Below, piece by piece: positions 1-64,000 of a stretch of 64,000 nt of DNA. The position numbers and the translations under genes were made by a program. The notes under the pieces were generated by a model. It was given only the letters and a program-made list of their open reading frames with translations, was not told the DNA's origin and did no database searches. This DNA comes from Bacteriovorax sp. BAL6_X (GTDB taxonomy: Bacteria > Bdellovibrionota > Bacteriovoracia > Bacteriovoracales > Bacteriovoracaceae): the NCBI RefSeq assembly GCF_000443995.1, contig NZ_AUMC01000009.1, forward strand, positions 1 through 64,000. Direction: 5' to 3'. The first letter of the stretch is position 1; each line of letters starts with the position of its first letter.

Positions 1-377
<377 letters not shown>

Positions 378-462
378 TATATCTTGAAAAAATTTAATTT
401 ACTCAATTTACGTTTGTCCTGAATCTTCCGATTTAAACTCAAAGATTTTAAGCTTAAATGGC

Positions 463-506
463 ATCTGACTGATTGAAGTAACTTCAATGATTCAGTTACG
501 TCAGAT
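463..506 (-). other. 16S leader hairpin
   Basis: Two nested inverted repeats lie in the 16S leader: ATCTGAC (463-469) pairs with GTCAGAT (500-506), and ATTGAAGT (472-479) pairs with ACTTCAAT (481-488). A stem here, upstream of the 16S 5' end, could be part of the rRNA processing structure; this role is inferred. Confidence 0.45.
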
Positions 507-587
507 CTTTCAAAAACCGTTTAAAACTTATTTTGGATTTCTTCTCATCTTGTTTACTGCCTAAGCAGCAAATCTTTTATACTATAT

Positions 588-604
588 TAAAATGTTAAAG
601 AGCC
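588..604 (-). promoter_or_regulatory. rRNA antitermination boxA
   Basis: On the reverse strand positions 603-593 read GCTCTTTAACA, followed by TTTTA. This closely matches the E. coli rrn leader boxA (TGCTCTTTAACA). It sits between the tRNA and the 16S gene, as expected for NusB/NusE-dependent antitermination of an rRNA transcript. Confidence 0.7.
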
Positions 605-616
605 TCTTGAAATAAA

Positions 617-692
617 TGGTGGACATGACAGGAGTCGAACCTGCGACCCCCTGCGTGCAAAGCAGGTGCTCTCCCAACTGAGCTACACGCCC
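617..692 (-). tRNA. tRNA-Ala (anticodon TGC)
   Basis: A 76-base cloverleaf reads on the reverse strand. The seven-base acceptor stem GGGCGTG (692-686) pairs with CATGTCC; the D-arm TAGCTCAGTTGGGAGAGC, the anticodon loop around TTTGCAC with anticodon TGC and the T-arm GGTTCGACTCC are all canonical. The 3' CCA is encoded (619-617). It lies upstream of 16S in the same direction, not in the usual 16S-23S spacer. Confidence 0.96.
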
Positions 693-753
693 ACAAGATA
701 ACTCTCACTGTTTAAGCAGTGATTTGTTTCGTTCATCTCTCAAGGTGAAACGT

Positions 754-782
754 AATTTATGTGACCTCGTTTCATATGTCAA
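754..782 (-). promoter_or_regulatory. Predicted rRNA/tRNA operon promoter
   Basis: Reverse strand: a perfect -35 TTGACA (782-777), a 17-base spacer and -10 TAAATT (759-754, four of six matches). It would start transcription near 748, upstream of tRNA-Ala and 16S, and is the only strong candidate for this operon in the gap. Confidence 0.55.
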
Positions 783-810
783 CACACTTTTTTCTTTTTT
801 TTTACTTCTT

Positions 811-839
811 TTGCATTTTTTTTAATTTCCTATCATAAT
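811..839 (+). promoter_or_regulatory. Predicted promoter of the cyclophilin gene
   Basis: -35 TTGCAT (811-816), 17-base spacer, -10 CATAAT (834-839). A start near 846 would leave a leader of about 20 bases containing the ribosome site AAGGAG just before the ATG at 866. Confidence 0.5.
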
Positions 840-865
840 TTCATTAGAAAAGGAGATTTTAAATA

Positions 866-1441
866 ATGACTATTGTTAAGCTTGTAAGAATATCACTCTT
901 TCTCTTCATCTTTATAGGATGTACAAAGCACACTGATACAAAAACACAGGAAGAAGTATCGGACAAAAAGGTTGATGTCTTTAAAATAAATGTAGATCGT
1001 ACAGGATTATCTGAATCAGAAGGTATTATTAAGACTTCTCACGGAAATATTACTTTTAAATTCTACCCAAAAAAGGCACCAAATACTGTCGCACGCATGA
1101 TTCAGTTAATACAAAGTGGGTTTTATGATGGTTTATCCTTCCATCGTGTAATACCTAACTTCGTTATTCAAACTGGAGATCCTACAGCAACAGGCAGTGG
1201 TGGCTCTGGAAAAAAAATTCAAGCAGAATTTAATAATATAAGTCATGTTACAGGAACGATGGCAATGGCACGTACTTTAACAGATGAAAATAGTGCTGAT
1301 TCTCAGTTCTATATTGCTTTAACTGCACTTCCACATCTTGATAATAAATATACTGTTTTTGGTCAGGTTGTTGATGGTTTAGACATCCTAAAGAAAGTTA
1401 AAAAGGACGATAAAATCATTAGTATTGAATACATAGAATAA
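866..1441 (+). CDS. Cyclophilin-type peptidyl-prolyl isomerase, lipoprotein
   Basis: Catalyses cis-trans isomerisation of proline peptide bonds in exported proteins. Residues 1-19 form a lipoprotein signal ending in the lipobox FIGC, so the mature protein should be anchored by Cys19 in the envelope. The cyclophilin fold covers about residues 50-190, with the family signature FHRVIPNFVIQTGDP and a later block QFYIAL. The ATG is preceded by AAGGAG ten bases upstream. It stands alone between the rRNA operon and the oxidase operon and ends in its own terminator. Family assignment is firm; client proteins are unknown. Confidence 0.93.
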   Translation: MTIVKLVRISLFLFIFIGCTKHTDTKTQEEVSDKKVDVFKINVDRTGLSESEGIIKTSHGNITFKFYPKKAPNTVARMIQLIQSGFYDGLSFHRVIPNFVIQTGDPTATGSGGSGKKIQAEFNNISHVTGTMAMARTLTDENSADSQFYIALTALPHLDNKYTVFGQVVDGLDILKKVKKDDKIISIEYIE

Positions 1442-1466
1442 TACTAATCTTTATCAGATTGAATAG

Positions 1467-1488
1467 ACCTGCTTAGTGCAGGTTTTTT
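1467..1488 (+). terminator. Rho-independent terminator after the cyclophilin gene
   Basis: ACCTGC (1467-1472), loop TTAGT, GCAGGT (1478-1483), then a run of T. It lies 26 bases after the stop codon. Confidence 0.85.
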
Positions 1489-1730
1489 CATGATCAAAAA
1501 GATTCAATACAATTAAAAAGTTTTTAAGAGCATATCAATTAAGGTTTCATAGAAGATTCTAAGAGCGTTGTAACAATTTAGTCTGCTAGGTTAAATAAGT
1601 GAGATAAACTTACTTCTTTCAACAAGAAACCATGTTCAACAATCAATACAAAAGATATTTTTATATTTTGTTTTCGGTGTTTAAGGATTTAGTGACTAGG
1701 AATTAAATGCACAATTAATTACGAGTTGAT
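1489..1730. other. Intergenic stretch without a recognised feature
   Basis: AT-rich spacer between two terminators that belong to converging transcripts. I find no open frame with a ribosome site and no convincing RNA structure or promoter. Confidence 0.6.
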
Positions 1731-1756
1731 AAAAAAAAACCTGCATTAAATGCAGG
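1731..1756 (-). terminator. Terminator of the cytochrome oxidase operon
   Basis: CCTGCATTAAATGCAGG (1740-1756) is a near-perfect hairpin followed, on the reverse strand, by nine T residues. It lies just after the last small gene of the oxidase operon. Confidence 0.85.
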
Positions 1757-1761
1757 CTTTA

Positions 1762-1935
1762 TTATTTTCCGTGTCTTTTCTTATCTTTCGTATAAATGAA
1801 TGTTTTTAAAATTAGGAGCCCAAGAATTAAAAATCCAATAATCCAACTTGTCTTTGCAGTAAACTGTCCGTCTTTTACTGGTAATGGCTCTTTACTTGGT
1901 ACTTGTTGTGTAGTCGTATTCGTGTTTTCAGACAT
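1762..1935 (-). CDS. Small single-span membrane protein, last gene of oxidase operon
   Basis: A 57-residue frame starts at ATG 1935 with AAAGGAG seven bases upstream and ends at TAA just before the operon terminator. Residues 1-29 are polar and rich in Thr and Gln; residues 31-47 (WIIGFLILGLLILKTFI) form one membrane span; the tail (about residues 48-57) is basic (YTKDKKRHGK), predicting a cytoplasmic C-terminus. It follows the subunit IV gene by 20 bases. Its position suggests an accessory subunit or assembly factor of the oxidase, as seen with other tiny oxidase subunits, but I recognise no family. Confidence 0.75.
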   Translation of the reverse strand: MSENTNTTTQQVPSKEPLPVKDGQFTAKTSWIIGFLILGLLILKTFIYTKDKKRHGK

Positions 1936-1955
1936 ACAAACTCCTTTTTGTCTTA

Positions 1956-2240
1956 TTATCTAAACATTGATTCTAAAATAAGCACAGTGGCATAAACTCC
2001 AGCTGAAATTGGGATTGCAGCAACAAAACGAGTCCACTTTGTTTCTTCATTTAAGTGCATGAAGTAGTAAGCAACTAGGAAAGCTTTTCCAAATGCTAAA
2101 AGAACTAGAGCACTATCGCGGTAAAACTTTGCAATATTTGTCATCCCAGGAATGATAAGTTCCACAACTGTTAGGAACGTTAGAACGAAGAAAATAAAAA
2201 TATATAATTTCTTGTGTGAATGATGTGCGCCTTCAGCCAT
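1956..2240 (-). CDS. Cytochrome c oxidase subunit IV family protein
   Basis: About 94 residues with three predicted membrane spans (roughly residues 13-30, 42-62 and 71-92), matching the prokaryotic subunit IV (COX4_pro/CyoD-like) family. The conserved stretch around AYYFMHL is typical. The start is taken at ATG 2240 because GGAG lies six bases before it; an in-frame ATG at 2252 has no ribosome site. The subunit is a small helical partner of the CoxABC core and helps assembly or stability. It sits between SCO1 and the 57-residue protein. Confidence 0.85.
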   Translation of the reverse strand: MAEGAHHSHKKLYIFIFFVLTFLTVVELIIPGMTNIAKFYRDSALVLLAFGKAFLVAYYFMHLNEETKWTRFVAAIPISAGVYATVLILESMFR

Positions 2241-2262
2241 TTTATTCTCCATTTATAATAAA

Positions 2263-2949
2263 TTAATTTTTTAAGTACTGTTCTTTATTAACTAGTAAAC
2301 CAAGATCAATCATTAGCTTATTAATATCTTTACTAGTTGAATCGTAATAACCTCTGATTTTACCATGTCCATCAACAAGAACAAGCTTTTCAGAGTGTGC
2401 AATATCAAACATTGTTACCGTTTCACCATTAACATTAGCTTCAACTTCTTGCATTTTCCCCATCTCAGTTCCAAAACCGTCTATGATTGTAGCTTGCATA
2501 TCTTCAGTCTTACCAGTTAAGAAAGTCCAAATATAAGGGTTCGCTTGATGTTTTCTAGCGTATTTAAATAGTGTTTTAGGATTGTCCGTTTCAGGATCCA
2601 CAGTAAATGAAACGAGAGCAACTTTTTGTCCTAATCCTCTAACTCTCTTTTGAATCTTTTGCATTTCGGCCGTAAGTCTAAGACAACTTGACGGACAATT
2701 TGTGAAAATGAAGTTCGCAATATAAACGCGACCTTCTAGTTCTTTGGACCCATATGTTTTCCCAAAACTATTAGTGAGTGAAAAGGCCGGCAGCTCTTTT
2801 ACGACAGGTAGTTCAGGAGGAAGTTCTCTGAAAACCGATTTTAAAAAAGGTACAGAAAAGAAATAAAGAACAAAAACTAACCAAAACGCCTTCTTTGAGA
2901 CAAGCGTTTCGATTAGTGAATTTGATCTTCTTATACCTAAACTAGTCAT
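2263..2949 (-). CDS. SCO1/SenC copper chaperone for the CuA site
   Basis: A 228-residue thioredoxin-like protein anchored by one N-terminal membrane span (about residues 21-37). The copper ligands of the SCO family are visible: Cys85 and Cys89 in TNCPSSC, and His185 in the block AHSEKLVLVD. These proteins deliver copper or reduce cysteines for the CuA centre of oxidase subunit II. Its place ten bases after the dihaem cytochrome c gene, in the same operon as coxB, fits that job. Confidence 0.93.
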   Translation of the reverse strand: MTSLGIRRSNSLIETLVSKKAFWLVFVLYFFSVPFLKSVFRELPPELPVVKELPAFSLTNSFGKTYGSKELEGRVYIANFIFTNCPSSCLRLTAEMQKIQKRVRGLGQKVALVSFTVDPETDNPKTLFKYARKHQANPYIWTFLTGKTEDMQATIIDGFGTEMGKMQEVEANVNGETVTMFDIAHSEKLVLVDGHGKIRGYYDSTSKDINKLMIDLGLLVNKEQYLKN

Positions 2950-2959
2950 TATTTAACTC

Positions 2960-3838
2960 TTATTGATTTTTAATACGATCCATTAACTCTTTACGAGCTT
3001 CTGTATCTTTTAAACTCTTTAGGTAGTCAACGTAGTGTGCAACGGCCCAGATTTGGTCATCAGTAAGTGTACCTTTCCAAGCGGCCATAGCTGTACCACC
3101 AACACCAGCTGCTAAACGAAGAGCAATCTCTTCAACTGTTTCAGCCGAACGAATTGTGTTCCAAGTAAAATCTGGTGGTAAAGACTTGAATCCCCACTCT
3201 GTTTCTTGAAGCTTAGACTGATAATCTGCATCAGAGAAATCACCTTCACTCATACCTGTAAGCTGAGCAAGTTCCATTTTTGGAACGTAAGCTCTGTGAC
3301 ATGACCAGCACATAGCATCTGAGTGGTAAACCTTCTTACCTTCTTCAATTGCAGACTGGATGTGAGCAACACCATATGGGTTTTTACCAAGAGTAATTTG
3401 CTTACCAAGCTCCTTATCCTTACCTTCCCAAACAGATGGAGCGAAAGTCTTGATGTATTGAACAACTTCAAACATTTGATCTTCAGTTAAGTCCCAAGGA
3501 AGCATTGCTGTTCCATGAAGACCTTTCTCAAGAATCTTGTATAGGTGCTTATCGTGTGGAAGAGTTCCTGCTTCAACCTCTCCAAATTTGAAGACACCTT
3601 TAGTAAAGTCACGTGGTGGTACTTTCATTGCCTTAGCTGCAACACCTTTACCGTCACCGTCAACACCGTGACAAGGCATGCAGTATTCAGTGTAAATTTG
3701 CTTCCCTCTATTAAGAACATCTTTCTCAACATAGAGGCCACCTGCGAATACTTTATCTTCTTTGAAGTGGTTTTCCTGGCAAGAAACCAAAGATAAAATT
3801 GTAAACATTGCTGTTAAAGTTAATGCCATTTTCTTCAT
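2960..3838 (-). CDS. Dihaem cytochrome c lipoprotein
   Basis: About 292 residues from the ATG at 3838, chosen because GAGG lies seven bases upstream; an earlier ATG at 3859 would overlap the end of coxC and has no ribosome site. A signal ending in the lipobox LVSC predicts a lipid anchor at Cys20. Two cytochrome c domains follow, with haem motifs CMPCH (residues 53-57) and CWSCH (177-181). It probably carries electrons to the CuA site of the oxidase in place of a fused subunit II cytochrome. It lies between coxC and SCO1. Confidence 0.9.
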   Translation of the reverse strand: MKKMALTLTAMFTILSLVSCQENHFKEDKVFAGGLYVEKDVLNRGKQIYTEYCMPCHGVDGDGKGVAAKAMKVPPRDFTKGVFKFGEVEAGTLPHDKHLYKILEKGLHGTAMLPWDLTEDQMFEVVQYIKTFAPSVWEGKDKELGKQITLGKNPYGVAHIQSAIEEGKKVYHSDAMCWSCHRAYVPKMELAQLTGMSEGDFSDADYQSKLQETEWGFKSLPPDFTWNTIRSAETVEEIALRLAAGVGGTAMAAWKGTLTDDQIWAVAHYVDYLKSLKDTEARKELMDRIKNQ

Positions 3839-3848
3839 AGCTATCCTC

Positions 3849-4430
3849 TTAAAATACAAACATAACGATAAACATTACTAACCAAACGACACCCAAAAAG
3901 TGCCAAAACTTTGATACGTTCTGTACCCAAGTTACTTTCTCCATACTGTAACCTTTCATTGAAACAGGTAGAAGAAATAAAAGTGCAATCAAACCTAGAA
4001 CGATATGCGCAGCATGTGTCCAAGTTAGTGCGTAAAAAAGTGATGGAAAAACTCCGCCAGAAGCTTGAAGTCCCATCGCGGCCATTGAGTTCCAAAGTTG
4101 CCATTGAACAAACATGAAACCTAGACCTAGTAAGTATGTTAGAGCGAAGTAAAGCCTCATGGCCTTAGTATTTTGTTTATTGAATGCTGATTCAAATAAT
4201 ACTAGGGTCACAGAACTTAACGCAATAACTATTGTACTAACCACAGGGATTGTTAGAGGTATTCTCGGCATCCCCATAGGTGGCCATACATCGACAGTTA
4301 GACGGTAAACTGAATAACCAAGTAACATTGAAGCAAAGAGCATTGTAAAAGAAACAAGTAGGACGATCATCGCAATTGATGATGTAATCTTTCTCGCTTC
4401 TAGTTCTTTATTCGACATTACTTGGTTCAT
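3849..4430 (-). CDS. coxC: Cytochrome c oxidase subunit III (first copy)
   Basis: 193 residues with five predicted membrane spans, the short bacterial form of subunit III. The later motifs WTHAAHIVLG and FWHFLGVVWL are typical of the family. Subunit III binds lipid next to the D-channel entrance and stabilises CoxA. The gene follows coxA by five bases and is preceded by GAGG. A second subunit III gene lies at 13778-14416 in the reductase cluster, so this one is probably the partner of the adjacent CoxA. Confidence 0.93.
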   Translation of the reverse strand: MNQVMSNKELEARKITSSIAMIVLLVSFTMLFASMLLGYSVYRLTVDVWPPMGMPRIPLTIPVVSTIVIALSSVTLVLFESAFNKQNTKAMRLYFALTYLLGLGFMFVQWQLWNSMAAMGLQASGGVFPSLFYALTWTHAAHIVLGLIALLFLLPVSMKGYSMEKVTWVQNVSKFWHFLGVVWLVMFIVMFVF

Positions 4431-4435
4431 TCTAA

Positions 4436-6175
4436 TTACGCCTCAACTAATTCTTCAGTTTGATATTGGAAATCCTTACCTTCAGGAAGATTAGGGTTTC
4501 CTAATTCGTGTGGTCCACACTTAACAACAGGAACTTCTTTGAAGTTATATACTGGTGAAGGTGATGGAATTGTCCACTCTAGAGTACCAACATTCCAAGG
4601 GTTGTTAGGTACTGGCTCTTTTTCTTTCTTAAAGAAAATTGTGTAAACAAAGTTGATCACGAATGGAATTTGCCCTAGACCCATAAGTAATGCAGAGTAA
4701 GTAACAAATGCATTAATTGGGATTAGTCTTTCCATGAATTCGTAAACAAATGGGTTATAAAGACGTCTATGCATACCTGCGTATCCAACAATCATCATTC
4801 CCATGAATACACCATTTAGACCAATCATTGTGATCCAAAAGTGTACCTTTCCCCAGAATTCATTCAGGAACTTACCAAACATTTTTGGCATCCAGAAGTA
4901 AATCGCTGCGTATCCACCAAGAAGAACAGAAGCTGCCATCGTGTAGTGGAAGTGACCAACTACGAAGTAAGTATCGTGTAGGTAAAGGTCAGTTGTAACT
5001 GTTGCTAGGTATAGACCAGTTAGACCACCAAGACCAAATACAAATACAACACCAAGTGAGAAGATCATTGGAGTATCAAATTTGATCGACCCTTTCCAGA
5101 TTGTCCCTAACCAGTTTGCAAAGAAGATTGCAGATGGAATTGAGATCGTCATTGTAAGAGTCATGAACGTTTGAGTTAAAAGTGGACTCATTTGAGTCGT
5201 GTACATGTGGTGACCGTATACAATTGTTGAAAGAATTGTAATTGAAGTCATTGAAAGCGCAGTTGCTTTCGCACCAAATGCTGGTTTTCTTGCAAAGAAA
5301 GAAAGTAAGTCAGATACAATCCCCCATGCAGGAAGAATAAGGATATATACTTCAGGGTGACCGAAAATCCAGAATACGTGTTGATAAAGGATTGGATCAC
5401 CTGTCCCAGTAGTTGCAGCTGCACCAGCTAGGAAGAAAGTAGTTCCAAATACACGGTCAAATAATAGTAGTAAAAGACCTGCACCAAGAACTGGAAGGAA
5501 AATCGCGTTTAGAATAGCTGTTAGCCATAGACCCCAAACAGATAGTGGCATATCAAAGTATCCCATCCCCGGAGCTCTAAGAACGATAACCGTTGTAATA
5601 TAGTTAACTGCACCCATTGTTGAAGAAACACCAAGAAGGAAAAGAGCAAGTGTCCAAAGAGTTTGCCCGGCCCCAGGTGAACCAATTAGCGTCGATAAAG
5701 TTGGGTATGAAGTCCAACCACCTGCTGCAGCACCTAATGGTAAACATAGAGATGCAACAAGGATTAACGCTGAAGCAGCTGCAATCCAAAAAGAAAGCAT
5801 ATTAAGTAAAGGGAAGACCATATCTCTTGCCCCAATCTGCAGTGGGATAAGATAGTTTCCGAACGCCCCAATTAGAATTGGTGTAATAGCGTAGAAAATC
5901 ATGATCGTACCGTGCATAGTAAAAAGCATCGCGTACGTATCTGGTGGAACAACTCCTCCTGTTGAAGGGAAAAGTAAGTTACCTAGAATTGGGAATGCCT
6001 CTCCAGGAAACGCTAGTGTCCAGCGAATCATAAGGGCCATCATCCCACCTAAACCAAGGCCGATGATTCCGTACCAAAGAAATTGTTTTCCGATCACTTT
6101 GTGATCATAAGAAAAAATATACTTTGAGATGAAAGTCTTTGGCTCTGAGTGAATATGTTGCTCGAAAAATGCCAT
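4436..6175 (-). CDS. coxA: Cytochrome c oxidase subunit I, type A1
   Basis: 579 residues, the catalytic subunit reducing O2 to water and pumping protons. Visible ligands: His88 and His410 for low-spin haem a, His273, His322 and His323 for CuB, Tyr277 as the cross-linked tyrosine, and His408 for haem a3. Glu275 in GHPEVY and Asp118 in GARDMVFP match the D-channel residues, which places it in the A1 type. AGGAG precedes the ATG. The gene follows coxB and overlaps nothing. Assignment is certain. Confidence 0.98.
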   Translation of the reverse strand: MAFFEQHIHSEPKTFISKYIFSYDHKVIGKQFLWYGIIGLGLGGMMALMIRWTLAFPGEAFPILGNLLFPSTGGVVPPDTYAMLFTMHGTIMIFYAITPILIGAFGNYLIPLQIGARDMVFPLLNMLSFWIAAASALILVASLCLPLGAAAGGWTSYPTLSTLIGSPGAGQTLWTLALFLLGVSSTMGAVNYITTVIVLRAPGMGYFDMPLSVWGLWLTAILNAIFLPVLGAGLLLLLFDRVFGTTFFLAGAAATTGTGDPILYQHVFWIFGHPEVYILILPAWGIVSDLLSFFARKPAFGAKATALSMTSITILSTIVYGHHMYTTQMSPLLTQTFMTLTMTISIPSAIFFANWLGTIWKGSIKFDTPMIFSLGVVFVFGLGGLTGLYLATVTTDLYLHDTYFVVGHFHYTMAASVLLGGYAAIYFWMPKMFGKFLNEFWGKVHFWITMIGLNGVFMGMMIVGYAGMHRRLYNPFVYEFMERLIPINAFVTYSALLMGLGQIPFVINFVYTIFFKKEKEPVPNNPWNVGTLEWTIPSPSPVYNFKEVPVVKCGPHELGNPNLPEGKDFQYQTEELVEA

Positions 6176-6204
6176 TTTATATTCTCCTAAAAGTTATCTT
6201 GTAA

Positions 6205-7011
6205 TTAGTACTGCCACTTCCAACCCCAGAATAATTCAGGGTTTTCAGGGTCATTCTCATGAATAGCTTTCTCTTGAGCCTCTGCAATCCAAGCAGCATA
6301 GTCTTCTTGAGAGTAAGTAGTAAGTGAAGCTTTCATTCTATAGTGATATGTTCCACACATCTCTGCACAAGCAATATCCCAAGTACCAGCTTTAGTTGGC
6401 TCAAACCATAGACGAGTTAAACGACCAGGAATTGCATCAACCTTACGACGAGCATTTGGAAAATATAGAGAGTGAATAACATCTTTTGAAAGTACTTGAA
6501 TAACAACTTTTCGACCAATAGGCAGTCTTAAGTCATTTAGCTGAACAACATCATCTTCAGTATTAAAAACATTGTCTGCACCAGCATATCTAAAGTGCCA
6601 TGCCCACTGCTGACCAAGTGCCTGAATACGAAGTGGATTCTCATCCTCTTTTGGCCACTTAGCAAAAACATTTACATAGTCTTCATTCGACATTCTTGTA
6701 ATGTTCATATCGATTCCAAGGAATACTGATAGACCAATTACAGTCGCAATGATGATATGAATCTTCTTATTCCCATAAGTATAGTAAGGCTTTGGGTGTC
6801 TCTTTGCTGAATAAAAGTAAGAGAAACCAAATAATCCTGCACATACCAATGCGAAGAAAAAGATGTTCATGTAAGTAGTGTAGCCAAATAACCAATCGAT
6901 TAAGTGACCGTGCACAGAGATATCTTCAGGTGGCTTCATTCTTTCCCAAAGACTCATCTGCTTAGAAGTTGTACTAACAACTGTAGCTAAAACAGGTGTC
7001 AAAAATCCCAT
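6205..7011 (-). CDS. coxB: Cytochrome c oxidase subunit II
   Basis: 268 residues: two membrane spans (about 46-67 and 84-103) and a periplasmic cupredoxin domain. All CuA ligands are present: His180, Cys215, Glu217, Cys219, His223 and Met226 in the motif CAEMCGTYHYRM. The block QQWAWHFRY, for electron entry, is also present. It has no fused cytochrome c domain, so an outside cytochrome must supply electrons, probably the lipoprotein at 2960. AAGGAAGG precedes the ATG. A 77-base gap separates it from the haem synthesis gene upstream. Confidence 0.97.
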   Translation of the reverse strand: MGFLTPVLATVVSTTSKQMSLWERMKPPEDISVHGHLIDWLFGYTTYMNIFFFALVCAGLFGFSYFYSAKRHPKPYYTYGNKKIHIIIATVIGLSVFLGIDMNITRMSNEDYVNVFAKWPKEDENPLRIQALGQQWAWHFRYAGADNVFNTEDDVVQLNDLRLPIGRKVVIQVLSKDVIHSLYFPNARRKVDAIPGRLTRLWFEPTKAGTWDIACAEMCGTYHYRMKASLTTYSQEDYAAWIAEAQEKAIHENDPENPELFWGWKWQY

Positions 7012-7088
7012 AGACCTTCCTTCTATTGAAATACTTTATTAATTTGAATTGATAAATTTTAACCCTTTTTTATAACATTTTCCACGAT

Positions 7089-8840
7089 TTAGCTAAGGAA
7101 AATCATCATTGATAGCAAGAGTGGTAAATAGATTATAGAACCCCAAAAATATTGTCGGGCCCAAGCTACATAACTCGGCTCATCATGAATAAAAAAGCTT
7201 TGCAAACTCTGTGCGAAAAATACGCCATTCACAACTAGAGACGCGATATAAAAATTCTTAGAATTAAGATCGAAGAAGTACCCCGCACTACTAAACAAAA
7301 ACAGGAGTAATGTCCAAAGAGCAATACAGATCTTCATTTTGGTAATCGAGTAGTAGTGAGGGTAGACCTTAATATCCCCTTCCGCATAATCTTGTTTATG
7401 GTAAATCGAGATGGCCATGAAGTGAGGAATCTGCCAAATAAACAAAATTCCAAACAATAAAATTGCTAGACCATCAATCTCACCTGTTACAATTGTGCGG
7501 CCCATCACCGGTGGAATTGCACCAGGTAAAGCCCCTACAAATAACGCGGCAGGACTTTTCCTCTTCATTGGCGTATACACATAAAGGTAAGAAAAAAATG
7601 CCAACGCACCAAGTAAAGCTGTAGTTTTATTTACAAATACGTAAGTTAAGCTAAATCCAAGAATGAAAAGTAGCCAACCTTGAATAACGGCATAAATTGG
7701 TTTTATTCTTCCAGCAGGAAGGGCGCGATCTTTTGTACGGGCCATATTTGAATCAACTTCAATCTCCATATAGCAATTAATTGTCGTTGCTGACATCACG
7801 ATCAAAATTGAAAAAATCAGCGCATTAATTAAATAGAAGAAATCAACATATTGTCCTGTCAGAAGAATCCCCGACACAATTGTCGAAACAACAAGTAAAC
7901 CTAGGCGTGGTTTAGTTAAACTTAATAAGTCACTTGCAACTGTGTGCTTATACCCACCAAAATATGTATCTTCAAAACGCTTAAACCACTGGAACAAGAA
8001 TAGTAGATTTAGTGTGATAAGAACTGCTAATAAAAGATGTAGTACTTGAAAGTAGGTCGTATCAGTCAGTAAAAACAATCTCTTTGCGTTAAATAAGTGA
8101 ATGAGAAATAGAGTAACTAAACCTCCGGTTAGCAACGAAAATTGCTTAAAGGCTTTTCCATGTAAGAGTAAGATCGTTTTTCTGATATTAAAAAGAAAAG
8201 CTAGCAAGAAGCCTAAGAATAGAACTCCAAGATACTTATGAAGGGAGTGAATTTGCGCAGCAACAGTTGAAGGCCAAAAACTTAGTCCCTCTGTCGTCTG
8301 ACATAAGATATTAATATTATCCCCTAGCCCGCATACATCTTTTGTTGCGGTTTGATGAACAATTCCACCAAAAAAGAACTGCGCAAAAGCAATGAGTAAC
8401 ATAATGAAAACAAGGTCTTTTGCTGATGGAGAATAACCTTTTAAATGTAAATCTTGCTTTTCTACAACTGGATAAAAAAGCTGAGAAAAAATAGCGATAT
8501 AAGCAAAGCTTAGAATTAAATGAAAAACACTAACTAAAGTAGGTAATTTATAAATAAAGTTAATCCCACCTAGAAGTGATTGGAGAACGAGAAGGAATAG
8601 GCCTAAGCGTACAGATTTCTCTTTTGGATGTTTAATAAAAAGAAATGTATTTAAAACAATAATAATTCCAGCAAAGATTCTGTGAAGTATCGGATATATT
8701 GACGACTTATCAACAGTCACCGCATAACAAATTGGCCAAGAAGTACATTCTAGGCCAGTGAAGTCCGCACTCACTAACCCACCAATGACAATTAAACCTA
8801 ATGTTAATAAGATATTGATGAAGGCAAGTGTACGATACAT
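7089..8840 (-). CDS. Fused haem A synthase-like and haem O synthase (CtaA-CtaB)
   Basis: 583 residues in two parts. Residues 1-290 have the eight-span CtaA/COX15 layout with His53, His107, His198/201 and His268 and the two loop cysteine pairs Cys32/38 and Cys170/180. Residues 303-583 are a UbiA-family farnesyltransferase: the motif NCYMEIEVD with MARTKDRALPAGR and a later HFMAISIYHKQDYAEGDIK mark CtaB, which farnesylates haem B to haem O. The start overlaps the stop of the upstream CtaA gene in TAATG, so translation is coupled. In the CtaA half, the Glu of the family EXXHR motif is missing (proline at that place), so its oxidase activity is doubtful. The fusion would allow direct passing of haem O. 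Confidence 0.9.
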   Translation of the reverse strand: MYRTLAFINILLTLGLIVIGGLVSADFTGLECTSWPICYAVTVDKSSIYPILHRIFAGIIIVLNTFLFIKHPKEKSVRLGLFLLVLQSLLGGINFIYKLPTLVSVFHLILSFAYIAIFSQLFYPVVEKQDLHLKGYSPSAKDLVFIMLLIAFAQFFFGGIVHQTATKDVCGLGDNINILCQTTEGLSFWPSTVAAQIHSLHKYLGVLFLGFLLAFLFNIRKTILLLHGKAFKQFSLLTGGLVTLFLIHLFNAKRLFLLTDTTYFQVLHLLLAVLITLNLLFLFQWFKRFEDTYFGGYKHTVASDLLSLTKPRLGLLVVSTIVSGILLTGQYVDFFYLINALIFSILIVMSATTINCYMEIEVDSNMARTKDRALPAGRIKPIYAVIQGWLLFILGFSLTYVFVNKTTALLGALAFFSYLYVYTPMKRKSPAALFVGALPGAIPPVMGRTIVTGEIDGLAILLFGILFIWQIPHFMAISIYHKQDYAEGDIKVYPHYYSITKMKICIALWTLLLFLFSSAGYFFDLNSKNFYIASLVVNGVFFAQSLQSFFIHDEPSYVAWARQYFWGSIIYLPLLLSMMIFLS

Positions 8841-9802
8841 TACAGCTCCACTTCTTGTGATTTTTTAAGGATGATTAATAATTCATAAATAAAATATGAT
8901 AGTAAAATTGCAAATAGTAAGTGAACTGGTTGAGCAAGAGCAGGGAATGCCAGGTATGCTAAAATGACACCTGCTGTGATGACACCAATTAATACTAACA
9001 TAATAGAGATACACTTCTTTTGGACAAAAGAGTTCTCTTTAAACTCTTCCATGACTTTCCTAAGAGTGTAAGAAAAACCTAAAAGAATTAGAATTGAGAA
9101 CGAACGGTGGATATAAAAGATCATATCAAGACGATCAACCCAATTTGTTCGAGATAAATTCGGCTCAGTATTAGTAATTAAATCAATTTGCTCTCTAACT
9201 TGTGTACCAAGTACAATTTGAATCACAACTAGACCAACAAGAACCCATAAGAAGTCTTTGTAACGGTCTACGTTATGCTTGCGAAGAAATTCAATTTCTG
9301 TCACTTCGTATTTTAGATGGGCAAGGGCAAAAGCGAGAAATATCGCCAAGAGCATATGAATCGTAATCACCCCAGGATGTAGGTGTGATTTTACAACCAT
9401 TGCTCCAACACCACCATTTAGAACGACTAAGAATAGAGCTAGGCCAGATAGCCAAACAACCCTCTTATTTTCTTTTTTATAAGCAAATGAAAGCACAAAT
9501 AGAATAATTGAAGCTATACCTGTCCACACACCGGCCATTCTATTGAAATACTCAGTCCATGTGTGAATTGGATTGAATACTGCGACAACTCGACCAGGTT
9601 TTGCAAAACGAGTCTGATAATCAGCAGGAAGCTGATCAATACTCGTTGGAGGAACAACTTGACCAAAACAAGTTGGCCAATCAGGACATCCCATTCCAGC
9701 TCCAGTACTTCTAACCATTCCTCCAATTAAAATAAGTGCAAAAACAGTGATTATGACTACAGGCAAAAACTTTTTGAATCGTAACTTTTTAGAACTTTCC
9801 AT
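8840..9802 (-). CDS. ctaA: Haem A synthase, COX15/CtaA family
   Basis: 320 residues with eight predicted membrane spans. The N-terminal loop GCPDWPTCFG with two cysteines is a family mark. His149, His232 and His294 are at the haem-ligand positions, while the first ligand motif reads EYFNR, with Asn87 where the classical EXXHR has His; I recall this variant in related COX15 clades. The enzyme oxidises haem O to haem A for CoxA. It appears to be the first gene of the oxidase operon. The ATG has no strong ribosome site. Confidence 0.92.
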   Translation of the reverse strand: MESSKKLRFKKFLPVVIITVFALILIGGMVRSTGAGMGCPDWPTCFGQVVPPTSIDQLPADYQTRFAKPGRVVAVFNPIHTWTEYFNRMAGVWTGIASIILFVLSFAYKKENKRVVWLSGLALFLVVLNGGVGAMVVKSHLHPGVITIHMLLAIFLAFALAHLKYEVTEIEFLRKHNVDRYKDFLWVLVGLVVIQIVLGTQVREQIDLITNTEPNLSRTNWVDRLDMIFYIHRSFSILILLGFSYTLRKVMEEFKENSFVQKKCISIMLVLIGVITAGVILAYLAFPALAQPVHLLFAILLSYFIYELLIILKKSQEVEL

Positions 9803-9854
9803 TTCAACTTCAACTTGATTTCAACTTTCTTAACCCAACAAGAAATATGAATAA

Positions 9855-9883
9855 TTTTCAATTTCAAAGTGATGGGATACTAT
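9855..9883 (+). promoter_or_regulatory. Predicted promoter of the tryptophan catabolism genes
   Basis: -35 TTTTCA (9855-9860), 17-base spacer, -10 TACTAT (9878-9883), then AAGGAG and the ATG at 9903. It lies in the 100-base gap shared with the divergent oxidase operon. Confidence 0.4.
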
Positions 9884-9902
9884 TTCTTTATAAGGAGTCA
9901 AT

Positions 9903-10997
9903 ATGCACAAAAATCACGGACCTGTCTATTATGGTGACTATTTAGAACTGAATAAATTACTCGATACGCAAAATCCTCTCTCTAAAAAATATGGAGATGA
10001 GGCCCATGATGAGACACTCTTTATAGTTGTGCATCAAGTATATGAATTATGGTTTAAACAAATACTTCACGAGTTTAATTCGATAAAAAGCATTTTCTCT
10101 GCAGAAAAAGTGGAAGAGTCACTACTTTCAACTGTTTGCTCAAGACTTGAAAGAATTAAAAAAGTACAAACGCTTCTTTTGGGACAATTGGAAGTAATGG
10201 AAACAATGACGCCAATGGACTTTCTTGAGTTTAGAGATTTATTAGTTCCTGCCTCAGGTTTCCAAAGTGTTCAATTTAGAGAAATTGAAATTTTGCTAGG
10301 ACTTTCTACAAATCAAAGGAAAGAAGTTGATCGAGAATACTTCCTTGGAAGGCTGAACGAACAAGATAAGCAAAGACTTCTAAAAATTGAAAAAGAGCCT
10401 ACTTTATTCTCGGCCCTTGAAAAGTGGCTAGAAAGAATGCCATTCACATTTAACGATGAATTTGATTTCTGGAGTGAATATCAATCATGTGTTGAAGATA
10501 TGTTATGTGGAGATGAGCTTACAGTCTTAGATAATATGGCAACTCTTCCACCAAAAGCGTTAGAGATTCAAAAGGCGAACCTTCAAAGTACTCGTGATAC
10601 ATTTGAAACGCTTTTTAATTCTGATGAATATAATAAATTAGTAAGAGAGGGAAAGAGAAGACTTTCTCAAAAAGCTACCCTAAATGCCCTATTCGTTCTC
10701 CTATATCGAGATGAGCCTATACTAACTCTTCCATACACTATACTCGCTCACCTTATGGATATTGATGAGAACTTTACTACTTGGCGCTACAAACATGCAC
10801 TGATGGCACATAGAATGTTAGGAACAAAAATTGGAACAGGTGGGTCTTCTGGTCATCAGTATTTAAAAGATGCTGCTGATAACAATCGATCGTTTATCGA
10901 CCTATTTAACCTTTCAACTTTTATTATTCCAAGATCACAAAGACCAGTTCTTCCGGAGAAACTAAAAACCGCGATGAACTTTAACTACAGAGATTAG
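9903..10997 (+). CDS. kynA: Tryptophan 2,3-dioxygenase
   Basis: 364 residues of the haem-dependent TDO family, which opens the indole ring of L-tryptophan to N-formylkynurenine. Diagnostic blocks are YGDYLELNKLL near the N-terminus, HDETLFIVVHQVYELWFKQ, FREIEILLG and the C-terminal RMLGTKIGTGGSSGHQYL, with the proximal haem His nearby. AAGGAG precedes the ATG. The next gene starts one base after its stop, so both are on one transcript. No formamidase gene is seen nearby. Confidence 0.97.
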   Translation: MHKNHGPVYYGDYLELNKLLDTQNPLSKKYGDEAHDETLFIVVHQVYELWFKQILHEFNSIKSIFSAEKVEESLLSTVCSRLERIKKVQTLLLGQLEVMETMTPMDFLEFRDLLVPASGFQSVQFREIEILLGLSTNQRKEVDREYFLGRLNEQDKQRLLKIEKEPTLFSALEKWLERMPFTFNDEFDFWSEYQSCVEDMLCGDELTVLDNMATLPPKALEIQKANLQSTRDTFETLFNSDEYNKLVREGKRRLSQKATLNALFVLLYRDEPILTLPYTILAHLMDIDENFTTWRYKHALMAHRMLGTKIGTGGSSGHQYLKDAADNNRSFIDLFNLSTFIIPRSQRPVLPEKLKTAMNFNYRD

Positions 10998-10998
10998 A

Positions 10999-12141
10999 AT
11001 GTATAAAAAATATTTTGAAAGATTTTTAAATGCAAACGAAGGAAAACTTCATTTTGCGGCCCACTCTCACCATTACTGGCCAGATGTCACAAGAGAGGCG
11101 CAAATCAAATATTGGGATGATAGTGCTAAATACGTTGACGAAAAATGGGGGAAGTTTTTTTCAAATGAGTTTGCACAGCTACAAATTAATATTGCAAGCG
11201 TTTTAAATATTTCAAATCCTCAGCAAATTACATTTGCACCAAACACACATGAGTTAGCTTATCGAGTTCTTTCAGGTCTTCCCCATGGGGCAAAAATCTT
11301 AACAACTGATAGTGAATTCTACTCATTTGATCGTCAAATTAACCGTCTTTCGGAAGAAGATATTTTCGAAGTGACCAAGATTCAGAACACTAATGACGAA
11401 AGCTTTCTTGAAAACTTCATTCAAGAAGCAAATACTGACAAATATGATCTGATTTTCATTAGCCAAGTATTTTTTAATTCTGCCTTTGCAATTAAGGATC
11501 TCGTCTCTTTTGTAAAATCAATTAACACTAAGGCCGAAATTGTCATTGATGCCTACCATGCATTTATGGCCCTGCCTACAGACCTAAGTGAAATAGAAGA
11601 TCGAATTTTCTACATGGCCGGTGGATATAAATACTGTGGCTCCGGGGAAGGTTCATGTTTTCTTATCTCTCCCAAAAATACAAAACTAACTCCAAGAAAC
11701 ACAGGTTGGTTTGCGCAGATGGGAGATCTTACAAACTTCAGTGAAGACAAAGTCCCATTTAGTAATGACGGCTTTCGTTTTGCTGGATCGACAATGGACT
11801 TTTCAGCAATTTATCGAATGAATGCAGTTTTAAATTTATGGAAGCATGAGAACATTTCGGTACGTGATATTCACTCTCACGTCGAAAAGAATCAAACTGA
11901 ATTCTTAACTGGTATCTTAGGTACAAAATTAGAAAGTAAAATAGTGGCAACAACAAACAAAGGTCATTTTATTGCTTTCAAATTTTCAACGTCACATGAA
12001 TGTGAAGACTACGCCGCAAACCTTAAGGCCAATCATGTAAATATTGATTACCGTCGAAATATTTTGCGCTTTGGATTTAGCATATATCAAGATAGTGATG
12101 ATATAATTAAACTTATTAAAATAATTAAAAATATTGGTTAG
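10999..12141 (+). CDS. kynU: Kynureninase-like PLP-dependent class V enzyme
   Basis: 380 residues with the aminotransferase class V fold. Asp184 and His187 in DAYHAF fit the residues around the cofactor, and Lys211 in GGYKYCGSGEG is the likely Schiff-base lysine. The protein is somewhat shorter than classical kynureninases (about 415 residues). Kynureninase splits kynurenine to anthranilate and alanine; this call rests on the fold plus coupling to tryptophan dioxygenase. Another class V activity cannot be excluded from sequence reading. Confidence 0.75.
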   Translation: MYKKYFERFLNANEGKLHFAAHSHHYWPDVTREAQIKYWDDSAKYVDEKWGKFFSNEFAQLQINIASVLNISNPQQITFAPNTHELAYRVLSGLPHGAKILTTDSEFYSFDRQINRLSEEDIFEVTKIQNTNDESFLENFIQEANTDKYDLIFISQVFFNSAFAIKDLVSFVKSINTKAEIVIDAYHAFMALPTDLSEIEDRIFYMAGGYKYCGSGEGSCFLISPKNTKLTPRNTGWFAQMGDLTNFSEDKVPFSNDGFRFAGSTMDFSAIYRMNAVLNLWKHENISVRDIHSHVEKNQTEFLTGILGTKLESKIVATTNKGHFIAFKFSTSHECEDYAANLKANHVNIDYRRNILRFGFSIYQDSDDIIKLIKIIKNIG

Positions 12142-12147
12142 GAAAAG

Positions 12148-12933
12148 ATGGAAGAAAAGAAAAAGCAATCACAAGAAGAGCTTCAATCAGGAGCCTCAAA
12201 CAAGAAAGGACTTGCTAAAGCAATAGAGAATATTTTTAGAAAGAATCAAGCAATTGGTTATATGGCAGCAATGCTACCTCCAATTATTGTTTACATTATC
12301 TGTATTACACTAGGCTTAACTCCAGGCTATATCTTTTTAACGACAGCTTATGAAAACGTTGTAGGCCAACACTTTCTTATTCAAGCTCTTACAATGTCAT
12401 TTGCATTTGTTATGTCCTATGCAGCCTATGCATTAACACTTATCTTTATCGTTCCATTCTTTAACTGGATCTATCCTCTTAAAATGAAACCATTTAAAGG
12501 TAGTTGGATTTCACTAGAAACTCTTCCTTGGTACTACCATAATGCTTTAACGCAATTAGTACGCTACACAGTTTTAGACTTCTTTCAAGCAACACCAATT
12601 ATCACTTTATTTTATCGAATGATGGGGATGAAGATTGGAAAAAACTGTGTCATAAATACAACGAATATTTCAGATCCATGCCTAATTACGCTTGAGGACT
12701 ATGTAACAATTGGTGGCTCGGCTACAATCTTTGCGCATTATGCTCAAGCTGGATTTCTCGTAATAGCACCAACTGTAATAAAAAGAGGAGCAACAGTTGG
12801 ACTAAAGGCATCGATTATGGGAGATGTCATTATCGGTGAAAAAGTTGTTGTTTCTCCACACGAAGCGGTGCTACCAAAATCAAGACTTGATGCTGAAGAG
12901 AGAAAGAAAGCAAAGAAAGAATCTAGTAATTAA
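12148..12933 (+). CDS. Membrane protein with left-handed beta-helix (hexapeptide) domain
   Basis: 261 residues. After a charged N-terminus come two or three membrane segments (about residues 38-58, 80-112). The C-terminal part, from MMGMKIGKNCVIN to about residue 235, shows the hexapeptide pattern [I/V]GxxxxI of left-handed beta-helix acyltransferases. It resembles the C-terminal domain of large AMP-ligase/acyltransferase proteins, but no catalytic residue can be named. AGGAAAAG precedes the ATG, six bases after kynU. The tail overlaps the converging CtaM gene by 11 bases. Substrate unknown. Confidence 0.7.
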   Translation: MEEKKKQSQEELQSGASNKKGLAKAIENIFRKNQAIGYMAAMLPPIIVYIICITLGLTPGYIFLTTAYENVVGQHFLIQALTMSFAFVMSYAAYALTLIFIVPFFNWIYPLKMKPFKGSWISLETLPWYYHNALTQLVRYTVLDFFQATPIITLFYRMMGMKIGKNCVINTTNISDPCLITLEDYVTIGGSATIFAHYAQAGFLVIAPTVIKRGATVGLKASIMGDVIIGEKVVVSPHEAVLPKSRLDAEERKKAKKESSN

Positions 12934-13456
12934 GATATTTCAAAAAGAAAAAGATTAAAACACCCGTAACTGAAACATAAAGCCAAATGGGTAAAGTCCA
13001 CTTTGCCCATTTTTTATGACTCTTAAAGCTTCCAGTCAAAGCATTCCAAAGAGTAATTAAAATCATCGGTAACATCACAATACTTAAAAGAACGTGAGAA
13101 ATTAAAATTGTAAAATACACAGGTCTTACTAAACCTTGTGCGATGAATTTCGTATCTCCATGAAAGTGATGATAGAGAAGATATGAAACAAGAAATAATG
13201 CAGAAGTAGCAGTTGCCCCAGACATGCATTTAATATGTGCCGATACATTTTTTTTCTTAATAAATCGCCAACCTACAAACAGTAAAGTTGCAGAAATTGA
13301 ATTCAGTACAGCATTTACCATAGGTAGATAATCAACCCACCAAAGTTTAACGGCCGCTTCAGGTTTAAAGTAGATAAACCAAACTAAGAAAAGTGCAATT
13401 AATCCACTTAGTATAAAGAGTAATGTATAGATAAAATTACTGTTGTTCTTCTTCAT
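12923..13456 (-). CDS. ctaM: DUF420 membrane protein, CtaM-like oxidase maturation factor
   Basis: 177 residues with five predicted membrane spans. The DUF420 (YozB/CtaM) marks are clear: LPMVNAVLNSISA near residue 43, conserved histidines in HIKCM, YHHFHGDT and ISHVLLS, and the ending LPIWLYVSVTGV. In Gram-positive bacteria CtaM is needed for maturation of haem A-type oxidases; the same role is likely here since the gene lies at the end of the reductase cluster and an aa3 oxidase operon is nearby. Its start overlaps the small CPGC gene by 20 bases. Confidence 0.85.
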   Translation of the reverse strand: MKKNNSNFIYTLLFILSGLIALFLVWFIYFKPEAAVKLWWVDYLPMVNAVLNSISATLLFVGWRFIKKKNVSAHIKCMSGATATSALFLVSYLLYHHFHGDTKFIAQGLVRPVYFTILISHVLLSIVMLPMILITLWNALTGSFKSHKKWAKWTLPIWLYVSVTGVLIFFFLKYLNY

Positions 13457-13673
13457 GAATCCTAGAAGCTACTGAGTTTTTTCTATATTTATGAATTGTT
13501 TTATAAAGAATAAAAAACGGAATATAGATTAGGCCAATGAAAGTTACAAGAATCCAAACCAGCCTTGCATCTTTTGGATTATTCATAGATCCAGCACAAC
13601 CAGGACACGCAAAAACGTAGTCTGAAAATAGTACTAGAATTAATATGCCAATTGGTAATAAGAAACTTTTCAT
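13437..13673 (-). CDS. Small exported CPGC membrane protein
   Basis: 78 residues. A signal sequence (1-22) is followed by CPGCAGSMNNP, a CxxC pair that would lie in the periplasm next to one membrane span (about 38-58), then a charged cytoplasmic tail. The cysteine pair could bind copper or haem or act in thiol exchange, but I recognise no family. It overlaps ctaM by 20 bases, so the two are coupled, and a terminator separates them from the subunit III gene. A role in oxidase assembly is inferred from this pairing. Confidence 0.75.
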   Translation of the reverse strand: MKSFLLPIGILILVLFSDYVFACPGCAGSMNNPKDARLVWILVTFIGLIYIPFFILYKTIHKYRKNSVASRIHEEEQQ

Positions 13674-13727
13674 ATAATTGCCTTATATACCTTTCGGAGG
13701 GCTTAGTCCATTATTTTAGCTCGAAAC

Positions 13728-13758
13728 AAAAAAGGCCCTACACAAGTAGGGCCTTTCT
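13728..13758 (-). terminator. Terminator after the second subunit III gene
   Basis: AAAGGCCCTA (13731-13740) pairs with TAGGGCCTTT (13747-13756) over a six-base loop, followed by T residues on the reverse strand. It ends the reductase operon. Confidence 0.85.
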
Positions 13759-13777
13759 TACAACATATGTTCATTCA

Positions 13778-14416
13778 TTAAATTAAATAAATAAATGTAA
13801 ATACTAGAATCCAAACAAGGTCGACGAAGTGCCAGAAAAGACCACATACTTCAAGAAGTCCATAGTCACCTTTGTCAAAACGTCCCTTAAGAGCAAGTAC
13901 ATACATGTAAATAAGAAATATTACACCTGATAGTACGTGAAGCCCGTGGAAACCAGTAATAGCAAAGAATGTTGACGAGAATAAGTTATTACCATGCTCG
14001 TAAGTCGAGAATGTCATACCCATATCTGACATTAGATGTACGTACTCATATGCTTGGATACCAAGGAAGATTACACCACCGATAATTGTAGCTAGAAGCC
14101 ATCCTCTAATTGCTTTTGGTTGTCTCATTTTTACAGCATCAATTGCCATAACCATTGAAACAGATGAACAAATTAGAATGAAAGTCATAATCCCTGAAAG
14201 GTGAACTCCACCAAGAGCTTCTACAGGGTTTGGCCAATGCTTAGTAGCACGAAGTACTGCATAAGCAATTAGTAAGCCTGAAAATGACATGGCATCAGTT
14301 CCAAGAAATAACCACATCCCAATTTTATTTGGACTTGCGTGCCCAAACTGAGGGTCATTTGGATAACTAATTACACCGTCATGAACTAAATCTTTTGTAT
14401 TAGCATGTCCTGCCAT
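13778..14416 (-). CDS. Cytochrome c oxidase subunit III (second copy, in reductase cluster)
   Basis: 212 residues, five predicted spans. The family pattern is clear: PNKIGMWLFLGTDAMSFSGL, GFHGLHVLSG and FWHFVDLVWILVF. It differs much from the subunit III at 3849. GGGAG precedes the ATG and it follows the octahaem cytochrome gene by 13 bases, so it is made together with the quinol-cytochrome c reductase. It may join the reductase to an oxidase in a supercomplex, or pair with an oxidase encoded elsewhere. The family is firm, the partner is inferred. Confidence 0.92.
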   Translation of the reverse strand: MAGHANTKDLVHDGVISYPNDPQFGHASPNKIGMWLFLGTDAMSFSGLLIAYAVLRATKHWPNPVEALGGVHLSGIMTFILICSSVSMVMAIDAVKMRQPKAIRGWLLATIIGGVIFLGIQAYEYVHLMSDMGMTFSTYEHGNNLFSSTFFAITGFHGLHVLSGVIFLIYMYVLALKGRFDKGDYGLLEVCGLFWHFVDLVWILVFTFIYLI

Positions 14417-14429
14417 TTATAAACTCCCG

Positions 14430-17261
14430 TTATCTCTTTCCAGCTTTCTTAGCTTTTGGTGAGTAAAAATCACTTCCTAACTCAAGTACGTACTTAGTAA
14501 CTGCTTCGATTTGTCTCTTAGCATCACCGTCAAGAAGTTCTGGATCCGCAGCCTCTCCTTCTGGCCAGAAAGATGGCATTGTAGTACCAGGCATAATTTT
14601 ATCTGGACCTTCAAGCCACTTCTTAATCCAACTCTTTCTTAGTCTTCTCTTCGCAAAGTGAAGATCTGGAGCAAGTGCTTGATCCCTATTGAATCCAGTA
14701 GTGTGACATGAAGCACATGCCAGGTCGTTAAATAACTGAACGGCCGCACGTCTCTCTTCCTTACTTTCCCAAACTACTTTTTCATTTTCGTCAAAGATAG
14801 GTTGGTCAGCCTTTACACGGAACATATCAACAAGTTTTTCTTTTTCTTCTTTACTCATATTGAAAGAAGGCATTCTTAACTTAAGCCATGGACGAATTTC
14901 ATATACATCACCAAGGAAGTAATGGAACCAGTCAGTTTGTACTCTGTGGCCCTGCTCAACTAAACGAGGAGGCGCTTCGTTTACATCATCGTAAATTTTT
15001 AGCATATCACCGAATTCACCATCAATTTGGTGACAACCAATACAGTTGTATTTAACAGCAACTTTCATACCTTCATTTGCAACAGTTTCAGCAGCGTCGT
15101 ATCTCTTAACACCTTTAAGAGGAATCTTCTGATCAACTTGTCCGATAAGAGCTGTTGTAATTAGAGCAGCGTCTTTTTCGTTCATATGGAACTGAGGCAT
15201 TCTTAGTAAATCTTTAAATGGTTTATCAACACCGTTATCCCATCTTCTAGGGTTTAATAGGTGTGCTTTAATCCAAGCTTCTCTTGAGTGTTCTACTTTC
15301 TCGTGAGAGAAACCAAATTGAGTTAAAGGTTTAGAACCAAGTTTAGATAGCTCTGGACCAATTGGTGCACGATCTTCAAAACCTTTAATATTGTGACATG
15401 AGTAACAACCGTATTTACCGATTGAACGTCGTCCTAGCTCCATTGTTCTCTCATGATCATTCATTGTTGCAAGCTTAGCTTTAGCAACTTCAATAGTATC
15501 AAATGCTGAGAAGTAAGTTACAAGGATCTCATCTCTCGCAGCTTTATCCATATCTGCAAACTTAAGTTTTTCGAACTGATCATTCTTTAGGCTCATTAGG
15601 TATGCTGTAATATCATTAACTTCTCTATCAGATAATCTGAAAGATGGCATGATTGTATCTTCCTGGAAGTGACTTGGATTTTTAAGCCATGAAGCCATCC
15701 AGTTTGCATCTTTTACTTTAGAACCAATACCATCTAGGTATGGACCTTTGTGAGCATCAACTTTTTGAGACTCAAGTGCAAAATCTTTAACACCGTGACA
15801 AGCAAGACATCCGATTTCACCAACAAGTTGCTTACCTTTTTCTTTATTACCACCAGTATATTTCATGAAAGGCTTATAGCTTTCTGACTGTGCGTAAATA
15901 ACTTCAGCAATTGCATTTACTTCAGCGATATTCTTCTTAACGAACTCTGGCGAGTTATTGTTATCATTGTTAAAGAACTGAGGCATTTTTGCATGCTTAT
16001 TAAATGCTTTTGGCTCCCAAACCCAGTTTTTAAAGAATTCTTTATCAAGCTTTGCAGCGATTTTCTCTAAACTAGGACCCGGCTTTCTTTTATGCTCCCA
16101 ACCTTCAATCTTGTGACAAGCATAACAACCAAATTTCTCAAGAGCACGACGACCTTCATTTAAAGTAGTTGCCTGTGGAATATATTGAACACCACTGTGA
16201 CACTTAACACATCCAGCTTCATAGTCACCACGTCTTAATTGTACGATAGGCACCTTGTGTGGTTCATGCCAATTGTACTTAGCAATCCAGTCTTGTTTTT
16301 GTTCTTCAGTAGCTGGCATGTGAGCAGCAGCATTAAAGTCATTAACTCTATGCCCTTCTCCACCGTGACATGAAGTACAACCAAAGTTCTTCATTGGGTG
16401 CTTACCGTTAGCTCCAACCATTAGGTCTAAGTTAGGGTGAGTCTTATGCGGGTTTGCTTGATTTTCGTAACCTGGCTTATCAATGAATGTGTGACAAGTC
16501 ATACAACGATCAACTTTCGGTACGTGTTGAAAGAATCTATCGTCAGTAATATTTTCTAATACAACTTGTTGAACCTTAACAGTTGGGTCCATAAAGTCGA
16601 TAAAAGGTAGGTTTCTTAGTGCGAATACAGGAGTTACTTCTTTTCTCTTCTCTGCACCTTTAAGAAGCTCTAGACGACCAACGATTCCGTTGATCTTCTT
16701 ATTAATTGAATCAACATCAGCATTAAAAGCTGCAAGTTGTCTCTTTAAATTCTTCTCTTTAGTTTGAAGTGCTTTCTTCTTATCAGTAGAAGCAGCAAAC
16801 TTCTTCTTATTCTCTTGAAGTTTTTCAAATAAAGAATGAGCATTTGGCGCATGTTCAGCATGAGCAACACCGTAATTAAAAGCAAGGGCAGCAACGTCTG
16901 AGTTCAGACGACCATTAACGATCTGCTCTTTTTTAATATCTTTAATTACCTGATCAAGCTCAGCTTCAATTTTTGAAATTTCTTTGCCCTTAGCTTCAAC
17001 TGATTTCTTAGCTGCCGCTAGTTCATCATTAAGAACCTTTACTTTTTCAGTACTGATCTTTGCTTCTTCTTCAGCAATATCTTTAGCAATTTTTTCTTTT
17101 TCAATCTTCATTGCTTCGATTTGAATTGCTTTCCATGGTCTCATGTAATCATCTAGGAATACCCATATTACCGTAACCAAAAGAACCAGTGAAAAGATCG
17201 CGAAGATCTTATTCAGTTTTTTCATATCATAGGCCATGCCTGGCTCATGTTTCTTTGACAT
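14430..17261 (-). CDS. Octahaem cytochrome c with N-terminal membrane anchor and coiled coil
   Basis: 943 residues. One membrane span (about 17-36) is followed by a long charged coiled coil (about 48-205), then eight CxxCH haem sites starting at residues 253, 295, 351, 379, 485, 619, 740 and 849. Several sites are followed by MPxF methionine motifs, so they look like repeated class I cytochrome c domains. The gene lies between cytochrome b subunit IV and a subunit III gene in a reductase cluster lacking a separate cytochrome c1 or f, so it most likely takes electrons from the Rieske centre and wires them toward the oxidase. AAGGG precedes the ATG. I know no named protein of this layout. Confidence 0.88.
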   Translation of the reverse strand: MSKKHEPGMAYDMKKLNKIFAIFSLVLLVTVIWVFLDDYMRPWKAIQIEAMKIEKEKIAKDIAEEEAKISTEKVKVLNDELAAAKKSVEAKGKEISKIEAELDQVIKDIKKEQIVNGRLNSDVAALAFNYGVAHAEHAPNAHSLFEKLQENKKKFAASTDKKKALQTKEKNLKRQLAAFNADVDSINKKINGIVGRLELLKGAEKRKEVTPVFALRNLPFIDFMDPTVKVQQVVLENITDDRFFQHVPKVDRCMTCHTFIDKPGYENQANPHKTHPNLDLMVGANGKHPMKNFGCTSCHGGEGHRVNDFNAAAHMPATEEQKQDWIAKYNWHEPHKVPIVQLRRGDYEAGCVKCHSGVQYIPQATTLNEGRRALEKFGCYACHKIEGWEHKRKPGPSLEKIAAKLDKEFFKNWVWEPKAFNKHAKMPQFFNNDNNNSPEFVKKNIAEVNAIAEVIYAQSESYKPFMKYTGGNKEKGKQLVGEIGCLACHGVKDFALESQKVDAHKGPYLDGIGSKVKDANWMASWLKNPSHFQEDTIMPSFRLSDREVNDITAYLMSLKNDQFEKLKFADMDKAARDEILVTYFSAFDTIEVAKAKLATMNDHERTMELGRRSIGKYGCYSCHNIKGFEDRAPIGPELSKLGSKPLTQFGFSHEKVEHSREAWIKAHLLNPRRWDNGVDKPFKDLLRMPQFHMNEKDAALITTALIGQVDQKIPLKGVKRYDAAETVANEGMKVAVKYNCIGCHQIDGEFGDMLKIYDDVNEAPPRLVEQGHRVQTDWFHYFLGDVYEIRPWLKLRMPSFNMSKEEKEKLVDMFRVKADQPIFDENEKVVWESKEERRAAVQLFNDLACASCHTTGFNRDQALAPDLHFAKRRLRKSWIKKWLEGPDKIMPGTTMPSFWPEGEAADPELLDGDAKRQIEAVTKYVLELGSDFYSPKAKKAGKR

Positions 17262-17322
17262 TTTTATATACCCTTTATTACTTCTTCTTTAAGTATCTTT
17301 ATATATCTATATCCAGATTCGC

Positions 17323-18399
17323 TTATAGGTTAAGTTCCCACTCTGGTAGAGCGATAATATACTTTAAGCTAAATAGCCATCTAAGAACCATCTTGATTGG
17401 TAGTGATGTCATACCAAGTACAAGGATGATGAAAATATAGTATCTAATCTGACCAGTGTTCTCGATAATCTTCTTTCCATACTTCGATTTAGCAATCGCA
17501 ACTGGAAGTACACAACAGTAACCAAGAGTTAGGATTATACCCACAATCTCTCTAACAACGATATTTGAAGGCATTGGAGTGTTAAGCCACTTAAGCCATA
17601 CAAATTCAGAAAGGTTTACGTTGTATTCAGAAACAACTTTGTGGAAGTCCCAGAATTCAAATGGACCATAGAAAGTCCAGTTTGGTCCACGTAAGAAAGT
17701 ACCAACGATAATTAAGTACATCCAAAGAACGATCCAACCATATAGGAATCCCCACATAGCGATTGGTCTTTCTTTAATTGTGAAGTAACCATTCCCTTTT
17801 GGGTTAGTATCAATATATGGAATTGCAATTAGACCAACAAGAATAAGACCTGGTAGTACAACCCCGGCCATCCAAGGGTCGAAATATACAAGCATTTCCT
17901 GAAGACCAAGGAAGTACCATGGTGCCTTGGCAGGGTTAGGGGCCCAAGTAGTGTTTGCAGGCTCTTCTAGAGGAGCCTTAAAAATAATTGCCCAAACAAC
18001 TAAGAAGATAGTCGTACCGATCATACACATTAACTCAGTAAAAACTAAGTTAGGCCATACCCATACTTTCTCTCTATTTTCAGGAAGTGCCTCGATTGGA
18101 CACTCACCATTTTCAATTCTCTTGTCATTCTCAGCAGCTCTATAAAGTGCATACCAAGTCAGCCAAGCAATAAGAACGATAATAATGTTAATTGGAATAT
18201 TATCTGGCCATAGGATAATTGCTCTAAAGTTTGCATCCATACAAAACCAAACTGTAATAGGAGCAGCAGCAATAAGTGCCCATTTAGCAAATTTCTTGCT
18301 TCCTACTACACGATAGTACTTCATCATGAAGAAGAATAGGACCGTCGTAATCGGGAATGATCTAATCGGATCGGCCAGCCAGTTTATAAGTTCTTTCAT
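17323..18399 (-). CDS. Cytochrome b C-terminal subunit (subunit IV-like, enlarged)
   Basis: 358 residues, about twice the size of b6f subunit IV. The quinol-site region reads PLEEPANTTWAPNPAKAPWYFLGLQE in two blocks around residues 143-168, equivalent to the PEWY loop, but the motif here is APWY with no glutamate. Three membrane spans precede this region and several follow. It should form the Qo side of the quinol-oxidising complex with the cytochrome b subunit encoded 31 bases upstream. AAGGG precedes the ATG. Confidence 0.88.
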   Translation of the reverse strand: MKELINWLADPIRSFPITTVLFFFMMKYYRVVGSKKFAKWALIAAAPITVWFCMDANFRAIILWPDNIPINIIIVLIAWLTWYALYRAAENDKRIENGECPIEALPENREKVWVWPNLVFTELMCMIGTTIFLVVWAIIFKAPLEEPANTTWAPNPAKAPWYFLGLQEMLVYFDPWMAGVVLPGLILVGLIAIPYIDTNPKGNGYFTIKERPIAMWGFLYGWIVLWMYLIIVGTFLRGPNWTFYGPFEFWDFHKVVSEYNVNLSEFVWLKWLNTPMPSNIVVREIVGIILTLGYCCVLPVAIAKSKYGKKIIENTGQIRYYIFIILVLGMTSLPIKMVLRWLFSLKYIIALPEWELNL

Positions 18400-18430
18400 T
18401 TATATATCCCTTTCTCTCAAAATATATTTT

Positions 18431-19213
18431 TTAAAGTGGTGCTGAAATCCCACCGTCTTTTCTTACACGCCAGAAGTGAACTGCAATTAGAACACCAACA
18501 ACAAGTGGAATGAATACACAGTGAAGAATATAAAATCTTAGTAGTGCTGGTTCCCCAACGAAACGTCCTGCTAGAAGCTGGAAACGAACGTCGTTCTTAT
18601 CAGAAACCATTACGAAGTCACCAATTTGTGCTAAAGCTGCACCTGGACCACCATGCCCCATAAATGGAGTCGCTTTCGCCATGTTTGAACCAACGGCAAT
18701 CGCCCAAATCGCTAGCTGATCCCATGGAAGTAGGTAACCAGTAAATGATAGTAGAAGAGTTAATACTAAAAGGATAACACCAACACCCCAGTTAAATTCT
18801 CTAGGTGGTTTATATGAACCTGTCATAAATACGCGGAACATGTGAAGCCACACAGTAATAACCATGGCGTGAGCACCCCAACGGTGAATTTCACGCATAA
18901 TCCCTAAAGGCACGTGCTCTTTAAGTGCAATAATATCGTTATATGCGTACTCTGCAGTTGGTCTGTAATAGAACATTAAAAGTACACCAGTAACAGTTAG
19001 TGCTAAGAAAATGAAAAATGTAAGTCCACCCATACACCAAGTATAACCAAGTTGAACCCCTGATTTCTTAAGTTTGATTGGGTGTAAGTGTAAAAACACG
19101 TTACCAGCTACGACAGCAGCTCTATTTCTTGCGTTCGTTGGAGGCCCGTGTCTGAAGATCGATTTCCAGACCTGAGTTTCTCTAATGTAATCAACAACAC
19201 CTCTTTTAGCCAT
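18431..19213 (-). CDS. Cytochrome b N-terminal subunit, b6 type
   Basis: 260 residues, four haem-bearing helices as in cytochrome b6. Haem ligands are His110 and His124 (14 apart) and His231 and His246 (15 apart, the b6 spacing). Cys60 in WCMGGLT lines up with the b6 Cys35 (YCLGGIT) that binds the extra haem ci. The end [10 protein letters not shown] also resembles b6. It transfers electrons across the membrane within the quinol-cytochrome c reductase. AAGGA precedes the ATG, 29 bases after the Rieske gene. Confidence 0.94.
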
Positions 19214-19242
19214 TGTTATTCCTTCCTATTTATTTATCTAAA

Positions 19243-19746
19243 TTAAACTTTTAAGTAACTTTGTGGATTATCCCACTGACCTTTTTCATAACGATAAATC
19301 TTAGTTTTATCGACAATGATTTTACCTTCAGCATTTAGTGAGATTTTATATCTTTCAAGTGGTCTTGGAGCTGGCCCTTCGAAGTTAATACCATTTTGGT
19401 AATAACCAGAACCGTGACATGGACACTTAAATTTTAACTCGGCAGGAAGCCAGTTAGGAACACATCCAAGGTGAGTACAAATGTTAGAAAGAGCGAAAAG
19501 ACGTCCTTCCATTTTTACAATCCAAACACCGTAACCATTCTTCCAACGCTCGTCTACACCTTCCTCGTAATCGTTAGGACGACCAGCAACGAAATCCATC
19601 TCTGGCTCGAAGTTTACGTTTGGATAAGTGTAACGGAAAATTAATGTTAAAAACCCTGCTACCGCAGAAGTGAAGGCTACCCAACCAACAGTTACGAAAC
19701 TAAAGAACTCTCTTCGGTTTAACTGTTTTTTTACATCATCAGACAT
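19243..19746 (-). CDS. Rieske iron-sulfur protein of quinol-cytochrome c reductase
   Basis: 167 residues. The [2Fe-2S] ligands are Cys90 and His92 (CTHLGC) and Cys108 and His111 (CPCHGSGY), with Cys95 and Cys110 for the disulfide. An N-terminal NRREFF before a hydrophobic stretch (about 17-37) fits a Tat-targeted signal anchor. The protein takes one electron from quinol and hands it to the cytochrome c partner. AGAGG precedes the ATG. It starts the core of the reductase operon after the HEAT-like gene. Confidence 0.96.
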   Translation of the reverse strand: MSDDVKKQLNRREFFSFVTVGWVAFTSAVAGFLTLIFRYTYPNVNFEPEMDFVAGRPNDYEEGVDERWKNGYGVWIVKMEGRLFALSNICTHLGCVPNWLPAELKFKCPCHGSGYYQNGINFEGPAPRPLERYKISLNAEGKIIVDKTKIYRYEKGQWDNPQSYLKV

Positions 19747-19804
19747 TTTAAAAAACCTCTATTTCTAATCATAAATACACAAATTTAAGTCACGATGACC
19801 CAAT

Positions 19805-19817
19805 TTATGATTCATAA
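19805..19817. other. Perfect palindrome upstream of the Rieske gene
   Basis: TTATGATTCATAA is a 13-base perfect palindrome, about 60 bases before the Rieske ATG. It could be an operator; no regulator is identified. Confidence 0.3.
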
Positions 19818-19857
19818 GTTATTGCAAATTCATTTTATACTTTGAAGGATGTTATCA

Positions 19858-20727
19858 CTATTTCAACGAATTTAAAACTTCCTTTGCAAGACTAACTACT
19901 TTTATATCTTTCTCAATATTAATCATTTTCTCAACGCTCGGCGCCATCTTTTTCCAACCAGCTCGCCTTAACGCAGTGAGTACATTAAATTTAAGGCCAC
20001 TAATCTCTTGAACAGTTAACTTCTTACCTAAAGACTCATCATTTAAATTTAAAATTTCATTGATCGTCGCAATGGCCTGATCGTTCTTATATGCGATTAG
20101 CGCTGTCGCCGCAGCATATCTCACAGAAAAACCAAGATCACTATTAAGACTCTTAGTAAACAAATCTTCTGTACTATCAACTTCATGAGTAGCAAGAGTC
20201 AAGATTGTCACTTGCACCATGGCCGCATCATTTTTCTCTATGAATTTTTTTACAAGATCCCATTTAAATGAAATACCTTTAGGCATTTTTGACAGTGCTA
20301 CCATCGCGTGAAAATTAATCTCTGGATTATCTGCCTGTAGAGCATGCTCAAGAACAGGAAGTCCCCCTTCATTTCCAAGTGCCCCAATGGCCACAACAAT
20401 AAAATCGCGAGTTCTTGGGTCAACTGTGGTCTTATAGATATCTCTTAAATTCGTAACTAACCAAGGAATATCTTCCTCTTTAACTGCACCAGCTGAGATA
20501 ACTTTAGAAAGCTCAAGTGCTGCAATCCACTTGTTGCCAAAGGTTTTCGACTTCATCTCATGAACTAGATCTTTATAAGAGTGGTCGTTGGAAAGCATTT
20601 TCGTCACACCAAAAATGATCAGTGCTCCTACTAGTACGATAGCAATAGGAACCATTAATGACCCCATTACCGGATTACTTTCAAGTAGTTTTTTATCTAA
20701 CTTAGTGTTTTGATTTTTCTCGCTCAC
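19858..20727 (-). CDS. Membrane-anchored HEAT-repeat-like protein
   Basis: 289 residues starting at GTG 20727 with AAGGC upstream. One membrane span (about 25-44) is followed by a soluble region of paired helices with patterns such as VVAIGALGNEGGLPVLEHAL and VRYAAATALIAYKNDQAI that look like degenerate HEAT repeats. Such repeats usually bind other proteins. It is the first gene before the Rieske gene, separated by 111 bases, so it may be part of, or help assemble, the reductase. No specific family is recognised. Confidence 0.7.
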   Translation of the reverse strand: MSEKNQNTKLDKKLLESNPVMGSLMVPIAIVLVGALIIFGVTKMLSNDHSYKDLVHEMKSKTFGNKWIAALELSKVISAGAVKEEDIPWLVTNLRDIYKTTVDPRTRDFIVVAIGALGNEGGLPVLEHALQADNPEINFHAMVALSKMPKGISFKWDLVKKFIEKNDAAMVQVTILTLATHEVDSTEDLFTKSLNSDLGFSVRYAAATALIAYKNDQAIATINEILNLNDESLGKKLTVQEISGLKFNVLTALRRAGWKKMAPSVEKMINIEKDIKVVSLAKEVLNSLK

Positions 20728-20817
20728 GAAGAAATTGCCTTATAGTAAATGTTTTATTAAATATGGGATAAGAATTAGCAAATTAGAGTATAGTTGACAA
20801 TTATAAAAGGTGAAATT

Positions 20818-21363
20818 ATGGCCTATCTACTTAGAGGACTGATCGTTATCATGGTTGCTGCAATTGGATTAACAACTTGCGTAGCACTAGGATTTGTTGA
20901 TGTGGGCATTAGCCACATTAAATTGGCCATTCCAGCCTATCTTTATACAATCTTCGCACAAGCGTTCGTCATGTTTTACTTCATTGGTGTTGCCCGCCTT
21001 GTGAACAATATCAATTTGATCCTTATGAGTGAGCAAAACTTAAATGAATTATTTGATGAAGAGCCAGGTGACTTAACACCTTATAGAGAAAAAGTGAAAA
21101 GATACGTTCACAAAGCAGACCTTGCAAAGAGACAAACAATTCCTTGGACAATGCTGATGATCATACTTGGCATGATTGCTTTCTTCCTTGGTGGTGCACA
21201 CGATACAAATATGGTTGAAAAGACAACACACTCTGGTGTTGCCTATGGGTTTATTGCTTCGATGTTAATTGGGTTTGTTAGACAATGGTGGTTCCTAGGT
21301 CAAACACACCAACTACTTCGTGAAGTAAAGACATTGTTTAGTATTCCAGATGGGCAGATGTAG
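20818..21363 (+). CDS. Membrane protein of unknown function
   Basis: 181 residues from ATG 20818, chosen because AAGGTGA lies five bases upstream; an in-frame TTG at 20794 lacks a site. Four predicted membrane spans (about residues 5-25, 38-60, 110-128 and 143-162), with an acidic and basic loop between spans two and three. It is divergent from the HEAT-like gene. I recognise no family. Confidence 0.65.
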   Translation: MAYLLRGLIVIMVAAIGLTTCVALGFVDVGISHIKLAIPAYLYTIFAQAFVMFYFIGVARLVNNINLILMSEQNLNELFDEEPGDLTPYREKVKRYVHKADLAKRQTIPWTMLMIILGMIAFFLGGAHDTNMVEKTTHSGVAYGFIASMLIGFVRQWWFLGQTHQLLREVKTLFSIPDGQM

Positions 21364-21371
21364 ATCCTTCG

Positions 21372-21465
21372 CTGTAGGGTGCCACTGTAGGGTGCCATGC
21401 ACCCTTTGTTGTGCACATGCGAAACCAAAAGAGCATGGCACCTCACTTGGCACCTCACTTGGCGG
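21372..21465. repeat. Composite inverted and tandem repeat
   Basis: A perfect tandem 13-mer CTGTAGGGTGCCA (21372-21384, 21385-21397) is followed by GGGTGC-CAT-GCACCC (21390-21404), then a perfect tandem 12-mer GGCACCTCACTT (21437-21448, 21449-21460). The two halves are linked by a ten-base inverted repeat, GGTGCCATGC (21391-21400) with GCATGGCACC (21433-21442). It lies between two converging genes. It looks like a REP-type palindromic element and could also end transcription. Confidence 0.75.
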
Positions 21466-21469
21466 ATGC

Positions 21470-22795
21470 TTAAATAGCCTTAAGCCAAATAAAAACCTTG
21501 TTTTGCCCCGGTGGGTTTCGACGAGTACGAGTTCTTGATTCGTAAATTATTACGGAGTCATCCCCTTTTACTTGGGCCATAAATTCTTTTAGATAAGCTC
21601 TAGGCACATAGAGATTGTAGTAAAATCCACCTGGAACAGCGAGACCAGGCTTAACGTTATCAACCTGAGTGACTTGGTAAAGATCAAGAAGTTTACTAAG
21701 ACGCTTTCTTGTATCATTAGTGTCAGCAGAGTTCATCATTACACGATAAACTTTTGTGTTACCGTATCGACTATCACGATAACCGCCACCTTTAATATCC
21801 TCTTCAAAAGATGACTGTTCTCTATCGGCAGAAGAAATATCACGAGGAAGAGTATCAATTGAAGTTAGGACAACTTCAGATTCTACTTCATCACGTTCTT
21901 CATCTTCTAAAGTTTCACCAAGAAAGTTTTCACTGTCGTCAACATTTTCAATATCTTTAATATCTAATTCAAATTGTGCAATTTGTTCTTGATCCGCAAT
22001 TGTTTCTTCAGTGAATTTTAAACCTTCATTCTCCCAGCGAAATTGAGGTTCATAGACACTAATTTTATCTGAAAGATATTTTTCATAAGTTCTATTGGCA
22101 AATTCAATTGCCCATATAAGAAATATGGCCACTCCAATAAAGGCAAAGATTTGGGCGAGACTCTGCATCTTGGAACTTAAATTATCTCTTAGTTTTAGCC
22201 TAGAAATATTAAAACTTGTTCCACGAAAGTCTTTTTCCATTTTCTTCACAAAATAGATCCACTCTTGATAAAGTGTTACTTCCATAGATGTTAAAATTTC
22301 ATGATTGTGGCTACCTGAAAATGCTAGGTCGATACCAAGGTCAGTAACTAACTGATTTGCACTAACATTTCGGTTACCTGAAAGAATATCATTTATAGTA
22401 AAATGTTCATTGATATAAGCTTCATGCTGAGGAAAAACTTCAACGAAGAAACTACGTAGTAAGATTGAAGTATCGCGCTCACTTTGATGTAAATTACTAG
22501 CAAGTTCTTCAATAGAAACATCACGTGAAATAAAAACAAAACAAATGAATTTATCTCTAAGCCAAGTAAACCAAGACTCAAGTGGGCCAACATGAATATT
22601 ATCGATGATATAGTAAAATCTTTTTGAAATCTCAAAAAGAGTTAAGTCTTCATCAAAGAACACATCCCAAAAGCGTTCAAAATCTTCACGGTACTTTCCT
22701 TGCCACGTAACATTTTGAATATCCAAGCAAAGCCAGTCGCGAAAAGATGCATAATCATGATGAAAGAACTTTAATTCATCGTTAACTTTTTTCAT
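21470..22795 (-). CDS. Hypothetical protein with one membrane span
   Basis: 441 residues. A helical N-terminal region of about 210 residues comes before one membrane span (about 216-234); a strongly acidic linker (about 245-325) then leads to a compact C-terminal domain (about 345-441) beginning VYRVMMNSADTNDTRKRLSKLL, which somewhat resembles SPOR or ACT-like ferredoxin folds. The start overlaps nothing but lies directly beside the thiolase stop, so both are cotranscribed. No family recognised. Confidence 0.65.
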   Translation of the reverse strand: MKKVNDELKFFHHDYASFRDWLCLDIQNVTWQGKYREDFERFWDVFFDEDLTLFEISKRFYYIIDNIHVGPLESWFTWLRDKFICFVFISRDVSIEELASNLHQSERDTSILLRSFFVEVFPQHEAYINEHFTINDILSGNRNVSANQLVTDLGIDLAFSGSHNHEILTSMEVTLYQEWIYFVKKMEKDFRGTSFNISRLKLRDNLSSKMQSLAQIFAFIGVAIFLIWAIEFANRTYEKYLSDKISVYEPQFRWENEGLKFTEETIADQEQIAQFELDIKDIENVDDSENFLGETLEDEERDEVESEVVLTSIDTLPRDISSADREQSSFEEDIKGGGYRDSRYGNTKVYRVMMNSADTNDTRKRLSKLLDLYQVTQVDNVKPGLAVPGGFYYNLYVPRAYLKEFMAQVKGDDSVIIYESRTRTRRNPPGQNKVFIWLKAI

Positions 22796-23977
22796 TTAAA
22801 CTCTTTTAATTAAGATACCAATTCCTTGGCCACCGCCAATACAGGCACTAGCAATTCCATATCTCTTGCCTTCACTTGCAAGTTGATTTGCTAAAGTCGT
22901 TGTAATACGAGTTCCAGAAGCAGCTAGAGGGTGCCCTAGAGCAATTGCTCCTCCCCAGATATTAACCTTATTTATATCAAGAGCAAGCTCTTTAATACAA
23001 GCAAGTGCTTGAGCTGCAAAAGCTTCATTAATTTCCACAAGATCAATTTGATCAAGTTCCATCTTATTATCAGCAAGAAGTTTTCGAATGGCCGGAACTG
23101 GCCCAATCCCCATAATATTTGGATCGACACCGACGACTGCACCATCAATAATTTCAGCAATTGGTTTTAGTCCATGCTCATTCACAAAGTCTTCACTTGC
23201 TACAAGAGCAACTGCCGCTCCATCAACAATACCTGATGCAGAACCAGCAGTCACAAGTCCATCTTTTACAAAAGATGAACGCAACTTATTCATATCTTCA
23301 AGAGAAGCTTCTTCCCTCAAGTGCTCATCCTTAGAAACAGAGCCTTTTCTAATCTCAACTTCACAGATTTCTTTTTGAAGCTTTCCATCTTCATATGCGG
23401 CTGCTGCACGCTGATGTGATAAGAGAGCAAATTCATCACAATCAGAGCGAGAAACCTCATATTTGGCCCCTAGATTTTCTGCGGTAATCCCCATTGGACA
23501 ACCTGCATGTTGATCAGTTAGAGCATCAAGAAGCATATCCACATTCTTCAATGATCCGTATTTCGTACCAAATCGTGCTCCATATGTTAAATGTGGAACC
23601 ATCGACATATTTTCAGTCCCACCAGCAAGCACACAGTTAGCTTCTTCTAATTTTATTAAACGAACTGCATCGAGAATGGCCTGAATACCTGACCCGCAAA
23701 GTCTATTAATTGTAACTCCAGGTGTTTCTTGCGCACATCCGGACTTAAGAGCAAGATGTCTCCCACCGTACATAGTATCAGTCGAAGAAGGGACAACATT
23801 GCCTAAGATTACCTGATCAATAAGGTCGGCTTTAACCCCAATTTCACTAAGTAGTGAATTTGTGGCAGCAACAGCTAAGTCAACTGGCTTAATATCCGTT
23901 AAAGAACCACCAAATTTACCAAATGGCGTTCGTTTTCCATCTACTAAAAATACGCGACGGCCTTTATTTAAGGACAT
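22796..23977 (-). CDS. Acetyl-CoA acetyltransferase (thiolase)
   Basis: About 393 residues from ATG 23977, which has GGAGG upstream; an ATG at 23989 has none. Active-site features: nucleophile Cys in NRLCGSGIQAI, NEAFAAQA, and the C-terminal GHPLAASGTR and CIGGGQGIGI blocks. It joins or splits acetoacetyl-CoA, serving beta-oxidation, ketone or polyester metabolism. Biosynthetic and degradative thiolases cannot be told apart here. No other fatty-acid gene is adjacent. Confidence 0.93.
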   Translation of the reverse strand: MSLNKGRRVFLVDGKRTPFGKFGGSLTDIKPVDLAVAATNSLLSEIGVKADLIDQVILGNVVPSSTDTMYGGRHLALKSGCAQETPGVTINRLCGSGIQAILDAVRLIKLEEANCVLAGGTENMSMVPHLTYGARFGTKYGSLKNVDMLLDALTDQHAGCPMGITAENLGAKYEVSRSDCDEFALLSHQRAAAAYEDGKLQKEICEVEIRKGSVSKDEHLREEASLEDMNKLRSSFVKDGLVTAGSASGIVDGAAVALVASEDFVNEHGLKPIAEIIDGAVVGVDPNIMGIGPVPAIRKLLADNKMELDQIDLVEINEAFAAQALACIKELALDINKVNIWGGAIALGHPLAASGTRITTTLANQLASEGKRYGIASACIGGGQGIGILIKRV

Positions 23978-24059
23978 ATTTGCCTCCATTCACTTACTGT
24001 TAAATACTTACTAAAATATATTAGGACGCTTTTATGTCCTAGTCAAAGAAGAGTAATTT

Positions 24060-24485
24060 ATGTCAACAGAAATCAATCGCCAACAGCTAGAGAGATTCAA
24101 ACAGCAAGAGTATAAGCGACATGCCTACCAACTAAAGAAGGCCAAGCTTGAGAACTCTCAGGAATATCAGAAGACTGAGAAGAAGCATCTTGCCGACCTA
24201 AAAAGGCTCAATAAACACTATGAAACAGAAATTAAAAGTGTTGAAAACAGTACAGAACTTAAATTAAAGCAAATTAGAGACAAGCAAACTGAACTGGTAA
24301 AAGAAGAGCACGGACGCATGGAGCTTGAGCTTGAAAACATGAAGAAGACTCATGAAGCGAGAGTTGCTGAACTAAAGGAAACTCATGATAATCAGATCTC
24401 GCAAATGAACGAGTCTCATCGAGATACACTCGATCAAGCGCGCGAGAAATACATGAAAGAAAAAATGAAGTGGGAAGAAGCATAA
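24060..24485 (+). CDS. Coiled-coil protein
   Basis: 141 residues, almost wholly charged, with heptad patterns from about residue 5 to 138 and no membrane span or signal. It would form one long coiled coil. It is 19 bases before a FliG-C-like gene and likely cotranscribed with it, so it may act as its partner, in the way coiled-coil flagellar export proteins do; this is inference only. Confidence 0.7.
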   Translation: MSTEINRQQLERFKQQEYKRHAYQLKKAKLENSQEYQKTEKKHLADLKRLNKHYETEIKSVENSTELKLKQIRDKQTELVKEEHGRMELELENMKKTHEARVAELKETHDNQISQMNESHRDTLDQAREKYMKEKMKWEEA

Positions 24486-24504
24486 ATCTCCCAAAGGAAA
24501 GTAA

Positions 24505-24936
24505 ATGGAAGCGAATAAGCAAAACGGTGGTGTATTTATAAATGGAAAGGCTCAAATTATTGAGATGCTAAAATTTATGAATTCAGAAGAAAGGGCCACT
24601 CTCTTGAAGAATATTCAAATGAGAAATCCTACCCTTGCCAAAGAACTCTACGCTGAAAGTATTACTTTCGATACAATCTACGCATTAGACGAGATCGATT
24701 TAAACCAAGTTGTTAAGTTTATTAAAGCACCTGTTATTGGTGTAGCTCTAAAGGAGTGTGAGAAGTCTTTTCAAAAGAAAGTTCTTACTATTCTTCCAAG
24801 AGAAGCTGCAGAAGAAGCTTATTCTTATCTAGTAAAGAATCTTGGAGCAAATGAAGCACGCGATATTCAAAGAGCAAGAAAGCGTGTTACAGACACTATA
24901 GTCGCCCTCAATAACAGAGGACGACTTAGTCTATAA
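24505..24936 (+). CDS. FliG C-terminal-like protein
   Basis: 143 residues. The whole chain resembles the armadillo and C-terminal parts of the flagellar switch protein FliG: paired helices, then a block VALKECEKSFQKKVLTILPREAAE in two pieces, and a helical end matching the FliG segment that ends in RGRLSL (GEI-like). It is far shorter than FliG (about 340 residues), lacking the N-terminal FliF-binding domain. It has AAAGGAAAG before the ATG. It may be a motor-related paralogue or have a new use. Similarity is judged by eye. Confidence 0.6.
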   Translation: MEANKQNGGVFINGKAQIIEMLKFMNSEERATLLKNIQMRNPTLAKELYAESITFDTIYALDEIDLNQVVKFIKAPVIGVALKECEKSFQKKVLTILPREAAEEAYSYLVKNLGANEARDIQRARKRVTDTIVALNNRGRLSL

Positions 24937-25308
24937 ATCACATTTATAATTAATTTTTCGATCATCAATTTGGGGGCATTTCTTGATATTGCCCTCAAAT
25001 TCTGCCCTCAACTCTTTTGTATTTAACTGTAAATCAAGTAATTCAATCTGAAGAAAAATTCCATCATCACTTAACTGATCCAGACATTTTGCTTTAATTG
25101 AGTATTCACATTTAGCAGGATTAATCTTAGCAAGATTAGTAAGGGCCTTCTTAAGTCTCTCATCACCCTTAGCTTTCTTTTCAATCCATGAATCAATATC
25201 GTCACGTACACCATTATTATTAGAATCAGCTCCACCATGCCAATCACTACTCTTACCACTACAAGCAAATAAGAAAAGAATACAAAATAGAGTCCATAAC
25301 CTATTCAT
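24931..25308 (-). CDS. Lipoprotein with calcium-binding-like loop
   Basis: 125 residues. The signal ends in the lipobox LFAC (Cys16). A short loop DSNNNGVRDDID (about 28-39) matches the aspartate-rich calcium-binding loop of thrombospondin type 3 or EF-hand-like repeats. The mature part has four further cysteines. It overlaps the CNB-like gene upstream by eight bases and its tail overlaps the converging FliG-like gene by six. Function unknown. Confidence 0.72.
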   Translation of the reverse strand: MNRLWTLFCILFLFACSGKSSDWHGGADSNNNGVRDDIDSWIEKKAKGDERLKKALTNLAKINPAKCEYSIKAKCLDQLSDDGIFLQIELLDLQLNTKELRAEFEGNIKKCPQIDDRKINYKCDL

Positions 25309-25744
25309 TTAACAACTTCCTAAACTTGGCCTCAACTTCATCAGAAAAAACAAAGTCACTACTCTTGGCAGTATCAAATATTTTATGCTCAGCTAAAATA
25401 TTTATGGCACTATCGAGACGGTCAATTGTTGTATTAACAATTTTCTTAAGCCACAATTCATTTGAGTCAATAATTTTTGATACTTCAATTATTGGAATTG
25501 GCACAACTTCAACATCTTCAATAGTAAAGCATGACTCATCATAAACCTTACGATTGATTCCACCAGAAACACCAAGAAAATCTCCTTTCTTATGTGTACC
25601 TGTTGGAACTAATCTTCCGTTTTGTTCTTTAACTGTTAAAAGTTTTCCAGATTTTACAAGAAAGATAAACTCAGCACTTGTGCTCTCTTTAAATAGCAAG
25701 TTTTCAACTTCAATCTTACTACTTTCATACGCGGTAAACGTCAT
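25301..25744 (-). CDS. Cyclic-nucleotide-binding-like domain protein
   Basis: 147 residues. Residues 10-95 follow the cNMP-binding/cupin pattern (LLFKESTSAEFIFLVKSG, then GTHKKGDFLGVSGG), but the phosphate-binding arginine is not obvious. A helical C-terminal stretch follows, with no DNA-binding domain. It overlaps the phosphatase gene by 20 bases. It may sense a ligand or act as a structural domain. Confidence 0.65.
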   Translation of the reverse strand: MTFTAYESSKIEVENLLFKESTSAEFIFLVKSGKLLTVKEQNGRLVPTGTHKKGDFLGVSGGINRKVYDESCFTIEDVEVVPIPIIEVSKIIDSNELWLKKIVNTTIDRLDSAINILAEHKIFDTAKSSDFVFSDEVEAKFRKLLNE

Positions 25745-26633
25745 CTATCTCTCCCCTCAGCGCCGTACCATAACGAAGTCCATATGTAGAAAAATGAATA
25801 TTCTTCGCTTCAATTTTGTTTAAAATTGTCTGTGCGCAAATTGCCCCAGACTGTATTGTTTTTGACCTCTTTCCCAGAAAAGAAAATTGCTTACCAAGAA
25901 CCTTGGCTTCAACTAGTTGAATACGATCCGTACTTTCATTGAACTCAGCAAGGCCAATACTGTAGTTATTAATCGAATCTGCATCATATGCAGGGGCACC
26001 TGAAAACATCAACGCAAGGCTTGTTAAAGTACCTGCGACTCCTATAACATCCTGACCAACATATGAATCAAGATCAAATTTTTCAAAAATTTCATCAACC
26101 TTAGTTTTCAACTGGCCGTCCTTAATCCAATCATCAACTCTCACTGAACCAATTGGCAATGAAACTGTTTCAATAATTTCAAAAGGTTTTGTTTTAATAA
26201 GAATTAACTCACTTGATGCGCCACCTACATCTAGGATAAGTTGTTTCTTTGATTTTTTTTTCATCATTTCATTAATTCCGAGAGCGGTATAAAACGCTTC
26301 CCCTTCACCAGAAATAATTTCAATATCCAAACCAAGCTCAGATTTAATTCTAGCGAAAAACTCCGGAGCATTTTTAGCAACACGGGACGCTTCAGTTGCC
26401 GTAATTATAATTTTATCACAACCCAGCCTCTGACACTCTTCCTGATATTCCTTCAAGGCCCTAAAAGTATCCGCCATTGATTTTTCCTGGAAAATACCAT
26501 CTTTATCAAGTCCTCTACCAAGCCCTGTAATTGTCGAAATTTCTTGTACAACTTCTTTAGTATTACAATCAATAATAAGTAGTAGTGTAGAATTAGAACC
26601 TATATCTACAGAACCAATTAAATTCTTAGTCAT
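25725..26633 (-). CDS. Ppx/GppA-type exopolyphosphatase
   Basis: 302 residues of the ASKHA fold. The family marks are GSVDIGSNSTLLLIID at residues 7-22, the second phosphate loop LDVGGASSELIL and GVAGTLTSLAL. It hydrolyses polyphosphate or pppGpp, thus touching phosphate storage and the stringent response; the two activities cannot be separated by sequence. Short for the family (no C-terminal HD domain). It overlaps the AsmA-like gene by eight bases. Confidence 0.9.
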   Translation of the reverse strand: MTKNLIGSVDIGSNSTLLLIIDCNTKEVVQEISTITGLGRGLDKDGIFQEKSMADTFRALKEYQEECQRLGCDKIIITATEASRVAKNAPEFFARIKSELGLDIEIISGEGEAFYTALGINEMMKKKSKKQLILDVGGASSELILIKTKPFEIIETVSLPIGSVRVDDWIKDGQLKTKVDEIFEKFDLDSYVGQDVIGVAGTLTSLALMFSGAPAYDADSINNYSIGLAEFNESTDRIQLVEAKVLGKQFSFLGKRSKTIQSGAICAQTILNKIEAKNIHFSTYGLRYGTALRGEIDDVYRV

Positions 26634-28857
26634 TTTTAAAAATACCTTTAAATAATTTTTTTATTTTAACTTTATTCTTTTGAAGGACTTTATCCGTTTC
26701 TTTTTTTAATAAGTTCTTAGCAGCACTCTTGGCCAATTTTTCAATTGTAAATTCATAGTCGCTAGTTAAAGCATATCCTACTCCCTCTAGACGATATGGA
26801 ATCTTAGCTGTTCCATAATCTCTTTCAAGGTCATGCTTAATTTCTTTTTCATTTACAATAATTGCACCGAGAAGCTCACCGGGAGCCTTAAAGTCAATTT
26901 TCCCATTTCCTTCTAAAGCATACTTTCCTTCATCTAATACTACTTTATAACTCTTAAATTGATGATAACGATCATCTAATCGTCCATTAAATGATAGTTC
27001 ACTGATGTCACCATCAATTGAGATATCTTTATTAGCTAGTTTTTCAAGCTTTTTAAATATACTTCCAACTACATTTGCTAAATTTATCTTATGAAGTTTT
27101 GCTTCTTTAACATTTAATGCAACATTAAAATCATAACCTTTGCCAATTAACTTCCCATCAACTTTACCTGACGCTTTCCCCTCAATAGACTTCACAATAT
27201 CGTGTGGGACAAATAGGGCCGCACTTGAAATATCAACCTCGCTAAATGAGGCAGCTAATTCTGTTGTTTTTCCTTTCTTATTAATTTCTGAATTAACTTT
27301 AATATTTAGAGGTGCCGTGCCAAGCTTTAATCTATTTGATAAAATATTTAACTTTTTGCGATTTACGCTAAGTTCAACCTGACCATTGATCGGTGACTCC
27401 CCTAGCATTACATTAGAGAACTTAATTTTCGATTTAACCGGATAATTTGAAAATACTTCACCGTTTGTACTCGAAATATCAACATCAGTATTTTCTTCTT
27501 TTATTTCTTCCTTAACAGTTTTCTGCTTAGGCATGCTCTCTTTTATCTCAGTCGGAATCTGAATATCTTGTAGATGTAGATTTATATCAGACGTCTTCAA
27601 GTAATCAAAACGATCTACTCCAAGAACAAAAGGAGTTCTCTGACCTACTTTAATACTCCCTTCAAGAAGTTTTAACTCAATTGCTGACCTGATCTGCTTA
27701 CTATTTAAATTATTTTTTATATTAACAACTACAGGGATGCCTAATGCAATCATATTACTTTCCACACTAGTTGTAATATTAGGAAATAACTTATCGTGTC
27801 TTGATGTTAAACTACCCTCGACCTTAAGTTGCCCATCTTTTATTTTTACTCCGAAATCACTGACATTAACAAAGTACGAAGTAATATTGTTTAAATCACT
27901 TACCAGGTTTATATTTGATAGTTTTAAAACTTCTTTACTAAAATCGTAATCGAGATTTGACTTCATAAATTGATGTTCTTCAAGTGCAACAACAATTTTT
28001 GAAGACATTAATCGATTTTCTACACCACCATCCATTTTCAAAGAAAACTTCTTAAGAGGTTTTATAAGTACACTAGAGTTAACATTATTAATATCGACCT
28101 CTGCATTGAAATTTAGCTTTTTTTCTTCAAGCCATTTATCAAGCACAGTTTCACCAATAATCAACACATCAAAAGATGTTTCATTAGGCTTGCCTTTAGA
28201 CAAAATAAAATGAGATTTCAACTCAAATACAGATGTTGTATTTAAACCAATATCTCTTAGTGCAAGCTTTTCAATATTAACTTCACCGAAGCTTCCACTT
28301 CTTAGAGCATAATTTGCATTAATATTAGTGACATTAAAATTTAAAGATGCATCTGAGAAAAAACTTAGAACGGCCAAGCCAGAGTCAGAACCTTCTTTCT
28401 GAATCTCTTTAGAAATGACTTTTTTTTCTTCTTTAAAACTAACTATTTCTTTAGAAGTAAAAGAGTTTTCCCAGTTAGAGCCCTTCTTGAACTCAATATA
28501 ACTTACTTTTGGATTATCAATATTTACCGAGATAGTCCCGTACCCCATAAGCATTGTCCAAAATGGAATTTCAATTTGTAGATTTTCAAATGAGCATAGC
28601 GGAAGTTTTCGACCACCGTGCGGATAAAGAATATCAACGCCTCTAATATTAACTTTAGAATTAATCCCAAGGGAATAATCAAGAGACTGAGTTAATACTT
28701 CTGCATTTGGTAAAGTTTTTTGAAGTTGGGTTGTAAAAGCCTTCCTGATAGCATCTGGTTTTAAGTTCTTTTTAGCAACAATTAAAATAATTGCAGAAAA
28801 AACAATTATAGATCCTAAAAATAAAAAAATTATTTTTAATGGTGACTTAGTTTTCAC
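26626..28857 (-). CDS. AsmA-family envelope protein
   Basis: 743 residues: one N-terminal membrane span (about 8-27) and a long periplasmic beta-rich region typical of AsmA/TamB-like bridge proteins. The C-terminal AsmA block is seen around KASGKVDGKLIGKGYDF and the following NVALNVKEAKL. These proteins help lipid movement or outer-membrane biogenesis. The start is GTG 28857 with GGAGGG close upstream. It follows the helicase gene by 18 bases in the same operon. Confidence 0.8.
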   Translation of the reverse strand: MKTKSPLKIIFLFLGSIIVFSAIILIVAKKNLKPDAIRKAFTTQLQKTLPNAEVLTQSLDYSLGINSKVNIRGVDILYPHGGRKLPLCSFENLQIEIPFWTMLMGYGTISVNIDNPKVSYIEFKKGSNWENSFTSKEIVSFKEEKKVISKEIQKEGSDSGLAVLSFFSDASLNFNVTNINANYALRSGSFGEVNIEKLALRDIGLNTTSVFELKSHFILSKGKPNETSFDVLIIGETVLDKWLEEKKLNFNAEVDINNVNSSVLIKPLKKFSLKMDGGVENRLMSSKIVVALEEHQFMKSNLDYDFSKEVLKLSNINLVSDLNNITSYFVNVSDFGVKIKDGQLKVEGSLTSRHDKLFPNITTSVESNMIALGIPVVVNIKNNLNSKQIRSAIELKLLEGSIKVGQRTPFVLGVDRFDYLKTSDINLHLQDIQIPTEIKESMPKQKTVKEEIKEENTDVDISSTNGEVFSNYPVKSKIKFSNVMLGESPINGQVELSVNRKKLNILSNRLKLGTAPLNIKVNSEINKKGKTTELAASFSEVDISSAALFVPHDIVKSIEGKASGKVDGKLIGKGYDFNVALNVKEAKLHKINLANVVGSIFKKLEKLANKDISIDGDISELSFNGRLDDRYHQFKSYKVVLDEGKYALEGNGKIDFKAPGELLGAIIVNEKEIKHDLERDYGTAKIPYRLEGVGYALTSDYEFTIEKLAKSAAKNLLKKETDKVLQKNKVKIKKLFKGIFKND

Positions 28858-28875
28858 ATACCCTCCAATGGTATT

Positions 28876-31107
28876 TTAGATTAAAGTCAGTGGTGCGAAT
28901 TTTGCCATAAATTTCTTCTGAGCACCGTCATTAAATTTAATCGTTACCTTTTCATCTCCTGTCGGGCCAATACAATCTAAAACAGTCCCTTCACCATAGA
29001 GTGAGTGAACAATTTTTGAGCCCTTAGGATAAGTTACTTTCTTTGTACTTATACTTGGCGATTTTTCAACTCTGTAAACTGGTTCATCGTCATAAACCGG
29101 ATCGCATAGGTCATCCCAATCATTATCCATTGATTGCTGACGTCCACCACCTAATTTTTTCCAGATATAAAATTTATTAGGTATTTCTTGAATAAAACGG
29201 CTAAAGCCATTGAAGCGTAATTGTCCAAATAGCATACGCCCTTGAGCAAAAGTGATATAGAGTCTTTTCATTGCTCTGGTCATTGCAACATAGAAAAGAC
29301 GACGCTCTTCTTCAATTGCCACTTCACCATTTTCGATTGATTGATAACTTGGAAAGACAGTTTCTTCAACACCTGTAACGAAGACATATTCAAACTCAAG
29401 ACCTTTGGCCCCATGAATTGTCATTAGGGATACTTCCCCCTGATTTTCTTCCTCTTGACCAATTACTGAATTATCAAGAGTGATTGTTTCTAGAAATGCA
29501 CCGAAACGGCCATTAGGATTTTGGTCCTCAAATTGAGTAAAAGCACTACCAAGCTCCTCTAAGTTCTCCATTCGAGCTTGTGACTCATAGTCTTTTGCTG
29601 CACGAAGCATTTCCCAATAACCAGATTCGTAGAGCAGCTTTTCATAAACAGTCTCTAGGCCTTCACCTTCGTCATGAGCAACTTTCGCTTCAGTAATTAA
29701 ATGAACAAATTGCGAAAGAGAGGACTTAACACGAGACGAAAGTCTTATATGTTTAAAATCTTCTGGGTTATCCACAATTCTATTAACAACTTCCCAAAGA
29801 GAACTATCAGACTTAATTGCCTCTTCTTCGATTTTTCTTAGCGTTGTTGCACCAATCCCACGAGTTGGTACATTAATAATACGGCTTAATGCCAATGAGT
29901 CTTTATCATTAACAAGAAGCCTAATATAAGCAATTAAATCCTTTACTTCTTTTCTCTCGTAGAATTTAATCCCACCCACAACTCGATAAGGAATATTGAA
30001 CTTTCTAAGAGCATCTTCAATCTGTCTCGACTGAGAGTTCGTTCGATAGAAAACTGCCATTTCATCGTAATTAACTCCATCTTCATTATGATGATGAACT
30101 AATTGTTCTGCGACAAAATCCGCTTCTTCGCGATCACTAGCACATTCGACAATCTCAATTGACTCACCTTCTGGATTATCAGTCCACATACTCTTTCCTT
30201 TACGTTGAGTATTTCGACAGATAACCGCACCAGCAGCTTCAATGATATTTTTAGATGATCTGTAGTTCTGCTCTAGCTTTAAAATTTGAGCATCACTGTA
30301 GACTTCTTCGAAGTCTAAAATATTTCGTATATCCGCCCCACGCCAAGAATAGATCGACTGATCCTCATCGCCAACAACACAGATATTTCTTCTTTTTATA
30401 GCAAGTTTTGTGACAAGATCAAATTGAGCACGGTTCGTATCCTGATACTCATCCACAAGAATATAGCGGAAACGATCTTGGTATCTTTCAAGCACTTCAG
30501 AAAACTTTTCAAAGAGCTGAATAACTCCACAGATTAGTCCACCAAAATCTGTAGCATTGGCCTTGTGAAGTTCCTTTTCATACTCAAGATACATATCATA
30601 GAAAATATCATCACTTTCTACTTCATAATCCTTATCTGAGATATCACGATCCGGATAATGTCCGTGATTTTTCAGATCTTCAATAAAGTAAAGTACTTCA
30701 GATGGTGCTGTTTCTTTTTGAGAAATTCCACGACGATTTAGAATTGCTTTAACAACACTTTTTTGTTCAGACGTATCATAAATCGTAAAATTTCGACTAA
30801 GGCCTAGGTAATTTGCCTCAGACCTTAGCATTTTTGCGCAGAAAGAGTGAAATGTAGTCACTTGAAGAGCTCCAACATCACAACTTACATCACGTCCGAC
30901 ACGGTCTCGCATTTCTTTTGCGGCCTTATTTGAGAACGTTAGGGCCAGTAATTGGAAAGGAGAAATATTCTTTTCCTCTAAAAGATAAGCAATCTTTGTT
31001 ACAAGCGTTCTTGTCTTTCCTGACCCTGCACCAGCAAGGATCATCATTGGTCCATCAATCTCTTTAACGGCTTGACGTTGTTGAATGTTGAGATGATCTA
31101 ACTTCAT
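28876..31107 (-). CDS. pcrA: UvrD/PcrA-type DNA helicase
   Basis: 743 residues, superfamily 1A helicase. Visible motifs: Walker A AGAGSGKT (about 25-32), DEYQDTN (motif II), VGDEDQSIYSWRGAD (III), QNYRSS (IV), TIHGAKGLEFEYVFV (V) and VAMTRA (VI). The C-terminal end has the PcrA-like segment SLYGEGTVLD. It unwinds DNA in nucleotide-excision and mismatch repair and clears RecA. AGGAA precedes the ATG; 22 bases follow glmS. Confidence 0.96.
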   Translation of the reverse strand: MKLDHLNIQQRQAVKEIDGPMMILAGAGSGKTRTLVTKIAYLLEEKNISPFQLLALTFSNKAAKEMRDRVGRDVSCDVGALQVTTFHSFCAKMLRSEANYLGLSRNFTIYDTSEQKSVVKAILNRRGISQKETAPSEVLYFIEDLKNHGHYPDRDISDKDYEVESDDIFYDMYLEYEKELHKANATDFGGLICGVIQLFEKFSEVLERYQDRFRYILVDEYQDTNRAQFDLVTKLAIKRRNICVVGDEDQSIYSWRGADIRNILDFEEVYSDAQILKLEQNYRSSKNIIEAAGAVICRNTQRKGKSMWTDNPEGESIEIVECASDREEADFVAEQLVHHHNEDGVNYDEMAVFYRTNSQSRQIEDALRKFNIPYRVVGGIKFYERKEVKDLIAYIRLLVNDKDSLALSRIINVPTRGIGATTLRKIEEEAIKSDSSLWEVVNRIVDNPEDFKHIRLSSRVKSSLSQFVHLITEAKVAHDEGEGLETVYEKLLYESGYWEMLRAAKDYESQARMENLEELGSAFTQFEDQNPNGRFGAFLETITLDNSVIGQEEENQGEVSLMTIHGAKGLEFEYVFVTGVEETVFPSYQSIENGEVAIEEERRLFYVAMTRAMKRLYITFAQGRMLFGQLRFNGFSRFIQEIPNKFYIWKKLGGGRQQSMDNDWDDLCDPVYDDEPVYRVEKSPSISTKKVTYPKGSKIVHSLYGEGTVLDCIGPTGDEKVTIKFNDGAQKKFMAKFAPLTLI

Positions 31108-31129
31108 TTAAATTCCTAATTTACTCTTT

Positions 31130-32959
31130 TTATTCTACAGTTACCGACTTCGCCAAGTTTCTTGGCTTATCAATATCTGTTCCTAAATTTTTAGCAATAT
31201 AATATGCAAGTAATTGGTTAACTACGTTTACATAAAGAGGTGCTAAATCTCCAAGACCTTCAAAATTTAGTTCGATATAGTGATCAGAGATTTCTCTTAA
31301 ATCTTCCTTACCCTTTGGACCGATCGAAACGATTAGTCCCTTACGAGCTTTAATTTCTTGAATATTTGAAACTGTCTTCTCATATAAATCTTCACCAACT
31401 AAGGCGATATTGACTTTTTCTTCATCAATTAAAGCGATTGGACCGTGCTTTAGTTCCCCTGAAGCATAACCTTCAGCATGAACGTAAGCGATCTCTTTAA
31501 GCTTTAATGCCCCCTCAAGAGCGATAGGAAAGTAAGAACCTCGTCCAGTATAAAAGAAACCTTTAAACTTATATATTGCATCTGCAACTTCTTTAATAGG
31601 TTTCGTATTATCAAGTAACTGCTCTACTCTTTGAGCAAGTAAGCTATAACGTGCTGATAATGAATTTCTTAGTTCATCATTCATACTTCCATTTGCTATT
31701 ACTTCAGAAAGAGTTTTACCTGTAAGGACTTGCTGAGTGAAGGCCTTTGTTGAAGCAACACCAATTTCAATACCCGCGCGAATCATAAGATTAACATCGC
31801 AATCACGGTACAGTGTTGAACCTTCTGTATTTACAATTGAAAGAGATTTCATTCCTCTTTCTTTACACATTGTTTGGGCCGCGAGTGTATCTGCTGTTTC
31901 ACCAGACTGAGAAATAAACATTGCCAATTCATTTTGGTTTAAAATTGGATTTCTGTAACGGAACTCACTGGCAACTTCTGCTATACATCTAATACAGTTA
32001 TTTAATTCAAAATAATCCTTAATCACAAGTCCTGCGTAATAAGCAGTTCCACAAGCTGTAATACTAACTGCATCCATAGGAAGTTTTGTCGCCGCTTCTA
32101 AACTCTCTTTCCCTTCTCCTTGAAAGTAATATTGAGTTAGAGAACGAATCAACTCTGGCTGCTCGTGAATCTCTTTAAGCATATAGTGTTCAAACTCACC
32201 TTTAGAAGCAGGATCGTGATCAATCGTCTGCTCTTTTGACATATATCGATGAGTCTTAGTTCCATCTAATTCATAAAAGTTCAGTAGTTGATTATTCTTA
32301 ACACTTAAATGGCAAAGAACATTATCTTCAGGGAAGTAAATACGATTTGCCATACCAGCAAGAGCATATGGATCACTTGAAACAAATACTTCAGAGTTTA
32401 CTTCATTACTTCCACATACTAGAGGAGCACCTTTTTTAATTGCAAAGATTTCATCTGTTTCACGATTTAGAACGACAAATGCAGAAAATCCTTCAATTCT
32501 TTCAAAAGATTTGATGACCGCTTCTTTAATTGGAGTTCCTTGACGCTTGTGAAAAATTAGAAGCCCAAGAAAAGTCTCAGAGTCTGTTTCAGACTCAAAG
32601 TAGATTCCATGCTCTTTTAGTTCATTTCTAATTTCAGTAGCATTCTCAATGATTCCATTGTGAACCATTGCAATTCCATCTTTTGTTGATACGTGTGGGT
32701 GAGCATTATAATCTGTTACACCACCGTGAGTGGCCCAACGAGTGTGCCCAATGCAAGATCTTGCATGAATATCTTTACCCTCAAGCTCGGCTTCAAGGTT
32801 AGCAATTTTACCTTCTTTTTTATAAACGAGAAGTTCATCATTTTTACTGATAAAACTAACACCAGCTGAATCGTACCCTCGATACTCTAATCTTCTAAGT
32901 CCTTCTAGAACAACGTCAACTGAATTTGATGGCCCTAAATGCCCAACAATTCCGCACAT
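31130..32959 (-). CDS. glmS: Glutamine-fructose-6-phosphate aminotransferase
   Basis: 609 residues. The start is set at ATG 32959 because the next codon is the catalytic Cys of MCGIVG, which must become N-terminal; AAGGAAG lies upstream. Domains: glutamine amidotransferase class II (1-240), two SIS sugar isomerase domains (about 285-440, 455-590) and the C-terminal DKPRNLAKSVTVE. It makes glucosamine-6-phosphate for peptidoglycan and lipopolysaccharide. It follows glmU, giving both ends of UDP-GlcNAc synthesis. No glmS ribozyme fits in the short gap. Confidence 0.97.
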   Translation of the reverse strand: MCGIVGHLGPSNSVDVVLEGLRRLEYRGYDSAGVSFISKNDELLVYKKEGKIANLEAELEGKDIHARSCIGHTRWATHGGVTDYNAHPHVSTKDGIAMVHNGIIENATEIRNELKEHGIYFESETDSETFLGLLIFHKRQGTPIKEAVIKSFERIEGFSAFVVLNRETDEIFAIKKGAPLVCGSNEVNSEVFVSSDPYALAGMANRIYFPEDNVLCHLSVKNNQLLNFYELDGTKTHRYMSKEQTIDHDPASKGEFEHYMLKEIHEQPELIRSLTQYYFQGEGKESLEAATKLPMDAVSITACGTAYYAGLVIKDYFELNNCIRCIAEVASEFRYRNPILNQNELAMFISQSGETADTLAAQTMCKERGMKSLSIVNTEGSTLYRDCDVNLMIRAGIEIGVASTKAFTQQVLTGKTLSEVIANGSMNDELRNSLSARYSLLAQRVEQLLDNTKPIKEVADAIYKFKGFFYTGRGSYFPIALEGALKLKEIAYVHAEGYASGELKHGPIALIDEEKVNIALVGEDLYEKTVSNIQEIKARKGLIVSIGPKGKEDLREISDHYIELNFEGLGDLAPLYVNVVNQLLAYYIAKNLGTDIDKPRNLAKSVTVE

Positions 32960-33038
32960 AGTCACTTCCTTATATGTTTAAAAAATACTAATTAAAGAAA
33001 GATACCATTTTGCGGGCGAAAATAAAATTTTTGCGGGC

Positions 33039-34427
33039 CTATTTGTCGCTTTTTTTCCTAATGAAACGCTTTGCCATGCCTTCTTTCGTCTCTTGACGCC
33101 CTCTAGCAATTGCAAATGAACCATCTGGCATACTTTTGCTAATAGTTGAACCTGATGCAATATAGCATTCTTTGCCAATCTCAATAGGAGCAATCATTTG
33201 TGAATCTGATCCAATAAATGATCCATCACCAATAATTGTTTTATGCTTATTGGCACCATCGTAATTGCAAGTGATGAAACCACAGCCAATATTAACATTG
33301 TCTCCAATCTCAGCATCTCCTGCGTAACTTAAGTGTGAGACCGCAGACTTCTTACCGATCTTAGACTTTTTAATCTCGACGAAATTTCCAATTTTTGCAC
33401 CTTCACCAATATCACTTCCAGGGCGAAGTTGCGCCATTGGGCCAATTGAAGCACCTTTAGATACTTTTGAGTCTGTAATATATGAGTTGGCCTTAATAAT
33501 CGCACCATCTTCGATGATTGAATTTTTAATTGTTACGCCTTGCTCGATTACTACATTCTTTCCAATCACAGTTTTGTCATCGATAAAAGCATTTTGGAAA
33601 AGGTGTGTTCCTTGACCAATATTTTTAGAATAACAGTAAGTATGCGAAGGATCTGAAAAACGCACACCCGCTTCTAACATCAGGAAACGAGAAATTGAGC
33701 GCCTTAGATAAATATCTGCATCTGAAAGCTGAATAAGGTTATTAACACCTAGAAATTCACGGGCATCTTCAAAAAGAAGTGGAGCTACATTGGCTTCAGG
33801 ATTAAAGGTATCAGTTAAGTAGAACTCACCTGACTTATTATTATCAGAAAGATTAAAAACATGATCCATTAAATAGAGAGTTTTAAAAATATAAAGGCCA
33901 GAGTTAACTTCAGTTACAAGCCTTTGCTCATCTGTTGCATCTTTTTCCTCAACGATTTGAAAGCCAGTTCCCTTGCGAATAATTCTTCCGTAACCTGTAG
34001 GGTTACTTGCCGTAAAAGTTGCACAAACGGCATTTGGACCTTTTTCAATCTCTTCAATAAGAGCACTGATTGTTTCCTTTGTAATCAAAGGCGTGTCCGC
34101 ACAAGTAACGATTGTGTAGTCATAGCCACGAGAGTGCTCAAAATCTTTTAAATATGTTTGTACAGCATGTCCTGTACCTAGCTGTTCTTTTTGATAAACA
34201 TAGTTGATATTTTCATGTCTTTTATTGACGTGTTCTTCAACAAGTTCACGTTGATGACCGGTTACTAAAGTGATATCTCCAAAATCTTTAAAAGTTTCGA
34301 TGACATAATCGACTAAAGCATTTTGGTGTAATGGTGCAAGTGGTTTTGGAACATCCATTTTTAATCTCGTTCCCTTACCCGCAGCAAGTACAACTACCGC
34401 TACCTTCTTTGTCGTATGCTTTGACAT
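33039..34427 (-). CDS. glmU: Bifunctional GlmU: N-acetylglucosamine-1-phosphate uridyltransferase
   Basis: About 462 residues from ATG 34427, which has AGGAG upstream; an ATG at 34469 has no site. The N-terminal pyrophosphorylase signature LAAGKGTRLKMDVPK is followed by a C-terminal left-handed beta-helix acetyltransferase, with GCGFITCNYDGANKHKT carrying the active-site region. It acetylates glucosamine-1-phosphate and adds UMP, yielding UDP-GlcNAc. First gene of the seven-gene operon that ends at 24931. Confidence 0.96.
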   Translation of the reverse strand: MSKHTTKKVAVVVLAAGKGTRLKMDVPKPLAPLHQNALVDYVIETFKDFGDITLVTGHQRELVEEHVNKRHENINYVYQKEQLGTGHAVQTYLKDFEHSRGYDYTIVTCADTPLITKETISALIEEIEKGPNAVCATFTASNPTGYGRIIRKGTGFQIVEEKDATDEQRLVTEVNSGLYIFKTLYLMDHVFNLSDNNKSGEFYLTDTFNPEANVAPLLFEDAREFLGVNNLIQLSDADIYLRRSISRFLMLEAGVRFSDPSHTYCYSKNIGQGTHLFQNAFIDDKTVIGKNVVIEQGVTIKNSIIEDGAIIKANSYITDSKVSKGASIGPMAQLRPGSDIGEGAKIGNFVEIKKSKIGKKSAVSHLSYAGDAEIGDNVNIGCGFITCNYDGANKHKTIIGDGSFIGSDSQMIAPIEIGKECYIASGSTISKSMPDGSFAIARGRQETKEGMAKRFIRKKSDK

Positions 34428-34546
34428 CTTTAAAACTCCTAATAACCGACTATATCGGTCTTCTTTCACTTTATGAAATTACAACACATTAACTAAATCA
34501 TAGCAAAAAAATCAGTTAAAAAACTCAAAAAAATCACGCATTTTCG

Positions 34547-34571
34547 CTCTTTTTATTAAAGAGTTTTTTTT
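34547..34571 (+). terminator. Terminator-like hairpin between divergent glmU and lon
   Basis: CTCTTT (34547-34552), loop TTATT, AAAGAG (34558-34563), then eight T residues. No plus-strand gene ends here, so it may end a short unlabelled transcript or be a chance structure. Confidence 0.4.
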
Positions 34572-34634
34572 ATTGCCCGATGTTAATTAAGAACAAATTG
34601 CCTATATTGCGCCGACCTGTTGGAGGAAAATTTT

Positions 34635-37058
34635 ATGGTTACAAATTACGAGGGTGAGAACATTGAGTTTAAGGAAGAATTGGCCCTCTTACCAATCCGA
34701 GACTTAGTTATTTATCCATTTATGATTTTACCTCTATTTGTTGGTAGAGAAGCATCGATCAAAGCTATTGATCATGCTATTAATCATTCAGATCGTCTGA
34801 TTCTACTTTCGAGTCAAAAAGATATTGTAGCAGAACATCCTGCTCCAGAAGAGATTTATGAACTTGGTACTGTTGCCATGATCATGAGAATGAGAAAGCT
34901 TCCTGATGGAAGAATTAAAATTCTAGTACAAGGTTTATCAAAAGCTAGAATTACGTCATTTGATCAACAATCACCTTTCTATATTACAAAGGTAGAAAAG
35001 GTTGAAGATACAAAAACAGATAGCTCAAATATTGCGACAACAGCACTTATGAGAACAATCAAGGAACAACTTGAAAAGGTTATTCAGCTCGGGAAAGTTC
35101 TTTCTCCAGATATTCTAATGGTTCTCGAAGATATTACAGATGCATCAAGACTTGCGGACTTAATTGCATCAAATTTAAATCTACATGTTTCAGAAGCACA
35201 AACTATTCTTGAAACACTAGACCCTGTTGATCGCCTACATGCAATCAACGACATTCTAAATCGTGAATTAGAAATCCTAATGATGCAACAAAAGATGAAA
35301 ACAAATACTTCATCTGAAAATGTTAATCAAAGAGATGTATTTCTAAAAGAACAGATAAAAGCGATTAAATCAGAACTAGGTGACGGAAACTCAGAACAAG
35401 ATGAATTCGCAGAGTTCAGAAAAAGAGTTGAAGAAGCAGGAATGCCTGAAGAAGTTCTAAAAGAAACAACTAAGCAACTTGCGCGTCTTGAAAAGATGCA
35501 CCCAGATTCGTCTGAAGCAAGTATCATGAGAAACTATATTGAATGGATGTGTGACCTGCCATGGAGTAAAAAATCTGAAGAGCATATTGATCTTAACTCT
35601 GCTCTTGAGATCCTTGATGAAGATCACTTTGAGCTTACTCAAATCAAAGAAAGAATTCTTGAGCACCTAGCAGTTAGACAACTTAAGGGTGATGATATGA
35701 AAGGGCCAATCCTATGTTTCCAAGGTCCTCCTGGTGTTGGTAAAACTTCACTTGGGAAGTCAATTGCTCGTGCTACAGGAAGAGAGTTTGTAAGGATTTC
35801 TCTTGGTGGTGTAAAAGATGAAGCCGAGATTAGAGGTCATAGAAGAACATATGTTGGAGCAATGCCGGGTCGTTTTATTCAGGCGATGAAGCAAGCGAAA
35901 ACAAATAATCCAGTTGTACTACTTGACGAAATTGACAAGCTATCTGGTGACTACAAAGGTGATCCTTCAGCGGCCCTACTAGAAGTTCTAGACCCTGAAC
36001 AAAATGTAGAGTTTAGAGACCATTATCTAAACGTACCATTTGATCTTTCAAACTGTATGTTTATTGCAACATCTAATATGCTTGAAAACATTCCTGGTCC
36101 GCTAAGAGATCGTATGGAAGTAATCAATTTATCTGGTTACACAAGAGAAGAGAAAGTTGAAATTTCTAAAAGATATATCATTCCAAAGCAAATGGATGAA
36201 AATGGTATCAATAATGAGCACGTCGTATTTACAGATGAAGGTGTTGAAAGTGTTATCGAGCACTACACATCAGAAGCTGGACTACGTAACTTAGAAAGAA
36301 GAATCGGTACTCTATGTCGTAAGGTTGCAATGAAAATTGCTAAGGGCGATATGGGTAAAACACATATCGTAAAAGATACTGTTGTTAAATACCTAGGTCC
36401 ACCAATTTTCGTAAAAGAAGATCATAAGGATGAAGATGAAGTTGGAGTATCAACTGGTCTAGCTTGGACATCTCATGGTGGTGAAGTTCTTTACATCGAA
36501 ACAACAAAGATGAAAGGACAAGGGCTAACTCTTACAGGTCAACTTGGTGACGTAATGAAAGAGTCTGCAAAAACAGCAATTAACTATATCAGATCTCGTG
36601 CACTTTATATGGGAATTGATGAAGATATTTTTGAAAATCACGAGTTCCACGTACACTTACCAGCTGGTGCCACTCCAAAAGATGGACCATCTGCAGGTAT
36701 CACATTAGCAACGGCCCTAGTATCAAATTGTACAGGTGTTCCAGTTAGCCGTGATGTTGCAATGACTGGTGAGATTACTTTAACTGGAAAAGTTCTTCCA
36801 ATTGGCGGACTCAAAGAAAAAGCACTTGCTGCACTTAGAATGGGTATCTCTACAGTAGTTATTCCATGGGGTAATAAAAAAGACCTTGTTGATATCCCTG
36901 AGAATCTAAGAGAGAAAATCAATTTTGTTCCTGTTAAAACAATTGATGAGGTTCTTGATATCGCGCTAGTAGACTGGGCAGCATACAAGAAAGAAGTTCA
37001 AATGAGAAAAGTGGACAAAAAACATCAAGAAAAAACGAAAGCTGGCGTTGCCGCTTAA
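34635..37058 (+). CDS. lon: ATP-dependent Lon protease
   Basis: 807 residues from ATG 34635, seven to eight bases after GGAGGAAAA; a TTG at 34620 overlaps that site. Domains: N-terminal substrate domain (LPIRDLVIYPFMILPLFVGR), AAA+ with Walker A GPPGVGKTS and Walker B VVLLDEIDK, and the protease domain with catalytic Ser in KDGPSAGIT and Lys in GGLKEKALAA. It degrades damaged and regulatory proteins in the cytoplasm. A perfect terminator follows. Confidence 0.98.
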   Translation: MVTNYEGENIEFKEELALLPIRDLVIYPFMILPLFVGREASIKAIDHAINHSDRLILLSSQKDIVAEHPAPEEIYELGTVAMIMRMRKLPDGRIKILVQGLSKARITSFDQQSPFYITKVEKVEDTKTDSSNIATTALMRTIKEQLEKVIQLGKVLSPDILMVLEDITDASRLADLIASNLNLHVSEAQTILETLDPVDRLHAINDILNRELEILMMQQKMKTNTSSENVNQRDVFLKEQIKAIKSELGDGNSEQDEFAEFRKRVEEAGMPEEVLKETTKQLARLEKMHPDSSEASIMRNYIEWMCDLPWSKKSEEHIDLNSALEILDEDHFELTQIKERILEHLAVRQLKGDDMKGPILCFQGPPGVGKTSLGKSIARATGREFVRISLGGVKDEAEIRGHRRTYVGAMPGRFIQAMKQAKTNNPVVLLDEIDKLSGDYKGDPSAALLEVLDPEQNVEFRDHYLNVPFDLSNCMFIATSNMLENIPGPLRDRMEVINLSGYTREEKVEISKRYIIPKQMDENGINNEHVVFTDEGVESVIEHYTSEAGLRNLERRIGTLCRKVAMKIAKGDMGKTHIVKDTVVKYLGPPIFVKEDHKDEDEVGVSTGLAWTSHGGEVLYIETTKMKGQGLTLTGQLGDVMKESAKTAINYIRSRALYMGIDEDIFENHEFHVHLPAGATPKDGPSAGITLATALVSNCTGVPVSRDVAMTGEITLTGKVLPIGGLKEKALAALRMGISTVVIPWGNKKDLVDIPENLREKINFVPVKTIDEVLDIALVDWAAYKKEVQMRKVDKKHQEKTKAGVAA

Positions 37059-37062
37059 ATAC

Positions 37063-37091
37063 AGAGGGCCAACAAGGCCCTCTTTTTTTTT
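37063..37091 (+). terminator. Terminator after lon
   Basis: AGAGGGCC (37063-37070), loop AACAA, GGCCCTCT (37076-37083), then eight T. Confidence 0.93.
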
Positions 37092-37114
37092 ATCCAACAT
37101 TAAATTAAAATGGA

Positions 37115-37516
37115 ATGTATATGGAAAAAGAAGAAATGAAAGTAATGATTGTAGACGACTCTGAAATCTCTAGAACTTCTGTTAAAGATATTTTGGAACA
37201 AGAAGGACATGAAGTTGTTGGATGTGTAGGTAGTGCTCAGGATGCTTTAAAGCTTGCTTTTGATAATCCACCAACTCTATTTATCATCGATGTTATTATG
37301 CCAGGAATCAGTGGGCTAGAGCTTGCTGAATCTGTTGCCAGTAATTTTCCTAATGCTAAAATTCTAATGATGTCTTCACTTGATATTGAATCAGTATGCA
37401 TTGAAGCAATTTCTTCAGGTGCACAAGACTTTTTAGTAAAACCATTTAAAAGAGAAGATCTACTTAGATCTGTAGATAAGCTGACTCATGATATTGCGTC
37501 AGAAAAAGCGAGTTAA
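37115..37516 (+). CDS. Stand-alone response regulator receiver (CheY-like)
   Basis: About 131-133 residues, only a receiver domain. Asp pair in VDDSE, phospho-acceptor Asp in FIIDVIMPGISG, Thr/Ser at MMSS and Lys in FLVKPFKRED are all present. No output domain, as in CheY or Spo0F. The start is uncertain: ATG at 37115, 37121 or 37136, none with a strong ribosome site. It may signal to the flagellar motor or a phosphorelay. The next gene starts four bases after its stop. Confidence 0.9.
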   Translation: MYMEKEEMKVMIVDDSEISRTSVKDILEQEGHEVVGCVGSAQDALKLAFDNPPTLFIIDVIMPGISGLELAESVASNFPNAKILMMSSLDIESVCIEAISSGAQDFLVKPFKREDLLRSVDKLTHDIASEKAS

Positions 37517-37520
37517 TAGC

Positions 37521-37877
37521 ATGTTTAGGTTTTTAATATATTTTACAGTTAGTTTCTTAATCTTGGCGTTTCCTGTAGCTAAGAATTCAACAGTATTCGA
37601 TAGTATTAACAAACCTCTGAAGCCATATACACAAAAAGTATATTCAACAATCGCCTTTTATTTAAATACAAGCCTTAGTGAAGGCAAAGAAATGACAGTT
37701 AAGCTTTTCAATAATACAGCAAAGAAAGTAGATTACGTTAAAAGAGAATCTTCAGGAATTACGAAACCGATTGGTAAGAGAGTTCAAGGCCTCGACGCTC
37801 TGGATGATTATCAACATGGTGAGTATACTGTTGAAGAACGTGAGGCCCTTTTAAAAGTATTACGAGAAAGTGAATAA
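37521..37877 (+). CDS. Small exported or anchored protein of unknown function
   Basis: 118 residues from ATG 37521. A hydrophobic N-terminus (3-20) acts as signal or anchor, followed by a charged helical part. No family recognised. It follows the receiver gene closely, so the two are probably cotranscribed. Confidence 0.55.
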   Translation: MFRFLIYFTVSFLILAFPVAKNSTVFDSINKPLKPYTQKVYSTIAFYLNTSLSEGKEMTVKLFNNTAKKVDYVKRESSGITKPIGKRVQGLDALDDYQHGEYTVEEREALLKVLRESE

Positions 37878-37878
37878 A

Positions 37879-38091
37879 TTATTGATTAATAGACTTTGAT
37901 TCTGTCTCTTTTTCAATAGTCCCACCAGAACTCGCAATTAAATTATCAATTTCTTGCATCTTTTGTTTAAGGTTTAATCCCCTAGTTTCACAAATAGAAT
38001 CATCAGACGTATTTGTTGTCGCTTCTTTTACTCCGGCAAATACCTGAGATGATAATAGTGCTAGTACAGATAATAAAAATAGCTTTTTCAT
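37879..38091 (-). CDS. Small exported single-cysteine protein
   Basis: 70 residues. A standard signal peptide (1-19, ending VFA) leaves a mature part of about 51 residues with one cysteine and a polar tail. AGGAG precedes the ATG. Similar small exported proteins lie at 41467 and 41836. Its stop is one base from the converging gene's stop. Function unknown. Confidence 0.65.
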   Translation of the reverse strand: MKKLFLLSVLALLSSQVFAGVKEATTNTSDDSICETRGLNLKQKMQEIDNLIASSGGTIEKETESKSINQ

Positions 38092-38227
38092 AATACTTCT
38101 CCTTTTGTAGTCACTATATTTAATGCATGATGTATGCCAACAAAAGCGATCGTATTTTCAACTACTTACTATGTATTAATTGTTTAAGAAGTATACATTT
38201 TTTCAAGGCTGTTTAGATTTTTAACAC

Positions 38228-39292
38228 TTACCTTACAACCTTAAGTATCTTACCAGAGTCCGTTGTTAAATAGAGCTCTCCGGCCGGAGAAACCACAATC
38301 TGGCGCATTCTTTCATCAAGTTCAACAAGATAGCTTTCTTGAGAAATCACTTTATTTCCGTCCATTCTAAGCCTTCTCAAATGCTCACTGCCAAGAGCGG
38401 CCAGAAATATATCCCCTTTCCAATCCTTATACTTAGCTCCTTCATAAACAACCATTCCCGAAGGTGAAATACTAGGTGTCCAATAGACTATAGGCTGCTC
38501 CATTCCCTTCTTTTTTTCTTCACCTATGCTTGGGCCCCAATACTCCTTTCCATAAGTAATAATAGGCCAGCCGTAGTTTAGACCTGGTTTTATTAAATTA
38601 AGCTCGTCTCCACCGCGAGGACCAAATTCACAGCTAAAGATATCCCCCTTCTTATTCATCCCAATTCCTTGTGGGTTGCGATGTCCGTAGCTCCATACTT
38701 CTTTTAGTGCACCTTTTTTATTCTCAAAAGGATTTCCTTTGGCGGGTGTACCATCAAAGTTTAAACGTAAAATCTTGCCGTTATGATGTGTAAGGTCCTG
38801 AGCATACTTTCTCTCTCCACGATCACCAATAGTCATAAAAAGATAATTATCTTTAAATAACAAGCGTGAACCAAAGTGACGGGTAGTATCACTTACAACT
38901 TTTGTTTCTAAAAGTACTTCAGCTTTTTTCAATTGAGTTTTAATATATTCAGCTCTTGCCAATGTCGTTACGACAACACCCTTTACTTCAGAAGAATAAG
39001 TAAAGTAAGCGTAGTCCTTGCCACTTATCTTTTTAAAGACAATATCAAGCATACCGCCTTGACCTTGTGCTTTTACTTTTGGAGCCATAAGTTCTTTGGT
39101 CTGTTTTGTTGAAAAATTATGATACTTAATTTTACCACCTCTTTCGGTGAAAAGAATTTCATTTTCATTGATAAAGCTAATTCCCCAAATAATGTCATTC
39201 GTTTTAAAAACTTCTTTTGCACTTACTTTCGCAATAGAAGAAATAGAAATAAGAGAACTAAGAATTAAAATTACTGATTTGAGACTTTTCAT
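38228..39292 (-). CDS. PQQ-dependent aldose sugar dehydrogenase family
   Basis: 354 residues with a signal peptide (about 1-22) and a six-bladed propeller of the soluble glucose/sorbosone dehydrogenase family. Diagnostic blocks: HFGSRLLF with the catalytic-His region, GHRNPQGIGM, and FGPRGGDELN followed by NYGWP. It would oxidise aldoses in the periplasm with PQQ. No PQQ synthesis gene is seen here, so the cofactor may come from outside or from elsewhere in the genome. Confidence 0.9.
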   Translation of the reverse strand: MKSLKSVILILSSLISISSIAKVSAKEVFKTNDIIWGISFINENEILFTERGGKIKYHNFSTKQTKELMAPKVKAQGQGGMLDIVFKKISGKDYAYFTYSSEVKGVVVTTLARAEYIKTQLKKAEVLLETKVVSDTTRHFGSRLLFKDNYLFMTIGDRGERKYAQDLTHHNGKILRLNFDGTPAKGNPFENKKGALKEVWSYGHRNPQGIGMNKKGDIFSCEFGPRGGDELNLIKPGLNYGWPIITYGKEYWGPSIGEEKKKGMEQPIVYWTPSISPSGMVVYEGAKYKDWKGDIFLAALGSEHLRRLRMDGNKVISQESYLVELDERMRQIVVSPAGELYLTTDSGKILKVVR

Positions 39293-39315
39293 AAAGAAAG
39301 TCTAGCATGATAACA

Positions 39316-39936
39316 CTAATACGGAAGTAAAAACATATTAAGGCCAAGGTCACTTTCTGGAGAATCTATTTCTATAATATCTCCTCCACCAATTGATTCT
39401 TCATGACGATAAATTCGTGATGAAAATTTCAATCTCTTAACTTTTTCATTAACGACTCTAAAATCAGTTGAAGCAATTACTTCATCATACTCTACAACAT
39501 CACCAGACTTGAGATTCAGCATTACATTTAGTGATTTATTACGTTCATTTCTTATAATAATCTCTGGGTATAATTTGTATTTTTCAAGTTCTGAAATAAT
39601 ACGATCTTCTAAACGATATGGTGGTTGGCCTCCAAATAAACGAACTGAAGTAATATTTCCTAGATCTTTAATGAAGTTAGAAATTGCCTGCTCGACCATT
39701 GTCCCACTATCTAAATGGGCAAAAACCGAATGGCCTTCATAATTGTGCATAATTAGAACAACACAAGTTGCAACACCATAAGTTTGAACAAATTCATGTT
39801 TGGCCCCAGAGGTATAGATATATTCCCTTTGGAAAACTTCGGGAATATCAGCACGATCTAATACTATATCTGCAAAGACTAAATTAGCGTTTGCAAAAAG
39901 ACTGATTAAAAGAATATAAAAATGGGCCATTTTCAT
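39316..39936 (-). CDS. Exported protein resembling N-terminal Asn amidohydrolase / CheD-type deamidase
   Basis: 206 residues with a signal peptide (1-22). Residues 45-110 hold a possible catalytic pair: Cys58 in GVATCVVLI and His73 in FAHLDSGT, followed by the block SVRLFGGQPP. This order closely resembles NTAN1 (TTCHIVVL, THCDG, VHLVGG) and also CheD. If right, it would deamidate glutamine or asparagine side chains outside the cytoplasm. The alignment is by eye. It lies next to the sugar dehydrogenase gene without a clear link. Confidence 0.6.
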   Translation of the reverse strand: MKMAHFYILLISLFANANLVFADIVLDRADIPEVFQREYIYTSGAKHEFVQTYGVATCVVLIMHNYEGHSVFAHLDSGTMVEQAISNFIKDLGNITSVRLFGGQPPYRLEDRIISELEKYKLYPEIIIRNERNKSLNVMLNLKSGDVVEYDEVIASTDFRVVNEKVKRLKFSSRIYRHEESIGGGDIIEIDSPESDLGLNMFLLPY

Positions 39937-40003
39937 GACCCTATTATACGAACAATTAATAAATGTAATTCAATATTGAAAAGCTTTCAATGACCGTAAA
40001 GTA

Positions 40004-41368
40004 TTACGACAGTAAATTCATAATCTTACGAACTAGAGATACCTTTTTCTCATAAGGAGGATAGCGAAGATCATTCTCTAAGCAAAAGCTTCTCTTCATA
40101 ACTGCCTTTTCGTGAGAAAATAACTTAAACGAAAACTCACCGTGATAGGCACCCATTCCCGATTCACCGACACCACCAAATGGTAACTTTTCATTCGACA
40201 AATGCACGATAGTATCATTAATAACCATTCCACCGCTACTAATTGACTCTATAACCTTTTTCTTTTCTCCACTAGAATCAACGAAAGCATAACAAGCAAG
40301 TGGCTTATCATAGCTTTTAACAAATTCAATAGAATCATCTAAACTATCAGAATAAACAACTGGTAGTAGAGGACCAAAGATTTCATCCTTCATAATTGCA
40401 CTATCTTTATTTGCTTTTACATATGTTGGAGAAATATATAATTGAGACTTATCCACATCTCCGCCAATAAGAACGGAGTTTTTATCAATCAGGGCCGAAA
40501 GCCTATCAAAATGTCGCTCATTAATTATGCGTCCGTAATCGCGACTACTTTTAATTTCTTCACTATAAAATTGCGTGAGGTACTTCTTTGAAGCAGCTAT
40601 AAACCTATCCTCGTCTTTTCTATTGATTAGAATATAGTCAGGTGCAACACATGTTTGGCCAGCATTGAAAAACTTCCCCCAAACTATTCGTTTGGCCGCT
40701 AAGTCAAGGTTCTTAGTTGTAATGATCGCCGGTGACTTCCCTCCTAACTCAAGAGTGAGTGGCGTTAGGTTCTTAGCAGCAGCCGCCATAATAATTCGCC
40801 CAACATGCCCGTTTCCAGTATAGAAAATATAATCAAACTTTAAATTCAAAAGCTCGGTCGTCTCTTCAACCCCTCCTTCAATAACAGCTGCGATATCACT
40901 ATCAAGTGCATTTGTAATGACATCATTAATAACCTTAGAGGTTGCTGGGGCCATTTCAGAAGGCTTCACAATAACTTTATTTCCCGCAGCGATTGCACCG
41001 ATAAGGGGAACGATGGCCAATTGAAATGGATAATTCCAAGGGGCAATGACTAAAACTTGTCCATATGGTTCGTAGTGAATTTCACTTCTTGCTGGCATAA
41101 ATGGCAGTGGAGAAAAAACTCTCTTCGGCTTCATCCACTTCTTTAGCTTCTTTTTCACGAGATTAATTTCATGCAAACAGAAGTCAATTTCAGAAAGGTA
41201 AGACTCAAAGGCACTCTTATTTAAGTCTGCTTTGAGGGCAGCAAGAATTTCGCTCTCTCGGGCCCTTATTTCGCTCTCTAAGGCCTGAAGGACACTAATG
41301 CGATCTTCATATGTTAAATTGTCACGCCCTTTCTGAGCACAGTATACAGTTGTAATATTATTATCCAT
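40004..41368 (-). CDS. Aldehyde dehydrogenase, class 3 type
   Basis: 454 residues. Catalytic Cys lies in NAGQTCVAPDY and the general base Glu in LTLELGGKSPAIIT; the end LPFGGVGESGMGAYHGEFSFKLFS (in parts) is typical of membrane-associated fatty or aromatic aldehyde dehydrogenases. It oxidises aldehydes to acids with NAD(P). Starts at ATG 41368. Confidence 0.95.
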   Translation of the reverse strand: MDNNITTVYCAQKGRDNLTYEDRISVLQALESEIRARESEILAALKADLNKSAFESYLSEIDFCLHEINLVKKKLKKWMKPKRVFSPLPFMPARSEIHYEPYGQVLVIAPWNYPFQLAIVPLIGAIAAGNKVIVKPSEMAPATSKVINDVITNALDSDIAAVIEGGVEETTELLNLKFDYIFYTGNGHVGRIIMAAAAKNLTPLTLELGGKSPAIITTKNLDLAAKRIVWGKFFNAGQTCVAPDYILINRKDEDRFIAASKKYLTQFYSEEIKSSRDYGRIINERHFDRLSALIDKNSVLIGGDVDKSQLYISPTYVKANKDSAIMKDEIFGPLLPVVYSDSLDDSIEFVKSYDKPLACYAFVDSSGEKKKVIESISSGGMVINDTIVHLSNEKLPFGGVGESGMGAYHGEFSFKLFSHEKAVMKRSFCLENDLRYPPYEKKVSLVRKIMNLLS

Positions 41369-41402
41369 GGCCTTATTATAGCCGTTTTTAAATTAATCAG
41401 GC

Positions 41403-41434
41403 AAAAAAAAGCCTGACTCTTGGCCAGGCTTTTT
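41403..41434 (-). terminator. Terminator after a small exported protein gene
   Basis: AAAAAGCCTG (41406-41415) pairs with CAGGCTTTTT (41425-41434), followed by more T on the reverse strand. Confidence 0.88.
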
Positions 41435-41466
41435 ATAAGGAGTATGGGTTAAGTTTGAGTTAAATT

Positions 41467-41652
41467 TTATTGTCCGATTGATTGAGTTGACGAACTTGAA
41501 CTAGAAGATGTAGCAGCAGGAGCTTCAGCTTCAACGTTTGCTACATTATCAGAACTTGCATACATATCATCACAATTCGTTCCAGATTCATTTAATGCAA
41601 ATACGTTTGATACACTTAATAGAAATAAAAATACTAATGATAACTTTTTCAT
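41467..41652 (-). CDS. Small exported Ser/Ala-rich protein
   Basis: 61 residues from ATG 41652 (GGGGGAA upstream). Signal peptide 1-19 (VFA), then a mature part of about 42 residues with one cysteine near its start and a run of serines near the end. It is flanked by its own terminators, thus likely made alone and possibly at high level. Function unknown; similar to the neighbours at 37879 and 41836. Confidence 0.65.
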   Translation of the reverse strand: MKKLSLVFLFLLSVSNVFALNESGTNCDDMYASSDNVANVEAEAPAATSSSSSSSTQSIGQ

Positions 41653-41782
41653 AATTTCCCCCATTATGGTTTTGTTTCTTTGCTATTTATAAAGCAAGGA
41701 GGATGCCAGTTTTTCCGTTCTGTTTTCAATATGTTATAAAATCAAAGAGTGTAATATTTTGAACAGTGAATAGATTTTAGAC

Positions 41783-41810
41783 AAAAAAAGGCCCGTTAAT
41801 TTAACGGGCC
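41783..41810 (-). terminator. Terminator after the Rhs-linked small protein gene
   Basis: GGCCCGTTAA (41790-41799) pairs perfectly with TTAACGGGCC (41801-41810); a seven-T run follows on the reverse strand. Confidence 0.92.
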
Positions 41811-41835
41811 TAATTTATTATTAATTTATGCAATC

Positions 41836-42033
41836 TTATTTTGAACCTGACTGAACACCACCAGGGTTCGCTACAGGATCTGTCGTAGATGGTACAGCTG
41901 CTGTAGGTGTTGTATTTCGATTGTCTAAGTTAACCTTAGGACAATCACCATCTTTTTCACCTGTTACCGCGCCATCTGCCGCAAAAATACTAAATGAACC
42001 AAGAACCATTAAAAGCGTTAGTAGTTTCTTCAT
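41836..42033 (-). CDS. Small exported Pro/Thr-rich protein downstream of the Rhs gene
   Basis: 65 residues from ATG 42033, which is preceded by GGAGGG; an ATG 12 bases earlier overlaps that site. Signal peptide 1-18 (FAA), then a mature part of about 47 residues with one cysteine and a Thr/Pro/Val-rich tail. It lies 12 bases after the Rhs stop and shares its terminator, so the pair is one unit. Function unknown. Confidence 0.68.
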   Translation of the reverse strand: MKKLLTLLMVLGSFSIFAADGAVTGEKDGDCPKVNLDNRNTTPTAAVPSTTDPVANPGGVQSGSK

Positions 42034-42045
42034 ATATCCCTCCAA

Positions 42046-43677
42046 TTACATATTTAGGTTAACACCAGCAGGCTTAACAATTGCTAAGAGTGATTGGAAG
42101 GCCTGAGTAACTTGTAAGGCCATCTTATGTCCTGCTTTTGATTCTACTTTAAGAATCTCACCGTAGTTATCATACTTAACGTTGATTTTACCTACTTTAT
42201 TCATAGTAATCTCAACTGGCTTACCTTGAGCATTATATTGAAACTCAAGAGCTCTTTTTTGTTTTGTCTTTTTATTGTAATCCATCATTTTTGAGATACG
42301 ACCTTTTGAATCGTACAGTAGAACTACAGACATACCTTTAGAATTATTTGCTTTCTTTAGGTTACCTTTTTTGTCGTAGTCAAACTCTGTCCATCCACGC
42401 GGGTTTACAACTTTTGTAATCTTCTTAAACTGCTTGTGGTATTCAAGCTCTACAAAATCACCTCTTGAAGAAGCTTTCTTAACAAGAAGTCCATCCTTAT
42501 TATACTCAAAATTAGTTACGTGATTTCCTCTTTTAATTTGCTTTGGAAGAGAACAACATTCAGTATAAATAGTTTCAGTTTTTAGACCATTAATTACAGT
42601 AAGGATTCTGTAAGTATAGTGAGATCCATCTGGTTTCTTCTTGATCTCATACTCATAACGATTTACAACTTCTTTTTTTGTTGGAGACTTCTTTGCAACA
42701 AGAGTCCAGTAATGGAAGTCAGGGTTCTTAGGATTACTCTCGTAAGAATACTTAATTACCTCACCACTTCTTTTCGTAAGCTCTTTCACAAATTGAGTTT
42801 TCTTCTCGTAAGAGATCTTTTGAGATGATCCGTCCTTATATGTAATAAGAGTCATATTGTGGTTTGCATCGTAATCATACTTAAAGTTATTTCCTGAAAT
42901 ATCCTTAGCATCTACTAAGTTATAATTTGTGTCATAAGTATAAGTTGTCTTTTTTCCTGCTCCAGATTCAACAGACTTCACAAGACCATTTGGATACCAC
43001 TTGAAGAAGATCTGCTTTGCCATAGAATCTTTGATCGACTTTAAAGAACCCTCTTTCGTGTAATCAAGATTAACAACATATCCGTTCTTATCTTTTACTT
43101 GAACAAGCTTACCATCTTTATTGAAATGGTTTTCCTTTCCGTCATTATACTTTCTAATATAACCTTTAGCAGTTTTAATAACTTTTTGAAGTCCACGAAC
43201 ATTTGAATAAAGTTCAGTTCCAACTGCTAGATTTGAAGATACATTAAATTTCTTAGCATAAGCTTGTCTAAGTTCAGCATCATTAGTTAGCTTTGTAACT
43301 AAAGTTTTAGCAACTGTCGTTGATAGTGATGTTTTCTTTCTCATTACATCCACAATCTTTTCAGCAGCAGCTTTAGCGTCAACTGCCTGTCTTGGTGTAA
43401 AACGTGTTTTAGCACCTGAACCATTCTCGTGAACTGTTACTGACCCATCTGCAGAAACAACTAAGAAAGTTTCATAGTCAGAACCCCAACCATAACCAAA
43501 CCATCCTTTTCCAGGTGACTTTGAGTTGTATGTTCTTTCTACAACTAGGTCATTTCCACCACCAGGTACGATAATATCCGTGTACGTAATGTAGAAATTT
43601 CCATTTTTCAGATTTACACCAGCAATCGATGCCAGTGAAAACAAACATAGTACTAATAGCTTTAAACTGATCCTCAT
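42046..43677 (-). CDS. Exported Rhs/YD-repeat protein without toxin tail
   Basis: 543 residues with a signal peptide (1-19). The N-terminal part (NGNFYITYTDIIVPG, then ERTYNSKS and GWFGYGWGSDYE) is a DUF6531-like start of Rhs proteins; YD repeats such as YDTNYNLVDA, YDANHNMTLI, YDKKGNLKKA and YDSKGRISKM run to about residue 510. It ends without the RHS core motif and toxin. Polymorphic Rhs toxins are usually over 1,000 residues, so this may be a structural or adhesive envelope protein. It lies between the Tad locus and a small exported gene. Confidence 0.85.
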   Translation of the reverse strand: MRISLKLLVLCLFSLASIAGVNLKNGNFYITYTDIIVPGGGNDLVVERTYNSKSPGKGWFGYGWGSDYETFLVVSADGSVTVHENGSGAKTRFTPRQAVDAKAAAEKIVDVMRKKTSLSTTVAKTLVTKLTNDAELRQAYAKKFNVSSNLAVGTELYSNVRGLQKVIKTAKGYIRKYNDGKENHFNKDGKLVQVKDKNGYVVNLDYTKEGSLKSIKDSMAKQIFFKWYPNGLVKSVESGAGKKTTYTYDTNYNLVDAKDISGNNFKYDYDANHNMTLITYKDGSSQKISYEKKTQFVKELTKRSGEVIKYSYESNPKNPDFHYWTLVAKKSPTKKEVVNRYEYEIKKKPDGSHYTYRILTVINGLKTETIYTECCSLPKQIKRGNHVTNFEYNKDGLLVKKASSRGDFVELEYHKQFKKITKVVNPRGWTEFDYDKKGNLKKANNSKGMSVVLLYDSKGRISKMMDYNKKTKQKRALEFQYNAQGKPVEITMNKVGKINVKYDNYGEILKVESKAGHKMALQVTQAFQSLLAIVKPAGVNLNM

Positions 43678-43765
43678 GACTTGTATCCTTATTTAGTTAA
43701 AGAATCTTCATTCTCTCCATAGACATATCGGAGGCCTCTAACCAAAACTTAAACATATATTAACT

Positions 43766-44656
43766 TTATTCCTTGATTTTCACTATTTTAAGAATGAAGA
43801 AGGTACCAATACCGTCTAAAACACAGGCGACTACAAATAAGACAATCCCAATGGCCGAAGAAAACATCTTTGGTAGAAGGGTTGGGTCATTTGCTGAGAA
43901 AATAGCTAGAATTACAAAGGGCATTGCTGCAATAGTAAAACCTTGAAACTTTCCTTGCGCTGTAGCAGTATCAATTTTTTGCTTCAATCTAATTCGTTCG
44001 CGAATAACAGAAACGATAGTGTCAAAAACTTCGGCAAGATTACCACCGGTTTCGCGTAAAATATTAACACTTGAAACGAACATATCATTATCTTGAGTGG
44101 GAATTCTCTCTGCCAAGTTTTCGAAGCACTCTTCCAATGTCACCCCAACTCTGTTCTGCTGAAGGATAATATTAAACTCTTCCGAGATAGGAGGTGGCAT
44201 TTCATCAACAACCATTCCTAGAGCCTGAGGTACTGATAGCCCGGCCCTTAGACCATTAGAAAGAAGGGTAAGGCCATCTACCATTTGATTTTGATAAGCT
44301 AGTACACGGCGATTAACGAGATAATCAACAACAGGTTTAGGGGCCTTAAAGCCAATAAAGCCAACAACTAACCCAAGAAAGGCTCCTCCTCCCCAGCTTC
44401 CCAAAAGCCCAAATATAATGAGAGTAAGAGTTCCTAAACCAAATGATAGTGCTAAAAGCGCATAGGTAACATGATCGGGTTTAACATCAATGAAGAGAAG
44501 TTCAAATTTCTCTAAGATATATGTTCTAGTCCCAAAGGTTTGCTTTTCAATGAGATCAAAAATACCAACAGAGTATCGATAACAAAATAGGAAAAAGATT
44601 AGACCTACAAGTCCAATCAATCCACTTCGTCCAATTTGTTCAATAAAAAAGCTCAT
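43766..44656 (-). CDS. tadB: Tad pilus inner-membrane platform protein (TadB-like)
   Basis: 296 residues of the GspF/TadB-TadC family. N-terminal spans (about 12-30, 64-100), then the cytoplasmic T2SS-F helical domain (LTLLSNGLRAGLSVPQAL, then ILRETGGNLAEVFDTI), then spans near the C-terminus. It couples the TadA ATPase to pilus assembly. It follows the fusion ATPase by 15 bases. Normally a TadB-TadC pair occurs; only this one is seen here. Confidence 0.88.
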   Translation of the reverse strand: MSFFIEQIGRSGLIGLVGLIFFLFCYRYSVGIFDLIEKQTFGTRTYILEKFELLFIDVKPDHVTYALLALSFGLGTLTLIIFGLLGSWGGGAFLGLVVGFIGFKAPKPVVDYLVNRRVLAYQNQMVDGLTLLSNGLRAGLSVPQALGMVVDEMPPPISEEFNIILQQNRVGVTLEECFENLAERIPTQDNDMFVSSVNILRETGGNLAEVFDTIVSVIRERIRLKQKIDTATAQGKFQGFTIAAMPFVILAIFSANDPTLLPKMFSSAIGIVLFVVACVLDGIGTFFILKIVKIKE

Positions 44657-44671
44657 TTAATCCTCTACTCT

Positions 44672-46918
44672 CTAGGCCTTCTTCTTTACAGGGGCCGTAC
44701 CATTGTTTGGCCTAGGTCTGCCTTGAGGTTGACCAGGTCGTGGCCTTTGCTGGCCTTGTTGTGGAGGCCTTTTATTTTGAGGCGGTGGTGCTGGCTTCTT
44801 TGCAGGAGGCCCCCCACTTGCACCAGGAGCATTAGAAAATAACCCACGAGGGATGTTATAACCTTGCCTCTCAAGCGTTTCGATAAATTTAGGAATAAAA
44901 CCTGTTGCTTGGTGTGCTCCAATGATCTTTCCACTTTTATCAATATCTTTTTGCTGAAATAAGAAAATATCCTGCAGAGTTACAACCTCTCCTTGAATTC
45001 CTCCAATCTCAGTAATATGGGTAATTTTACGTGAACCATCATCAAGACGAGATGCTTGAATAATCAAGTGAACAGCATTTGCAATCATTTCTCGAATTGC
45101 TTTAGGAGTAAGACCTGCTCCCGCATATTGTACAAGAGTTTCAATACGTCCAATACACTCTCTTGGATTATTCGAGTGAACAGTCGTGAGTGAACCATCG
45201 TGACCTGTTCCCATTGCCTGTAGCATATCTAGTGTTTCACCACCACGACATTCGCCGACAACGATACGTTCAGGACGCATCCTTAAACACTGCTTAACGA
45301 GACAACGAATATCAATTTCACCATCACCTTCAAGAGATGGTGGACGCGTTTCAAGACGAACCACGTGTTCTTGAGGGAAACTAAGTTCGGCCGAGTCTTC
45401 ACAAGTAATGATACGCTCATTAGCTTGAATGAAACTTCCAAGAATATTTACGAGAGTTGTTTTCCCGGAACCGGTACCACCAGAGACAATAATATTTTTA
45501 TGTCCCTCAACTGCGATACGAAGAAAATCTGCCATATTCTGTGTGAATGATCCAAATTCAACAAGATGCTTATAAGTTAATCGCTCCTCAGGAAATTTAC
45601 GAATTGTGATACAACATCCATCAATAGCTGAAGGTGGGATAATTGCATGCACCCTTGATCCATCGTGAAGACGGGCATCTACATAAGGAGTTTTCTCATC
45701 AATTCGTCGACCAATTGGTGCAACGATTCTTTCAATTACATTTAAAACTTGTCTATCATTTGAAAACGTAACCTTAGAAAGTTTGACCTTTCCATCTTCT
45801 TCGTAATAAATCTTATTAGGGCCAACAACCATGATTTCAGAAATTGCCGAGTCCGCAAGAAGATCCTCCAAAGGCCCTAAGCCAAGGGCCTCATCAAGAA
45901 TTTCCTTAACGATACTATTCATATCGTCACGATTATTTAAAATACCTTTTGTATCTTCTTTCCCAAGAAGATCAATAACGACCTTCTTAGTTTTCTCTTT
46001 AAGAATAATTTTTGCTTTTGGATCGTTGTCATCATCTTTTGATAGATCCATCTCTTCAACAAGACCTTTATGAATCCTAAGTTTAAGGTCACGCCAACCA
46101 TTTGCAGCTGCACCAGTAGGTCGATCTTGCTTAGTACCAACTTCACTTGGTTTATTCAGCTTAGATAATTGACTTAATATCCCTTTCCCATTGATCGTTC
46201 GAACTAACTCTGTAACACCTTTTGCAAAAGCGCTATTTTTTGCGGCCAACATGACAGGCTTTTTCTGATTTATGGCCATTGCACATGTTTGCTCGTCTTT
46301 TAGAATTTGTGCGAGTACAGGACGTCCAACAGACTTTCCTGCAACATCAGCAGTAACAGGGTGTCCCTTTTGAGCTTGATTAAATACAAAATGAATCATC
46401 TCCTTAGGAAACATCATTGTAATAAGCTCTGAAACAAGACGCTTTGTTTGATTTAATGCCAGTAAATCTGGCGTAATTACAACTAAGATCATTGTGGAAT
46501 GTTCAAGGGCCTTTGCTGTAAGTTCTGTAATCTCTGTTCCCACATCGATAACAGTAAGTGGATACATACTCTTTACAGACTTTAAAACTTTACCAGCACC
46601 GTCAACACTCATTCCTTCAGTTGCGACAGGATCATTTGGTAGCCCTATATAGTGAACCCCGCTTGGGTGCATATTCACAAAAGGCTGAAATGTTCGAGGA
46701 TCAATATTTCCATTAAAATTAAATAGATCCTTTAGATTCTTATTTGTTTTAATACCAGTTAATAGATTTAAATCACCACTTGCTCTTTGATCAAAATCAA
46801 GAAGAAGTGTTTTAGAACGCTTTTCACCACTAAAGGCAAAAGCTAGGTTTGTGGCAACTTGAGACTTCCCAACACCGCCTTTACCACCAATAACTGTTAT
46901 AATATGACCTTCGGCCAC
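44672..46918 (-). CDS. Fused TadZ-TadA (CpaE-CpaF) ATPase of the Tad pilus
   Basis: 748 residues starting at GTG 46918 with GAGGGGG upstream and overlapping the secretin stop (TAGTG). Residues 1-250 are a MinD/ParA-like TadZ with deviant Walker A GGKGGVGKS (11-19); it lacks the receiver domain of classic CpaE. Residues 320-690 are the secretion ATPase TadA with Walker A GGTGSGKTT (480-488) and the Asp/His-box region VVGECRGGETLDMLQAMGTGH. A Pro/Gln/Arg-rich tail (about 700-748) follows. TadZ places the pilus machine and TadA powers it, so the fusion ties both together. Confidence 0.93.
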   Translation of the reverse strand: MAEGHIITVIGGKGGVGKSQVATNLAFAFSGEKRSKTLLLDFDQRASGDLNLLTGIKTNKNLKDLFNFNGNIDPRTFQPFVNMHPSGVHYIGLPNDPVATEGMSVDGAGKVLKSVKSMYPLTVIDVGTEITELTAKALEHSTMILVVITPDLLALNQTKRLVSELITMMFPKEMIHFVFNQAQKGHPVTADVAGKSVGRPVLAQILKDEQTCAMAINQKKPVMLAAKNSAFAKGVTELVRTINGKGILSQLSKLNKPSEVGTKQDRPTGAAANGWRDLKLRIHKGLVEEMDLSKDDDNDPKAKIILKEKTKKVVIDLLGKEDTKGILNNRDDMNSIVKEILDEALGLGPLEDLLADSAISEIMVVGPNKIYYEEDGKVKLSKVTFSNDRQVLNVIERIVAPIGRRIDEKTPYVDARLHDGSRVHAIIPPSAIDGCCITIRKFPEERLTYKHLVEFGSFTQNMADFLRIAVEGHKNIIVSGGTGSGKTTLVNILGSFIQANERIITCEDSAELSFPQEHVVRLETRPPSLEGDGEIDIRCLVKQCLRMRPERIVVGECRGGETLDMLQAMGTGHDGSLTTVHSNNPRECIGRIETLVQYAGAGLTPKAIREMIANAVHLIIQASRLDDGSRKITHITEIGGIQGEVVTLQDIFLFQQKDIDKSGKIIGAHQATGFIPKFIETLERQGYNIPRGLFSNAPGASGGPPAKKPAPPPQNKRPPQQGQQRPRPGQPQGRPRPNNGTAPVKKKA

Positions 46919-48441
46919 TATGGCCCCCTCTTTCTAAATTTTCTCTTGATATCTTCAGTCCCTGTCGAAGCACTCTCAATAATTTCAGGTGTAATAAACA
47001 CAACAAATTGCTCTTTTGATTTTGAAACATCTTTGGAGCGTACAAATGAGAAAAGCGAGAAAACTTGTCCTTCCTCACTTCCATCACTACCTGTTGTCGA
47101 AACACCATCTGGTGGATCTTTATCATATTCTGTAGCCGTTTTATTAATCGAAATACCACCAACAACAGCAGACTCTCGTGACTTAACAATGATCTTTGTA
47201 TCAAGGTTATTAGTTTGTTTATCTGTTCCTTGAGAAGAAGATACTCCTAGAATTATATCAAGGTTAATTTTTTCTTCTTGTAGGATCTTTGGTGTTACAT
47301 CTAAGTTGAACCCAGCTTCAATTACTTTTGCTTGTTGAAATTCACCCGTTCCAACAGCAACGTTTCTCTCAGAACCTTTCGATAGCTTTGCCTTTTCACC
47401 ATCTTTAGTAATAACCATTCCGGACTGAACAATACGTGCATAGCCAGCTGCTTTTGCAGAACTGAGTTTAGGAAATAATTGAGAAATCGTTCCTCCAAAA
47501 TTCCCAGCTGATGATGTCGTAACCGTTCCACCATTTTCAGTTCTTCCGAAAACAATTTGTCCCCCAGTAGTACCAACACTTGGGTTCCACTTAAAACCAA
47601 AGACACGGTTATAGTCTTTAGATAATTCAACAAATTGTGCCGTAATTTTAATTAGCTTTGCGGCCTGCGGAGGCTGAGGTTTTCTATTGATTGCAAGAAA
47701 ATTTCTAATAATCTCACCCTTATCAAGTTGTTGAACAGAATCAGTCCTTCTTGCTAAACTTTGAATTCGATCAGGTAAGTATGTTGCTGCAATCTTAACA
47801 GCAAGATTACTCTCTTCTTCCGAATTCACAATCCCTTCTAGTAGATAAGAGTTATTAAAGAATCTAACAGTGACATCTTTTAAATTATTTCTTCTTAGAC
47901 CTTCTTGCATCTCTCGAGAAATAATTAGATAAGTTTGCGGAGAAACTTCGACGAGATTTTTCACATCAGGATAATCTTCTAAAACCTTTACGATTCGACC
48001 AATATCTCCAGGAACAATGATCTTTCCTTCAACAAATACTTTTCCACCTTTAAGGTTAATTTCTAAGCCTTCAATAGGGCCTAGTTGTTCTTTTATTTCC
48101 GCGATAAGTTTTGACTTCTCTGTGGCCGTAACTGTAACAAGGTAGCGTTTTTTGATGGCCCCTAGTCGATCACGAACAGTGACGGATGTAATCCCAGGTG
48201 CCTCACCTTTTAATACAAGCTCACTCGTTCCAGCTGCTGTATTTACGGGTTGTACTTTTAAAATTCTCTGATTTGCAATTTGTACACTTCGAGAAGTGAT
48301 CGTGAAATCGATTGGCAGTACCTTATCAATTCCAAGAACTACTTCAACTTTTTCTTCAGATACTCCAATACCAGAAGAGGCCTGCTGAGCGCTGGCCGTA
48401 AATGCAAATATGAATAGAGTTAAGTACGTTAAAATTTTCAT
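46918..48441 (-). CDS. cpaC: Tad pilus outer-membrane secretin (CpaC/RcpA)
   Basis: 507 residues with signal peptide (1-18). BON/N-terminal region (about 20-180), then the secretin domain with GFNLDVTPKILQEEKINLDI and the end block FVVFITPEII. It forms the outer-membrane ring for the Flp pilus. It overlaps cpaB by the TAATG junction. Confidence 0.94.
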   Translation of the reverse strand: MKILTYLTLFIFAFTASAQQASSGIGVSEEKVEVVLGIDKVLPIDFTITSRSVQIANQRILKVQPVNTAAGTSELVLKGEAPGITSVTVRDRLGAIKKRYLVTVTATEKSKLIAEIKEQLGPIEGLEINLKGGKVFVEGKIIVPGDIGRIVKVLEDYPDVKNLVEVSPQTYLIISREMQEGLRRNNLKDVTVRFFNNSYLLEGIVNSEEESNLAVKIAATYLPDRIQSLARRTDSVQQLDKGEIIRNFLAINRKPQPPQAAKLIKITAQFVELSKDYNRVFGFKWNPSVGTTGGQIVFGRTENGGTVTTSSAGNFGGTISQLFPKLSSAKAAGYARIVQSGMVITKDGEKAKLSKGSERNVAVGTGEFQQAKVIEAGFNLDVTPKILQEEKINLDIILGVSSSQGTDKQTNNLDTKIIVKSRESAVVGGISINKTATEYDKDPPDGVSTTGSDGSEEGQVFSLFSFVRSKDVSKSKEQFVVFITPEIIESASTGTEDIKRKFRKRGP

Positions 48442-49256
48442 TAATTCTTTTTCTTATACTTTTCGTTAAAGAAGATTCTCGCTTCGTTCTTATCTGAGTC
48501 TGAAAGAATATCGTAAAGTCTAGTTCCTTCAATCATTGCCTTCTCACCATCATTAATATTTCTTAGAGTCAAGATTGGTTTATTAGGTTGGAAGACATAT
48601 AGGTGTGCGATCTTTTGAGCTTGAAAAGGACTTAGCTCAAGTGTTACCGTCGTATAATTTGAGTAAGTGTTAAGCTTCATCTTTCTAACAACTTCTTCAG
48701 TTTTAACACCAATAAGAGGAATATTATTTGAAACACTCATTCCTGTTGAAAGAACACGCACGTCTTGAAGAATCGTAACAATTTTTTCTTGATCCTTTCT
48801 CGCTCCACCGGTGTAGTCAATAGGAGCAAGAACATCAACTCGATCTCCAGGACGAATTAGTTTACCAACAGAGCTTCTTTCATCAACTTGAAAAGCAATT
48901 GCTCGCATGCCAACAGTTACCTCTCTTGAAAGGCCTGTACTCTCTCCAGGGTAAGTTACACGAGGCTTTGTTATTTGCTCACCTTTTAGGATTGGAACTG
49001 TTGCAATTGTATTTTCAATTTCTTTAACTGTTTTAAAACTTCCAGGTGCTAGAAACTTTTGAGGAACTGTAATGATTGAAACCTTTGTTTCATCTAATAG
49101 ATCAAATTCTCGTATATCTTCTTTAGCAACAAGAACAGAACTCATCGTTCCATATTTTTTAATCAAAGCAGATTGTTGATCTTCGATATAAGTGTGGACC
49201 ATAAACATGGCAACACCTGCAATAATAAGGGCCAGCGTAAAAGCTCTAGTATTCAT
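48441..49256 (-). CDS. cpaB: Tad pilus assembly protein CpaB/RcpC
   Basis: 271 residues: N-terminal membrane anchor (about 5-22), SAF domain (about 45-110, FLAPGSF), and the RcpC region with VGMRAIAFQVDERSSVGKLIRPGDRV (in parts). Periplasmic partner of the secretin. AGGATG lies upstream. Confidence 0.93.
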   Translation of the reverse strand: MNTRAFTLALIIAGVAMFMVHTYIEDQQSALIKKYGTMSSVLVAKEDIREFDLLDETKVSIITVPQKFLAPGSFKTVKEIENTIATVPILKGEQITKPRVTYPGESTGLSREVTVGMRAIAFQVDERSSVGKLIRPGDRVDVLAPIDYTGGARKDQEKIVTILQDVRVLSTGMSVSNNIPLIGVKTEEVVRKMKLNTYSNYTTVTLELSPFQAQKIAHLYVFQPNKPILTLRNINDGEKAMIEGTRLYDILSDSDKNEARIFFNEKYKKKN

Positions 49257-49339
49257 AAAACATCCTGTTTTACTTTGTTAAGTAATCAATTAATATTTTA
49301 ACAAAAAACAAGCATTTAGTTGCAATGAGGCATTTTTGG

Positions 49340-49900
49340 CTACTTATAGCTACAAGAAGTTACCGGTGAAAGAATGGTGGCGTCATTGGCCCTAAATAAA
49401 ACATCACCTGGTTTAGTGAAGGTTTCACCACAGACACCAAAAATTGTGAACACTTTAATACAACTAGTATCTTCAGGATCTCCCGCCTCTTCACAATTTT
49501 CTTCTTCAGCGGGTGCCCATGGTAAACTAGGAATTTTAAAAGTTGACGAAATCGGTGTACTATTGGATTGTAAAGTTTTATTCCAACCAATCATAAAGCC
49601 TCCAATCTCACTAAAAGTTCCACCTAAGCTTTTGATATCATTCGCACCAATACCATCAGAATTCCCTTTTAAAATAAAGAATGTATAAGTTCGAGTTGCT
49701 TTATTTTGATTGATTGATGCATTGATTGAGTTTCCTACCGTGATGAGCATCACAACCATGTAAAGAAGTATTGGAATAAAGATCATAGCCTCAAACAAGG
49801 CCTGACCTTCTTCATTTTTAAAAATGGCTTTTTTCTGACTAGGATTCAATCTAACATCCATTATCATAAATTGTTGAGTTCGTACTTGAACAATTTCCAT
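49340..49900 (-). CDS. Tad minor pseudopilin (TadE/TadF-like)
   Basis: 186 residues or fewer: the ATG at 49900 lies inside the previous gene, and ATG 49867 or 49861 are equally possible since no ribosome site decides. The class IVb prepilin junction EEG/QALFEAMIFIP is at about residues 31-42, with Glu at +5, followed by a hydrophobic helix and a globular part with several Cys. It should be a minor subunit of the Flp pilus. Confidence 0.8.
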   Translation of the reverse strand: MEIVQVRTQQFMIMDVRLNPSQKKAIFKNEEGQALFEAMIFIPILLYMVVMLITVGNSINASINQNKATRTYTFFILKGNSDGIGANDIKSLGGTFSEIGGFMIGWNKTLQSNSTPISSTFKIPSLPWAPAEEENCEEAGDPEDTSCIKVFTIFGVCGETFTKPGDVLFRANDATILSPVTSCSYK

Positions 49901-50378
49901 TTCCTAGATCTGTCGCAACTTCAGAAAAAGCACGACAAACCTGAGCAAGGCACTCCCTTATTGTTGGTTCTTTACCAAGAAAGGATTCAATTCTAAAATC
50001 CAAATCAATGTCTCCTGTTAATACCTTCATAACTGAAAACTTAGTTTTATAATCTAAGTAAGTACCACTTAGGAACCATTGATTCGTTGATTTTGAATTA
50101 AACTTAATTTGGCAGTCAGTACCACAATTAACCATATTATAAGAGTTAAAGACTGTGGTTGCATTTTGACGGGCCAGAGAATCATTTGGTATCTTATTAT
50201 CTGCAACGAGATATGCCCTTGAGGCCATGAAATTTGCATATTGTAGTAAGTATGTATTTGTGTAGTTAATTGCAATCTTCGCAAAGACAAAGAAGAAGGC
50301 GATAACAAAGGTAAAAGTCGATAAGAACTCAATTGTCGATTGACCTCTTTGATTTTTAATATTTTTATGGAACTTCAT
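49851..50378 (-). CDS. Tad minor pseudopilin (TadE-like)
   Basis: 175 residues. The prepilin cut site QRG/QSTIEFLSTF with Glu at +5 is at about residues 10-20, followed by a hydrophobic helix and a mature part with eight cysteines. It overlaps the neighbours at both ends (14 bases at the start; up to 50 at the end), showing tight coupling. Confidence 0.82.
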   Translation of the reverse strand: MKFHKNIKNQRGQSTIEFLSTFTFVIAFFFVFAKIAINYTNTYLLQYANFMASRAYLVADNKIPNDSLARQNATTVFNSYNMVNCGTDCQIKFNSKSTNQWFLSGTYLDYKTKFSVMKVLTGDIDLDFRIESFLGKEPTIRECLAQVCRAFSEVATDLGNGNCSSTNSTIYDNGC

Positions 50379-50694
50379 CGTAAACCCCTACTGGAGAGAA
50401 GAAGTGAGATCTTCCTTCATCATTATTATAATATAGTGGATGAACAGGATTACCGTAAGTTTTTCCATATGTATCAACACTTCCCTTATCACCATAACGA
50501 GCTGAGTATTCCATCGAACGGGCCAATGTCCCAAACATCCCTTCACCAATCATATCTTGAAAGCCTTTACTTTTAAAAACAAGCATTGCAAAAGATGTAA
50601 CGACAACAAAGAGTAAAATGTACTCAACTGTTGACTGTCCTCCTTGGCCTAAAAAAATATATGTTTTTTTATTTTCCATCCTAGAAATATCCAT
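50365..50694 (-). CDS. Flp/TadE-like prepilin
   Basis: 109 residues from ATG 50694 (ATG 50679 is possible). The cut site GQGG/QSTVEYILLF, with Glu at +5, lies near residue 19, followed by a hydrophobic helix and a mature tail of Tyr/Gly-rich sequence (about 45 residues). The start overlaps the peptidase gene by 46 bases. It is larger than Flp pilin and could be a minor pilin. Confidence 0.78.
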   Translation of the reverse strand: MDISRMENKKTYIFLGQGGQSTVEYILLFVVVTSFAMLVFKSKGFQDMIGEGMFGTLARSMEYSARYGDKGSVDTYGKTYGNPVHPLYYNNDEGRSHFFSPVGVYDEVP

Positions 50695-51155
50695 GAAATA
50701 AGTATAACAGGGGCAAATGCAAATTTCTTCCCAAAAATCTTTTTAATCTGAACAACATTACCTTCTTTAAAAGCCTGAATAATAAACTCAAGATTTTTCA
50801 AAATATTTGTGATGAAGACAGAAAGTCCAACAATGACTGTAACAACAGAAAGTGAAACCAGGGCCTGATCCTGATGAGCAACTGGAATTAAAAGAAATAA
50901 ACTTGCTAGGTATTTCGAATCCCCACCTCCCATTATTTTTAAGATGAATAACAAAAAGCCCGCGAGAAATATCCCCAACGGATAAAGAAGTGTCTCAATT
51001 CCAATAATGTAGTTATTTGGGAAAAAGAAAACGAGAACAAGAAATAAAAAAATATTTCCAATGGACCACACATTTGCAATCTTACGTGACTGGATATCGA
51101 TATACGATACGTACAACAATTGGATAAAGATAAAAACATAGACACTAACTGGCAC
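50649..51155 (-). CDS. cpaA: Prepilin peptidase, A24 family (TadV/CpaA)
   Basis: 168 residues, a short peptidase with five or six spans and only the catalytic domain. Active-site Asp residues lie in YIDIQSRKI (about residue 20) and in MGGGDSKYLA (about 79). It cuts the G/Q-x-x-x-E leader of the five prepilins encoded here. Confidence 0.93.
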   Translation of the reverse strand: MPVSVYVFIFIQLLYVSYIDIQSRKIANVWSIGNIFLFLVLVFFFPNNYIIGIETLLYPLGIFLAGFLLFILKIMGGGDSKYLASLFLLIPVAHQDQALVSLSVVTVIVGLSVFITNILKNLEFIIQAFKEGNVVQIKKIFGKKFAFAPVILISWIFLGWKIKKHIFF

Positions 51156-51161
51156 TCAAAC

Positions 51162-51374
51162 CTACCTATCTTGGTTTACATATGGTGAATGCCAACATCC
51201 TCTCGGACATGAGCCAGTTGCAAGCTCTTGCGATAAATGGAATGCAAAGCTTTTAAAAAAGCCTGTTGTATAGACTCCTATTCCCCTTGCCATAGCAATG
51301 GAAATACCGGCGAAGAACGCTAGGATAAATATATACTCTATTAAAGCCTGACCGCTTTGAGACTGACGTGACAT
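51162..51374 (-). CDS. Second Flp-like prepilin
   Basis: 70 residues. The cut site SG/QALIEYIFIL with Glu at +5 lies at residues 7-18; then a hydrophobic helix and a short tail with SCPRGCW (two cysteines). It precedes the peptidase by six bases. Probably a minor pilin. Confidence 0.8.
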   Translation of the reverse strand: MSRQSQSGQALIEYIFILAFFAGISIAMARGIGVYTTGFFKSFAFHLSQELATGSCPRGCWHSPYVNQDR

Positions 51375-51424
51375 ACTTAATATTCTACATTAAGTACGCA
51401 AAAGGTTTTGGTGAGAAAGTTTTT

Positions 51425-51480
51425 CCTCCGCTCTCTAGAATAGAGTGCTTAATAGTCGCATCTGACTAAAGAGCGGAAGA
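51425..51480 (-). other. Intercistronic hairpin after the Flp pilin
   Basis: TCCTCCGCTCT (51424-51434) pairs with AGAGCGGAAGA (51470-51480), with one mismatch, and an inner stem TAGTC (51453-51457) with GACTA (51464-51468). On the reverse strand no T-run follows, so it may block 3' decay or limit read-through. Confidence 0.5.
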
Positions 51481-51481
51481 A

Positions 51482-51670
51482 TTAGTTCCCTTGTAGTTCG
51501 CGAAGTAAGTTGTCTGTGTTCCCGAAAACACCATCTGTCAGAGTTGTAATACCTTCAGACGCCTTTTCCTTAAACTTCATAACAAGCATCGCTGCAACAG
51601 CAACAAGTAGAATATACTCTGTTGATGTTTGACCTTCTTCGTCTTTTAGAAACGCTAGTAAGGTTTTCAT
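51482..51670 (-). CDS. flp: Flp major pilin
   Basis: 62 residues, the classic size. Leader ends EEG and is cut before QTSTEYILLVAVAAMLVMKF (residues 14-33), with Glu at +5 and Tyr at +6, the Flp motif. A short polar tail follows. AAAGGAG precedes the ATG; a sigma-28-like promoter lies 60 bases upstream. First gene of the Tad locus and probably the most abundant product. Confidence 0.93.
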   Translation of the reverse strand: MKTLLAFLKDEEGQTSTEYILLVAVAAMLVMKFKEKASEGITTLTDGVFGNTDNLLRELQGN

Positions 51671-51690
51671 TTCATACTCCTTTCAATCAC

Positions 51691-51705
51691 CCCCAATCAG
51701 TGGGG
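51691..51705 (-). other. Short hairpin in the Flp pilin leader
   Basis: CCCCAATCAGTGGGG forms a four-base GC stem with a seven-base loop about 20 bases before the pilin ATG on the reverse strand. It could modulate translation or mRNA life; unproven. Confidence 0.3.
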
Positions 51706-51731
51706 TTGAAACTTAAATAACTACTTGAAAG

Positions 51732-51759
51732 TTTCGGCAATATCTGAGTAAAGCTTTAA
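51732..51759 (-). promoter_or_regulatory. Sigma-28-like promoter upstream of flp
   Basis: Reverse strand: TAAAGCTT (51759-51752), a 12-base spacer and GCCGAAAC (51739-51732), against the FliA consensus TAAAGTTT-N11-GCCGATAA. Spacer is one base longer than usual. It lies 62 bases before the pilin start. Confidence 0.5.
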
Positions 51760-51869
51760 CTTTTCTTAAAAATATTTTAACACTTTGCAGAAACGACACA
51801 AAGAAAACAGCTATTTGTTCATAAATACATGTAATTACTACCGTCAAGTACTTTTAATTATGCCTATTA

Positions 51870-51899
51870 TTGTTGCCGTTTGCGCTTTTCGGGTATAAT
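51870..51899 (+). promoter_or_regulatory. Promoter of 6S RNA
   Basis: -10 TATAAT (51894-51899) is perfect; -35 TTGTTG (51870-51875) with an 18-base spacer. It places the start at about 51905, right at the closing stem of the 6S RNA. Confidence 0.65.
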
Positions 51900-51903
51900 T
51901 TAT

Positions 51904-52078
51904 GAGTGAGCTAGATGGGCACTAAATAAAGTTGTTTCGCCCTACAAAGCTTAGAAAGGAAGTGGTCACTGGTCACGGTGAGCAGGCCCATGAATCAGTG
52001 GGAAGCCTAAAGTGATTATCACTACATCCACCTGTCGTACGACGGGCGGAAACTTTCATCGCTCATCTAGCTCATTCA
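51904..52078 (+). ncRNA. ssrS: 6S RNA
   Basis: About 175 bases. The ends form a 17-bp stem: 51904-51920 pairs with 52061-52077, all positions, two of them G-T. Inside are conserved 6S blocks in order: GGTGAGCA (51977-51984), GAAGCCTAAA (52002-52011), CATCCACCTGTCG with a short hairpin to CGACGGGCGG. These match E. coli 6S (GGTGAGCA, GAAGCCTTAAA, CATTCACCTTG). 6S RNA mimics an open promoter and binds sigma-70 RNA polymerase in stationary phase. It is preceded by a perfect -10. Confidence 0.85.
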
Positions 52079-52147
52079 CACTGCCCTTTCAATTGCGCAA
52101 TCCAAAAAATTCTTTTCAAATCATCAATATCTAGTAGAATTTAAGTT

Positions 52148-52678
52148 ATGGATATTACAAAATTTGAAAGAAACACGGAAGTATCAACAAAATGGATTGA
52201 AAATCTTGCTCTCGAAGAGATCAATATGGACGAAAGTGGTGTTGTTAGTTTTAACGACCATTTAAATCCGGCATTCCAACTTGAAGAATCTTCAATTAAC
52301 TTCATGAATAAACTCAGAGACCTTTTTGAGATTTATGTCCATAAATTTAATGAATACCGCGGCGATAATAATACGATCAAGATTTTCAAAATCGCTAATA
52401 CGATCAATGACTTTATGATCTATCGCAACTCACTTCGTCTTATTTTTGCAAGAAAGTCTGATGATCTTATTTCAATTGGCTTTTTGGCCAATGGAAAAGA
52501 TGTCTTTAGCGCAAGAACAAATGAATCACAAGTTCATGGTGGCGGTCACCTACATGAAATTCGTGCACATATTGGGCCATTTAACCAAATTACATGGCGC
52601 TTTGAAAATGAAGTTGTTGATTGTGATGCACTAGTAAGACACTACTTAAGCGAATTCATCAAGCTTTCGGCCCGTTAA
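52148..52678 (+). CDS. Conserved-looking protein of unknown function, downstream of 6S
   Basis: 176 residues, soluble, no signal or membrane span. A histidine-rich spot VHGGGHLHEIRAH lies near residue 130. No family recognised. It starts 70 bases after the 6S RNA and could be on its read-through transcript, as the gene after ssrS is in other bacteria. The stop is five bases from the stop of the converging gene. Confidence 0.6.
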   Translation: MDITKFERNTEVSTKWIENLALEEINMDESGVVSFNDHLNPAFQLEESSINFMNKLRDLFEIYVHKFNEYRGDNNTIKIFKIANTINDFMIYRNSLRLIFARKSDDLISIGFLANGKDVFSARTNESQVHGGGHLHEIRAHIGPFNQITWRFENEVVDCDALVRHYLSEFIKLSAR

Positions 52679-52683
52679 TAAAT

Positions 52684-53664
52684 TTAGATATAGTTGATTG
52701 TATCTTTAGATTCATGTGTTTCTTTAGAATCGAGACCTATTCGTAACTTTTGAACAGAGTATTCTAAAGACTCTTCTACTGATGGAAGTCGTAATTGAAG
52801 ATAGCCTTCAGCATTCGCTATATTCATATTGAAATTAAGTACACCTGAACTATTATCACCTACTTTAGCAGAACTCATAATTGGATATGGCCATTTACCT
52901 GAAGAAATTAATTTTCCTGGTTCTTGAAACTTTTCACAGTAAAGCTTTCCAAAGGCATATGTCGACATAAAATCATTGGAGCTAATTTGTAAGAGGCGAT
53001 TTTTAAGACCTCTCTCAACACAGATTTTAATTACCATTCCAAGGTAATCAATATCAAGAAATCCAGTCTTAATATAATCATCTAATTCTATTTCCTCTCT
53101 TGAATGTAGCTTTGCTTGAATTTTTTCAAAGAGGTTTCTTCTAACATGCACACCTCCTCTTCCATAAAGTCTACAGACTCTAAATACAAGATAATTAAGT
53201 GAAGATTTCTGAATGTAAAACTCTGCAGCAGCTTGAGTCTTGCCGTATGTTGTTGTTGGATCAGGTATATCTAATTCGAAATTTTCAGAAGACTCACCAG
53301 AGAATACAAAATTCGAAGATAGGTAGATAATTTGTGATTTATAGCGCTGACAAGTATCTGCAACAGTGAAAAGACCGCTTGTATTTAGCGCATCAGCTCT
53401 TCTCTCACTTAAGGCACAATCAACAATTGATGAAAGTCCTATTGCATATATCGTAATGTCTGGCTTGAAAGTATACATGATTAACTGAACTTCTTGTTTA
53501 CTATGAACATCACAAGGAATAGTTGTGATGCCATCAATAGAGACAGGGTTCTTATGGTATGTACCAACTATTTTGTAATCTTTCTTTAAGAAGCTCGCAA
53601 GCGAAGAACCTACAAAAGAAGAAATACCAAAGATTAAAATAGTCTTGGTTCTTTGTTCAGTCAT
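52684..53664 (-). CDS. dTDP-4-dehydrorhamnose reductase-like / SDR sugar-nucleotide reductase
   Basis: 326 residues, extended short-chain dehydrogenase. The NAD-binding start ILIFGISSFVGSSLASFL (residues 9-26) is a variant GxxxxxG site; the catalytic pair YGKTQ (Tyr, Lys) and the RmlD-type block VFSGE are seen. It should reduce a nucleotide-sugar, possibly for surface glycans or flagellin glycosylation since it lies next to flagellin genes. Exact substrate unknown. Confidence 0.8.
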   Translation of the reverse strand: MTEQRTKTILIFGISSFVGSSLASFLKKDYKIVGTYHKNPVSIDGITTIPCDVHSKQEVQLIMYTFKPDITIYAIGLSSIVDCALSERRADALNTSGLFTVADTCQRYKSQIIYLSSNFVFSGESSENFELDIPDPTTTYGKTQAAAEFYIQKSSLNYLVFRVCRLYGRGGVHVRRNLFEKIQAKLHSREEIELDDYIKTGFLDIDYLGMVIKICVERGLKNRLLQISSNDFMSTYAFGKLYCEKFQEPGKLISSGKWPYPIMSSAKVGDNSSGVLNFNMNIANAEGYLQLRLPSVEESLEYSVQKLRIGLDSKETHESKDTINYI

Positions 53665-53699
53665 GTTTCTATTATATAGGTAAGATTTGATTTTTGAGA

Positions 53700-53744
53700 A
53701 AAAAAAGAGGAGGCAACTATGTCCTATTCAGGACCATAGTCGCC
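53700..53744 (-). terminator. Terminator after the second flagellin gene
   Basis: GGCAACTATGTCCT (53712-53725) pairs with AGGACCATAGTCGCC (53730-53744) with few mismatches; on the reverse strand a CTC spacer then a T-run follow. Confidence 0.7.
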
Positions 53745-53756
53745 TATTTGATTAGT

Positions 53757-54590
53757 TTATCCGATTAGTTTTAATGCCACATTTGGCACTTGGTTTGCCT
53801 GTCCAAGAACAGAGGCTCCCGCCTGAATTAGAATGTTGTTCTTAGTCATGTCGGCAGTTTCTTTTGCCACATCAACATCTCTAATTCGCGATTTTGCTGC
53901 ACTTAAGTTCTCGTCGCTGACTCCCAAGTTATTGACTGTTGATGTAAGTCTATTCTGTAACGCACCCATATTAGCGCGATAACCGTTGACTGCGACCAAC
54001 GCATCGTCAAGTTTCTTAAGAACTGCTTGTGAGCCTTCTTTAGTAGCAACACTTTCTGAGGAAAGTCCCAGCGCTGTAATAGTTGCGTCAGACCCTGCTG
54101 CATCGTACGTGAGTCGATCAAGCATTGGATCATTATTGACTCCAACTTGAAATTCCAGCCTGCCTCCTGTCCCATCGAGCAGTTGTGTTCCATTAAAGTT
54201 TGAAGACTTCGCGATTCTATCGATCTCGTCTTTAAGCTGTTGAAACTCGATGTCTGAAAATGCCCTTTCAGTATCCCCAATCGTGTCAGAGGCAGTTTGT
54301 ACTGCAAGCTCTCTAAGACGAATGATGATATTTGAAACTTCATTTAATCCACCTTCTGCTACTTGGACAAGTGAGATTGCATCGTTTGCGTTTCTCTTTG
54401 CTTGCCTCATACCTCTGATCTGTGCTTTTAAGTTTTCACTAATTGCCAGTCCAGCGGCGTCATCTCCAGCTCTTGTAATTCGTTCACCTGAAGATAGTTT
54501 TCTTAAGTTGTCCCCAACTCTTTTATTTGTAAGTGACATTGCTCTTTGTGCTGCGATAGATGCCACGTTTGTATTAATTCTGATACCCAT
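53757..54590 (-). CDS. fliC: Flagellin (second copy)
   Basis: 277 residues, with the typical flagellin D0/D1 ends (MGIRINTNVASIAAQRAMS at the start and LIQAGASVLGQANQVPNVALKLI in parts at the end) and a short, variable middle. Filament subunit exported by the flagellar type III system. A six-codon upstream reading frame with a strong ribosome site ends two bases before its ATG. It lies after the other flagellin, in the same direction. Confidence 0.97.
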   Translation of the reverse strand: MGIRINTNVASIAAQRAMSLTNKRVGDNLRKLSSGERITRAGDDAAGLAISENLKAQIRGMRQAKRNANDAISLVQVAEGGLNEVSNIIIRLRELAVQTASDTIGDTERAFSDIEFQQLKDEIDRIAKSSNFNGTQLLDGTGGRLEFQVGVNNDPMLDRLTYDAAGSDATITALGLSSESVATKEGSQAVLKKLDDALVAVNGYRANMGALQNRLTSTVNNLGVSDENLSAAKSRIRDVDVAKETADMTKNNILIQAGASVLGQANQVPNVALKLIG

Positions 54591-54592
54591 GA

Positions 54593-54613
54593 TTAGTCTC
54601 CTTCAATCATCAT
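54593..54613 (-). CDS. Six-codon leader peptide before the flagellin
   Basis: Reverse strand: AGGAGG, five bases, then ATG ATG ATT GAA GGA GAC TAA, ending two bases before the flagellin ATG. The peptide would be MMIEGD. It may couple translation of the flagellin; it could also be chance, since the second GGAG (inside the peptide) also serves the flagellin ATG. Confidence 0.4.
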   Translation of the reverse strand: MMIEGD

Positions 54614-54632
54614 ATAAACCTCCTGTTTGATA

Positions 54633-54651
54633 ATTGAGCTTCCAGCTCAAT
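54633..54651 (-). other. Hairpin in the second flagellin leader
   Basis: ATTGAGCT (54633-54640), loop TCC, AGCTCAAT (54644-54651): a perfect eight-base stem about 20 bases upstream of the leader peptide. May stabilise the mRNA or regulate translation. Confidence 0.4.
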
Positions 54652-54848
54652 AAATTCGTTAATAATTAAATAATGCTTCTACGGATAAACCAATCATTCC
54701 TCTTTATATATTTTGCCAAGCAATTAAAGGTTGCAGTCTCTAATTGCCGTACATAACTTATCCAGTAGTATGCATATTATTGACTCCGTGTTCTTTACTC
54801 TAAAATTTTCTAAACAATGCTAGTGCCATCCGGCGCTGTCAGGGGTTA

Positions 54849-55697
54849 TTACCCTTGAGCAGCTGCCTGGATTAAGCTTAGTGCACTGTTTGTACTAGTG
54901 TTCGCTTGAGCAAGAACCGAAGTACCGGCAGTCATTAGAATATTTTGTTTTGTTAAGTTTGCAGTTTCTGCAGCTACGTCAGTGTCTCTTACACGAGAGT
55001 TTGCTGCACTTAAGTTTTCAATCGACGTTGCTATATTATTTACCGTTGACTGAAGTCTGTTTTGAAGGGCACCAAAGTCTGCTCTAATACCAGATACAGA
55101 GATAATTGCTTGATCAATTGATGATAGAGAGTTCTGTGCAGAAATCTTATCAGCAACTGATGCTAAGTTAAGACCAAGAGCTGCAACGTTTACGTCAGCT
55201 GATGATGCATCAAATGTTAAACGATCTGATATAGGGTCATTACGCGTACCGATTTGAATATCAAATACTGCACCTGTACCATTTAGTAGTGGTACTCTGT
55301 TGAATTCTGTTGAGTTAGCGATACGATCAACTTCAGAAGTTAATTGTTCGAACTCTACGTTTAGGAACTTTCTTTCAGTTGCTCCAATAGTATCCGAAGC
55401 TGCTTGTACTGATAGTTCTCTAAGTCTAATTAAGATATTTGAAACTTCACCTAAAGCACCTTCAGCAATTTGAACTAGTGAAATACCGTCTTCTGCGTTT
55501 CTTTCAGCTTGTCCAAGACCTCTAATTTGAGCCTTTAGGTTTTCAGAGATTGCTAGACCTGCGGCATCGTCACCCGCTCTGTTAATTCTCTGACCTGATG
55601 ATAATTTTTCTAGAGATTGCTGCATACCAAGACGTGTTCCACGTAGGTTTCTCTGTGCGTTTAGAGATGCAACGTTCGTGTTAATTCGTAGTCCCAT
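54849..55697 (-). CDS. fliC: Flagellin (first copy)
   Basis: 282 residues with the flagellin N- and C-terminal helices (LRINTNVASLNAQRNL; TAGTSVLAQANTSTNSALS) and a short middle. Close to, but clearly different from, the second copy, so the filament may contain both. AAGGAGG precedes the ATG and a sigma-28-type promoter lies 85-111 bases upstream. Confidence 0.97.
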   Translation of the reverse strand: MGLRINTNVASLNAQRNLRGTRLGMQQSLEKLSSGQRINRAGDDAAGLAISENLKAQIRGLGQAERNAEDGISLVQIAEGALGEVSNILIRLRELSVQAASDTIGATERKFLNVEFEQLTSEVDRIANSTEFNRVPLLNGTGAVFDIQIGTRNDPISDRLTFDASSADVNVAALGLNLASVADKISAQNSLSSIDQAIISVSGIRADFGALQNRLQSTVNNIATSIENLSAANSRVRDTDVAAETANLTKQNILMTAGTSVLAQANTSTNSALSLIQAAAQG

Positions 55698-55781
55698 TCT
55701 ATCCTCCTTGACTGGGTACCGACAAGATTCCTTCCTGTCAGTCAGCTGAAATCCATACAGCTGTACAATTGTTACACCACC

Positions 55782-55808
55782 TTATCGCTCCAAATTCTTA
55801 ACTCTTTA
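55782..55808 (-). promoter_or_regulatory. Sigma-28 promoter of the first flagellin
   Basis: Reverse strand: TAAAGAGT (55808-55801), 11-base spacer, AGCGATAA (55789-55782), matching the FliA consensus TAAAGTTT-N11-GCCGATAA in 12 of 16 positions with exact spacing. Confidence 0.75.
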
Positions 55809-55934
55809 GAAAAAAATTGTATATTTCTTATACGAAACTTTTTGCCTAGTTAAGAAGTTTTCTCAGTATTCATGGGGACTTTGAATTCTAGATTAATTTA
55901 CTCGAGATTAAAGTTTTAAAAAAATGTAAAATAT

Positions 55935-56942
55935 ATGGACATGATACTTACAACTTTAGATCAATATTCTCACTTAAAAGACATACTCAATAAAGAAATT
56001 GAAAAAGCTTTTCATTATAAAGATGACAATAGCTTTAATACTGATTTCTTCCAACTAATGAAGGAGAGCAATCATAATAACTGTCACCTTCTTCTTGATG
56101 AGAATGAGAACTTAATCGCCCATATAGGTGTAAGGCCAGTCACACTACATTATAAAGGCCAAGAATTAAAAACAATACTTCTTGGAGGTATTGTCACTAA
56201 AGAAGAGTTTCAAGGAAAAGGCCACTTTAAAAAACTCTATAATCATATAAAGAGTATCTATAAGGATAACTACTCACTGGCAATTCTTTGGAGTGACAAT
56301 ATGAGTGTCTACAAAAAACTTGGCTACACTCAATTTGGACTAACAGCAGTCATTGGTGATACCCCTTCGACAGAGGACGAGATTAAACAAAGAGGCTATC
56401 ATCAAGTTCCTATCCAACAAATCCCAAAAGAAAGATTGGAAAATAAATATAACGAATCATATAAAGAGACTATTTCTATTAAAAGGACTTTAACAGAATG
56501 GAATGATATTCAAAAAATATCTTCGATGAAAATATATATGAATGACAATAATGATTATCTTTTCTTTGAGAAGGGACAAGATTTAAAAGGTATTATTCAT
56601 GAATGTTCTTTCGCTAATAATAAAGTAGAGCTTTCAAAATTCAAAGGACTACAATTACTTAATCCAACCCCTCTAGATAATAATTCATTCTACATCCACC
56701 TTGCATGGGGGAAAGTTATAAATACTTCAGACTTTTCAAAATTCTTGAGTGCCATTACAAATGGTCAGGTTTCGATTTCAGAATTTCTAGCAGATTCAGA
56801 TAAGATAACTCTTACAATTAACGAAGAATCGTATTTATTTAAAAGAGAAGAAGTCCTACCACTTCTATTTGGGCCAGAGCAAGCAATTGAGCTACAAGAC
56901 TTAATTCCTCAAATCTATATTACTGGCGCAGATAGTATTTAA
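55935..56942 (+). CDS. GNAT-family N-acetyltransferase
   Basis: 335 residues. The N-terminal half (about 40-140) has the GNAT core: LLGGIVTKEEFQGKGHFKKLY holds the acetyl-CoA loop QGKGH, and LWSDNMSVYKKLGY the end of the fold. The second half is a separate domain without known family. It may acetylate an amine such as a sugar, antibiotic or protein; no substrate is apparent. Divergent from the flagellin gene; the tail abuts UbiB. Confidence 0.8.
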   Translation: MDMILTTLDQYSHLKDILNKEIEKAFHYKDDNSFNTDFFQLMKESNHNNCHLLLDENENLIAHIGVRPVTLHYKGQELKTILLGGIVTKEEFQGKGHFKKLYNHIKSIYKDNYSLAILWSDNMSVYKKLGYTQFGLTAVIGDTPSTEDEIKQRGYHQVPIQQIPKERLENKYNESYKETISIKRTLTEWNDIQKISSMKIYMNDNNDYLFFEKGQDLKGIIHECSFANNKVELSKFKGLQLLNPTPLDNNSFYIHLAWGKVINTSDFSKFLSAITNGQVSISEFLADSDKITLTINEESYLFKREEVLPLLFGPEQAIELQDLIPQIYITGADSI

Positions 56943-58658
56943 TTATTTACGATGTTTAAGAGTTCCATAACCTAGTGCTCCTAAAGATAATAACCACAGG
57001 ATTAAAGTTATAGTTGGGTAATCGAGAAGTGCACCTCGATAGAGGTCTGGCCCAGAAACAAATGACTTTCCAGCAAAAAACAGCACTCCACCAAGGATAT
57101 AAAAAGATAATAATCTTACGCTACTTGCTAGTGAGGAAATTGGTTTCCAAATACCTTTATGCCTAATTTTAACTGCATAGTTATTTTTTGCAAACTCTTT
57201 TAAAAACCACTTCAGATGCCTCGGAACAATTCTAGACGCACTTAAGACATCTTTTGCAATCCACATTCCATCTTCAATAAAACTATCAGTTGAAAAGCTA
57301 TCTTTTATAATGTCATTTATATCTCCTTCTAAAAGATTAAAGATATCAAAATCAAGATCAAGAGACTGCCCAACTCCATCAAGAGTTATCAATGCTCTAA
57401 AGACGACAAACCACTCACTTGGTAAAAAGATATGATGTTCTCTAAGAGTAGTAATAATTGAACTAATAATTAAAGAGAAATTAGTCTGTTGAACAGTTAG
57501 TCCAATTTGTGGACCAATTGCATTCTTTATATCAATAATTAACTTATCAACATCTGGTACAGTTTCATAAATTGCAACATCCAAGAACTCATAGACTAAG
57601 TTTTCAAAATTCTGAGTTAAGATAGCATAGATAATTGCGATAAAGTTTTGACGAGCATTTTTAGAAAGGTTTCCAACAAGGCCAAAATCAATTAGGGCAA
57701 TTTTTCCATTAGGAAGATAAAAGAAGTTTCCACCATGTAGGTCTGCGTGAAAGAATCCTTCATTTAAAAAACATCGCATAAAGATTTTTACGCATTCATC
57801 GAGTTTTGAGTCTAATTCAGCGATATGCTCACTAATTCTAGTGCTATCACTAAATGGTATTCCCTCAATCAACTCCATGACCAATAGGTCATGACAAGTA
57901 AAGTCTTTATATATTTTAGGTAAATGAAAGATTTCAGATGAATCGTACTTCGCAATTATTTTTTTGAGTTTCTCACAATTAAGTGCTTCAACATTGAAGT
58001 TTAATTCACTCTGGAGAGAGAAAGAGAAATCTTCTAGAACTTTAGAGAAGCCCAAGAACTTAAAGTCATCTGCCGCCCTCTCTGTTTGTGTTGCCAAAAA
58101 GATAAGTATTGAAAGATCTGTTTGAATGATTCGATCAATTCCTGGTCTTTTAACTTTTAAGACAACTTTTTCACCTGTTAGTAATTCAGCTCGATAGACT
58201 AAACCAATAGAGGCCGTTCCAATCGGCTGTTCTTCTACATTATTAAAGATTTGCTCTATCTTTTTCCCTAGCGAGGCTTCGACATTCTTTTTGATTTCTG
58301 AAAATTGGATCGGTTTCACTTCATCTCTAAGCTTTTTCATATGCTTAATGAAGTCTTCATCAAAAATATCTTCTCTTGTGCTAAGTAGCTGGCCAAATTT
58401 AACAAAAGCAGGCCCAAGTTCTTCGAAACAAAGTCTTAGGCGATACCCCATTACATCACCCCACGAATTGTCATGAACAGAAACTTTTTGTGATTCTTCA
58501 CTTTTTCTAGGGAAAACAAAGTTTGGGATTATATTAATAACATTTTGAGAAACAAATTCATCAAGGCCGTTTTTAGCAAAAACCGTAGCAATCTCTCTTA
58601 AACGAGAAATATTTCTAATTGTTTTCGTTATCTTAAAGCTCGTCGTTATTAGGCCCAC
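56943..58658 (-). CDS. ubiB: UbiB/AarF (ABC1) family protein kinase-like
   Basis: 571 residues. ABC1 marks: the KxGQ motif in FVKFGQLLSTRED (about residue 90), Lys in VLKVKRPG, HADLHGGNFF and the Mg-binding DFGLVG. Two C-terminal membrane spans (about 515-560) are as in UbiB. Supports ubiquinone (or menaquinone) synthesis by an ATP-dependent step. The stop adjoins that of the GNAT gene. Confidence 0.93.
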   Translation of the reverse strand: MGLITTSFKITKTIRNISRLREIATVFAKNGLDEFVSQNVINIIPNFVFPRKSEESQKVSVHDNSWGDVMGYRLRLCFEELGPAFVKFGQLLSTREDIFDEDFIKHMKKLRDEVKPIQFSEIKKNVEASLGKKIEQIFNNVEEQPIGTASIGLVYRAELLTGEKVVLKVKRPGIDRIIQTDLSILIFLATQTERAADDFKFLGFSKVLEDFSFSLQSELNFNVEALNCEKLKKIIAKYDSSEIFHLPKIYKDFTCHDLLVMELIEGIPFSDSTRISEHIAELDSKLDECVKIFMRCFLNEGFFHADLHGGNFFYLPNGKIALIDFGLVGNLSKNARQNFIAIIYAILTQNFENLVYEFLDVAIYETVPDVDKLIIDIKNAIGPQIGLTVQQTNFSLIISSIITTLREHHIFLPSEWFVVFRALITLDGVGQSLDLDFDIFNLLEGDINDIIKDSFSTDSFIEDGMWIAKDVLSASRIVPRHLKWFLKEFAKNNYAVKIRHKGIWKPISSLASSVRLLSFYILGGVLFFAGKSFVSGPDLYRGALLDYPTITLILWLLSLGALGYGTLKHRK

Positions 58659-58748
58659 ATAATATCCTTTAGAAAATATCTATTATTTTATCACGATAGA
58701 CCCAAAAGGTGCATAGCCCTATTGCCAGAAAAATGGTAAAAATAAGGA

Positions 58749-59240
58749 GTGAAAGATATTTTTATTATTACATCACTTTTATTTTCTCTAGTGACTCATG
58801 CAAATGATGAGACTTGCTCGCGCGTTGCAGTAATTAATCAACAAGAAATTCTTATTGATCCAAGCTCCTCTTTAAAAGGAGAGGGCCTTCGCTACCATCT
58901 TGAAAAAGACAAAGTGGCCCTAAGTTATTTAAATGATTATCAATCATTACAGGAAGACATTTGGCGTCCTGCAGTAATGGGAACTATTGGATCGGGCCTT
59001 ATTTTGTCCGCGTTTCTAACAAACCCTAGCTCAAATACCAGAAGAAGCCTTATTGCATCAGGAACTGTTGTTCTCATTCTTAACTACTTATTAACGAAGA
59101 CAATTCAAACTAGTAATGAAGAGCTACTTTACAAGAGTATTAATGAGTACAATAAGAGACAAGAACCTAAGATCTTTCTAAAGTCTGATGACCAAATAAA
59201 TACGCCTGAAGTTTATATTGAAAAAAGCTGGAGCTTCTAA
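58749..59240 (+). CDS. Exported or membrane protein of unknown function
   Basis: 163 residues starting at GTG 58749. The GTG overlaps the last base of AAGGAG (58744-58749), so this site cannot serve it; a downstream ATT at 58758 would be at normal distance. A signal peptide (about 1-18, ending THA) is followed by two hydrophobic segments (about 76-92 and 99-117) and a charged tail. No family recognised. Its stop overlaps the next start in TAATG. Confidence 0.6.
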   Translation: MKDIFIITSLLFSLVTHANDETCSRVAVINQQEILIDPSSSLKGEGLRYHLEKDKVALSYLNDYQSLQEDIWRPAVMGTIGSGLILSAFLTNPSSNTRRSLIASGTVVLILNYLLTKTIQTSNEELLYKSINEYNKRQEPKIFLKSDDQINTPEVYIEKSWSF

Positions 59241-59536
59241 TGATGGACAATAAAGAAATTACTTGCCATGCGTGTCATAAAGCATTGGACCTTGAAGCGG
59301 GACAGAAAATCTCGTTAAAAGAAGAGTGTCCGTATTGCTACGCTAGTGTTCATTGTTGTAAAATGTGTAAGTTCTATGACATTACCGCATATAACGAGTG
59401 TCGAGAATCAAGTGCTGACCGCATTGTTGAGAAAGAAAAAGCTAATTTTTGTGACTACTTCGTCCTTAAGGGCGGTGGTGATGGCGGAGATAGTCAGGGT
59501 GACCTACTTGCCGCTGCAAACGCATTATTTAAATAA
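59240..59536 (+). CDS. Small cysteine-rich zinc-ribbon-like protein
   Basis: 98 residues with GGAG five bases upstream. Cys clusters CHAC (9-12), CPYC (30-33), CCKMC (39-43), plus single cysteines at 53 and 70, suggest two zinc-binding sites. The tail (73-98) is Gly-rich then helical. Conserved in style of DUF ribbons; no specific family recalled. It lies directly before greA, with which it is likely cotranscribed. Confidence 0.68.
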   Translation: MMDNKEITCHACHKALDLEAGQKISLKEECPYCYASVHCCKMCKFYDITAYNECRESSADRIVEKEKANFCDYFVLKGGGDGGDSQGDLLAAANALFK

Positions 59537-59547
59537 AGGAATTATTA

Positions 59548-60018
59548 ATGGCAAATCCAATAACAAAACAAGGTTACGATACAATTCAAACTGAGCTTGA
59601 CCACTTGATAAAAGTAGAAAGAGAAGAGCTTAAGATTACAATAGCCGAAGCAAGAGAGCTTGGTGACTTAAAAGAAAATGCTGAGTATCATGCAGCTAAA
59701 GAGAAACAAGGCGTCGTTGAAGGACGTATCTCGCAACTTCAAGGGATTCTTGCGAGCTGTGAAGTTATCGACCCTAGTACAATTAAATCTGATAAAGTTG
59801 TTTTTGGAGCAACTATAACTATTTTAAATATGGAAACTGACGAATCACAGACTGTTAAGATTGTTGGTGAGTCGGAATCGGATATGAAGAAAGGACTAAT
59901 TTCATATAATAGCCCTTTAGGCAAAGCACTTATTGGTAAGCAAGAAGGTGACGAAGTTGTCGTACGTGCACCAAAAGGTGATATTGAATATGAGGTGGAG
60001 AGCATTGAGTTTAAATAA
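59548..60018 (+). CDS. greA: Transcription elongation factor GreA
   Basis: 156 residues with the full GreA layout: N-terminal coiled coil (RELGDLKENAEYHAAKEKQ with the acidic tip) and C-terminal FKBP-like domain (ISYNSPLGKALIGKQEGDEV). It restarts stalled RNA polymerase by stimulating transcript cleavage. AAAGGAATT precedes the ATG. Its end overlaps recG. Confidence 0.96.
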   Translation: MANPITKQGYDTIQTELDHLIKVEREELKITIAEARELGDLKENAEYHAAKEKQGVVEGRISQLQGILASCEVIDPSTIKSDKVVFGATITILNMETDESQTVKIVGESESDMKKGLISYNSPLGKALIGKQEGDEVVVRAPKGDIEYEVESIEFK

Positions 60019-62083
60019 GGATATCCTATCTACTCAAATTTCTGACCTCTACGCAAAGCCTACCAAAACACTCGAAGCGCTTAACAAAAAAAATATATAT
60101 ACAATTAACGATTTGCTTTGGCTTATGCCAAGGCGAATCGTTAAATTGCCAGAAATTGCTAAATTTGATTACGCAAATATTGGCGATTTCTTTCGTGGTC
60201 GCGCAACAATTGTCTCAATGCAAGCAAAGCCAAACTTTAAGTCGAGAGGAAAAGGAAGAGCTGTTTTACTCAATATCGCTGTTACCGTAAAAGATGACTT
60301 AAGTGACAATTATATAACTTTAAAATGGTTTAATGCTTACCAGTCAATTCAAAAGAAGCTTGAACAACTCAAACACCTCGAATTCCTAGGTGTTGTTTCA
60401 GTATTCAATGAATCACTACAAATTGTTAATCCTGAAATTTTCGAAATCGGTAAATCCGAGTCTGAAAGTGGACTACGCATCACCTACCCTACAATTGATA
60501 GCGTGAAGTCACATCATATTCAAAAAGTCTTTGATAAGTTACCTGATGGATTTTGGGATAAAATTCCAGAAGTTATTCCAAGTAATATACTTGAAGACAA
60601 AGGACTACTATCTCGTAGTATGGCATTTAAGTATCTCCACGGTAGAGTTCCTTCCAATAAGTGGAGCCAAGAGAAATTTGATCAAGCTAGACGCAGAATT
60701 ATTTATGAAGAATTTCTCTATGATCAACTTAAGATAAAACTACGAAAGAATAAGAGAACAGAACTATTACGTAATAGTCTTGAAATAAGTACAGAGCAAG
60801 TACAAAAAGCGAAGTCTCTATATCCTTACAAACTTACTACCGATCAAGATAAGGCCCTAGACGATATTGTCTCTGATTTTGAAGGAAGGACACCTTCAAT
60901 GCGGTTAATTCAAGGAGACGTAGGTTGTGGAAAAACAACTGTTGCTGTTGCTTCTGCTTATTTAATCTTAGGAACTGGTGGGCAAGTTGCTCTTATGTGC
61001 CCTACTGAAACTTTAGCACTTCAACACTACCGAGAAATAGAAGAGATTCTTGGAAGTGAATTTAATGTTGAACTTCTTGTTGGCAGTACTAAGGGCAGTG
61101 AAAAGAAAAAAATTAATGAATCTTTAGAAAATGGTAATTGCAATATCGTAATAGGTACTCACTCTCTTTTTCAAGACAGTGTAAGATTCAAGAATCTTGA
61201 ACTAGCTATTATCGACGAGCAACATAAATTTGGTGTCGAGCAAAGAATTAAACTAATGAAGAAAGGTGAAAATCCTCATTGCTTAATTATGTCTGCAACA
61301 CCTATTCCCCGCTCTCTTAGTCTAACCAAATATGGCGACCTTGATATCTCCATCATTAAAACAATGCCTGGAGGACGAAAAGGTCAAAAAACTCGAATTG
61401 TTACAAATACAAATTTAAATAACTATTTAAGCTTTGTGAAAACAAGACTTGAAATGAAAGAGCAGGCCTATGTTGTCGTACCGGCAATTGAAGAATCTGA
61501 AAATGATGATATCAGAAATCTTGAACACACATATGAGCTTTACAAAAAATACTTCCCTGAATTTAGGATTGCATATCTTCATGGAAGAATGTCACCAGAT
61601 GAAAAACAATCCGCAATTACAGAGTTCAAGGAACATAAGACAGATATCCTAATTGCGACTTCAGTTATTGAAGTAGGTATCAATATTATTAACTCAACTA
61701 TTATGGCCATTCTAAGCCCTGAAAGGTTTGGACTTAGCAGTCTTCATCAAATGAGAGGACGTGTTGGACGAGGAAATAAACCAGGTTTCTGCTTTCTTGT
61801 CACAGACAGAGAAATCACACCTGATAGCATGCAAAGACTACAAGTTATCGAAAAATACACCGACGGATTTAAAATTGCTGAAGAAGATTTAAAGATTCGG
61901 GGAGAGGGAGACCTCTTTGGGCAAGAACAATCTGGAGTCGTTACTCAAAAAAGATTGGCCAACATCGTCCTTAATCAAGACATCTTATACGAAGCAATTG
62001 AGGATATAAAGAAATACCCTAACGACTTTGACTTCCTTATTAATTTTATGAATCATGATGAAAAAGTTTTCACTACGATTTAA
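59990..62083 (+). CDS. recG: ATP-dependent DNA helicase RecG
   Basis: About 697 residues. Wedge/OB domain (FFRGRATIV), Walker A QGDVGCGKTTVA, the variant Walker B IIDEQHKFGV, GRVGRG and the C-terminal LKIRGEGDLFGQEQSG, all typical of RecG. It reverses stalled replication forks. The start is uncertain: ATG 59990 inside greA has no ribosome site, while TTG 60005 lies six bases after GAGGTGG; both fit the family length. Confidence 0.95.
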   Translation: MRWRALSLNKDILSTQISDLYAKPTKTLEALNKKNIYTINDLLWLMPRRIVKLPEIAKFDYANIGDFFRGRATIVSMQAKPNFKSRGKGRAVLLNIAVTVKDDLSDNYITLKWFNAYQSIQKKLEQLKHLEFLGVVSVFNESLQIVNPEIFEIGKSESESGLRITYPTIDSVKSHHIQKVFDKLPDGFWDKIPEVIPSNILEDKGLLSRSMAFKYLHGRVPSNKWSQEKFDQARRRIIYEEFLYDQLKIKLRKNKRTELLRNSLEISTEQVQKAKSLYPYKLTTDQDKALDDIVSDFEGRTPSMRLIQGDVGCGKTTVAVASAYLILGTGGQVALMCPTETLALQHYREIEEILGSEFNVELLVGSTKGSEKKKINESLENGNCNIVIGTHSLFQDSVRFKNLELAIIDEQHKFGVEQRIKLMKKGENPHCLIMSATPIPRSLSLTKYGDLDISIIKTMPGGRKGQKTRIVTNTNLNNYLSFVKTRLEMKEQAYVVVPAIEESENDDIRNLEHTYELYKKYFPEFRIAYLHGRMSPDEKQSAITEFKEHKTDILIATSVIEVGINIINSTIMAILSPERFGLSSLHQMRGRVGRGNKPGFCFLVTDREITPDSMQRLQVIEKYTDGFKIAEEDLKIRGEGDLFGQEQSGVVTQKRLANIVLNQDILYEAIEDIKKYPNDFDFLINFMNHDEKVFTTI

Positions 62084-62120
62084 CTTAGCAAAAAACTCAG
62101 ATCGAGTATAAAATAGAGTA

Positions 62121-62558
62121 ATGATTCACATAAAAGTATTAAAAACAAATGACCTTTTATCTCTAGGAGAATACCACTTTAATCTACCAAGAGTTTATAT
62201 TGGAAGATCTATTCACAATAACTTGATCATTGAAGATGATAGCATTGAAAAAGAAATTGGAGTATTGAAGTCAATTAGTCATTATCTAGTCTTTGAAACA
62301 AGAAATTCTTATAAAGTAAATTCTAAAGCTGTTGAAGGTATTGTTAGGTTAGAAAAAGGAGATATCCTTGAGTGCAAAGGACTACAAATTCAAATACTTG
62401 AATTTCAAAAAAGTGAAGAAAGTGACTTTCAAGACTATTACAAATACCTTGAAAAAATAAAAGTTGATGATCCTGCAAAATTCGAATTCATTCAATCTCT
62501 CGAAGAACATTATATTACTCTAACTGGAAAATACGACGATGACTTCCTGGAGAAATAA
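62121..62558 (+). CDS. FHA-like domain protein
   Basis: 145 residues. Residues 20-95 resemble a forkhead-associated domain: RVYIGRSIHNNLIIEDDSI is the Gly-Arg and Asn pattern, but the phosphothreonine-binding Ser/His pair after it is not clear. A helical tail of about 40 residues follows. Probably a protein-binding module with weak or lost phospho-binding. Overlaps the hydrolase gene by 20 bases. Confidence 0.65.
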   Translation: MIHIKVLKTNDLLSLGEYHFNLPRVYIGRSIHNNLIIEDDSIEKEIGVLKSISHYLVFETRNSYKVNSKAVEGIVRLEKGDILECKGLQIQILEFQKSEESDFQDYYKYLEKIKVDDPAKFEFIQSLEEHYITLTGKYDDDFLEK

Positions 62559-63420
62559 AGCAAAATATCATCTAGTAGATGGAACCACTAAGATTCAATA
62601 TTGGACTAATATTGATAATTTAGAAGAAGAACATAATCGTGTAATTATTTTTAATTACGGCCTAGTTTGTAATACAAGACATTTTGTCTATCAGATTGAT
62701 CACTTTGAAAAGCTTGGGTATAAAATTCTACTACATGATTATCGAGGACACTATCAGTCAGAAACAACTCAAGGTATTGAATCTATAACTTTTAAAAATA
62801 TTGTTAATGATCTCAATTCGTTAATCACTACACTTAATATCAAAACATCAATTCACATTGGCCACTCGATGGGAGTTAATGTCACTCTTGACTACGCTCA
62901 TAAGTATCCACAAGAGGTACAAAAAATTGTTTTAATTTCTGGAACTATCTTTCCTCCACAAGATGTAATGTTTGATTCAAATATTATTGATATGACTGAG
63001 CCCTATATAAAGCAATTAAAAAGTAAGTGGAAATCGCAATTTCAGTTCATTTGGAAAAATGTTTACCGCAACCCTCTTGCCAGCGCACTAGTATGGAATG
63101 GTGGCTTTAATATTAAGAAAACAAACATTGAATTTGTTGAATATTACATGAAGAAGCTTGGAGAGCTTTCACCAGATATCTTTTTTCAACTTCTAGACCA
63201 AATGAGAGATCAAAAAATAATTAAAGAGCTTGAAGAAATTAAAACTTCAACACTAATCATTGGTGGAGATAAAGATAAAGTCATCCCAAATTATCTTCAA
63301 CAAATTCTACACGATAGTTTGAAGAATTCTGAGCTCTACATCATTAAAAACGGAAGCCATGTTCCGCAAGTTGATTTCCCGGAATTTATCAATGAAAGAA
63401 TAGATTTATTCTTGAACTAA
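62539..63420 (+). CDS. Alpha/beta hydrolase
   Basis: 293 residues. Nucleophile Ser in GHSMGVN, Asp in IIGGDKDKVIP and His in NGSHVPQ form the triad; an HG-like oxyanion block FNYGLVC is near residue 35. Could be an esterase or lactonase-like enzyme; no substrate. Coupled to the FHA-like gene upstream. Tail overlaps the converging gene by 15 bases. Confidence 0.85.
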   Translation: MTSWRNKAKYHLVDGTTKIQYWTNIDNLEEEHNRVIIFNYGLVCNTRHFVYQIDHFEKLGYKILLHDYRGHYQSETTQGIESITFKNIVNDLNSLITTLNIKTSIHIGHSMGVNVTLDYAHKYPQEVQKIVLISGTIFPPQDVMFDSNIIDMTEPYIKQLKSKWKSQFQFIWKNVYRNPLASALVWNGGFNIKKTNIEFVEYYMKKLGELSPDIFFQLLDQMRDQKIIKELEEIKTSTLIIGGDKDKVIPNYLQQILHDSLKNSELYIIKNGSHVPQVDFPEFINERIDLFLN

Positions 63421-64000
63421 ACCTTTATGAATTAGAAGCTTTTTGAAAACACGATTCATAGCGTAGATACGTTGCGCTTTCTTGTATTCAGTATGAGATG
63501 CTTCACCTTCAAAATTAATTCGATAAGAACTTTCGTCAACGACCTGAACTTCAAAAGGATAGAAGAACCTGATATCTCTAGCAAGTGAAGAAAAGTCTAA
63601 ACCAAGTAACTCTTTAGCAACTGCTGAATCTTCTTCTTTAGCAAGCTTTCTTAATTTAAAAAATTCTGCCAAAAAAGGATTCTTATACTTGATTAACTGC
63701 CGACAAGTAAATTGAACCGAACGATACTTTGTTGAAGAATGAAGGTTATTTTCATTTTTTAAATTATCAAAACTGCATTCGTCAATCTCACGATTTACAG
63801 CAGAAACAAATCTCTCCTCAGAAAGATTATTCCTTAACGCCATTTTTACTAAGTTTGAATACTTTGTTCTAAAATGATTGATATCAAAAATTGTATTTAG
63901 TGATCTTGAAGGTTTAATATTATGAGGAGTAACAACATAATTACGAATTAAAAATTGAAGAACTTTTAAAATATCTAATTTATTTTTAGTAACTAAACGA
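63406..64000 (-). CDS. Gene truncated by the right edge, unknown function
   Basis: The frame stays open from 63406 to the window end, beyond an internal ATG at 63843; the upstream part reads in frame (for example VTPHNIKPS, then INHFRTKYSNLVK). So the real start lies outside and the protein is longer than the 145 residues after that ATG. The visible part is soluble, charged and without signal. No family recognised. Confidence 0.7.
   Translation of the reverse strand, partial: RLVTKNKLDILKVLQFLIRNYVVTPHNIKPSRSLNTIFDINHFRTKYSNLVKMALRNNLSEERFVSAVNREIDECSFDNLKNENNLHSSTKYRSVQFTCRQLIKYKNPFLAEFFKLRKLAKEEDSAVAKELLGLDFSSLARDIRFFYPFEVQVVDESSYRINFEGEASHTEYKKAQRIYAMNRVFKKLLIHKGLVQE

Follow-up and report, generated by a model that had tools for sequence, protein, structure and literature searches.

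Does the gap between a Flp pilin-like gene and the next gene in Bacteriovorax sp. BAL6_X hold a gene for 6S RNA, and if so, how might this RNA act and to which of its neighbors is it tied? In other bacteria, 6S RNA is known to block the main RNA polymerase as growth declines. An initial annotation of the 64,000 nucleotides analyzed here (contig NZ_AUMC01000009.1; in the following called the window) had placed a 6S RNA gene at positions 51904-52078 and had suggested that in a predator it could control the switch between attack and growth phases.

Identification of the 6S RNA gene

The covariance search that had been asked for returned a plus-strand match of RF00013 (6S/SsrS) at 51905-52077, with 67.4 bits and an E-value of 3.8e-11 in the 64-kb window. 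The match comprises positions 1-187 of the 187 positions of the model and exceeds the gathering score of 46.4 bits. Each end of the gene had thus been placed correctly to within one base, and what else had been read from the letters holds as well: the 17-bp closing stem is found in the minimum-energy fold, the -10 box is a perfect TATAAT, and the gene lies between a Flp-like open frame on the minus strand and a gene on the plus strand coding for a protein of 176 amino acids (Table 1). The only other Rfam matches in the window are a fragment of 16S rRNA and a tRNA, both at its start, and a scan of the region 51500-52500 with Rfam at E-values up to 1 gave nothing besides the plus-strand 6S.

Table 1. 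Features of the 6S RNA locus, with positions counted from the first letter of the window
Feature	Position	Strand	Basis
6S / SsrS RNA	51905..52077	+	RF00013 67.4 bits; R1 151.3 bits
17-bp closing stem, 5' arm	51904..51920	+	minimum-energy fold; covariation
17-bp closing stem, 3' arm	52061..52077	+	minimum-energy fold; covariation
Central bubble, 5' side: CCCTAC (51940-51945) up to the apical arm	51940..51957	+	conservation
Apical arm with conserved GGTGAGCAGGCCC ... GGGAAGCCTAAAG blocks	51958..52029	+	Rfam alignment, minimum-energy fold, family structure
Small hairpin CCUGUC-GUAC-GACGGG, 3' side of central bubble	52031..52046	+	minimum-energy fold; helix 5
Predicted product RNA (pRNA) 5'-GUAGGGCGAAACAAC, starting opposite C51945	51931..51945	-	inferred from alignment
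6S -10 box TATAAT	51894..51899	+	sequence; six bases before A51905
Promoter-like site TTTTCA, 16 nt, TAGAAT, ending 7 nt before ATG	52113..52140	+	promoter scan
Divergent Flp-pilin-like open frame, start of Tad cluster	51485..51682	-	Pfam Flp1_like E 5.6e-05, below cut-off
176-aa 6S-adjacent protein, predicted frataxin-like core	52148..52678	+	open frame; AlphaFold

The RNA strand folds with a minimum free energy of -71.6 kcal/mol compared with a mean of -44.4 kcal/mol for shuffled sequences (z -6.1), and none of 200 shuffles was as good. As in the E. coli 6S RNA on which we based the comparison (RF00013), there is a closing stem, a central bubble, an apical arm with GGUGAGCA...GAAGCCU blocks and a small hairpin on the 3' side of the bubble, and the lengths are similar (about 173-184 nt). 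The sequence CCCTAC on the 5' side of the bubble is invariant in all 15 members of the family alignment and is present in 67 of 74 6S sequences.

This alignment consists of 15 Bacteriovoracaceae 6S sequences and has 38 consensus pairs, 18 of which are altered on both sides with pairing kept, a number that none of 500 shuffles attained. Paired cells amount to 93.9% versus 86.0% in the shuffles, the covariation score is 0.377 versus 0.230 (again reached by none of 500 shuffles), and when the partner is shifted by 1-3 columns pairing drops to only 38-51%. Within the same 15 sequences helices 2-4 of the apical arm are paired to 95.8-100% and the hairpin of the 3' bubble side, helix 5, in 91.7% of the cells. 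Eight of the ten modeled pairs of the closing stem are double-changed, and all ten are in a wider alignment of 78 rows. In this wider alignment, which was fitted to the model and therefore leans towards it, and in which row L068 is antisense and row L094 a fragment, 95.0% of the cells are paired and 28 of the 38 pairs are changed on both sides. The pattern of pairing and covariation is the trace that selection leaves on an RNA structure.

A family model, R1, which was built from the 15 sequences with the Bacteriovorax 6S among them, scores this RNA with 151.3 bits. On RF00013 the score is moderate, 67.4 bits versus 139.8 bits for E. coli 6S, and could on this account be that of a mere 6S-like relic or of some other structured RNA scoring by chance. 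However, the match is full-length, compensatory changes are found in all five helices, the promoter box is conserved and the region 51500-52500 holds no rival Rfam family, so that this explanation can practically be dismissed. Score, fold, covariation, the conserved promoter box, the single copy and the nearly phylum-wide presence all support the identification as 6S. We conclude that 51905-52077 is very probably the single 6S (SsrS) RNA gene of this Bacteriovoracaceae bacterium, about 173 nt long, and that its RNA would act by the known 6S mechanism. The long closing stem, the central bubble and the apical arm, which are shown by sequence, score and covariation together, would imitate an open promoter. 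In all this the RNA is an ordinary 6S, of a family that is already known and widespread and that a standard Rfam search finds.

We also considered an antisense RNA. The antisense matches of R1 in three loci (L068, L018 and L021) are weak, 22-31 bits versus 170-175 bits for the sense strand; they are what an RNA of nearly palindromic shape would be expected to give, and the candidate was rejected.

Promoter and ends of the RNA

The position of the TATAAT box puts the RNA start near A51905. By eye, an exact TATAAT directly precedes the RNA in 13 of the 15 family members, and it is found in 41 of the 73 6S loci for which the sequence before the RNA is long enough. A simple promoter scan detected no consensus -35 box at 16-18 nt from the -10 box; the 6S promoter is for this reason missing from the list of the scan, and it is the -10 box alone that supports it. 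On the 6S strand no clear intrinsic terminator was found.

Predicted product RNA and mechanism

Through the Rfam consensus C51945 is aligned with U44 of E. coli 6S. According to PMC8876501 the E. coli pRNA starts at U44, whereas the pRNA of B. subtilis 6S-1 starts at C40 with GTP as initiating nucleotide. With C51945 as the predicted first template base the pRNA would start with G and the release would track the GTP level: the pRNA is predicted to begin 5'-GUAGGGCGAAA opposite C51945, which would make initiation GTP-driven like that in B. subtilis and unlike the ATP-driven one of E. coli. The likeness to B. subtilis 6S-1 is taken from its published description. The template base at the predicted pRNA start is C in all 15 close relatives, in 72 of the 78 rows of the wider alignment and in 47 of the 55 rows of a phylum-wide set that includes two weak antisense rows; in some lineages it is T (6 of the 55 phylum rows). 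T51943 to C51945, which are unpaired, do not vary among the 15 sequences, as expected of a template under selection.

Taken together, the following course of events may be proposed. The RNA, some 173 nt long, would be read from its own housekeeping-type promoter. Once folded it would, by analogy with other 6S RNAs, mimic an open promoter and bind the housekeeping RNA polymerase holoenzyme as growth slows, and with the holoenzyme bound to 6S many promoters would be blocked. When nucleotides rise, the polymerase would use the 5' side of the bubble as template for a short pRNA, whereupon the complex would dissociate, the GTP level setting the release as in B. subtilis 6S-1 rather than as in E. 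coli 6S. A GTP-started pRNA, if it is made as predicted, would give a direct handle on the way in which such cells resume growth.

Distribution in the phylum Bdellovibrionota

The genome of the strain itself has one 6S copy. Of 290 genomes sampled across the phylum 258 have a match of RF00013, as have 47 of 58 relatives. Nine genomes of the family that were negative with RF00013 (G015, G018, G027, G029, G135, G186, G264, G266 and G295) were reread with R1 beside the gene of the 176-aa protein, and 6S turned up in every one; the copy of G264 is truncated where its contig ends, and G027 had shown a match below the cut-off in the RF00013 search of the 58 relatives. RF00013 thus misses 6S RNAs in the very family of Bacteriovorax that a family-specific model finds easily. 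On the other hand, a search with R1 through the whole of eight genomes without RF00013 match in the search of the 58 relatives, with 150 candidates scored per genome, gave no 6S, while the same search did find 6S in G002, a genome with an RF00013 match. Most of the eight are partial genomes, although the completeness ratings of G038 and G052 are 100% and 91%. 6S is nearly, not strictly, universal in the phylum.

An exact 45-base pattern had no match in named genomes. Relatives fetched by the 176-aa protein are labeled Bacteriovoracaceae, Halobacteriovoraceae, Bdellovibrionales and Oligoflexia, some metagenome records carrying the labels Delta-, Epsilon- or Proteobacteria, and the nearest named one among the best 80 of 94 is Bacteriovorax sp. 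BSW11_IV. Two genomes, G031 (on C7 and C76) and G284, have two 6S copies each; in G031 this may be due to contamination, as C76 is a contig of 6.9 kb.

A switch between attack and growth phases?

The idea that 6S is a dedicated attack/growth phase switch in this predator-related lineage draws on three points. The phylum, to which predators belong, has retained 6S in 258 of 290 genomes; release by a pRNA that begins with GTP would be well suited to the arrival of nucleotides from the prey; and in E. coli the 6S level rises as cells approach stationary phase (PMC2848244), a state resembling that of the non-growing attack cell. Yet 6S is normal in non-predators too, and published data on Bdellovibrio bacteriovorus HD100 do not lend weight to the idea. 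Table 2 of Karunker et al. 2013 (PMC3627812) gives eight small RNAs that are specific for the attack phase, and the 6S locus of HD100, which we find at 182914-183093 on the minus strand (genome G102), is absent from this table. The coordinates of G102 are comparable with those of the paper, since the c-di-GMP-I riboswitch falls within the merRNA coordinates given there. The screen as described in the paper covered only intergenic regions that were more than 4-fold up in the attack phase. The absence from the list thus does not favor an attack-phase-specific 6S, and a role in leaving the attack phase is still compatible with it. We therefore regard the dedicated phase switch as unlikely and retain the reading as an ordinary 6S RNA.

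The attack-phase RNA APsRNA5 of the same study (605441-605617) was considered as a 6S candidate and rejected; it has the right size, lies at another locus and has no Rfam match. A search of the open-licence literature for work on 6S RNA in Bdellovibrio, Bacteriovorax or predators at large brought up nothing to the point, as judged from the listings.

Linkage of 6S RNA and the 176-aa protein gene

The family of the 176-aa protein encoded downstream of 6S is present in 266 of the 290 genomes of the phylum, and what the present analysis adds is that this conserved orphan protein family is tied by position to 6S. A relative of the protein was found near the RNA in 35 of the 53 6S loci with flanks of up to 1.5 kb. 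As an independent, reverse test of the linkage, loci were retrieved by the 176-aa protein alone; 94 relatives were found and the best 80 were kept, and in 76 of these 80 named loci R1 detects 6S beside the gene. In L125 and L128 the RNA and the gene are on opposite strands; in all other loci with a match the RNA precedes the gene on the same strand. In the retrieved DNA of the remaining loci among the best 80 of 94 (L093, L105, L127 and L130) R1 finds no 6S; in L094 the 6S is a fragment at the contig end. Among the loci measured, six have a gap of more than 1 kb between 6S and the gene.

At the level of genomes, 6S and the 176-aa gene are within 800 nt in 78 of 93 genomes and in 11 of 18 families, and in 76 of the 78 close pairs the protein gene is downstream on the same strand. 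These 93 genomes are a non-random set, with 81 among the matches listed and 12 picked because the linkage seemed to be absent. The four Bdellovibrio-type genomes (f6) with both on one contig have them 240-436 kb apart, with about 404 kb in HD100, where the gene of the 176-aa homologue is at 587312-587818; with such distances the linkage cannot be obligatory. In the genomes examined from five other families (f2, f11, f14, f17 and f22) 6S and the gene are on different contigs. The link between RNA and protein gene is old, and a functional tie is only putative.

Some rearranged or duplicated loci may be mentioned here. In G003, a genome of the same genus (L138, about 2759-3446), the gene is inverted and convergent with 6S, only a few bases away. 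In G002, likewise of the same genus (L021, C153 22824-25621), the two are separated by an insert of about 2.1 kb. Each of the two 6S copies of G031 has its own 176-aa-type gene.

A protein gene directly downstream of 6S that is kept over deep time has precedent in the ssrS-ygfA/fau and ZapA-ssrS-EVE arrays of beta- and gamma-proteobacteria (PMC7641849), where the downstream genes are ygfA/fau and EVE (PMC7641849, PMC2848244), and according to PMC2848244 it was not known what the ssrS-ygfA arrangement means for function. The downstream gene of Bacteriovorax is, however, unrelated. In E. coli ssrS is flanked by zapA and the gene for 5-formyltetrahydrofolate cyclo-ligase, whereas the Bacteriovorax 6S lies between the Flp pilin-like and the 176-aa genes. 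The latter does not code for the cyclo-ligase, its protein being without Pfam match, and the cyclo-ligase (PF01812) sits elsewhere in the genome of the strain (G000 C3 71889-72422).

Promoter of the 176-aa protein gene

The promoter scan gave a promoter-like site immediately upstream of the gene (Table 1), in a region with no more promoter-like sites than in shuffles. Across the relatives the pattern TTGAC[AGT]-N16-18-nAnnnT-N4-8-start recurs at the same place in 50 of 63 loci, while 0.33 are expected from shuffles, and in 42 of the 50 promoter-bearing loci the spacings are 17 and 6 nt. When a slightly altered pattern was applied to the 56 open frames of at least 120 amino acids in the window, a comparable arrangement preceded one of them. 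The placement of the promoter in the relatives would put the mRNA start at the start codon and thus give a leaderless message. The 176-aa gene is a long-standing neighbor of 6S with its own conserved promoter and apparently a leaderless mRNA.

Fold of the 176-aa protein

No Pfam or NCBIfam model matched the protein of the window, and a Pfam scan of 31 family members gave only weak matches of single members, none of them to frataxin. Sequence relatives of the family were found neither in the PDB nor, to any note, in PHROGs. AlphaFold models were made for two ends of the family, the protein of the window (mean pLDDT 80.6) and the HD100 homologue (89.1), and each consists of two helices plus a sheet of six strands and a C-terminal helix. 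No significant match came from Foldseek on either model, the best E-values being 0.2 and 0.3. With a second aligner the top chains on both models were of the frataxin fold. For the model of the window protein these were Nqo15, which we take to have a frataxin-like fold (2fug_7, Z 10.3, rmsd 2.5, 104 residues aligned), and CyaY (1ew4, Z 8.9, rmsd 3.2, 99 aligned). The model of the HD100 homologue gave Nqo15 (Z 10.0, rmsd 2.6, 106 aligned), CyaY 4jpd (Z 9.3, 3.3, 100), a frataxin-like protein of Chaetomium (Z 9.0, 3.1, 102) and CyaY 4lp1 (Z 8.6, 3.2, 97). Chains of Mediator Med17 and CapZ follow close behind, and the frataxin likeness is for this reason a lead on the fold and not on the function. 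The core of the 176-aa protein is predicted to resemble the frataxin fold: the helix-sheet-helix core of the models is like that of frataxin/CyaY and Nqo15, but the identity is 7-14% and the protein has an extra N-terminal helix. A frataxin proper (PF01491) was not found in the genome of the strain. The neighbors of the homologue in HD100, a DUF502 protein, a DUF2802 protein and a beta-propeller-like protein, suggest no clear function.

Are 6S RNA and the 176-aa protein functional partners?

The protein could bind 6S or the polymerase, or it could control the turnover of 6S, and 6S would then have a partner of a new kind, in a phylum with predators among its members. Such a partnership would account for the RNA being found beside the gene in 76 of the 80 loci fetched by the protein (best 80 of 94), for the distance of at most 800 nt in 78 of 93 genomes and 11 of 18 families, for an order that outlasts local changes such as the inversion in G003 and the insertion in G002, and for the separate protein genes of the two 6S copies in G031. 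It fits less well with the 240-436 kb between the two in Bdellovibrio-type genomes and with their placement on different contigs in f2, f11, f14, f17 and f22. Moreover, the neighbors on both sides are also conserved in the family, and the linkage may be part of a general conservation of gene order; the 176-aa gene has its own promoter, and a frataxin-like fold says nothing of RNA binding. We consider a functional partnership doubtful. A more specific proposal, in which the frataxin-fold family works with 6S, for example as a metabolite sensor on the 6S-bound polymerase, and in which 6S and the leaderless mRNA together form a growth-state switch answering to GTP, seems to us very unlikely.

Surroundings of the locus

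Conservation of the other neighbors was counted within the family only. Among the best 80 of 94 loci, a minus-strand Flp-like relative lies upstream of 6S in 63 of the 80 named loci and an RmlD-like gene is conserved in 69. Like its Flp1_like match (Table 1), the Flp_Fap match of the frame at 51485-51682 is below the Pfam cut-off. Further upstream of 6S a Tad/Flp pilus cluster occupies 44672-51389 on the minus strand, with a CpaF-like ATPase joined to a MinD/ParA-like part, a secretin-like protein, a CpaB-like protein, a prepilin peptidase and small Flp-like frames; apart from the Pfam matches these names were given by reading the translations. On the other side of the locus, two flagellin-like genes, recognized by eye from their translations, lie side by side at 53757-55697 on the minus strand.
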